From: Vulcanimicrobiota bacterium
GTDB taxonomy: Bacteria; Vulcanimicrobiota; Vulcanimicrobiia; Vulcanimicrobiales; Vulcanimicrobiaceae
Reading direction: 5' to 3'
Length of the DNA: 35,688 nucleotides
Assembly: GCA_027452165.1 (NCBI GenBank)
Contig: DAIDGX010000006.1
Coordinates: 1-35,688 of the forward strand
Made by a program: the position numbers and the translations under genes. Each line of letters opens with the position of its first letter. Positions within the stretch are counted from its first letter, which is position 1. Positions 1-35,688 of the stretch are shown piece by piece. The notes beneath the pieces are model-generated. The model worked only from the letters and a program-made list of their open reading frames with translations, did not search any database and was not told the DNA's origin.

Positions 1-1380
<1,380 letters not shown>

Positions 1381-1401
1381 TTCCCTCGCGGGAATGCATC
1401 G

Positions 1402-1436
1402 GGGGCCCCGACATCGTCGGGGCCCCTTTGTGTTTG
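1402..1436 (+). terminator. Rho-independent terminator of groEL
   Basis: A perfect 11-bp GC-rich inverted repeat (GGGGCCCCGAC, loop ATC, GTCGGGGCCCC; 1402-1426) is followed by the T-rich TTTGTGTTTG, 22 bases after the groEL stop. On the minus strand the stem lacks a T-tract, so it should stop only plus-strand transcription, protecting the converging gene at 1471. Confidence 0.9.
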
Positions 1437-1470
1437 TCGCGACGGCAAATCCGCAGACGCGGATCGTTCT

Positions 1471-2244
1471 CTACAAGCAGTCGGGGATCGGCTCGCTCAG
1501 ATCCAGTTTGTATAGACGATTGGTGCTGTCGAATTGGATGGTGACGTCCCGAGAGAACGAGCAGCCGGGTTCGAACGCGCCGGGTAAATTGACGAGTGCG
1601 CTTCCGGATGCGGGAAAGGCATCCGTTCCCATGCCACCACTGGTCGCCTTGAGCCCGCGCGCGCGTAACAAGGCATAGACGGTGTTCCGCGGCATGCCCG
1701 CCGTGAGCGCCGCAAACATCCAGGCGCGGCCGGCTTTTGATTTTGCAACCGTCTCGTTGCTCCACGTTCGTAGCGCGCCGGCAAGCGCTTGCGCGAGTTG
1801 TTGACGGTGAACCGGATCGGCTGGCGTCGCGGTGTAGAGCGCGCGAAGCGCCGGTGTTCCCTTGCCCGAGGCAAGCGCATACAGCACGCCGGCAGCGATC
1901 TGTTCGCGCTGGATCGTGGCGGCATACTGCTGCGTGGTGTCGCGATCTTCAAGCGCCTTCGACACCCAGAACGACGGTTTGCCGGTTTTCGGATCGTTGC
2001 CGGCGTACCACAGATACGGCGCGTACGCGGGCATCTTCGATGCGGCGATCGTGACCGTGTCGCTGCTTCCGCTAAAGAACGCCCACATCAGCACCTGGGT
2101 GAGATCGGTCTGCGTAAGATGCCTGCCGTCAACGGTGACGTGCAACCAGGTTTGATCTCCGGCAGCGCGTGCGGGCGATACGCTCGCCATGAGCGCAAGC
2201 GCAAGCGCGACGATGGCGGTCAGGCTGGATGTTGAGCGACCCAT
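1471..2244 (-). CDS. Secreted protein of unknown function (257 aa)
   Basis: I do not recognise this family. The ATG at 2244 begins a clear Sec signal peptide: a short polar start, a hydrophobic core (AIVALALALMASV) and an SPARA-A cleavage site near residue 27. The mature part is about 230 residues, of mixed helical character (a QREQIAAGVLYALASG stretch followed by further Ala-rich helices), with two Cys close to the C-terminus (FEPGCSF and the penultimate PDCL) that could form a disulfide in the periplasm. It converges on groEL and is divergent from the PPIase-TPR gene, with 53 bases between the two starts, so the two exported proteins may share a promoter region. No catalytic motif was seen. 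The export call is good; the function is unknown. Confidence 0.75.
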   Translation of the reverse strand: MGRSTSSLTAIVALALALMASVSPARAAGDQTWLHVTVDGRHLTQTDLTQVLMWAFFSGSSDTVTIAASKMPAYAPYLWYAGNDPKTGKPSFWVSKALEDRDTTQQYAATIQREQIAAGVLYALASGKGTPALRALYTATPADPVHRQQLAQALAGALRTWSNETVAKSKAGRAWMFAALTAGMPRNTVYALLRARGLKATSGGMGTDAFPASGSALVNLPGAFEPGCSFSRDVTIQFDSTNRLYKLDLSEPIPDCL

Positions 2245-2297
2245 GGAACGTACTCCCGCCGAGAAGATTTGTGCGACAGCGATGGAACCTCGGCCGC

Positions 2298-3683
2298 ATG
2301 ATCGACCGTCGTTTCGCCATCTTCACGGCTGCGTTCGGATGCGTGCTGGGGCTTTCCCTCGGTGTCGCACCGGTGCCGGCTGCTGCGCGGTGTATGCTGC
2401 CGCCGCAGGTGCGCGTCCGGCAGATCCTCACGAGCGATCGCGCCAAGGCGCTTGCGGCGCGGGCGGAACTCGAACACGGCGCCGATTTCATGCAGACGCT
2501 CCAAAAGTACGCGCTGCTGCCCAAGCTCGGTCTGCACGGTCGCGGTGAGGTCGGCTGGATATGGCTCGATCAACTGCAGCCGCAGGTAGCGGAGCAACTT
2601 GCGCAGCTTCCGGTGGGCGGCGTCACCGATCCGATCCAGGAGATCGGCTGGGCCGTGATGCAAGTCGAGGCGCGCCGGCCGGCGATGACGTGCCGGGCGC
2701 GTATCGCACAGGAACCGAACGATCCGCGTCCGCGCTATGAGTTAGGTCTTGCCGCATTGCAGCGCAACGACAACACGAGCGCGCTTACCGATCTCAACGG
2801 CGCGCTGCGCGTGGCTCCCACATACGAACCGGCGCTGCTCGCACGCGGCGTGGTGGATATTCGCGGTAAGCATCGCACGCGGGCGAGAGCCGACCTGGAT
2901 GCCGCCATTGCGCAAAATCCGAACGATCCGAACGCCTATCTCGCTCGCGGCTATCTTGAAACGCTCACCGGTGACGACGATCTCGCCACGACCGACGAGG
3001 ATCGCGCGCTCAGCCTCGACCCAAACAATGCTGCGGCTTTACTCTACCGAAGCAACGCGTACTTCGATCTGGGGTATCTCGATGCGTCGTATGCCGATCT
3101 CGCGATTCCGCTGCGCGATTCGACGACGGCGCCGCGTGCACAGTTGCAACGCGGCATGATCGCGTTTGCGCGCGGTGACGATGCGACGGCGCTTGCGGCG
3201 TTCGCGCGCTCAGCGCACAATCCGCCGCTAGCAAACATCTCCTTTCTCGACGCCGGAATCGTGCGCGTCACGCAGGGTAACCTTGCCGCCGCGCTCGGCG
3301 ACATGCAGCGCGCCGCGCGGGCCGATCCCGCCGATCCCTACGCCGCGATCTGGCTCGCCTACGTGCGCCGGTCGCTCGGGCAGCCCGACACGCTCGCAAA
3401 CGACGCGCATGCGCTCGATGAACAGCACTGGCCCGGCCCGATCGTGCGGCTCTTTCTTGGTGACGAAAGCGCAAGGAACGTCGCATCTGCCGCGGCGAGT
3501 GGCGATGCGTACGCCGCACGTGTGGAGCGATGTGAAAACGTTTTTTATGCTGCGTTGTACCAAAAAATGCATCAACACAAGGCCCGGGCGCGCGCGGGCT
3601 TCCGTGTAGCTGCGTCCTCGTGTCCCTATCGGGAGACCGAACGATGGGCGGCCCACGCATTGCTAACGCTCCCGCCGCACTGA
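2298..3683 (+). CDS. Secreted parvulin-type (PpiC/SurA-like) peptidyl-prolyl isomerase with TPR repeats
   Basis: The frame is open from an ATG at 2229, but the ATG at 2298 is preferred because it starts directly with a signal peptide (MIDRRFAIFTAAFGCVLGLS...PVPAAA) and gives 461 aa. After the signal comes a rotamase-like module, about residues 35-125: VRVRQILTSDRAKALAAR, then GADF, GEVGW, LPVGGVTDPIQ and a final QVEARRP, the order found in PpiC/SurA domains. It is followed by at least five tetratricopeptide repeats (for example DPRPRYELGLAALQRND and DPNAYLARGYLETLTGD). Parvulins of this type assist folding of exported proteins; TPRs bind partner proteins. The inferred role is periplasmic folding or scaffolding. 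Its position ahead of a large outer-envelope operon is suggestive but not proof. Whether the isomerase is active cannot be told. Confidence 0.8.
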   Translation: MIDRRFAIFTAAFGCVLGLSLGVAPVPAAARCMLPPQVRVRQILTSDRAKALAARAELEHGADFMQTLQKYALLPKLGLHGRGEVGWIWLDQLQPQVAEQLAQLPVGGVTDPIQEIGWAVMQVEARRPAMTCRARIAQEPNDPRPRYELGLAALQRNDNTSALTDLNGALRVAPTYEPALLARGVVDIRGKHRTRARADLDAAIAQNPNDPNAYLARGYLETLTGDDDLATTDEDRALSLDPNNAAALLYRSNAYFDLGYLDASYADLAIPLRDSTTAPRAQLQRGMIAFARGDDATALAAFARSAHNPPLANISFLDAGIVRVTQGNLAAALGDMQRAARADPADPYAAIWLAYVRRSLGQPDTLANDAHALDEQHWPGPIVRLFLGDESARNVASAAASGDAYAARVERCENVFYAALYQKMHQHKARARAGFRVAASSCPYRETERWAAHALLTLPPH

Positions 3684-3704
3684 AGGCGGTTTCGCGCCGA
3701 TGCG

Positions 3705-3732
3705 TAACAATGCACTTCCGACGTGCGTGTTA
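3705..3732 (+). other. Imperfect hairpin in the leader of the MASE1-GGDEF-EAL gene
   Basis: TAACAATGCAC (3705-3715) and GTGCGTGTTA (3723-3732) can pair around a 7-base loop with a small internal mismatch. It lies between the TPR gene stop and the next start, 16 bases ahead of the ATG at 3749, with no T-tract. It may be a weak terminator, a leader structure or an operator; no known c-di-GMP riboswitch pattern was recognised. Confidence 0.35.
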
Positions 3733-3748
3733 TCAGCGGAGAAGGGTG

Positions 3749-5947
3749 ATGCTGGTACGAAGCTCGATGATTAGTGTGTTGCGCACTGCGGCCATTTCGG
3801 CCGCATATCTCGTAGCGTGGATCGGACTCGATCTGCTCGCGACGTCCTACGGGCACGATCGCGGTGCCCTTTCCCCTTGGTATTTCGGTGCGGCGCTGAC
3901 GTTCTATCTCGTGTACACGTTCGGCGTGCGATACGCGGGTTTAGCGGTCGTAGCCGAAGTGCTCCGCCCCTTGCTGCTCCCACCGTCTGGTGCACACACG
4001 AGCCTTCTGTTCTACGTTCTCTTCGGAACGATCGCCGCAATCGGCTATGCCGCCACAGCGTGGTTTTTGCGCGACGTGGTGCGCGCCCGCGTTCCGTTCG
4101 CCGGATTTCGGGACGCGTCGCTGTACTGCGCGGCCGTCACCTGGGTTCCGCTCGCGCTCAGCCTTCCGCTTGTGGCGCTGGTCTGCGCATTCGGTCGCGC
4201 GCCGTGGGCGCAGTACTTCTCGCAGGTGGCAACCTTCTGGGTCGGCGACTGCGTGGGCCTCATCGTCGCAGTGCCCGCGCTTGCGCTCTATCTCACACCA
4301 CGCGTCGCGCAATCGCTCGTCTCGCCTCAGGTGCGCGATCACGCAACGCCGATCAAGCCCGTTCTCAGCGCGTGGCTCTTCGTGTTTCTCGTCGGGGCGA
4401 TTGCGCTTGGATATGCCGCGGTGCCGCTCGGAATCACGAACGACCCGCTCCTGTTCTTGACGTTCGTTCCACTCATGATGCTCGCCGCGAGCGGCGGGCT
4501 GCGCCTGGCAATTCCCGGAATTCTCGTCGCGGACGCGGTTACGACGGCGCTGAACGCTCTCGTGCCGAATGCGATGCTGCACCCGGTCTCGTTGCAAAGC
4601 TATATCATCGTAAGCGCCATGGCGTCGATTCTTATCGGAGCAATTGTCGACGCACGCTACCGTAAGGAACGAAAAAATCGTTTGCTGGCCGCGATGGATC
4701 CGCTCACGGGGCTTCCGAATCGCGAGAGTTTGGAACATTGGATCGCAAACGCGCCGACGCCGCTGACGCTCGTGATGCTCGACGTGGACCGCTTCCGTCT
4801 CACCAACGAAGGCGTTAGCCGCGAGGCGGGAAACACGCTGTTGCGTGCCATTGCCGAGCGCTTGCAAAACGTGGGCGCGACATACCTTGCGCACGTGAGT
4901 GCCGACGAGTTCGTGTGCGCGTTCGTGAACCCGGAGATCGATCGCATGGCGCTTGCAAAGCGGGTCGCCGGCTATTTCGAGCAGCCTTTCGATGCGCGCG
5001 AAGCACACGTGTATGCGTCGGTCTCACTCGGTGTCGCCGAGACCATCGATCCCGGCGAGCGAAACCAGTTACTGCGTCAGGCGAGCATTGCGATGTATCG
5101 GGCGAAGCATGGGGGCGGCGGTCGCATTGCGGTGTACTCCGATGAACTTGCGGAATCGGTGCAAAGCGTGTCGCTTGCATCGGAGTTGTTTTCGGCGTTG
5201 CACGATGGCGAACTCGAACTCTTCTATCAGCCGATCTTCGATCTCGATCAAGGCGACTGCCGCTGTATCGGCGCCGAGGCGCTGCTGCGCTGGAACCATC
5301 CGCGTCTGGGTTTGATCGGGCCGGCGCAATTTTTGGATCTCCTCGAGACGCTGACGCTCGCCGACCGGGTGGGCGCATGGGTGATCGAGGAGGCCGCGCG
5401 ACAGGCGAGCGCGTGGAACGACCGCGGGCTCGAGCTGCAGGTGTGGATCAATCTCTTTCCGCGCCAAGCCCTCGATCGCGAGGTGGCAACGTTGATCTCG
5501 CGCGCGCTCGATCGCTACGATCTTCCGGCGGATCGCATCGTCGTCGAGGTGACCGAACGTGTCGTGGCGTCCGACGAAGCCGAGGTCGCGGATGCCATCC
5601 ATGCGCTTGCGCAGCGCGGCCTGCGCACGGCGATCGACGACTTCGGCACGGGTCACTCGTCGCTCGCACGCCTGCGCGATATCTCGGCGCACATCCTCAA
5701 GATCGACCGCACCTTCATCCACGACAGCGAGATGAACGCCAAGGCGCGCAGCATGGTGCAGGCGGTGCTTACGATCGCGAGCGAGTTGCAGATCGTGCCG
5801 TTGGCCGAGGGGATCGAGAACCGCGGCCAGCTCGAGCTCGTGCGGACGCTCGGGTGCCGGCTCGCCCAAGGCTACTACCTGGGCCTGCCGATGCGCGCGA
5901 ACGAACTCCAGGCTTGGCTCGAAGAGGTCTCGGCGATCGCGGGCTAG
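3749..5947 (+). CDS. Membrane cyclic-di-GMP protein: MASE1 sensor - degenerate GGDEF - intact EAL
   Basis: The start chosen is ATG 3749 (732 aa), with GGAG seven bases upstream; the open frame extends back to 3620 inside the preceding gene. Residues 1-300 hold about eight membrane segments of MASE1 type (WYFGAALTFYLVYTFGVRYA and QVATFWVGDCVGLIVAVPAL). The GGDEF domain starts at DPLTGLPNR (residue 317), but its signature reads SADEF at 384-388 with His instead of the usual Arg before it, so cyclase activity is unlikely. The EAL domain looks complete: EALLRW at 510, DDFGTGHSSL at 630, KIDRTFI, AEGIE, and QGYYLGLPM near the end. Established: EAL domains hydrolyse c-di-GMP to pGpG. Inference: a membrane-sensed phosphodiesterase, perhaps with the GGDEF remnant as a GTP-binding regulatory unit. 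It directly precedes the surface-protein operon. Confidence 0.9.
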   Translation: MLVRSSMISVLRTAAISAAYLVAWIGLDLLATSYGHDRGALSPWYFGAALTFYLVYTFGVRYAGLAVVAEVLRPLLLPPSGAHTSLLFYVLFGTIAAIGYAATAWFLRDVVRARVPFAGFRDASLYCAAVTWVPLALSLPLVALVCAFGRAPWAQYFSQVATFWVGDCVGLIVAVPALALYLTPRVAQSLVSPQVRDHATPIKPVLSAWLFVFLVGAIALGYAAVPLGITNDPLLFLTFVPLMMLAASGGLRLAIPGILVADAVTTALNALVPNAMLHPVSLQSYIIVSAMASILIGAIVDARYRKERKNRLLAAMDPLTGLPNRESLEHWIANAPTPLTLVMLDVDRFRLTNEGVSREAGNTLLRAIAERLQNVGATYLAHVSADEFVCAFVNPEIDRMALAKRVAGYFEQPFDAREAHVYASVSLGVAETIDPGERNQLLRQASIAMYRAKHGGGGRIAVYSDELAESVQSVSLASELFSALHDGELELFYQPIFDLDQGDCRCIGAEALLRWNHPRLGLIGPAQFLDLLETLTLADRVGAWVIEEAARQASAWNDRGLELQVWINLFPRQALDREVATLISRALDRYDLPADRIVVEVTERVVASDEAEVADAIHALAQRGLRTAIDDFGTGHSSLARLRDISAHILKIDRTFIHDSEMNAKARSMVQAVLTIASELQIVPLAEGIENRGQLELVRTLGCRLAQGYYLGLPMRANELQAWLEEVSAIAG

Positions 5948-5959
5948 CCTGGCCCTTGG

Positions 5960-5972
5960 TGCAATAATTGCA
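5960..5972. promoter_or_regulatory. Perfect 13-bp palindrome TGCAATAATTGCA, possible operator
   Basis: TGCAAT-A-ATTGCA lies 12 bases after the EAL gene stop in the 162-base gap before the surface-protein operon. It is AT-rich in a GC-rich background and symmetric, as expected for a dimeric regulator site. No regulator can be named. It could affect transcription of the downstream operon or be chance. Confidence 0.4.
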
Positions 5973-6002
5973 AAGATTGCGTATAGGTCAATGCTCCCAA
6001 GC

Positions 6003-6029
6003 TTGCGCGAGGGCAATCCTCGCTATGAT
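6003..6029 (+). promoter_or_regulatory. Weak promoter-like element with an internal hairpin ahead of the surface operon
   Basis: TATGAT (6024-6029) is one mismatch from a sigma-70 -10 box; the only -35 candidate, TTGCGC (6003-6008), is poor and spaced by 15. The spacer contains a 6-bp hairpin GCGAGG/CCTCGC (6007-6012 and 6018-6023). The call is tentative. The rest of 5948-6109 shows nothing else apart from the palindrome at 5960 and a good GAGG ribosome site at 6098. Confidence 0.25.
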
Positions 6030-6109
6030 GCTGGGCAGTTGCATCTAGCGGGCGGCGTCTCGATCGTTTTCGAGCCGGCGTTCGTTCGCGCGAGCGTGAG
6101 GTCTTTCGA

Positions 6110-6595
6110 ATGTCAATTCTTCGACGCGTGGCGATTGCCGCGCTCACTATGGCGGTGCTTACCGGCACCGCTCTTGCCGCTGCGGCGCCCAAGGTCGAAC
6201 TCCACCTTCAGGGCCTAGTGCTGACCAAGCACAACGGCAAGACGGTTGCGAACGCCATCGACCATCCACTTAAAGCCGGCGAGACGATCGAGTACCGGAT
6301 CGAAGCCCGGAACACCGGCAACGCCGCGGCCATCGGGCTTGCGCCGGTGGGCAAGATCCCCGCGCGCACGATCTTCGTGCGCACCTTGGTCGCCCCACGC
6401 GGAGCGCACGTCGAGTACACGCTCGATGGGCGCCGGTGGGCCGCCCATCCCACGATCCGCGTGGTCGGCCCCGATGGCAAGCCGCATCTACAACCCGCTC
6501 CGCTCGCGATGTACGAGGCGGTGCGGTGGACGCTCACCACCCCGCTGCCGGCGCACGCTGCAGCCGTCTTCGCCTATGAGGTACGCGTGAAATGA
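6110..6595 (+). CDS. Small exported protein with a DUF11-like beta fold, first gene of the surface operon
   Basis: 161 aa, ATG start with GAGG eight bases upstream. Signal peptide MSILRRVAIAALTMAVLTG ending ALA-A. The mature protein is beta-rich: LKAGETIEYRIEARNTGNAAA resembles the opening strands of DUF11 repeats (a G-x-x-I-x-Y-x-I-x-x-x-N-T-G pattern), followed by PVGKIPARTIFV and a last strand VFAYEVRVK. It ends in V-x-V-K, as do the proteins at 6592 and 14450. Its stop overlaps the next ATG by four bases (ATGA), indicating translational coupling. It has no catalytic motif. Possible roles are a subunit, adaptor or chaperone for the larger partners; function unknown. Confidence 0.8.
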   Translation: MSILRRVAIAALTMAVLTGTALAAAAPKVELHLQGLVLTKHNGKTVANAIDHPLKAGETIEYRIEARNTGNAAAIGLAPVGKIPARTIFVRTLVAPRGAHVEYTLDGRRWAAHPTIRVVGPDGKPHLQPAPLAMYEAVRWTLTTPLPAHAAAVFAYEVRVK

Positions 6596-9078
6596 CTCCT
6601 CGCTTTGCTCGGCTAACCGCGCTCCTCGCAGCGCTCGCGCTCGTTGCGCAACTCGGTACGCCCATCGGCGTGCGCGCTGCGAACGGCCACGACGACCCCG
6701 GAACCCAAATCACCAACAACGCGACCGCGACTTATAAGGACGCGGCCGGCAACACCTACAATACGACGTCGAACACGGTGACGACGACGGTGCAGAACGC
6801 GCCAACGCTCACCAACACGGCAGGGTCGGGTGTCACGTACGCACCGGGTCAAGTCGTCACGGATACCTTCACGTTAACGAATACCGGTAACGGTCCGGGT
6901 TATTTCCAAATCTCGGGTAACAGCTCCGCGCCGACCAGCACCTCGGATGCCGTGCTCGGCGGCAGTGATGCCTCAACCGCTACGCTCGGGAACGGCGCCG
7001 CCACGTGTACCACCCCGGTCGGCTCGCAGGCCTCGGCGTGTAAGTACTCGGCGACGGTCGGCGGCACCACGTATTATTTTACGAGCCTCGACGGAACCAG
7101 CGATAACAACTCGCTCGATTACTGGCTGCAGAACACCAACACGACGACGGCGGCGGGCGCGTCGATCGTCGTCAACGTGTACTACGCGCTCAGCAACAGC
7201 TCGACGACGCCCGGTACGGTGACCTCGTCGATCTATGCGACGACGACGTATCCGACGACCGGCAGCGCCCCGTCGGAGACCTCGGCATCGGTCTCGGCGA
7301 CGCAGTCAAATACCGTGAATGCCGACGCGCGCCTCGACCTCTACAAGGCGAGTTCGCAGAACGGCACCAGCGGCGACATTACCTATACCATTAGCGCGCA
7401 TAACGGCGGAGCGTTCGCCGCGAAGGACCTGCAATCGGTGAAGGCATTGCTCGGAGCGAGCGTCGCGGGCGTGCTCGTGACCGATCACGTGCCGCAGTTC
7501 AACAGCTCGCCGCTCAAGCTCAGCAATAGCGGTACCGTCACCGTCACGACCAACGCAACCTACGGCTATGCGACCGGCGCCACCGCCGACGTCTATTACA
7601 CCACGGTTGCAAACGGTGCGTCGGGCTGGACGAAAGCGACGGGCAATCTGCCGACCGATGGCAGCGTCACCTACATCGGCGTCTTCATTCACGGCGGTTC
7701 GTGCGGTTCAGCCGGTTACGAGCTCTGCGCCGATTCGGGCCATCCGACGAACCCGGGCAACAGTAACGTTGCCGCGGCCGCTGCGCTGCAACTCACCTTC
7801 ACGGTCGCGCAACCGACCGGACCGGGATCGGCCAACACGGGCTCGGTCACGAACCTCGCCAATGGCGTGATCGGTGACAATCAACCGACCGAACATATCC
7901 TCGGCCCAGGCATCCCCGGAGGCACGAGCGATTCGAGCTCCTCGACCCCGTTGACGACGAGCGGTCAAGGCATCAACAACACGACAAACACTTCGGTGGA
8001 CGGCGGTTCGAACCAGGTCGCGAACCAAGCGCTCACCGCGTACAACGTCCTCAACGGTCCGCTCGGGCAGCCGCAGTCGTCGGGTTCGTATGACGGTGCG
8101 GTCAGCGCGAGCACGAACAACGACTTTACCGCGTTTCCGTTCGGTCTGAGCGGTGACAACGTGATCAATACGGGCACGACGCCCGGAACGCCGGTCACGA
8201 CGGCGACCCTTGGAAGTGGCGGGCAGACGGTCTGCGTGCCGAACACGCTGCAGAACAGCGGAAACCACGACGACTCATACAACATCACGGCAAACGTGCC
8301 GACGGCCTATGCGATTCCAGCGACGTCCGGCGGCGCGGTCGTCAGCGGCTGGAAGGTTGGCGTGTACTCCGATACCGCCTGCACTGCGGCACTCGGCGGC
8401 GCGACCGACGGCACCTCGTCGTCCACGGCATCCAACGTCGCCATTACCTCGGGTAGCTCGCTCAACTACTACGTGAAGTTCGTGATCCCGGCCGGGGCGC
8501 CGTACTTCAATCGCTTCGATGCGCTCGTGCATGCCGTAAGCGTCGGCGACAACACCAAGACGAACGACACGCACGACGAACTCTACTCGGGATTCATTGC
8601 TCTCACGAAATCGCAGAACGTGACGAGCAACGGGTGTCCGTCAGGCGTATCCCCGTCCTACGTCGCGGGAACGATCTGTCCGACCGGCGTGTTGCAATAC
8701 ACGGTTGACTATCGCAATCTTGTGATGGGCACGACCGATACCAACGCATCGTTCACCTCGGTGGTTACGCAAGCGGGTACGCTTGCGGTCACCGACGACG
8801 GAACGCTCTCCGTCTCGGCGAGTTCCACGACCACGCCGAACTGGGCGTCGTTTGCGACGATGAACGCCGCGCCGACCGATACGACCGCGAGCGCAAGCTA
8901 CACGTATTACACGGGCATCCCAGCGTCGGGCGCCACGAGTACGTGGAGTTCCGCAGCGACTAAATGGGTCGATGTCGTCGGCGGTTCCTCGTTCCAGCTG
9001 GTTCCCAAGAATTACTTGGCGCCATCGGGCACGCAAGGCACGCAGGGTACGGTGACCTTCTCCGTCACGGTGAAGTAA
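6592..9078 (+). CDS. Large exported Thr/Ser/Asn-rich surface protein with DUF11-type repeats
   Basis: 828 aa. Signal peptide MTPRFARLTALLAALALVA...GVRA, then a module common at the N-terminus of DUF11 proteins (NNATATYKDAAGNTYNTTSN, residues about 42-61), then APGQVVTDTFTLTNTGNGPG and further Ig-like beta domains. Residues 499-828 are a second block (SYDGAVSASTNNDF ... THDELYSGFIALTK ... GCPSGVSPSY ... LQYTVDYRN) shared with the C-terminal block of the protein at 14450. Cys pairs in this block suggest disulfides. The final strand is TVTFSVTVK. No transmembrane anchor or LPXTG is present. DUF11 proteins are generally surface-exposed and structural or adhesive. Starts by a 4-base overlap with the preceding gene, with GAGG ten bases upstream. 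Low-complexity Thr/Ser content makes the exact domain count uncertain. Confidence 0.85.
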   Translation: MTPRFARLTALLAALALVAQLGTPIGVRAANGHDDPGTQITNNATATYKDAAGNTYNTTSNTVTTTVQNAPTLTNTAGSGVTYAPGQVVTDTFTLTNTGNGPGYFQISGNSSAPTSTSDAVLGGSDASTATLGNGAATCTTPVGSQASACKYSATVGGTTYYFTSLDGTSDNNSLDYWLQNTNTTTAAGASIVVNVYYALSNSSTTPGTVTSSIYATTTYPTTGSAPSETSASVSATQSNTVNADARLDLYKASSQNGTSGDITYTISAHNGGAFAAKDLQSVKALLGASVAGVLVTDHVPQFNSSPLKLSNSGTVTVTTNATYGYATGATADVYYTTVANGASGWTKATGNLPTDGSVTYIGVFIHGGSCGSAGYELCADSGHPTNPGNSNVAAAAALQLTFTVAQPTGPGSANTGSVTNLANGVIGDNQPTEHILGPGIPGGTSDSSSSTPLTTSGQGINNTTNTSVDGGSNQVANQALTAYNVLNGPLGQPQSSGSYDGAVSASTNNDFTAFPFGLSGDNVINTGTTPGTPVTTATLGSGGQTVCVPNTLQNSGNHDDSYNITANVPTAYAIPATSGGAVVSGWKVGVYSDTACTAALGGATDGTSSSTASNVAITSGSSLNYYVKFVIPAGAPYFNRFDALVHAVSVGDNTKTNDTHDELYSGFIALTKSQNVTSNGCPSGVSPSYVAGTICPTGVLQYTVDYRNLVMGTTDTNASFTSVVTQAGTLAVTDDGTLSVSASSTTTPNWASFATMNAAPTDTTASASYTYYTGIPASGATSTWSSAATKWVDVVGGSSFQLVPKNYLAPSGTQGTQGTVTFSVTVK

Positions 9079-9094
9079 CCGCGCGGGCGACACG

Positions 9095-11191
9095 TTGAAA
9101 CGATTCCTTATTCTCGCAGCAGCCGCGGCGGCCGTGCTGGGATGGTTCATCCCGCACGGCTCCGCGGCTGACCCCGCGGGCGGCACGGCAATCGTCAACG
9201 TGGCGTCGGTGACCTACCGTGACGCGCACGCGCATCAATACCAAAGCGCGAGCAACGCGGTCGTCGCTTCGGTTGCGGAGCTCTCCGCAATCGTCGTGAG
9301 TCCCAACAAAAAAGCGCCGGCAAGCTCCGACGGCGTAGCGGTCGGCAGCAACGCCGTTCGCATTTTCACAATCTATAACACCTCGAACATTACCGACGCG
9401 TACCAACTCGAAGCGCTCGACGCGGGCGCGCTCTCGATCGTGTCGGTGAATTGGCTGACCAGTTCGGGACCCATGGGCACGGGCGTCAACGGCAGTATCT
9501 CGCCGAGCATCGCGCCCGGAGCTTCGATCCAAGTTCAGGTCGTTATCGCGACCGACCATCTGAAGGTCGGTCAGGCGCAGAGCGTTACGCTCGGCGCGCA
9601 CACGACCGTGACGGGCACAGCAAACGGTCTCTCGCACGCCGCGGGCGAGGATTGGATCGTCGGCGCCACGGGCCCAAGCCTGACCGGACCGAGCGGCTCG
9701 AATACGCAGATATCGAAGACGGTGAACGGCGTCACGCTCGTGCAGACACAGCCCGGCGCGACCGTCCACTATGCGATTAGCATGATGAATAGCGGCGGTG
9801 CGCCAGCAACCAATGTCGTTGTCACGGATCCGGTTCCGGTGCCGCTTGCGATCGTTGCCGGAACTGCGACGGTCAACGGACAGGCGGCCGGATCGCAGGC
9901 GAGCATCAGCGGGCAGACGATCGTCTTTAGCGTCGCGTCGCTCGCACCGGGGGCTACGCTGACACTCGGGTTCGATGCGACGCTGCCAACAGGAAGTGCT
10001 GTCGGCGAGTCGTTCGTCAACGTCGCGACCGTTGCCGCAAACAACACGGGAAGCAGCGCGACAACCTCGACGAATGTCTTTGCCGGCGTCGCAGACGTCG
10101 TCTTCGACGGCTACACGCAAGCGCCGGTGGCGGATGCGCAGGTAACGCTGCTCGATGCGGCGGGAGCGCCGGTATTGCCAAGCGTCCTCAGCGGCGCGAA
10201 CGGCGCGTACGGCTTCAATCTCCCGTTGAGCACGATCGGATCGAGCGCAACGTACTACCTCACGATCTCGGCGGCAGACTATCTCAATCGCCGTATCGAG
10301 TTGCAACTGACCCCGTCGTCCACGCCGGGATTCTATAACGTCGTCCTCACCTCGCTCGATGGTCAGCCCCTCGCGGTTGCGGGCGGATTTACCCTCACGA
10401 CGACCCACGTGCAACTGGCCGATCTCCTCGGGATTTTTGGGAATTTGCCCCTCTTCGCGGCGCGTTCGATCGCGGTAACCAAGACGGTGGATCGTGCGGC
10501 GGCATCCGCAGGCGATGCCCTCACCTACACGGTGACGGTGCAGAACCAAACACCAGGTACGCTCTTCAACCTGCGCGTCAACGATACGCTCCCGCCCGAT
10601 ATGGCCTACGTTCGCGGTACCGCCCGTGTCGATGGTACCCCGCTCGAACCAATCGCCGCAGGTCGTACGCTCACGTGGACGCTTGCGCAAGCAAACTCGG
10701 GCGAAACCTACACAATCACCTACGCAACCACAATTCTCGGTAGCGCGTCGGTGGGCACAACGCTCACGAACGTGGTGACTGCGACCGCACCGGGGTCGGG
10801 CGGAAGCACGATATCGGGTAGCGCGAACGCGAGCGTGCAAGTGCTCGACGGCCCGTTCACGCCACGCCGGATCGTCACCGGGCGCGTCTTTCTCGATGTC
10901 GCGCACACCGGCTACTTCACGCGCGGCGACAAGCCGATCGCGGGAGTGCGCGTCGTCATGGAAGACGGCAGTTTTGCCGTAACCGATGCCAACGGACTCT
11001 TCTCGTTTCCCTCGGTGCGCCCGGGTGAGCACGTTCTGCGTCTCGATCCACTGACGATCCCGAGATATGCGATCGCACAAAAGGATGCTCCGATGAACTC
11101 GACGCGCGCGACGCAGCGATTGCTGCACGGCGTGCTCGACGACGCGACGATGGAGGACGTCGAGTTTGCTTTGGAGCCGCGCACGCCATGA
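9095..11191 (+). CDS. Exported DUF11-repeat protein with carboxypeptidase-regulatory-like and SdrD B-like domains
   Basis: 698 aa from a TTG codon (the only start giving the full signal peptide MKRFLILAAAAAAVLGWF...HGSA). Order: N-terminal DUF11-associated module (VNVASVTYRDAHAHQYQSAS) like that of the protein at 6592; DUF11 repeat at about 207-325 (ISKTVNGV ... ATVHYAISMMNSGGAPATNV); a transthyretin-like regulatory fold at about 332-430 (DGYTQAPVADAQVTLLD); a second DUF11 repeat at about 461-570 (TKTVDRAAASAGDALTYTV); an SdrD B-like fold at about 591-660 (GRVFLDVAHTGYFTRGDKPI, ITDANG-type turn). It lacks the V-x-V-K end. Its stop overlaps the ATG of the barrel gene (ATGA), so the pair may act as one functional unit, like longer fused proteins of other phyla. 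The ribosome site before the TTG is weak. Confidence 0.85.
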   Translation: MKRFLILAAAAAAVLGWFIPHGSAADPAGGTAIVNVASVTYRDAHAHQYQSASNAVVASVAELSAIVVSPNKKAPASSDGVAVGSNAVRIFTIYNTSNITDAYQLEALDAGALSIVSVNWLTSSGPMGTGVNGSISPSIAPGASIQVQVVIATDHLKVGQAQSVTLGAHTTVTGTANGLSHAAGEDWIVGATGPSLTGPSGSNTQISKTVNGVTLVQTQPGATVHYAISMMNSGGAPATNVVVTDPVPVPLAIVAGTATVNGQAAGSQASISGQTIVFSVASLAPGATLTLGFDATLPTGSAVGESFVNVATVAANNTGSSATTSTNVFAGVADVVFDGYTQAPVADAQVTLLDAAGAPVLPSVLSGANGAYGFNLPLSTIGSSATYYLTISAADYLNRRIELQLTPSSTPGFYNVVLTSLDGQPLAVAGGFTLTTTHVQLADLLGIFGNLPLFAARSIAVTKTVDRAAASAGDALTYTVTVQNQTPGTLFNLRVNDTLPPDMAYVRGTARVDGTPLEPIAAGRTLTWTLAQANSGETYTITYATTILGSASVGTTLTNVVTATAPGSGGSTISGSANASVQVLDGPFTPRRIVTGRVFLDVAHTGYFTRGDKPIAGVRVVMEDGSFAVTDANGLFSFPSVRPGEHVLRLDPLTIPRYAIAQKDAPMNSTRATQRLLHGVLDDATMEDVEFALEPRTP

Positions 11192-14100
11192 AGCCGGTGA
11201 GAACGTTCGCTGTGCTTGCGCTTGCGGTGGCGTTGATCGCCGCCGCCGCCCCCGCGCCTCCACCGGCGCAGGCACGAATCGATCTTGCCCACCTCGTGCC
11301 GACGGCAACGAAAAATCTCTTCGTCCGCTTCGGTGCGCCCGATGACGGCTATGCATCGCCGATCGAGGCCGCCGAGATCGTTGTTGAAACGACACCGGGC
11401 GCGACGGTGCGCCTGTGGGCAAACGGCGAGGATGTACCGACGTCGCATATCGGCAAGCTTGTCGTGGATCGCAAGCTGCATGTAGCATCGTTCCATTTTT
11501 ACGGCGTGCAACTGCGGCCGGGACCCAATACCTTGCGCGCACAGGCGCAAGGGGCCCACGGTCTCAGTGGAGCCATTGCCGAGCGCACGATCTACGGGCC
11601 GGATCAAGCGGCATCGATCAACGTGAGCGTGGTCGAACGCCTGGTGGCCGACGGGCAGAGCGTCGTCCCCATCAACGTGCTCGTGACCGACCGGTTCGGG
11701 CACCCGGCAGCGCCTTCGGAACGGGTAAAGGTTCGGCTCTTGCGTGGTGATGCCACGATCGTTCCAAGCACGATTGCGACGCCCGCACCCGGACCCAATC
11801 CACATCGCTCGCCCGACGTTAACGACTCCCCGGATTCGGAAAACCGCGTGCTCGAAACCGCGCTTCCCGTGGGCGGCTACTTCCCGGTCAAAGTGCAACC
11901 CGGCACCGTCGCGGGTCCGCTCGAACTTGAAGTACGGGTCGGCAACGCATACGCGCGAAAGACGTTTTATGTGGAGCCATTTGTGCGTCGCACGTTTGTC
12001 AACGGCATCGTTTCGGTTGGCGCTGGCAGCGTGCCGGAGGCAATCGATGGAAACGGTGTCTACGACGGCGGTGGTGCGCGCAAGCAGCGTCTCGGACTCT
12101 TTGCAACGGGCGATGTTCGCGGCTCGCTTCTCACCTTCGCATACGAATCGCAAAATCGTCTCGCGCCGGTATCGTCGTTTGGTTCGTTTCAGGACGATCC
12201 GAATGCCCGCCCCTACCTTACGTACGGCGACACGTCGCACGTGCAGAGTTCCTATCTTTCGAACGATCATCTCTACGCTCGCCTCGATCGCGGACGTAGT
12301 TCGCTCATGTGGGGAGAATATACCGAACAGCTTGGCCCTTCCGATCTCGGCAGCTACTCGCAACTCCTGAGTGGCGCGCGTGGCGTATTGAGTCTTGGGC
12401 GAGAGGGGCGCACGACGCTCTCCGCTTTTAGCGCGCGCAACGATCAGGCGTTTGTCTCCGAGTTGATCTCGCTCAGCGGGCTTGCGACGCTCCCACAGTC
12501 ACTCGAGCCGAACATCGTGGTCGGGTCCGATCAACTGACGCTGATCACCATCGACCGGCGGACCGGTTTGCAGATCGGCGAGACTCCGCTCTTGCGCAAC
12601 GTTGACTACACGATCGATTACTCGACCGGCATCATCCGCTTCATCAATATTCCGCTCCCGTACGACGCGAACTTCAATCCGCAAGAACTTTCGATCCGCT
12701 ACGAGTATCAAGGGCCCGGAGTGCGTTCGCGGACGACCGGCGGTGATGTTCGCGTGGCCCTCTCGCGCGATGCGCGCACGACGTTTCTTGCAAGCTACTT
12801 CAACGATGTTCAAGGTTCGGCAAATCTTGCCGTGAGCGCGCAATCGTTCGAACGCGCGTGGGCGAACGGCTCGTTTACGGTATCGCGCGCGGCGAGCAGC
12901 GGGGCGCTTGCGAATCAAGCGAACGTTGCGCAGCTTGCTGGGGCCGCAGTTCCCGGTAGCGGTAGCGCGATTTCAGCGAACCTGGTGCAACACGGGCCGA
13001 ACGACGCACTCTTGCTCTCCTATCAGGCAACGACGGCCGGATACGACGATCCCTTCGGCGGGTTCAGCTCGCCCGGTGTTAGCGCCTATCGCGGTTCGTG
13101 GCAACACGGGGTGCTCGCTCGCGGCATTTTCGAATTGGCCTACGACGGCGAACGGCAAAGCGGTATCGGCCCAAGTTCGGTGCAGTCCGATTTTGCGGCG
13201 CGCTTCACGCGTTCGCTTGGGAAGTTCTTCACTGCGGGTGTCGCGCTGCTGCATCACGATCAACACGTAACGAGTACGGCATCGACCAGTACGACGACCG
13301 GAGGGGCTCCCGCGCTCACGACGACGGCGCAGACGCAAGCGCAGGCAACGCTCGCCTACCGTTCGCAGAAGCGGCTTGGCGCGACCGTTCTCGAACGCAC
13401 GACGCTGAGCGGGTCGGACTATGGATCCACGCAACCTTCGCAGACCATGGCCGAGGTCGATTACGATCTAACCAAACGCGGACGGCTGTTTCTTCGGGAG
13501 CTTTGGAGTCACACGCCATCGGCGACGTTTGCCAACACCACGAGCAATCTTGGCATCAACGGTTCATCGACCCATGCGTTTCAAGCCGGCATCGAAGATG
13601 CGGTTTCTCCAGCGACAACGCTGACTTCGAGCTACATCGTGAATCAGACGGGTAACGGCGTGAACGTGTATGACGCGCTTGGTGCGGCGGAGCACCTGCG
13701 CTTCTCGAAACGACTCACGGGCGAGGTCGAATTGCAAGGAGCGCGCGCGATCGGGGCGGGGGCGCAGGGCTTTACGTTGAGCTCGCTCCAACTCACGTAC
13801 GTCGAACCGACGAACGCGTTACGGGCAAGCCTTGGCTATCAACTGCGTGCGGGCGGTGGCGGAGGATCGACGTTGAACGCTGGGCTCGCGGGCCACCTCT
13901 CGGCAAATCTTGGTGCTATGGGCTTCATTACACGCGCGTGGGGAAATGGCACGAACGCAATTAACGACCGCCTTTCGCTTGCCTATCGTCCGCTTGGAAA
14001 CGATCGTTTCATCGGACTCTTTGGGTATACGCGCACGAACGGTACCTCGCAGACAGGAACGGCGAGCGGCGTGTATTCGTTTGATGGCATCTACCGCCCG

Positions 14101-14448
14101 ACAGAGCGTACCGAACTTGCCGGACGCGTGGCGTTTAAGACCGACGCTGCAGCCGGAGTTCCGGTCGATTCGATCCTGTATGCGGTGCGCGTGCGGCGTT
14201 ACCTTGGAGCACGTTACGACATCGGCGGAGAAGTGCGCACGATGTACGTCCCTGGAGCGCTTGATGCACGTTCGACAAGCCTTGCGCTTGAAGTGGGAAC
14301 AACGTTTGGATCGCAAACGCGTCTTGCTATTGGGTATAACCTCGCCGGGAGCGTTGATCCGACCCTCACGAGCACGCCATCGCGTCGTGGCTTCTACATC
14401 ACCGTAACGAGCCTCGTTGATCGTATCTTTGGGTGGGGAAAAGAATAA
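11188..14448 (+). CDS. Outer-membrane beta-barrel protein with N-terminal Ig-like domains
   Basis: 1086 aa; signal peptide ending PPPAQA near residue 29. Residues about 40-145 form one beta sandwich (ATVRLWANGEDVP ... YGVQLRPGPNTLRA) and about 155-275 an invasin/Big-like one (VVERLVADGQSVVPINVLVT ... GPLELEVRVGNAYARKTFYV). From about 275 to the end the sequence has the alternating amphipathic strands and Gly/Tyr/Ser-rich turns of an outer-membrane barrel, with family-like landmarks YLTYGDTSHVQSS and the DYTIDYSTGIIRF strand pair at 473-485. No TonB box or plug was recognised. Inferred role: outer-membrane anchor, receptor or translocation pore for the DUF11 partners encoded beside it. Coupled by overlap to the preceding gene; the next gene starts two bases after its stop. 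Confidence 0.8.
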   Translation: MKPVRTFAVLALAVALIAAAAPAPPPAQARIDLAHLVPTATKNLFVRFGAPDDGYASPIEAAEIVVETTPGATVRLWANGEDVPTSHIGKLVVDRKLHVASFHFYGVQLRPGPNTLRAQAQGAHGLSGAIAERTIYGPDQAASINVSVVERLVADGQSVVPINVLVTDRFGHPAAPSERVKVRLLRGDATIVPSTIATPAPGPNPHRSPDVNDSPDSENRVLETALPVGGYFPVKVQPGTVAGPLELEVRVGNAYARKTFYVEPFVRRTFVNGIVSVGAGSVPEAIDGNGVYDGGGARKQRLGLFATGDVRGSLLTFAYESQNRLAPVSSFGSFQDDPNARPYLTYGDTSHVQSSYLSNDHLYARLDRGRSSLMWGEYTEQLGPSDLGSYSQLLSGARGVLSLGREGRTTLSAFSARNDQAFVSELISLSGLATLPQSLEPNIVVGSDQLTLITIDRRTGLQIGETPLLRNVDYTIDYSTGIIRFINIPLPYDANFNPQELSIRYEYQGPGVRSRTTGGDVRVALSRDARTTFLASYFNDVQGSANLAVSAQSFERAWANGSFTVSRAASSGALANQANVAQLAGAAVPGSGSAISANLVQHGPNDALLLSYQATTAGYDDPFGGFSSPGVSAYRGSWQHGVLARGIFELAYDGERQSGIGPSSVQSDFAARFTRSLGKFFTAGVALLHHDQHVTSTASTSTTTGGAPALTTTAQTQAQATLAYRSQKRLGATVLERTTLSGSDYGSTQPSQTMAEVDYDLTKRGRLFLRELWSHTPSATFANTTSNLGINGSSTHAFQAGIEDAVSPATTLTSSYIVNQTGNGVNVYDALGAAEHLRFSKRLTGEVELQGARAIGAGAQGFTLSSLQLTYVEPTNALRASLGYQLRAGGGGGSTLNAGLAGHLSANLGAMGFITRAWGNGTNAINDRLSLAYRPLGNDRFIGLFGYTRTNGTSQTGTASGVYSFDGIYRPTERTELAGRVAFKTDAAAGVPVDSILYAVRVRRYLGARYDIGGEVRTMYVPGALDARSTSLALEVGTTFGSQTRLAIGYNLAGSVDPTLTSTPSRRGFYITVTSLVDRIFGWGKE

Positions 14449-14449
14449 T

Positions 14450-17341
14450 ATGAATGTGCGCATCGCATGGCGCCGTGTAGGCGCCGCGATCGTTACGGCG
14501 TCGATCGTTGCCGGCACGATCGGAATGGCGTACCTCGGAACGGCACTTCCCGCGCGCGCGGCGACGGTTTGTGCAACGCCTGGTAAAGATGGATCGCCCG
14601 GCACGCTGACTGGCGTGTACGACGCATATTTTCAACCGGCGATCGGAACCTATCCCGCGGGCTCGACGAGCATAACGCTTGCAAACGGCCCCACTTCGCC
14701 CGACACCACGGGCGGAGGCGCGGCGACCGCGATAACCGCGGGCGACTTGCTGCTCGTGATCCAGATGCAAGACGGCAGCTTCAATGCAACCAACGGTACC
14801 GCGTACGGAGACGGAAGTTCGGGCACCGGCTACACCGCGCTTAGCAGTGCTGGCCTGTACGAATATGTCGCGGTGACATCGGTTGCGGGCAACACCGTCA
14901 ATATTCAAGGCACCGGATCGGGCGGTGGCCTGATCAATACGTACCACGAAGAAGCGGCGACGGGAACGAGCGGGCAAGAAACGTTCCAGGTGGTGCGCGT
15001 GCCGCAGTACGTCACTGCGACGCTCTCGAGCAATTTCACCGGCGCATATTGGGACGGCGTCACGGGCGGCGTTGCCGCGCTCGATATCGCCTCGACGCTC
15101 AACCTCGGCGGCGCAAACCTGTATGTGACGGGGGACGGATTTTCGGGAGGCGGCGTAACCGTGGCAACGACGTCGGCGACGGGATTCGCGAACTCCGATT
15201 ACGTCGAGAGCTCGCTCTCGCTCGGAAGCGGTCAATCCGCACCGGCCGATGGAAGCAAGGGCGAAGGCATCATGGGGACGCCGAACTACGAGTTTTACTA
15301 CACGAACTTTACGGCACCCAACGCGCCGACGTCGCCGACCGTGGTAAACAACGGCGCGGACGGCTATCCCGGTGGCGATCAAGGACGCGGCGCACCGGGG
15401 AACGCCGGTGGTGGTGGTACCGATGAAGATCCCGTCTCAAACGATCAAAACACCGGAGGCGGTGGCGGCGGCAACGGAGGCGTGGGCGGGAACGGCGGCT
15501 ACGGGTGGACGCCGACCTACAGCGGCAATACCGCGGAGTACGTGCAATATCCGTATTCGAGCGGAACGAAGACCTACTCCGCGAGCAACTTTCACGACAT
15601 CGGCGGACGTGGCGGCGGCGCCTTGACGCCGAGCATCACGCGTGTCTTTATGGGTGGCGGCGGCGGTGCCGGTAGCAACAACAACGCGTCGAATAACAAC
15701 AGCTACAACAATTACGGGAGCTCGGGCGGAACGGGCGGCGGCGTCCTCATGATGCGCATCGCAAACGCGAGCGGCACGGCGGCGACGATCTACGCCGACG
15801 GTACGACCGGCCTTGCGCCGGCCAACGACGGCGGCGGCGGCGGCGGCGCAGGCGGGACCGTGATCGTCACTTCACCCTCGACGTTTAGCGGTATCACCGT
15901 GCATGCCGACGGCGCCTCGGGAACGACCGCAAACGCGGCCCCAAACTCCCTTACACAGCAGCACGGGCCCGGTGGCGGTGGCGGTGGCGGTGTCGTGCTC
16001 ACGTCGAGTGCGGTGACCGCGACCGTGAACGGCGGCGCAGCGGGAACGACGACCACCTTTGCTACGAATTACGGTGCGACGGCCGGAACGGCGGGCACGA
16101 TTGCAACCGTGAGCGCATCGTCGATTCCCGGCGTCTCGTCGGGCGCCGAATGCGGATCGGGAACCGGAACGAACACCCTCTACACCGGCCCCTACGACTC
16201 CGCCGAAGCGACCTATCGCGGCGCCAATCTGACGGGCTCGTTCGATGGTTCGGTAAGCGCAACCAACAACAACGATTTCATCCCCGTGCTGATTCCGCTG
16301 ATCGGGCTTACGTCGGTCAACTCATCGACGATCGCGGGCGCTCCGGTCGGCAACACGCTGACCTTCTCGACCGTGCCGACGATCGACGTTCCTCACGTCT
16401 TGTATTACAGCGAGACCGACGGTACGAGTCACGTCTTGACGCTTACCGCGCAGGCACCAGCCGGTTGGACGGTAACGATCTGCCCCGATACCTCGCGTTC
16501 GGTCGGAAACACGGGTGCGCTGAGCGCGGCGCCATCGACAGCGAATTGCACGGCTAACGGCACGATCTCGGGAGCGACGTGTTCGGGCGGAAACAGTGCG
16601 TCGAGCGGATGGATCAGCGTTGCTGCGGATAACCCGGCGGCAAACACCTACACCGCGCAGTTTTGCAAAGATCATAAAAATAATACGCGCTCGGTCGCCT
16701 ATTGGACGCAATACACGCCAAGTGCGTCGGTGACCGCGTTCACGCGGTACGACGGCAGCATCGCGATCAGCGACGACAACGCCCCGGCGTCGTTTAACAG
16801 TACGCATGACGAACTCTATGCCGGTGACATTGCGCTCACGAAGTCGGTAACGGTGGTGAGCAGCGGGTGCCCGAGCGGCGTGACGCCTGCCTATTCAGCG
16901 CTCGGTGTCTGTCCGGGCGGCATCTTACGGTACACGATCGATTACCGCAATATCGTGGCGGGGGGTGGCCTCGGGACCGAGGGCAATGTTACCGCGATCA
17001 TGGGCAACGCGGCATCCGCGGCCGGCTCGTTTGCCATCACCGATAACGGCACGCTTTCTGGCGTCTCCCAGACGGGAACGCCGAACTGGTCCACCTTCAC
17101 GAACGGTTTGCTGCGCGCGCTCTCCGCGGGCGTTTCCAACACGCTGTGCGGCAGCGGTACCAACCCGTGCGGCGACTCGCTTGCGGGGACGACGTTTACC
17201 TACGATGCCGCTCATCCGAGCGGCGTCGGTGCGACCACCTTCACGGCGACGATTGGCGGAACGACCCTGCAGCTCTATCCGCAAAACGTGAGCGGGACAA
17301 AAGGGCAGGGCACGATCACGTTCGCCGTTACCGTGAAGTGA
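14450..17341 (+). CDS. Giant exported Gly-rich surface protein with C-terminal DUF11-type module
   Basis: 963 aa. ATG 14450 is chosen because it begins the signal peptide (MNVRIAWRRVGAAIVTASIV ... LPARA) and has GGGGAA nine bases upstream; the frame is open back to 14417. Residues about 40-290 look beta-rich with repeated NL/GG turns (LDIASTLNLGGANLYVTGD). About 305-580 is very Gly/Asn/Ser-rich with poly-Gly runs. Residues 597-963 form a Cys-containing block homologous to residues 499-828 of the protein at 6592 (SFDGSVSATNNNDF, THDELYAGDIALTK, GCPSGVTPAY, LRYTIDYRN), ending FAVTVK. Likely a cell-surface or released structural/adhesive protein displayed with the barrel protein; the function is inferred from context only. 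It is the last gene of the operon and converges on the lipoprotein gene with 7 bases between stops and no terminator hairpin seen. Confidence 0.85.
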   Translation: MNVRIAWRRVGAAIVTASIVAGTIGMAYLGTALPARAATVCATPGKDGSPGTLTGVYDAYFQPAIGTYPAGSTSITLANGPTSPDTTGGGAATAITAGDLLLVIQMQDGSFNATNGTAYGDGSSGTGYTALSSAGLYEYVAVTSVAGNTVNIQGTGSGGGLINTYHEEAATGTSGQETFQVVRVPQYVTATLSSNFTGAYWDGVTGGVAALDIASTLNLGGANLYVTGDGFSGGGVTVATTSATGFANSDYVESSLSLGSGQSAPADGSKGEGIMGTPNYEFYYTNFTAPNAPTSPTVVNNGADGYPGGDQGRGAPGNAGGGGTDEDPVSNDQNTGGGGGGNGGVGGNGGYGWTPTYSGNTAEYVQYPYSSGTKTYSASNFHDIGGRGGGALTPSITRVFMGGGGGAGSNNNASNNNSYNNYGSSGGTGGGVLMMRIANASGTAATIYADGTTGLAPANDGGGGGGAGGTVIVTSPSTFSGITVHADGASGTTANAAPNSLTQQHGPGGGGGGGVVLTSSAVTATVNGGAAGTTTTFATNYGATAGTAGTIATVSASSIPGVSSGAECGSGTGTNTLYTGPYDSAEATYRGANLTGSFDGSVSATNNNDFIPVLIPLIGLTSVNSSTIAGAPVGNTLTFSTVPTIDVPHVLYYSETDGTSHVLTLTAQAPAGWTVTICPDTSRSVGNTGALSAAPSTANCTANGTISGATCSGGNSASSGWISVAADNPAANTYTAQFCKDHKNNTRSVAYWTQYTPSASVTAFTRYDGSIAISDDNAPASFNSTHDELYAGDIALTKSVTVVSSGCPSGVTPAYSALGVCPGGILRYTIDYRNIVAGGGLGTEGNVTAIMGNAASAAGSFAITDNGTLSGVSQTGTPNWSTFTNGLLRALSAGVSNTLCGSGTNPCGDSLAGTTFTYDAAHPSGVGATTFTATIGGTTLQLYPQNVSGTKGQGTITFAVTVK
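15830..15847 (+). repeat. In-frame (GGC)6 tandem repeat in the Gly-rich surface gene
   Basis: Six consecutive GGC codons encode poly-Gly inside DGGGGGGAGG. A similar run of alternating GGT/GGC codons occurs near 15972-15990. Triplet slippage would alter poly-Gly length without breaking the frame. Confidence 0.8.
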
Positions 17342-17348
17342 GGCGTCG

Positions 17349-18008
17349 TTAACTACCTGTCGCGCTTGCGGAGGGTGTGGCGCTCGTCTGTTCGATGGCG
17401 TCGCGCAAGAATTTGAGTTTGAGCGTCGTACCGGGTTTGACGTCGATGTCGGTTTTGAGTTCCTGCGAAAGCACGTAACCGCCAACCGCGCCAATCACGC
17501 CGCCATGGTGTTTTCCCGCGACCTTCGCGGCTTCGTGGCCGGCGATCGCGCCGCCAACCATCATGCCGAGCGTGCGCAGTTTGTGCGATTTTGCATCGAA
17601 GGCGCCGAGCGAAAGCAGTTGCACGTCGATCGGTGCGGTCGCACCGTCTGGCATCTTGATGTCATCGAAGACGATCGTCATCGCGGGTTTCTTGCCAAGA
17701 CCCGCAGCAGCGACGCCCTCGAGGTGGCCGTCGATCACGGCGCCGTGAAGTGCGGCATTCCGATGCAGGAGCGTGTCGGTTTCGTCGAGCTGGAACGTCT
17801 GGCCATCGGTACTCGTCTTGGAACTGAGCTCGCGCTGGAGTCTGCCGTAGAAGATTGTGCCGGCCTTGACGAGCACGGTGCCGCCCGCGGAGGCGGTCGC
17901 GCTGCTCGCGGCGCCGGCGCTTTGCGTCGAGACGTGCGAGCTCTTGGCGCAGGCTGCGAGCGAGAGCCCGCACAGGAGCGCGAGCGCCGTAGTGGTCAGT
18001 CGCTTCAT
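17349..18008 (-). CDS. Putative lipoprotein of unknown function
   Basis: 219 aa from ATG 18008, which has a strong GGAGG six bases upstream; the longer open frame to 18080 lacks a signal. The N-terminus MKRLTTTALALLCGLSLAAC is a lipoprotein signal with lipobox LAAC, Cys at about residue 20, so the protein is probably membrane-anchored and periplasmic. A Ser/Ala-rich linker is followed by a beta domain starting VLVKAGTIFYGRLQREL and QTFQLDETDTLL, reminiscent of the 'LPAGT ... L ... LSS' domain in many secreted proteins of soil bacteria. Then comes a glycine-zipper-like stretch (GMMVGGAIAGHEAAKVAG and GGVIGAVGGYVL) that could pack in or on a membrane. It is divergent from korA with 91 bases between starts. 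The specific function is not recognised. Confidence 0.75.
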   Translation of the reverse strand: MKRLTTTALALLCGLSLAACAKSSHVSTQSAGAASSATASAGGTVLVKAGTIFYGRLQRELSSKTSTDGQTFQLDETDTLLHRNAALHGAVIDGHLEGVAAAGLGKKPAMTIVFDDIKMPDGATAPIDVQLLSLGAFDAKSHKLRTLGMMVGGAIAGHEAAKVAGKHHGGVIGAVGGYVLSQELKTDIDVKPGTTLKLKFLRDAIEQTSATPSASATGS

Positions 18009-18080
18009 GGTTCCTCCGTGGCTTCCAGAACGGATTGGGTGCGTGAACGTGGCAGGCTTCGAAAGGGCTGCGCGCGGCAC

Positions 18081-18097
18081 CCCCTAAGCAATAGGGG
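18081..18097 (+). promoter_or_regulatory. Hairpin sequestering the Shine-Dalgarno of korA
   Basis: CCCCTA (18081-18086), loop AGCAA, TAGGGG (18092-18097) forms a perfect 6-bp stem ending two bases before the korA ATG at 18100. The right arm contains the only Shine-Dalgarno-like sequence (AGGGG), so folding would hide it. The rest of the 18009-18099 gap shows the lipoprotein GGAGG and no clear -35/-10 pair. Confidence 0.5.
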
Positions 18098-18099
18098 CA

Positions 18100-19914
18100 A
18101 TGCAGCGCGTCATCAACGATTTTACGATCCGGGTCGCGACGGTCAACGGCTCGGGCAGCCAGTCCTCCAATCTCGTGCTTACGAACGCGATCTTCTCCCT
18201 CGGGGTGCCGGTCGCGCCGAAAAACGTCTTTCCCTCGAATATCGAGGGCTTGCCCACGTGGTTCGACGTGCGCGTGACGGCGAGGGGGTATCAATGCCGC
18301 ACTCGTGACATCGATCTGCTTGTTGGCCTTAACGCGGCGACGTGGCGTAGCGATGTCGCAAGCGTCAAGCCGGGCGGGGCGATCGTGCATGAGGCAACCT
18401 ATCCGATCGGTGGTGATACGCAGCGCGACGACGTCACCTATTATGCGGTACCGTTCAACGAACTGGCCAAGGCAAGCTTCAGTGACGGAACGCTGCGAAA
18501 ATATCTGCTCAACATGATCTATGTCGGCGTGCTCGCCGAGCTACTCGGGCTCGACGAGGCAACGATCGAAGCGGCGATTGCCAAACAGTTCAAAAGCAAG
18601 CCAAAGGCCGTAACCACGAATATGGATGCGGCGCGCGTGGGTTTTGCTTATGCGCGCGAGCATTTGAGCAAACGCGATCCTTTCGCGATCGAACGCATGA
18701 GCGGCAAGACCGAAGGCCTGCTTTTCATGGACGGAAATCGTGCCGCCGCACTCGGCAGCGTGATGGGTGGCTGCACCGTCGTTGCGTGGTATCCGATCAC
18801 GCCGTCGTCATCGCTGTGCGAAAATTTCATCGCGCTTGCCGAGAAGTACCGCGTGGATAAAACGACCGGTGAAAAGAACGTCGCGATCGTGCAGGCCGAG
18901 GACGAACTCGCCGCGATCGGCATGGTGCTTGGTGCGGGTTGGGCCGGTGCGCGCGCGATGACCTCGACGTCGGGCCCCGGTCTTTCGCTCATGGCGGAGT
19001 GGGCCGGTTACGGCTATTACGCCGAGATTCCCGCGGTGATCTTTGACGTGCAGCGCGCGGGGCCGTCAACCGGCTTGCCGACACGCACGATGCAGGCCGA
19101 TATCGGGTTTGCCTACCATCTCTCACACGGCGACACCAAGCATATCGTCCTGCTCCCCGCGACGGTAAACGATGCTTACGAGATGGCGATGGATGCCTTC
19201 GACCTTGCCGATCGCTTCCAAACGCCGGTCTTTGTGCTCTCCGATTTGGATCTCGGCATGAACTCGTGGATTACGGCTCCGCTCGCCTATCCAGAGAAGC
19301 CGTTCGATCGCGGCAAGGTGCTGCGTGCGGACGACCTTGCAAAGCTCGACACCTGGGGGCGGTATCGCGATATCGACGGCGACGGCATTGCGTATCGGAC
19401 CCTTCCCGGAACGAACAATCCGAACGCGGGCTACTTTACACGCGGAACCGGACACGACGAACAGGCGCGCTACTCCGAATTGCCCGATGTGTGGCAACGC
19501 GGCCTCGATCGCTTAAATAAAAAGCACGAAACGGCGCGGACGGCGGTGCCGAAGCCTGCAATCGACGAGAGCGGGAACGCGATCGCGTTGCTTGCGTACG
19601 GAACGACCCATCACGCGATCGTCGAAGCGCGTGACGTGCTTCATGCCGACGGCATCGACGTCGATTACCTGCGCCTCAAAGCCCTACCGTTTGCACCCGA
19701 GGTCGCAAGCTTCATCGCGCGGCACGAACGCGTGTACGTCGTCGAGCAGAACCGGGACGGCCAGCTCTACGCGCTGTTGCGGGCGGAGCTTCCCGATCAT
19801 CTCGTCTCGCGGGTGCGTTCGATCCGTCACTATAACGGCGTGCCGATCGATGCGCACGCGATCATCGACCCATTTCTAGCCGCCGAGCGCGAGCCGGCAG
19901 TGGTTGCGGAGTAA
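18100..19914 (+). CDS. korA: 2-oxoacid (2-oxoglutarate):ferredoxin oxidoreductase, fused gamma-alpha subunit
   Basis: 604 aa. Residues 1-190 are the gamma domain (INDFTIRVATVNGSGSQSS ... FPSNIEGLPTWFDVRV). The alpha subunit follows, with YPITPSSSLCENF, the IVQAEDELAAIGM acidic stretch and TSTSGPGLSLM, then FDVQRAGPSTGLPTRT. The fused order and the segment GTNNPNAGYFTRGTGHD match the KorA type known from actinobacteria such as Mycobacterium, which works under aerobic conditions. With KorB it oxidatively decarboxylates 2-oxoglutarate to succinyl-CoA, reducing ferredoxin; the reverse reaction is possible in CO2 fixation. The beta gene follows after 5 bases. Substrate preference for 2-oxoglutarate over other 2-oxoacids is inferred from family resemblance. 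The start codon lies just after a hairpin that covers its ribosome site. Confidence 0.93.
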   Translation: MQRVINDFTIRVATVNGSGSQSSNLVLTNAIFSLGVPVAPKNVFPSNIEGLPTWFDVRVTARGYQCRTRDIDLLVGLNAATWRSDVASVKPGGAIVHEATYPIGGDTQRDDVTYYAVPFNELAKASFSDGTLRKYLLNMIYVGVLAELLGLDEATIEAAIAKQFKSKPKAVTTNMDAARVGFAYAREHLSKRDPFAIERMSGKTEGLLFMDGNRAAALGSVMGGCTVVAWYPITPSSSLCENFIALAEKYRVDKTTGEKNVAIVQAEDELAAIGMVLGAGWAGARAMTSTSGPGLSLMAEWAGYGYYAEIPAVIFDVQRAGPSTGLPTRTMQADIGFAYHLSHGDTKHIVLLPATVNDAYEMAMDAFDLADRFQTPVFVLSDLDLGMNSWITAPLAYPEKPFDRGKVLRADDLAKLDTWGRYRDIDGDGIAYRTLPGTNNPNAGYFTRGTGHDEQARYSELPDVWQRGLDRLNKKHETARTAVPKPAIDESGNAIALLAYGTTHHAIVEARDVLHADGIDVDYLRLKALPFAPEVASFIARHERVYVVEQNRDGQLYALLRAELPDHLVSRVRSIRHYNGVPIDAHAIIDPFLAAEREPAVVAE

Positions 19915-19919
19915 CCGGC

Positions 19920-20927
19920 ATGACCGTCAATATCATCGGCCTCGCACGTGACCTATACAAGGGCCTACCGACAACACTGTGTGCCGGCTGCGGGCATAAT
20001 TCGATCACCAATCACCTGATCAAGGCGCTCTTCGACTACGGCGTCGAGCCGCATCTCTTGGCGAAGATGAGCGGGATCGGCTGTTCTTCCAAGACCCCGG
20101 CTTACTTCGTGGATCAAGCGCATGGCTTCAACGGAGTCCATGGCCGCATGCCGTCGGCGGCGACCGGCGCGAAGCTTGCCAATCGTGACCTTGTCGTACT
20201 CGGCATCAGCGGCGACGGCGACACCGCAAGCATCGGGCTTGGACAGTACGCGCACATGATTCGCCGTAACCTCGATTGCGTCTATCTCGTGGAAAATAAC
20301 GGCGTGTACGGTTTGACGAAGGGGCAATTCTCGGCCACTGCCGATCTTGGATCGACGCTAAAGAACGGCACGGTCAACGAATTTGCGATGATCGACGTCT
20401 GTGGCCTTGCAATCGAACTCGGGGCAACGTTCGTCGCGCGCTCGTTCTCGGGCGACGGAAAGCAACTTGTCCCCCTGCTCGAAGCGGCGATCGCCCATCG
20501 CGGCACCGCGATCCTCGACATCATCAGCCCATGCGTCACCTTCAATGACCATGTCGGATCGACGAAGAGCTATGCGTACGTCAAAGAACACGAGCTAGTT
20601 GCGAACATGCCCGACTACATTCGACCGCGCGAAGAGATCACCGTCGATTACGAACCCGGAACGGTACAGACGATCGAACTCGAGAACGGATCGCACGTGC
20701 TGCTACGCAAGATCGATGCGGGTTACGACGCGACCAGCCGCATCGGCGCGATGCAAGCGATCCACGCGGCGCGCGGCAACGGTGAGTTCCTGACAGGCCT
20801 GCTCTTCGTCGATCCGGCCGTTCCCGATCTGTGCGCGAAAGAACGCATGACCGCAACGCCCCTCAAAGATCTCGGGGAGGCGGATCTTCGCATCGGACGC
20901 GAGGAGTGGTCGAAGCTGTTTACTTGA
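19920..20927 (+). CDS. korB: 2-oxoacid (2-oxoglutarate):ferredoxin oxidoreductase, beta subunit
   Basis: 335 aa, ATG with GGAG eight bases upstream inside the end of korA. It binds thiamine diphosphate and one [4Fe-4S] cluster. The TPP/Mg motif is visible as GDGD at residues 97-100 with NN at 125-126, and the four expected cluster Cys are present: C21 and C24 (TLCAGCGHN), C55 (GIGCSSKTP) and C204 (ISPCVTFND). Catalysis occurs at the KorA/KorB interface in the cytosol. No separate ferredoxin or delta subunit gene is adjacent, so electrons must go to a carrier encoded elsewhere. The stop is 3 bases from the converging DUF4870 gene, with no terminator hairpin between them. Confidence 0.95.
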   Translation: MTVNIIGLARDLYKGLPTTLCAGCGHNSITNHLIKALFDYGVEPHLLAKMSGIGCSSKTPAYFVDQAHGFNGVHGRMPSAATGAKLANRDLVVLGISGDGDTASIGLGQYAHMIRRNLDCVYLVENNGVYGLTKGQFSATADLGSTLKNGTVNEFAMIDVCGLAIELGATFVARSFSGDGKQLVPLLEAAIAHRGTAILDIISPCVTFNDHVGSTKSYAYVKEHELVANMPDYIRPREEITVDYEPGTVQTIELENGSHVLLRKIDAGYDATSRIGAMQAIHAARGNGEFLTGLLFVDPAVPDLCAKERMTATPLKDLGEADLRIGREEWSKLFT

Positions 20928-20930
20928 GGA

Positions 20931-21266
20931 CTAGGCGAGCAGACGCAAAGTGAGCGGATAGCTATACCGCTCGCCCTGGGCCGTCTTCACTGCGGCCACG
21001 ATGCAAAAGATGACATTCGCAAGCCACACGGCGGGGAGCAAGAACGCCCCGATGACGAGCACGGTTAGGACGCCCGAGATCACCGACGCTATGACGATGC
21101 TCAGTTGAAAGTTGAGCGCCTCTTTGGCCTCCTGGGCGAGCCATGGTTTCGAATCGCGCGAGACGAGCCACACGATGAGTGGAACGAGGAAGCTGAAGAA
21201 CATTCCGCTGAGGTGGGTGAGCACGGCGACGTTTTTGTCGTCTTGTGAGGCGGGGCTCCCGATCAT
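20931..21266 (-). CDS. DUF4870 (Tic20-like) small membrane protein
   Basis: 111 aa from ATG 21266, with GGAG about eight bases upstream. The longer open frame back to 21863 runs inside the permease gene and is not coding there. The N-terminus DDKNVAVLTHLSGMFFSFLVPLIVWL and the following PWLAQEAKEALNFQLS are the classical DUF4870 pattern, followed by two more hydrophobic segments (IVIASVISGVLTVLVIGAFL and VWLANVIFCIVAAVKTAQGE). The protein is about the usual family length with three to four membrane segments. Its ATG overlaps the TGA of the upstream permease gene (ATGA), so translation is probably coupled. The function of DUF4870 is not established. Confidence 0.9.
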   Translation of the reverse strand: MIGSPASQDDKNVAVLTHLSGMFFSFLVPLIVWLVSRDSKPWLAQEAKEALNFQLSIVIASVISGVLTVLVIGAFLLPAVWLANVIFCIVAAVKTAQGERYSYPLTLRLLA

Positions 21267-22588
21267 AAGCGCTTCTCCTGTGCCACCTTGGTACGACGGG
21301 CGATCGCAAATCCCCAGTATGCCGGAAGGCCCAAAAGCATGATGCCGAGTCCAATCATCGTATCGCGTGGCGCGCCGATCGCGACGTCGGCGACGATGCC
21401 CCACGCGATCGCGAGAAAGAGCCCCGTACTCCATGGATGGAGGGGTATGCGAAAGGCGACCGGCCTGTTCGCGTCGCGCTTGCGAAAGATAAAGAGCGCG
21501 ATCGCCGCCAGTCCGAAAAAGACGAAATCGACGCTCTCGACGTAGTTGAGAATCTGGTTGTAGCTGCCGCTCAGCGCCACCACCGCCGCCGTGATACCTT
21601 GCGCCACAATCGCTACGAGGGGAACGCGCGTGCGCGGATGTACGTAGCCGAGTGCGCGAAAGAAGATGCCGTCCTCGGCCATTTGGTGATAGACGCGAGG
21701 CGAGACGAGAATCTGCTGCGAGAGCGTGCTCATCGTGGCGATCGCGACGAGCGCCGTGACCACGCCCGCGCCGACGGGGCCAAGCGTAAGCGCGGCGAGA
21801 TCGCTTGCGGGTGTCTGCGTATGGGCGAGCGCCGCGGCGCCAAGTCCATGCAGAAACGACCAATTGGCGAGCAGATAGAGCGCGACGACGATCGCTACGC
21901 CGAGCGTGATGCCGCGCGGTAGCGTGCGTGTCGGATCCCGGAGTTCGCCGTTGATAAAACTCGACGTGTGCCAGCCGTCATAGGCGAAGAGCACGGCGAC
22001 AAGCGCGAGCCCGGCGCCGGCGAGCAGGTGTGCGTTCGAAAGCGGCGCGAGCGTAGGTGCCGCATGGATGGCGAGATGGCTATGCGCGGCGATCGCGCAT
22101 GCGGCCACGACGACGATCATCGCGACGTTGAGCAGGATGAACGCGTGCTGCGTGAACGCGCCCTGTCGCAGGCCGAAGCAGTTGATGAGCGTGAAGGCCG
22201 CGATGATGAGCGCGCCGAGTACGCCGGTTGCGAGTGGCACGTGAAGTGCGGGAACCACGTAGATCGCGAAGGTGACCGCACCGGCTGCCATGCCGCCGCT
22301 CTGCGCTACGAGCAGCAGCGTCCAGCCATAAACGAAGGCAACGCTCGGGTGGAACGCATCGCGAAGGTAGGCATAGAGCCCGCCGTTCTCTGGGCGCCGT
22401 GCCGCGAGCTCGGCAAAAAGCGTTGCGCCGAGGAGTGCGATGATGCCGCCCGCGATCCAGGCAGCGGTTGCGAGCACGGGCGCGTGCAGATAGCCGATCA
22501 CGAGCGACGGGTTTAGAAAGATGCCCGAGCCGAGGATCCCGCCCATGACGATCAACACCGCATCGAACGTGCCGAGACGTCGTACCAT
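21263..22588 (-). CDS. APC-superfamily amino-acid permease (copy 1)
   Basis: 441 aa, about twelve membrane segments. The APC signature is at the N-terminus: FDAVLIVMGGILGSGIFLNP (the G-S-G-I-F substrate-binding bend in TM1), then FAELAARRPENGGLYAYLRD and GWTLLLVAQSGG. This resembles the LAT/SLC7-type branch of bacterial amino-acid exchangers or importers. The substrate cannot be read from sequence. It is one of three clear paralogues in the window (others at 25034 and 27871). It is sixth in a seven-gene minus-strand run, 53 bases after the stop of the HD-GYP regulator, and overlaps the DUF4870 gene by four bases. The ribosome site is weak (GAG). ATG 22588 aligns with the paralogues' starts. 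Confidence 0.93.
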   Translation of the reverse strand: MVRRLGTFDAVLIVMGGILGSGIFLNPSLVIGYLHAPVLATAAWIAGGIIALLGATLFAELAARRPENGGLYAYLRDAFHPSVAFVYGWTLLLVAQSGGMAAGAVTFAIYVVPALHVPLATGVLGALIIAAFTLINCFGLRQGAFTQHAFILLNVAMIVVVAACAIAAHSHLAIHAAPTLAPLSNAHLLAGAGLALVAVLFAYDGWHTSSFINGELRDPTRTLPRGITLGVAIVVALYLLANWSFLHGLGAAALAHTQTPASDLAALTLGPVGAGVVTALVAIATMSTLSQQILVSPRVYHQMAEDGIFFRALGYVHPRTRVPLVAIVAQGITAAVVALSGSYNQILNYVESVDFVFFGLAAIALFIFRKRDANRPVAFRIPLHPWSTGLFLAIAWGIVADVAIGAPRDTMIGLGIMLLGLPAYWGFAIARRTKVAQEKRL

Positions 22589-22641
22589 TGCTCGACAAAA
22601 CCCACGGAGCGCGCGGGCGGTTTCGCGCGGTCGCTGGGCGC

Positions 22642-23625
22642 CTAAGCGCTACGCAGGTGCTCGGTGCGATCGTACGCGCGCACGAACGCATCCACGACGG
22701 AAGGGTCGAAAGCCTTGCCCCGTTCGCTGCCGATCTGCGCGCGCGCATGCTGGTGCGTGAACTCGACCCGATGCGGCCGCTCGCGTACGAGCGCGGCGTA
22801 CGTGTCGGCAACGGCAACGATGCGCGCAAAGAGCGGGATATCGTCGCCGCAAAGGCCCTCGGGGTACCCGCAGCCATCGTAGCGCTCATGATGGAATCGC
22901 GCCATCGTCTCGGCAGCCCGCATCAACGGGCGCCCTTCGCTCAATATCGCCGCACCGGCGTCTGCGTGCGCGTTGACGACGCTGCGCCACCGCGCGGTGA
23001 GCGTGGATGGCGTGGCGCGAACGTTGTAGGGAACGGTAATCATGCCGATGTCGTATACGGGCACACCCAGTCGCAACGTCTCGACCTGGCCGGAGGCAAG
23101 CTGCATCTCGTTTGCGATCGCGAGGCAGATATCTCGCACGAGCAACGCTTGGCGCGCGAGGTTGTAATCGAACGCTTCGAGCATGCGATGTAGGCGAGCG
23201 AGCGTGTCACGTTCGTCGGTCGGCATGACGATCTCGCCGTGTGTCGTGCGCGCCGGCGGTACGCTCGTATAACGGCGAAGCGTTTTGGCGAACTCGTTGA
23301 GCGGCAGCGGTTTGTGCAGAAAGAGGGTGGCGCCCGCCGCGAGCGCGCGATCGGCAAGAGCGCGATCGCCCGTCGCGGTGAGCATGAGGATCGGCGTGAA
23401 CGCATGCGCGGGAAGCGAGCGCACCGCGGTGATGAAGCTCACGCCGTCCATCTCCGGCATTTGATAATCGACGATGATCAGCGATGGCCGGATATCGGGT
23501 AACTGCTCGAGGGCGCGCTCCGGATCATCGAAGGCGAGCGCTTCTTCGGACAAGACGCGTTTGACGATGGCGACGTACAACTTGAGGTTGGTCTCATCGT
23601 CGTCCACGATGACCACGCGGTTCAT
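22642..23625 (-). CDS. Response regulator: receiver domain plus variant HD-GYP domain
   Basis: 327 aa from ATG 23625 (the sequence upstream in this frame is not domain-like; GGAG lies close upstream). Receiver domain, residues 3-120: acidic D8-D10, phospho-acceptor D53 (LIIVDYQMPEMDG), T83 and K105, all in place. HD-GYP-type domain, about residues 140-310: the second half is conserved (H220, HHERYDGCGYP at 245-255, AVADTYAAL), but the HD pair reads Y191-D192 (VYDIGM), the Lys after it is Met, and the early His is absent. HD-GYP proteins are metal-dependent c-di-GMP phosphodiesterases; the altered ligands make catalysis doubtful, so a c-di-GMP-binding or protein-interaction role is possible. 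It sits between transporter genes with no adjacent histidine kinase. Confidence 0.88.
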   Translation of the reverse strand: MNRVVIVDDDETNLKLYVAIVKRVLSEEALAFDDPERALEQLPDIRPSLIIVDYQMPEMDGVSFITAVRSLPAHAFTPILMLTATGDRALADRALAAGATLFLHKPLPLNEFAKTLRRYTSVPPARTTHGEIVMPTDERDTLARLHRMLEAFDYNLARQALLVRDICLAIANEMQLASGQVETLRLGVPVYDIGMITVPYNVRATPSTLTARWRSVVNAHADAGAAILSEGRPLMRAAETMARFHHERYDGCGYPEGLCGDDIPLFARIVAVADTYAALVRERPHRVEFTHQHARAQIGSERGKAFDPSVVDAFVRAYDRTEHLRSA

Positions 23626-23662
23626 ATACTCCACAGTGTCTCGTGGCGGGCGCGTCCGAACA

Positions 23663-23803
23663 TTATGCGTCGGTGAACTGTTCGCGTGCTCCCGGTAAAG
23701 TTGTCGTGAACCGGGAGCGTTCGTGCGCCCGCTCGGTGTATCCGATGGCGGCCCATGCCGCAAGGATGGCGAGAAATCCCGTAAGGGCGATCGTTACGTC
23801 CAT
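23663..23803 (-). CDS. 46-aa single-pass membrane microprotein following the ammonium channel gene
   Basis: ATG 23803 is preceded, with a 10-base spacing, by a good GGAGG and overlaps the end of the ammonium channel gene by 10 bases in another frame; the stop is TAA. The sequence has one strong hydrophobic segment at residues 3-21 (VTIALTGFLAILAAWAAIG) followed by a charged, basic tail (YTERAHERSR) and a polar end, predicting a type with N-out/C-in or tail-in orientation. I do not recognise the family. Its place is where glnK is often found beside amtB, but it bears no resemblance to a PII protein. A small accessory subunit of the channel is an inference. The ribosome site, overlap and clean TM segment support it being real. 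Confidence 0.6.
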   Translation of the reverse strand: MDVTIALTGFLAILAAWAAIGYTERAHERSRFTTTLPGAREQFTDA

Positions 23804-24987
23804 TGATAGGCAGCCTCCGCATGCTGGGTAAGATCGAGACCGAGATGCTCCTGATCGGGGGTCACGCGCAAGGGCATGATGAGCATCACGAACTTTAGAA
23901 CTGCGTACGTCATCGCCGCGGTATAGGCCCACACCACGGCGACCGCGGCGCATTGGACGAGGGTTTGGTGCGCGACCGCAACATGGAGCGCGAAGACGCC
24001 GGTGAGCAGCGCGCCGATCGTGCCGCCGATGCCGTGCACGGGAAAGACATCGAGCGCGTCGTCGATATGCATACGAGCACGCAGCTGTACGGCCGCATAA
24101 CAGCCGATCGCGGCGATCGCGCCGATGACGATCGACGCGGCGGGGGTAACATACCCCGCCGCGGGTGTTATCGCGACGAGACCGGCCACGCAGCCGGCGG
24201 CAGCGCCGACGGCGCTGGGCATACCGGTGCGCGACCACCCAAGCGTCATCCATGCGAGCGCACCCATTGCCGGTGCTACGCTCGTGTTGATGAACGCGAG
24301 CGCCGCGACGCCGTTTGCGGCAAGTGCGCTCCCGGCGTTGAAGCCGAACCAGCCGAACCAACAGAGCGCGGTGCCGAGGAGCATCATCGTGCGGTCGTGC
24401 GGTTCGTGGGGACCGCTGCGTAAGCGTGGTCCGAGCATCCACGCGCAGATCAGGGCAGCAACGCCCGACGAGATGTGCACGACCGTGCCCCCGGCGAAGT
24501 CGAGCGCGCCGAGATTTGCAAGCCAGCCGCCATGTCCCCAAACCCAATGCGCGATCGGGTCGTACACGACCGTGGACCAGAGCACGGTAAAGAGCAAAAC
24601 CGCGGCGAACCGCTTGCGCTCCGCGAACGCGCCGGTGATCAACGCGGGCGTTATCGCCGCGAACATCATCTGGAAGAGTGCGAATGCGAGATGGGGCACC
24701 GTCGGCGCATAGGCAGGGTTCGGATGCAGGCCCACGTGTGTGAACCCCAACCACGCGAAGGTACCGATGACGTGGTGCCAATCGGGGCCAAACGCAAGCG
24801 TGTAGCCCCACAGCACCCACTGCACCGCGATGGCGCAGAGCGCGAGAAAGCTGTGCATCAACGTCGAGAGCACGTTCTTTCGATGCACCAGGCCGGCGTA
24901 GAAGAAGCCGAGCGCCGGCGTCATCAACATGACGAGAGCCGCGCTCGTCAGAACCCAGGCGGTATCGCCGGCACTGATGCGTCCCAT
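23794..24987 (-). CDS. amt: Ammonium transporter (Amt/Rh family)
   Basis: 397 aa with eleven predicted membrane segments. Family landmarks: FYAGLVHRKN near residue 30, phenylalanine gate region QMMFAAITPALITGAFAER (F109), D163 in DFAGGTVVH, and the twin pore histidines H171 and H318 (VFPVHGIGG). Amt proteins conduct ammonium/ammonia across the inner membrane for nitrogen assimilation and are usually blocked by GlnK. No glnK is adjacent; instead a 46-aa membrane protein overlaps the 3' end. The gene lies 46 bases downstream of an APC permease gene and belongs to the Lrp-led run. The C-terminal tail is short (LGLDLTQHAEAAYQWT). The start ATG 24987 has a poor ribosome site, but no better in-frame start exists upstream. 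Confidence 0.95.
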   Translation of the reverse strand: MGRISAGDTAWVLTSAALVMLMTPALGFFYAGLVHRKNVLSTLMHSFLALCAIAVQWVLWGYTLAFGPDWHHVIGTFAWLGFTHVGLHPNPAYAPTVPHLAFALFQMMFAAITPALITGAFAERKRFAAVLLFTVLWSTVVYDPIAHWVWGHGGWLANLGALDFAGGTVVHISSGVAALICAWMLGPRLRSGPHEPHDRTMMLLGTALCWFGWFGFNAGSALAANGVAALAFINTSVAPAMGALAWMTLGWSRTGMPSAVGAAAGCVAGLVAITPAAGYVTPAASIVIGAIAAIGCYAAVQLRARMHIDDALDVFPVHGIGGTIGALLTGVFALHVAVAHQTLVQCAAVAVVWAYTAAMTYAVLKFVMLIMPLRVTPDQEHLGLDLTQHAEAAYQWT

Positions 24988-25033
24988 AAAAGAACGCTAC
25001 CGGATCGCGCCTTCCCACGCATTCGACTCTTGG

Positions 25034-26383
25034 TTAAAGCGTGCGCTCGGCCTTACGTCGGAAGGCGTAATAGACCGGAATTCCCGTGAGCAGCACGACG
25101 AAGCCGATCAGGGTCGCGGAGGTCGATTTCACGAGGACATCGAGGACGATTGCCCACGCGACGAGCAAGAACGTTATCGTGCTCCACGGATGTAGCGGCA
25201 TCGTGAAGAAGGGTTTCGGCGCTCCGATGAGGGCGTCGCGCCTGCGAAAAACCACGAGCGCGAGCGCGGCAAAACCGAAGAAGATATAGTCGATGCTCGT
25301 GACCCAATTGAGGATGAGATCGTACTTGCCGGAGAGCGCGATCAGCATGGCGGCGACGCCTTGCACGGCGATCGCGATGACCGGCACGTGCGTGCGCGGG
25401 TCGATCCGCGCAAGTGCTTTGAAGAACGTGCCGTCGGCGGCCATTTGATAGTACACGCGTGGTGCGGTGAGAATCTGGTTGGTGATGAATCCGAGCGTGG
25501 AGAGCGCGACGATCGTTGCCATGATGCGTCCGCCGATTGGGCCGAGCACCGCGCGCACGACGTCGGAGGCCGGTGTGTCGGTGCGGGCGAGGCCGTCTTG
25601 TCCGAGTGCGATCAAGCAGACCAGATTGACCGCGAGATAGAGAACCACGACGCCGAGCACGCCGTAGATCATGCCGCGCGCGAGCGTTTTATGCGGCTCG
25701 CGCAGCTCGGCCGACATGAAGCTTGAGGTCTGCCAGCCGCTGTAGGCGAACATCACCGGTACGAGCGCAAGTCCCATCGCGACCACGGGGTTGAAGGGCG
25801 GCGCTGGTGCGTTTGAGAGCGGGTGCGCGAGTGCACTCCCAACGGCGAAGAGGCCGATCGCCACGACGCCTGCGATCGCGATGAGTTTGGCGATCATAAA
25901 GGTGTTCTGGGCGTTGGTGCCCTGTCGAACGCCCAAGCAGTTGACGAGCGTGAAGAGTCCGATCACGCCGACGGCAATCGCCGTGGCGACGGGATGCGAG
26001 AGCTGGATGCCCGTGATCGCCGGAAGATAGAAGGCGAACGTGACCGCCGATGCGGCTGCGCCGCCACCTTGCGAGATCAGCAAGAGCGTCCACCCATAGC
26101 AGAAGGCGACGGCCGGATGGAAGGCATCGCGCAGATATGCATACACGCCGCCATCGTTGGGGCGCCGTGCCGCAAGTTCGGCGAAGATGCCCGCGCCGAT
26201 GAGCGCGATCGCGCCCCCGAGTGACCACGCGAGCATCACAAGCGGTCCCGTGTGGACCATGCGCGCGACACGCGAAGGGTTGACGAAGATGCCCGAACCG
26301 ATGATACCGCCCATCACGATGAGCGAGGCGTCGCGCGCGCCGAGGCGGCGCAGCAGCTGGGGCCGATCAGATGGCTCGGTCAT
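25034..26383 (-). CDS. APC-superfamily amino-acid permease (copy 2)
   Basis: 449 aa, about twelve membrane segments. TM1 signature LIVMGGIIGSGIFVNP, then FAELAARRPNDGGVYAYLRD, GWTLLLISQGGG and a conserved MSAELREPHKTLARGM loop. Closely similar along its whole length to the copy at 21263 and to that at 27871. Probable proton- or substrate-coupled amino-acid uptake or exchange at the inner membrane; substrate not assignable. ATG 26383 lies 10 bases beyond the stop of the Lrp/AsnC gene, so the two are almost certainly co-transcribed, and control of this permease by its Lrp neighbour is a reasonable inference. The ammonium channel gene follows after 46 bases. Confidence 0.94.
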   Translation of the reverse strand: MTEPSDRPQLLRRLGARDASLIVMGGIIGSGIFVNPSRVARMVHTGPLVMLAWSLGGAIALIGAGIFAELAARRPNDGGVYAYLRDAFHPAVAFCYGWTLLLISQGGGAAASAVTFAFYLPAITGIQLSHPVATAIAVGVIGLFTLVNCLGVRQGTNAQNTFMIAKLIAIAGVVAIGLFAVGSALAHPLSNAPAPPFNPVVAMGLALVPVMFAYSGWQTSSFMSAELREPHKTLARGMIYGVLGVVVLYLAVNLVCLIALGQDGLARTDTPASDVVRAVLGPIGGRIMATIVALSTLGFITNQILTAPRVYYQMAADGTFFKALARIDPRTHVPVIAIAVQGVAAMLIALSGKYDLILNWVTSIDYIFFGFAALALVVFRRRDALIGAPKPFFTMPLHPWSTITFLLVAWAIVLDVLVKSTSATLIGFVVLLTGIPVYYAFRRKAERTL

Positions 26384-26393
26384 GCCCCGTGAT

Positions 26394-26885
26394 TCAGCGC
26401 GCCACGCCGATCTCCGGTTGACGTTCGGTCGAGAGCGCGAGCGTGGTCGCCGTGGCGCTCACCTGTGGCGATTCGCGAATCGCATCGAGCAGGTCGGCGA
26501 GATCGCGCGAGGTGCGTGCGTGCACCTTCACGAGCAGACACCACTCGCCGGTCACACGGTGGCACTCCTCGATCGCCGCAGCTTCGTTTGAGAGCGCAAG
26601 AACGCTGCGCGCGTGGGCATCGCAGTTGCCGCTCCCGGTACGCACCCAGATAAACGCGAGGATCGGATAGCCGAGCAACTCCCAGTCGAGCGCGATCGTG
26701 TAGCCGACGAGCACGCCCATCCGCTCGAGACGGCGCATGCGATCGCGCACGGCGGGCCGTGAGAGGGCGAGCACGCGTGAGAGTTCCTCGGCGCTGGTGC
26801 GCGCATTGGCGTGCAACGCACGCAGCAACTGCAGATCGATCGCGTCGAGCTTGCGAATCGGCGGGGCGGCGTCAGGTTGGATCAA
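26394..26885 (-). CDS. Lrp/AsnC-family transcriptional regulator
   Basis: 163 aa. The N-terminal winged helix-turn-helix spans about residues 13-62 (LDAIDLQLLRALHANARTS, then LSRPAVRDRMRRLERMGVL, then GYTIALD), followed by a RAM-type ligand-binding domain (PILAFIWVRTG ... IEECHRVTGEWCLLVKVHAR ... SATATTLALS). Lrp/AsnC proteins sense amino acids and control transport and metabolism genes, often their own operon and divergent neighbours. Here it heads a seven-gene minus-strand run of amino-acid and ammonium transport and is divergent from an EamA exporter, the classic arrangement for control of uptake and efflux. An inverted repeat in the 86-base divergent region could be its site. Effector unknown. 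Confidence 0.95.
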   Translation of the reverse strand: MIQPDAAPPIRKLDAIDLQLLRALHANARTSAEELSRVLALSRPAVRDRMRRLERMGVLVGYTIALDWELLGYPILAFIWVRTGSGNCDAHARSVLALSNEAAAIEECHRVTGEWCLLVKVHARTSRDLADLLDAIRESPQVSATATTLALSTERQPEIGVAR

Positions 26886-26937
26886 TTGTGCGCTCCTGTA
26901 ACCCTACGAATCGAAGAATTATCCGGGCGGAACTTAC

Positions 26938-26961
26938 GTATCGGTGGGGATTATACGATAC
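26938..26961. promoter_or_regulatory. Inverted repeat GTATCG-N12-CGATAC in the Lrp/EamA divergent region
   Basis: Two perfect 6-base half sites (26938-26943 and 26956-26961), centres 18 bases apart, lie between the two divergent starts and just ahead of the EamA ATG; a partial third copy, CGATAT, follows at 26968. The spacing suits a dimeric regulator such as the adjacent Lrp/AsnC protein. TTATACGAT within it may also be the EamA -10 region, with no convincing -35. Confidence 0.4.
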
Positions 26962-26971
26962 TCATTTCGAT

Positions 26972-27967
26972 ATGGAAAGTGAGAGCCGCTTCGGCTGGTC
27001 GCGCGCGTTGCCCTGGATCGCCCTGGTTGCGGTGTGGTTTCTGTGGGGCTCCACCTACATCGCCATCCGCGCCGCGGTCGAGACGATCCCGCCATTGCTC
27101 ATGGCCGGCGTCCGCTACGTGATCGCGGGCGGCTCGCTCACGCTCGTGCTTGCGCTTTGGAACCGCTCCTGGCTACGCGCAATCACGCGAGAGCAGTGGA
27201 TCGGCCTTGCGGTGGCGGCGTTTGCGCTGCTCGTCGTCGGCAACGGCTTGCTCTGCATCGAGGAGCAGTACGTACCCGCGGGGCCGGCGGCGCTCGTCGT
27301 GGCCACGACGCCGATCTGGATGATGGTGATCGACGCGATCCTCGATCGTCGCAGCATTCCCAAGCTTGCGCTCGTCGGTCTCGCGCTCGGTTCGCTCGGT
27401 ATCGTCGCGCTCGTCGGCATCCCCGGCGGAGGGATCGCGCCGTTCGCCGCCCTTGCGATTCTCGCTGGTGCCGCATCATGGGCCGCCGGCTCCGTCTTCA
27501 TGCGCCGCAACGCCGGCTCGCATGGAAATCCGCTCGTCCCGGCGCTCGAAATGTTGGCGGGCGGCGTGATGCTGCTGATCGCTGCCCTCCTCACGGGCGA
27601 GACGGCGCACGTCCATCTCGCGGCGATCGCATCGCGCTCGATTGCGGGGTTTTGGTGGCTCGTCGGTCCGGGAGCGATCGTCGGGTACAGCGCCTATGGG
27701 TATGCGGTGCGCACGTTGCCGACGCCGGTCGTCGCAACCTATGCCTACGTCAATCCGATCGTGGCCGTGGTTTTGGGTGCGCTCGTGCTGAGCGAGCCGC
27801 TGACGCCGAACGTGTTGATCGGTGGCGCGACGATCGTGCTCGCGGTTATCGCGATCTTGCGCGCGCCGCGTCAAGCGACGGGCGAACGAGCACCGAGTCG
27901 CGCGGCGAAAAAAAATATCGCGCCAAGCGCCATAACGCCGAACCCGAACAGCGTTTCGAGCGGATAG
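26972..27967 (+). CDS. EamA-family (DMT superfamily) transporter, probable exporter
   Basis: 331 aa from ATG 26972; the frame is open back to 26759, but that part is the antisense of the regulator gene. Ten membrane segments in two EamA halves: WIALVAVWFLWGSTYIAIR and the PPLLMAGVRYVIAGG loop in the first, ASWAAGSVFMRR and TYAYVNPIVAVVLGALVLSEPL in the second, typical of RhaT/YedA-like members. Such proteins often export amino acids or other metabolites. Divergent from the Lrp/AsnC gene, suggesting amino-acid-responsive control. The last 40 or so residues form a hydrophilic tail, and its 3' end overlaps the converging permease gene by 97 bases. Substrate unknown. Confidence 0.9.
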   Translation: MESESRFGWSRALPWIALVAVWFLWGSTYIAIRAAVETIPPLLMAGVRYVIAGGSLTLVLALWNRSWLRAITREQWIGLAVAAFALLVVGNGLLCIEEQYVPAGPAALVVATTPIWMMVIDAILDRRSIPKLALVGLALGSLGIVALVGIPGGGIAPFAALAILAGAASWAAGSVFMRRNAGSHGNPLVPALEMLAGGVMLLIAALLTGETAHVHLAAIASRSIAGFWWLVGPGAIVGYSAYGYAVRTLPTPVVATYAYVNPIVAVVLGALVLSEPLTPNVLIGGATIVLAVIAILRAPRQATGERAPSRAAKKNIAPSAITPNPNSVSSG

Positions 27968-29190
27968 AGCGCAACGCAGGCAGCGAAGATGGTCGCGAGC
28001 GCTGCGAGCACGAGGAGCGTGCTGTAGGGGTGGAATGGGATGCTGAACATCGGCGGGGGCGCGCCCGCCGCGGCATCGCGTTTGCGAAAGATGAAGACCG
28101 CGACTGCGGCAGCCGCGACGAACGCCCACTCAGGAGCCGTCACCCAGCTTACGATTTGCTCGAAGGTGCCGCTCGCGGCGATGATCGCCGCGATTGCGCC
28201 ATGAAGCACGATGGCGACGACCGGAACGCGCGTGCGCGGATGCACCCATGCGACCGGCTTGAACAAGAGGCCGTCGGCAGCCATTTGAAAGTAGATACGG
28301 GGCCCGAGTAAGACGCTGTTGCTCATGTATCCAAGCGTCGAAAGTGCGACGGCGATCGCGATGATGCGGGCACCGGCCGCCCCGAATGCACGCGACATCA
28401 CATCGGCCGCCGGCGTCGCCGTATTGGCAAGACCGTTCACGCCGAGAACGTGCAGACAGCCCACGTTTACGAGTATGTAGATTGCAACGATCGCGGCGGC
28501 AGCGGCGACCAACGCGCGCGGCAAGGTGCGCGCTGGGTCGATCGTCTCACCGCTGATGTACGTGGCGCATTGGAGCCCGTTGTAGGCGAAGAGTACCGGA
28601 AGCATCGCCGCGCCCGCGATGCCCACGAGGCCGATCGGCGACGAGGTCAGGTGCGTGACGAATGCCGTGGGAGCAGCCGCCGGAGCGACGAACCCGGCAA
28701 CGGTCAGCGCACCGATCGCGAGCACTTTGAGCGCGACGAGAATGTTCTGCCACGTACTTCCCTCGCGCACGCCGAGTACGTTGATCGCGGTGACGATCGC
28801 GAGCGTCGCGATCGCGATCGCCTTGGTTGAGGGCGCGTGCGCGCCGAAGAGCGGCACCACGTATCCTGCAAAGAGCACCGCCGCCGCAGCGGTCGCGCCC
28901 GTGTAGGCGATCAGCATCGTCGTCCAGCCGAAGATGAAACCAGCGACCGGATGAAACGCATCGCGGAGGTACGCGTAGAGCCCTCCGCTCTCGGGACGTC
29001 GCGCCGAGAGCTCGGCAAAAACGAAGGCTGCCATCAGCGCAAGCGCGCCGCCCGCGATCCAGCAGCCGAGGATGATGCGGGCGTCGGGCGCGCGATGCGC
29101 GACCACCGCTGGATTGCGAAAGATGCCCGAGCCGATGACCGACCCGATGGCGATCAGCGTGAGGTCAAGTACGCCCAGCCGACGTTGCAA
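27871..29190 (-). CDS. APC-superfamily amino-acid permease (copy 3)
   Basis: About 439 aa. I chose the TTG at 29190: it has AGGG five bases upstream, and the product then begins xQRRLGVLD, aligning with MVRRLGTFD of copy 1; the alternatives are GTG 29196 and ATG 29265, both deeper in the hydrolase gene. TM1 signature LIAIGSVIGSGIFRNP, then FAELSARRPESGGLYAYLRD, FGWTTMLIAYTG, and a C-terminal FGFGVMALGAIFFFAARLG. About twelve membrane segments. It overlaps the preceding hydrolase stop by 26 bases and, at its own 3' end, the converging EamA gene by 97 bases. Probable amino-acid transporter; more divergent from copies 1 and 2 than they are from each other. Confidence 0.92.
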   Translation of the reverse strand: MQRRLGVLDLTLIAIGSVIGSGIFRNPAVVAHRAPDARIILGCWIAGGALALMAAFVFAELSARRPESGGLYAYLRDAFHPVAGFIFGWTTMLIAYTGATAAAAVLFAGYVVPLFGAHAPSTKAIAIATLAIVTAINVLGVREGSTWQNILVALKVLAIGALTVAGFVAPAAAPTAFVTHLTSSPIGLVGIAGAAMLPVLFAYNGLQCATYISGETIDPARTLPRALVAAAAAIVAIYILVNVGCLHVLGVNGLANTATPAADVMSRAFGAAGARIIAIAVALSTLGYMSNSVLLGPRIYFQMAADGLLFKPVAWVHPRTRVPVVAIVLHGAIAAIIAASGTFEQIVSWVTAPEWAFVAAAAVAVFIFRKRDAAAGAPPPMFSIPFHPYSTLLVLAALATIFAACVALYPLETLFGFGVMALGAIFFFAARLGARSPVA

Positions 29191-29929
29191 ATGCACCCTG
29201 CGCAAAGTCCCGCACGATCGTGGTGAACTCCTCTGCGTGACGCAGTGGCGCGGTATGGTCGGCATGACGGATGATGCGCGCGTGCCCTTGCGAGACCCGT
29301 TCGAGAAAGCGACGCTCGTCGAGACGGAAGACGAGGTCGTACTCGCCGTTCACGAACGAAACGGGTTTGCGGTACCGCGCGAGCATCTCGCTGAAGTGCG
29401 CGCCGCGCGCAAGTTGCGAGGTTTGCGCGAGGACCTCGGGGTTGAACGGAATCGCTTGCACGATTTCGACCCATGCTTTCGGCAAGACCATATGCAGCGT
29501 CATCTGCAACGTACGGTCGAGCCACGCTGCCGGCAACCATTCGGCGACGCGTGCGCTCGCGGCATACGGCCACAATTTCCAGCCGTCCAGGTCGAGCGTG
29601 CATCCGGCCAGTACAAGCCCGGCGGTGCGTTCGGGATAAACGGTTGCATACGACATCATCACGTAGCCGCCGAGCGAATAGCCGACGACGATCGGCGGCG
29701 AGGCGCACACCCGCGTGGTTACTTCATCGAGCAACGCGGTGATGCGCGCGGTGACAAACGGTTGATCGGCAAGCGCGCCGTGCCCGGGAAGATCGAGCGT
29801 TACGACGTGAAAGCGATCGACCAGCGCACGCGCGTGACGCGTCCAGATGTCGCGTCCGAGGCGAATGCCGTGGAGAAAGAGGATCGAGGGGTTCGCGCGA
29901 TCCCCGAACTCAGTGTACGCCGGTTGCAA
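29165..29929 (-). CDS. Alpha/beta-fold hydrolase
   Basis: 254 aa. A TTG start at 29929 with AAGG six bases upstream overlaps the end of the dehydrogenase gene by 20 bases. The classic fold motifs are visible: oxyanion strand ILFLHGIRLGRDIW, LDLPGHG, nucleophile elbow GYSLGG with S85, acid D198 (NGEYDLVF) and H225 (ADHTAPL), giving a complete catalytic triad. No signal peptide, so cytosolic. Substrate unknown: the family includes esterases, lactonases and haloperoxidase-like enzymes. Translationally linked with the zinc dehydrogenase upstream and the permease downstream, which suggests a small catabolic or detoxification unit acting on an imported compound; this is inference. Confidence 0.9.
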   Translation of the reverse strand: MQPAYTEFGDRANPSILFLHGIRLGRDIWTRHARALVDRFHVVTLDLPGHGALADQPFVTARITALLDEVTTRVCASPPIVVGYSLGGYVMMSYATVYPERTAGLVLAGCTLDLDGWKLWPYAASARVAEWLPAAWLDRTLQMTLHMVLPKAWVEIVQAIPFNPEVLAQTSQLARGAHFSEMLARYRKPVSFVNGEYDLVFRLDERRFLERVSQGHARIIRHADHTAPLRHAEEFTTIVRDFAQGAFATSAGRT

Positions 29930-30956
29930 GAACGACCTTCACGGCCGTGCGTTCGTCCATCGCACGGTAGCCGTCGGTAACGCGATCGAGCGGTAACGAA
30001 AGGTCGAAGACGCGCGAGGGGTCGATCGCTCCGCTCATCACGTGCGCCATCAGCGTCTCCATGTATGCGCGCGTCGGCGCGAGCGCGCCGCGCAACGCCA
30101 CGTTCTTGAGAAAAAGCTCGCGCATCGGTGGCGTCTTCACGTTGTGCGGCACGCCGACGAAGCTTACCGTGCCGCCCGGACGAGCCACCGCGACCGCGAG
30201 GTCCATGCTCTCCTGATTGCCGACGGCCTCCACGACCGCCGTCGCGCCGCCCCGTGTGAGCTCGACGATCTGCGCGTCAACGGTCGCATCATGTGAGTTG
30301 AAGGTGTGGGTGGCGCCGAAGGCCTGCGCGAGTGCGAGCCGCGCGTCGTTGTGTCCGACCGCGATCACGCGCTCCGCGCCGATGACGCGCGCCGCCGAGA
30401 GCACCCCGCAGAGGCCGACCGCGCCGTCGCCGACTACGACGATCGTTCCGCCGCGCTGCGCCTGCGCGCTCACGACGCCGTGGTGCCCGGTCCCCATCAC
30501 GTCGCAGAGCGCGAGTGCCGAGGCGAGTTTTCGTTCGTCGTGCTCCATCCCGGGCGCCATCTTCACGAGCGTGCCGTCCGCGTTGGGCACGCGCACCGCT
30601 TCGGCCTGGCCGCCGTTGGCGTCGTCACCCCAGTTGGCCATATGCACGCACGACGTTTGCAGGCCGGCGTGACAGTACTCGCACGTACCGTCGCTCGAGA
30701 CAAAGGGCGCGATCACGTAATCGCCCTTTGCGAGCGTGCGGACCTCGCTGCCGAGCTCTTCGACGATGCCGATGAACTCGTGGCCGGTGCGCTCGCCGGG
30801 TTCCCACCGCGTGACGCCGCGGTAAAACCAAAGGTCGGATCCGCAGATCGCCGCACGCACGACGCGAACGATCGCATCGGTTGGCGTTTTGATCCGGGGA
30901 TCGGGAACGGACTCGAGACGGACGTCGCGGACGCCGTGATAGACGGTGGCCTTCAT
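29910..30956 (-). CDS. Zinc-dependent alcohol dehydrogenase (MDR superfamily)
   Basis: 348 aa from ATG 30956, with AGAGG five bases upstream; the open frame continues to 30980 without support. Catalytic zinc site: C38 (AAICGSDLW), H59-E60 (GERTGHEF). The structural zinc lobe reads D89-x2-C92-x2-C95-x7-C103, so only three of the usual four Cys are present, with Asp or Ser in the first place; this pattern occurs in some related enzymes. Rossmann fold: VVVGDGAVGLCGVLSAARVI, then VGHN. It probably oxidises an alcohol with NAD(P), substrate unknown. Starts 7 bases after the regulator stop and overlaps the hydrolase gene, so it is in the operon headed by the second HD-GYP protein. Confidence 0.92.
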   Translation of the reverse strand: MKATVYHGVRDVRLESVPDPRIKTPTDAIVRVVRAAICGSDLWFYRGVTRWEPGERTGHEFIGIVEELGSEVRTLAKGDYVIAPFVSSDGTCEYCHAGLQTSCVHMANWGDDANGGQAEAVRVPNADGTLVKMAPGMEHDERKLASALALCDVMGTGHHGVVSAQAQRGGTIVVVGDGAVGLCGVLSAARVIGAERVIAVGHNDARLALAQAFGATHTFNSHDATVDAQIVELTRGGATAVVEAVGNQESMDLAVAVARPGGTVSFVGVPHNVKTPPMRELFLKNVALRGALAPTRAYMETLMAHVMSGAIDPSRVFDLSLPLDRVTDGYRAMDERTAVKVVLATGVH

Positions 30957-30963
30957 GCCCTCT

Positions 30964-32070
30964 TTAACTCGCCTGGGCATCTCCTTGTTGCGCCTCGTGT
31001 ACCACGCGCGAGATTTCGGAGAGGGCGCCGCGCACCGCGGTGACCACGGTCGGATCGTAGGCCGTTCCCGAGCCCTGCTCCACGAGGGTCATGGCTTGTG
31101 CGAGGGTGTGCGCCGCGCGATCGCCGCGCGGACGAATCAGCGCGGCAAGCGCATCCGCGACGGCGACGATGCGGCCCATGATCGGAATCTGCGAGCCGCG
31201 GAGTTTGCGTGGATAGCCCGAGCCGTCGAAGCGTTCGTGATGCGTCTGCGCGATGATGCGAGCCGCCCGGATCACCGGGTTCTCGATGCCGGCGAGCAGG
31301 CGCGCACCCGCATCCGGATGCGTGTCGATCGTGACGCGATCGGCCGAGGTCGCGGGTTGCCGCGCCTCGAGGATGCGTTGCGGAATCCCGACCTTGCCGA
31401 TGTCGTAGATGCGCGCCGCTTCGCCGAGCGTCGCCAGTTCGTCGGGCGTTAGCTTGAGTTCGCGTCCGAGCGCGGTTGCGATCTTCGATGCGAGATCTTG
31501 ATGATCGATGATCGTGCGGTCGTGCAGCGCCGCGACCTGCAGCATGATGTCGATCATCGACGCCGCCTCGGTCACGGGCGTCGTTTGGGTCTGCGCGGGC
31601 GGCGCGGATGCGTTCGTTGACGTAGGATCGGGTGCGGCGCGGTCGACCGGGCCGCGCATCGAGACCTCGCGCAGGCGTGCATGCAAATCGGCTCGTTCGC
31701 GCGCCGCATCGACGATGCGCATCGCGTGCACGAGAAACTCCGATGGATTGATCGGCTTTTCCAGATAGGCGTACACGTTCAAGTCGAAGGCGGAACGGCG
31801 CAAATCGCGATCGTCGCGATTTGCGGTCGTAAAGATGACCGGTGTGACGTCGCGATTGGGGAGTAGCCGCATCCGGCGCAGAAAATCGACGCCCGCCATA
31901 TCGGCGATGGTGCTGTTGATCACGATGAAGATCGGATCGACACCGCCGAGCCAATGCAGCGCCTCGGTCGCCTTCTTGAAACAGATCGGTTCGATCTCGG
32001 CGATGCGCCGCAGAATCTGCGTGAATCCCGCGAGCGACGCCTCTTGTTCGTCAACGACGGCTACGTGCAC
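30964..32070 (-). CDS. Pseudo-receiver response regulator with variant HD-GYP domain
   Basis: 368 aa from GTG 32070, which has GGAGGG six bases upstream; sequence further upstream in this frame is the antisense of the divergent gene. Receiver domain, residues 3-120: acidic pair D7-E8, T81/T82 and K105 kept, but the phospho-acceptor position is N52 (FIVINSTIADMAG). A Pro/Thr-rich linker covers about 140-168. HD-GYP-type domain, 170-340: early His H190, Y222-D223-I-G-K (Tyr for the His of HD), H251, HHERFDGSGYP at 277-287, AVADALAAL. Without the Asp, normal phosphorylation is unlikely; the Tyr replaces a metal ligand, so phosphodiesterase activity is uncertain. It heads the dehydrogenase-hydrolase-permease operon and has no adjacent kinase. 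Confidence 0.88.
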   Translation of the reverse strand: MHVAVVDEQEASLAGFTQILRRIAEIEPICFKKATEALHWLGGVDPIFIVINSTIADMAGVDFLRRMRLLPNRDVTPVIFTTANRDDRDLRRSAFDLNVYAYLEKPINPSEFLVHAMRIVDAARERADLHARLREVSMRGPVDRAAPDPTSTNASAPPAQTQTTPVTEAASMIDIMLQVAALHDRTIIDHQDLASKIATALGRELKLTPDELATLGEAARIYDIGKVGIPQRILEARQPATSADRVTIDTHPDAGARLLAGIENPVIRAARIIAQTHHERFDGSGYPRKLRGSQIPIMGRIVAVADALAALIRPRGDRAAHTLAQAMTLVEQGSGTAYDPTVVTAVRGALSEISRVVHEAQQGDAQAS

Positions 32071-32121
32071 GGTGGTCCCTCCGGCGGTTGCTGGGACTTC
32101 GCGGCCACGGGTGCGAACGTC

Positions 32122-32667
32122 ATGCACATGCTGATTGTTGCAATGCTCCTCTCCACGATCTTCGGCCATCAGACCGTGGCACAACTGTCGCCCTCTTCGC
32201 CGTCGCAGGTGCCCCTTGCTGCAAGCGCGCCCGACGCCCAAACCCTCAACACCGGCGCCTGTCTCGACTCGCCGCGCGCGGTGCCGCTCGTGCTGGAGCC
32301 CCCGGCCGTGCGCAGCCAGCAGATCGTGCGCATCGACAAAGTGGTCTCGTTGCAGACCAACATCGAGAACGAGGTGATCGGCTTTTTGTACACGCTGCAG
32401 GACGGCACGACGTGGCTCGGTCAGCGAACCCCCGACTACATGTCCGCGGCCGACGCCCGCGCGATCAACGAGGTGCTCTCGTCCACCCACATGCCCGATC
32501 AACCGCTCAAGGCCTTCCCCCCGACCATGAAGTATGGCGTGGCCACGAAGTACCAGCAGTTCTTTCGCGTGCAGATCCCGGCGGCGGCGCTGAGCGCCCT
32601 GCAGATTCGCCTCGATGCCTGCGTGGCGTGGCCTCCTGGCCGCTCGCTTCCCGACCCGAGCATGTAG
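32122..32667 (+). CDS. Small exported protein of unknown function
   Basis: 181 aa. ATG 32122 begins a signal peptide (MHMLIVAMLLSTIFGHQTVA, cleavage near VAQ); an ATG two codons later is an alternative, and the frame is open further upstream only as the antisense of the regulator. The mature part begins with a Ser/Pro-rich stretch, then a single globular-looking domain (RIDKVVSLQTNIENEVIGFL, YTLQDGTTWLGQRTPDY) with two Cys (GACLDS and LDACVAW) that may pair in the periplasm. I do not recognise the family. Its start is 51 bases from the divergent regulator start. The ribosome site is weak. Confidence 0.65.
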   Translation: MHMLIVAMLLSTIFGHQTVAQLSPSSPSQVPLAASAPDAQTLNTGACLDSPRAVPLVLEPPAVRSQQIVRIDKVVSLQTNIENEVIGFLYTLQDGTTWLGQRTPDYMSAADARAINEVLSSTHMPDQPLKAFPPTMKYGVATKYQQFFRVQIPAAALSALQIRLDACVAWPPGRSLPDPSM

Positions 32668-32690
32668 GGGCGGGGGCAACGTTCCGGGAA

Positions 32691-32717
32691 TTAGCAGAGT
32701 GCGCATCCGAGTGCCAG
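32691..32717 (+). promoter_or_regulatory. CIRCE-like element upstream of hsp20-lon
   Basis: TTAGCAGAG, a 9-base spacer, then GAGTGCCAG. Against the CIRCE consensus (TTAGCACTC-N9-GAGTGCTAA, bound by the heat-shock repressor HrcA) I count 13 of 18 positions identical with the exact spacing, 23 bases ahead of the hsp20 ATG. The alternative reading is a direct repeat of GAGTGC with a 12-base period (32697 and 32709). The left inner arm is poor, so the call is tentative. Confidence 0.4.
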
Positions 32718-32739
32718 GACTGCGGGTTTAACACAGGGC

Positions 32740-33129
32740 ATGGACTTTGTCGTGAGGCCCCGCGTGGGCTTTGAGCCGAATGCCGATGTCGTGGTCGATG
32801 AAGAGCACGGGCAGATGGTCGTGGCGGTCGAGGTGGCCGGCGCCGATCCGGAGAGCTTGCGGGTCGCCGTTGACGACCGCTATCTCACGATCACGGGCGT
32901 GCGCCGGGAATCGACCGGGATTCACCGCGGCTCATTCGTGCAAAAAGAGATCGCGTACGGACCGTTCGCCAAGCACATCCGCCTGCCGATCGCCGTGGAT
33001 TTCCTCGGCGACGCGCACGCGAGCTACGCTGACGGCTTGCTCGTCATCGCCCTGCCCGTATCGCCGACGGCCCACCTGCCGACGACGCGCACCGAGATTC
33101 GTATGATCGTGAAGAGGACGCTTTCCTAA
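32740..33129 (+). CDS. Small heat shock protein, Hsp20/alpha-crystallin family
   Basis: 129 aa, ATG 32740 with AGGG just upstream. The alpha-crystallin domain fills most of the protein: MVVAVEVAGADPESLRVAVD (the 'pgv...i.v.v.' opening strands), YLTITGVRRES, then GSFVQKEIAYGPFAKHIRLP and the A-x-x-x-G-L-L motif as ASYADGLLVIALPV. The N- and C-terminal arms are short and a clear I-x-I tail motif is not obvious, although TEIRMIV could serve. Small Hsps bind unfolding proteins without ATP. It lies 3 bases ahead of lon in what must be one operon, so holdase and protease are co-expressed, probably under heat-shock control via the element at 32691. Confidence 0.93.
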   Translation: MDFVVRPRVGFEPNADVVVDEEHGQMVVAVEVAGADPESLRVAVDDRYLTITGVRRESTGIHRGSFVQKEIAYGPFAKHIRLPIAVDFLGDAHASYADGLLVIALPVSPTAHLPTTRTEIRMIVKRTLS

Positions 33130-33132
33130 ACC

Positions 33133-35547
33133 ATGCCCGTGAAGAAAACGCGCACCATCGTTCCCGCCGGTACCATCGGCATTCTGCCGCTGCAAGAGGC
33201 GGTGCTCTTTCCGAACACGGTGATTCCCCTCGCCGTCGTCAAGAAGCCGGGCATCGCGCTCGTCGAAGAGGCGCTGCGCGAAGGCAAGCCGATCGGTTTG
33301 ACCGTGCTCAAGGATCGCGAGACCGAGAACCCGGGCCCCGACGATATACAGCGCGTCGGGACAATCGGCGTCATTCAGAAGATGCTGAAGGTTCCTGACG
33401 GCACGATCCGTTGCATCGTGGCGGGCCAAAGCGTATTCCACATCGAGCAGTTCCTGCAGCGCGAACCGTACATGACCGCCGCCTATACCGAGCTTCCCGA
33501 CGTGACAGTCGAAAACGAAGAGCTCGTCGCGATGCAGCGTAACCTGGGCCTCCTCTTCCAAAAACTGCTCTCCTACTTGCCGCAAGCGCCGCGCGAGATG
33601 GAGATGGAAGTTCAGAACATCACGGATCCGAACGTGCTCACGTACTTCGTCGCTTCGACGATGCGTTTGGAGACCGCCGATCGCCAGGCGCTGCTCGAAG
33701 AGCGCAATACCGCCAAGCGGATGCGCAAGCTTACGCTCTTGCTCACCAAAGAGCTCGAAGTGGTCGAGCTGGGGCACAAGATCCAGAGCGATATCCAACG
33801 CGAGATGGAGAAGAACCAGCGCGAGTTCTATCTGCGCCAGCAGTTGCGCGCGATTCAGGATGAACTCGGCGAGGTCGATCCGCAGCAAGCTGAGACGAAC
33901 GAACTGCGACAGAAGATCGACGAAGCCAAGATGCCCGAGGACGTGAAGAAGGCGGCCGATCGCGAGCTCGACCGTTTGAGCAAAGTCCCGCAAGCGAGCC
34001 CCGAGTACAGTGTCATCCGCACCTACATCGATTGGCTCGTTCAAGTGCCATGGAATGCGCAGACGACCGACGATATCGACATTCGGCGCGCCCGGGAGAT
34101 TCTCGACGAGGATCACTACGATCTCGAAAAAATCAAAGACCGTATCATCGAGTACCTTGCGGTCGGCAAGCTGAAAAATAGGCTGACCGGGCCGATCCTG
34201 TGTTTCGTTGGACCGCCTGGCGTCGGAAAGACCTCGCTCGGTCAGTCGATTGCTCGTGCGATGGGGCGCAAATTCGTGCGCGTCTCCGTTGGCGGCGTGC
34301 GCGACGAAGCCGAGATCCGCGGGCACCGTCGCACGTACATCGGTGCGATGCCCGGAACGATCATCCGCGCGATGCGCGATACCGGAACCAAGAATCCGGT
34401 CATGATGATTGACGAGATCGACAAGGTCGGTTCGGACTATCGCGGCGACCCGCAGTCGGCGTTGCTTGAAGTCCTCGATCCGGAGCAGAACTCGACCTTC
34501 CGCGATCACTACCTCGACCTGCCGTTTGACCTCTCGCAAGTGCTCTTCGTTTGTACGGCAAACTCACTCGACACGATCTCGCCGCCGTTGCGCGATCGCA
34601 TGGAGATCATTCAGCTCTCTGGGTACACCGAACTCGAGAAATTGCAGATTGCCAAGCGCTATCTGGTGAAGAAGCAGCGCCTAGCAAACGGCCTCAAAGA
34701 GACGCAGTCGCAGATCAGCGATGGCGCGCTGCGCAGTATCATCAACGACTACACCCGCGAAGCCGGCGTGCGAAACCTCGAGCGCGAGATCGGAACGGTC
34801 TTCCGCAAGATCGCCCGCAAGATCGTCGAGAACGCACGGTACAAGGCGCGCGTGAAGCCGGAAAACTTGGCCGATTTCCTGAGCAAGCCACGCTTTTTCA
34901 ACGAGGCGAAGAAGCGCGTGGCCTCGGTCGGCGTTTCCACCGGCATGGTGTGGACGTCGGTCGGTGGGGACATCGTCTTCATCGAGGCGACCGCGATGCC
35001 GGGAACCGGCAAGCTCGTGCTCACCGGGCAACTCGGCGATGTGATGAAGGAGAGCGGTCAAGCCGCCGTGTCCTTCCTGCGTTCGCGTTCGAGCGAACTT
35101 GGACTCGCTGACGACTACTTTGCCAAGCACGATATCCATATCCACGTGCCTGCCGGTGCAACGCCGAAAGACGGTCCGTCGGCCGGTATCACGATGGCGA
35201 CGGCGATCGCCTCAATGCTCACCGGTATCAAGGTCGATCCGAACCTTGCGATGACGGGCGAGATCACGCTCACGGGTCAGGTCCTGCCGATCGGCGGCCT
35301 CAAAGAGAAAGTGCTCGGCGCCAAACGCGCGGGCATCACGAAGATTCTCTTCCCGAAACGCAATGAGATGGACATCGACGACATTCCAAAGGAAGTGCGC
35401 GATACGATGACGTTCATTCCGGTGGAAGAGATCAGCGAGGTGCTGCAGCACGCGCTCGGCAAGCGCGTTGTGACGCCGGTGCCGCTCTCATCTGGAGCAA
35501 CGAACGTTGTCCCGATCCGTCGCCGCCCGAGCGCTCGCAGACGCTAG
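33133..35547 (+). CDS. lon: ATP-dependent protease Lon (LonA type)
   Basis: 804 aa, full length for bacterial LonA. N-terminal substrate-binding domain starts TIGILPLQEAVLFPNTVIPL; a helical coiled region follows (REMEKNQREFYLRQQLRAIQ). The AAA+ module has Walker A GPPGVGKTS from residue 360, Walker B MMIDEIDK and sensor CTANSLD. The C-terminal protease domain has the Ser-Lys dyad: S683 in PKDGPSAGIT and K724 in GGLKEKVLGAKRAG. The C-terminal tail is basic (VVPIRRRPSARRR), longer than the minimal Lon end and possibly DNA- or nucleoid-interacting, which is an inference. It degrades misfolded and regulatory proteins in the cytosol. It starts 3 bases after the hsp20 stop and ends 4 bases before the stop of a converging gene. 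Confidence 0.98.
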   Translation: MPVKKTRTIVPAGTIGILPLQEAVLFPNTVIPLAVVKKPGIALVEEALREGKPIGLTVLKDRETENPGPDDIQRVGTIGVIQKMLKVPDGTIRCIVAGQSVFHIEQFLQREPYMTAAYTELPDVTVENEELVAMQRNLGLLFQKLLSYLPQAPREMEMEVQNITDPNVLTYFVASTMRLETADRQALLEERNTAKRMRKLTLLLTKELEVVELGHKIQSDIQREMEKNQREFYLRQQLRAIQDELGEVDPQQAETNELRQKIDEAKMPEDVKKAADRELDRLSKVPQASPEYSVIRTYIDWLVQVPWNAQTTDDIDIRRAREILDEDHYDLEKIKDRIIEYLAVGKLKNRLTGPILCFVGPPGVGKTSLGQSIARAMGRKFVRVSVGGVRDEAEIRGHRRTYIGAMPGTIIRAMRDTGTKNPVMMIDEIDKVGSDYRGDPQSALLEVLDPEQNSTFRDHYLDLPFDLSQVLFVCTANSLDTISPPLRDRMEIIQLSGYTELEKLQIAKRYLVKKQRLANGLKETQSQISDGALRSIINDYTREAGVRNLEREIGTVFRKIARKIVENARYKARVKPENLADFLSKPRFFNEAKKRVASVGVSTGMVWTSVGGDIVFIEATAMPGTGKLVLTGQLGDVMKESGQAAVSFLRSRSSELGLADDYFAKHDIHIHVPAGATPKDGPSAGITMATAIASMLTGIKVDPNLAMTGEITLTGQVLPIGGLKEKVLGAKRAGITKILFPKRNEMDIDDIPKEVRDTMTFIPVEEISEVLQHALGKRVVTPVPLSSGATNVVPIRRRPSARRR

Positions 35548-35551
35548 TCTA

Positions 35552-35688
35552 TCACCAGATCATCGGCGGCGTGGCGTTCGGCGGGTACACATCCAGGATG
35601 GCGCCGGTGTGCGGATCGAGGTTGAGAAAGGAGCCGCGATCTCTACTGGTGATCAGGCGCCCGTCGGTCGTCATTTGGAGGTAAGCAT
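35552..35688 (-). CDS. 3' end of an unknown gene, beta-propeller-like C-terminus (partial)
   Basis: On the minus strand an open frame enters from the window edge and ends at a TGA at 35554-35552, giving 44 residues. The sequence DGRLITSRDRGSFLNLDP followed by HTGAILDVYPP has the pattern of a beta-propeller blade of PQQ/Kelch-like type (D-G-x-L...L-D-x-x-T-G). It converges with lon, with 4 bases between stops. It is too short to name; the call depends on reading frame, composition and blade-like pattern. Confidence 0.5.
   Translation of the reverse strand, partial: AYLQMTTDGRLITSRDRGSFLNLDPHTGAILDVYPPNATPPMIW

Follow-up and report, generated by a model that had tools for sequence, protein, structure and literature searches.

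Channels of the Amt/Mep/Rh type are textbook material, and PII is regarded as the usual partner of those found in bacteria; the amt-linked regulator normally met with is GlnK (a PII protein, PF00543), which is soluble and about 110 aa long. A rather different class of transporter-binding protein is represented by KdpF, a small membrane protein consisting of a single helix. AcrZ, MgtS, MgtR and MgtU are likewise small membrane modulators, each binding a transporter and changing its activity, specificity or stability (PMC10710835). For ammonium transport itself the closest described case is that of sP36 of Methanosarcina mazei, a protein of 61 aa that acts on the ammonium transporter AmtB1; it is a cytoplasmic protein lacking a transmembrane helix, which relocates to the membrane after an ammonium upshift (PMC10714827). 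The literature searched yielded no bacterial Amt with an integral-membrane accessory subunit.

The gene discussed here encodes a microprotein of 46 aa and lies in a stretch of 35,688 nucleotides, referred to throughout as the window. It shares with sP36 the property of being a small protein found at an ammonium transporter in organisms without the classical GlnD-GlnK switch, but the description of sP36 sets the two apart, since the microprotein is a predicted single-helix membrane protein of hosts that lack GlnK. With GlnK it shares a gene slot, directly 3' of amt, which GlnK occupies in sister groups of Amts; the fold, however, is another one, the two proteins have no similarity, and GlnK is missing from the microprotein's hosts. 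It resembles AcrZ, MgtS, MgtR, MgtU and KdpF in size (about 28-50 aa) and in having one transmembrane helix, while differing from them in that its putative partner is an Amt/Mep/Rh channel and in showing no sequence similarity to them in searches of Pfam, NCBIfam and the PDB. Like other small single-pass modulators, it stays below about 60 aa, has a single transmembrane helix and is genetically linked, in a conserved manner, to one transporter; we consider it probable that it is a translated, single-pass membrane protein that serves the Amt next to it as an accessory subunit.

The locus and the microprotein family

The first-pass annotation had described an ORF of 46 aa with a GGAGG and an ATG overlapping amt by 10 nt, all of which was found again in the sequence (Table 1); the overlap of the amt stop with the microprotein start is exactly 10 nt, with both genes on the same strand, and the translation reads MDVTIALTGFLAILAAWAAIGYTERAHERSRFTTTLPGAREQFTDA. 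The single transmembrane segment was borne out as well, there being one hydrophobic stretch, which AlphaFold2 models as one helix spanning residues 3-33 (block pLDDT 93 and 95 for residues 1-20; mean 75.8). The basic character ascribed to the tail did not hold up: close to the membrane the tail is weakly basic, with a charge of about +1 across its first 12 residues, but taken as a whole it is neutral (4 R, 3 E and 1 D). Nor is it conserved, and a basic tail was accordingly discarded as a functional feature.

Table 1 Features of the microprotein locus and their coordinates in the window.
Feature	Position	Strand	Details and evidence
46-aa amt-linked microprotein ORF	23663..23803	minus	ATG 23803, stop TAA; family alignments, frame-specific synonymous excess
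GGAGG ribosome-binding site	23814..23818	minus	10 nt 5' of microprotein ATG, within amt coding sequence
amt, ammonium channel, putative partner gene, 397 aa	23794..24987	minus	PF00909 E 8e-119, TIGR00836 3.1e-130, tree placement
Microprotein conserved core, residues 1-22, predicted transmembrane helix	23738..23803	minus	family motif M-D...A...F10......W17
Microprotein hydrophilic tail, poorly conserved	23663..23737	minus	ends in Ala like most members; overlaps genus-conserved DNA element

The Amt of the window retains the residues conserved in its clade together with the C-terminal motif GLD..QH.E.AY, and so looks like a working channel; two more Amts in the same genome (L002 and L003, on contigs C15 and C22; 49% identical) have no microprotein. 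The gene 3' of the microprotein, on the same strand, encodes an HD-GYP response regulator (PF00072 and PF13487). The amt region lies between two APC-type amino-acid permeases encoded on the same strand, at 21263-22588 and 25034-26383, and at another locus (L008) an APC-like permease lies directly 3' of the microprotein.

Members of the family follow the consensus M[E/D]hhhAhhhFhhLhhxWhhLPx.., with a variable tail usually ending in Ala. Columns F10 and W17 are nearly invariant and are conserved across two phyla; the window's protein carries M1, D2, F10 and W17, and its Amt falls inside the clade of microprotein-linked Amts described below. In most members LP or AP comes shortly after the Trp; AIG takes its place in the window's genus and in L007/L008. 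Among 64 curated members, length is 26-54 aa in 63 (the exception, L004, having a frame of 76 aa), mean peak hydropathy over 17 residues is 2.66, and a Shine-Dalgarno-like site lies within 20 nt 5' of the start in 54. Core-only versions of 26 aa occur (L227-L230), as do tandem duplicates (L196, L242 and L245). A strong positive-inside charge bias was looked for in the same 64 members and not found, the net charge of the C-terminal flank being positive in 32, zero in 16 and negative in 16, which amounts to a weak positive-inside signal. Of 85 members, 54 end in Ala (22 of these in Ala-Ala), whereas Ala makes up 17% of the tails and 12% of the final residues of long ORFs; the corresponding p of 1e-21 is overstated, since the members are related, while the preference holds in 47 of 75 distinct last-four-residue endings. 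Our guess would be that this common C-terminal Ala is degron-like, as might suit a short-lived regulator and not a permanent structural subunit.

Scanning the window's ORF against Pfam and NCBIfam gave no match, while the same scan of 23 members (FixQ, LapA and other small families being considered) gave scattered matches of single members at E 0.016 or worse. A search of the PDB with the family profile found no significant relative, the best match being to PetM (E 0.053, not significant, and involving helix residues only), which as subunit VII forms a peripheral helix of cytochrome b6f, an unrelated complex. That the microprotein is not a PII protein, as had been proposed, agrees with these searches; identity with PII/GlnK was rejected because there is no PF00543 match and because 46 aa compares with about 110 aa. 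As judged by sequence comparison, then, the microprotein belongs to a hitherto unnamed family covered by no Pfam, NCBIfam or PDB entry, homology within which rests on some 22 residues of hydrophobic sequence.

Where close relatives are compared, substitutions distinguish the core from the tail. The window and its congener L004 (which keeps the frame, has a GTG start and reaches its 76 aa by running on into the next gene) differ over 23 codons at 12 third, 7 first and 3 second positions; pN/pS is 0.38 in the microprotein frame, the lowest of the six, the other five giving 0.76 to 2.6. For this pair dN/dS in the core is 0.18 and pN/pS in the tail 0.69. In further close pairs the core dN/dS is 0 (L007-L008) or mostly 0.04-0.5, two pairs from a single genus reaching 0.6-0.8; substitution in the tail ranges up to neutral. 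On these substitution ratios the helix is taken to be under purifying selection and the tail not. A chance ORF was considered and is ruled out by the conservation. In a second congener (L005/G002) the helix has been deleted, the deletion beginning just behind the amt stop, from which it follows that the microprotein is not essential.

The tail of the ORF is overlapped by a DNA element (GTTGACCGCAACTTTAC...GATAAGG in the congeners, AACTTTAC..ATAA(G/T); 23663-23720) that precedes the HD-GYP gene and is kept within the genus (window, L004 and L005) even where the microprotein is deleted; this is probably where the promoter of the HD-GYP gene lies. The tail also contains a perfect 9-bp inverted repeat (GCTCCCGGT..ACCGGGAGC, 23688-23718, minus strand) with a 13-nt loop and without a T-run.

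Linkage to amt and the glnK position

The genomes surveyed for linkage were mostly metagenome assemblies. Within the window's class, reading of the DNA behind orthologous amt genes revealed small ORFs of like kind, and a profile of 11 such sequences (A1) matched members outside its building set, most of them beside or near amt. A further profile (A3), built mostly from the window's class, was searched against 158 whole genomes of a different class, Chloroflexia, and gave 53 matches at E<=0.01. An Amt gene (58-66% identity) lies within 340 bp of 38 of these, on the same strand in all 38 cases; 37 of them are 25-300 bp downstream and one is upstream (a match adjoining an Amt fragment, L169, was left out of the 38). 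Reading downstream of the remaining Chloroflexia Amts added members in 17 more genomes, and in 400 evenly drawn Chloroflexota genomes an Amt lies within 1.5 kb at 25 of the 28 best loci. There is no circularity in the profile leading back to amt when whole genomes are searched. A downstream scan, with a hydrophobicity filter, of 78 Amts mostly from other phyla yielded only two Chloroflexota members and two AT-rich chance ORFs; L084 and L087 are Chloroflexota loci with the microprotein.

Linkage survives a change of gene order, the microprotein lying upstream of amt in L070, L168 and L213, and at L064-L067 the two genes are 0.8-3.9 kb apart. Since the small gene may be upstream of amt, duplicated, or only 26 aa long (L228), the helix would appear to be its working part. 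At one locus, L069 (6426-6768), amt has collapsed by an internal deletion that joins residues about 4-25 to 354-394, the microprotein ORF is still present 3' of the wrecked gene, and its conserved Trp (W17) is now Cys. There are also extra copies far from amt (L271-L274, in genomes G172, G138, G173 and G141), which imply that Amt may not be the sole partner; a second partner gene shared by these copies was looked for, with no consistent answer. One of them (L272) lies upstream of an ArsR-like regulator and another (L271) beside a P-type ATPase-like gene. A small ORF after amt with an excess of synonymous change, which the first-pass annotation had suggested seeking in related genomes, is conserved in two phyla and far beyond the 10-nt overlap; conservation confined to that overlap, which would have spoken against the microprotein, is not what was found.

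Of 115 Amts placed in a tree, 62 are linked to the microprotein, and all of these fall into one clade of 79 (SH 99), which contains none of the 24 Amts adjacent to glnK, and the microprotein label requires 8 changes as against 38.5 in shuffles. In a 64-row maximum-likelihood tree the split defining the microprotein clade has support of 100/99 and is kept in 200 of 200 bootstrap trees; sister rows with glnK are L256, L086, L092, L144 and L091. In G170, G209, G242 and G247-G264 a PII gene starts about 55-111 bp 3' of amt on the same strand. The position of glnK in the sister Amts is the position of the microprotein in its own clade, so that the original remark that the ORF sits where glnK commonly does can be put more sharply: in related Amts, glnK occupies exactly that slot. 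The simplest history consistent with the trees would be a single gain at the base of the clade followed by several losses, of which the tree has about 7 to 8; losses as frequent as this, including the helix deletion in a congener, mark the microprotein as dispensable.

PII genes in the host genomes

PF00543 was detected in 13 of 14 control genomes, and in the window's genome there was no candidate. Among 98 relatives in the window's class (a search from which the microprotein-carrying g9 genomes G129-G134 were left out) it was found in 8, none of which is shown here to carry the microprotein. Those PIIs of the window's class that were checked (L268, L269 and L270) adjoin DabA, an inorganic carbon transporter. 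In the 158 Chloroflexia genomes PII is present in 3 of 53 microprotein bearers versus 48 of 105 others (Fisher p 7e-8) or, within the set having an Amt of >=50%, in 3 of 53 versus 17 of 29 (p 2e-7), figures which, the trait being nearly that of one clade, describe co-distribution and not independent or repeated events of replacement. GlnK-type PII occurs in none of the 53 bearers: the PIIs of the exceptional bearers are tandem NifI-type genes adjoining NifH (G137, G225) or lie beside the bicarbonate transporter SbtA (G171), and these genomes were on that account rejected as counter-examples. In 12 Chloroflexia genomes there are Amts of the microprotein clade with neither PII nor microprotein, so the microprotein is not an obligate substitute for GlnK.

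Possible roles of the microprotein

In the mechanism that we favour, the microprotein would be made from the amt mRNA by way of a strong ribosome-binding site of its own, located at the amt stop or shortly behind it, and would insert with its acidic N-terminus outside and its C-terminus inside (weakly suggested, the charge bias being weak). The helix would pack against the Amt trimer by way of the face that carries the conserved Phe and Trp, and in lineages without GlnK to plug the channel it may tune the activity or stability of Amt. Translation, contact with Amt, topology and modulation are inferred from sequence, and the putative effect may be inhibition, activation or stabilisation. The suggestion of an accessory or regulatory subunit made at the outset has at any rate fared well in those parts that can be checked, the protein being no PII, conserved after amt, in the glnK slot, and found in hosts without GlnK.

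The alternative that comes nearest to this, and in part overlaps it, is that the microprotein does no more than stabilise Amt or help to assemble it, in the manner of KdpF or AcrZ and without any sensing, and that the anti-correlation with GlnK is a matter of lineage history. We give this somewhat less than an even chance. The core-only versions leave little room for a sensory domain, the tails diverge freely, and PII-less Amts exist that do without the microprotein; on the other hand, the exchange of slots with glnK and the complete lack of co-occurrence in 53 bearers suggest some link to the control of Amt, and the frequent C-terminal Ala may suggest turnover. It is unlikely, in our view, that the main partner is another membrane protein and that linkage to amt reflects only shared nitrogen regulation: the unlinked copies and the looser spacing in L064-L067 would fit such an arrangement, but the loci that were read showed no other neighbour in common, Amt is the direct neighbour in about three quarters of matches, and the copy beside the wrecked amt has lost W17.

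Small size and a single helix also recall the hydrophobic toxins of type I toxin-antitoxin systems, or membrane-stress peptides, which could be next to amt by chance, and tandem duplication would be in keeping with this. The gene has, however, been inherited vertically with one Amt clade and is always on the same strand, and since a mobile toxin is not expected to track a single transporter clade, such an origin seems very improbable. Least probable of all is that the peptide has no function, its translation being mainly a by-product, or a means of coupling translation or of protecting the mRNA at the 3' end of amt; the window's ORF does overlap both amt and the downstream DNA element, and the ORF is easily lost, but against this stand the synonymous-site excess in the correct frame, the conservation of the Phe and Trp across two phyla, and the presence of dedicated Shine-Dalgarno sites, which vary in their distance and occur even where the small gene lies upstream of amt.

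To return to the accessory-subunit reading, the best explanation is that such a subunit took over the glnK slot in lineages lacking PII. A more elaborate version, which is conceivable although we hold it to be doubtful, is that in Chloroflexota and in the phylum of the window a whole lineage of Amts gave up the GlnK plug, and that the microprotein is a regulator that binds the trimer within the bilayer and is turned over, by way of its C-terminal Ala, according to nitrogen status. What the locus offers is a concrete and conserved gene family that is absent from the curated family libraries, which miss it because it is so short. With the microprotein in the glnK slot, and only in lineages without GlnK, the control of ammonium uptake without PII becomes directly testable; if the protein is indeed a regulator, it would represent a non-PII way of gating ammonium uptake.
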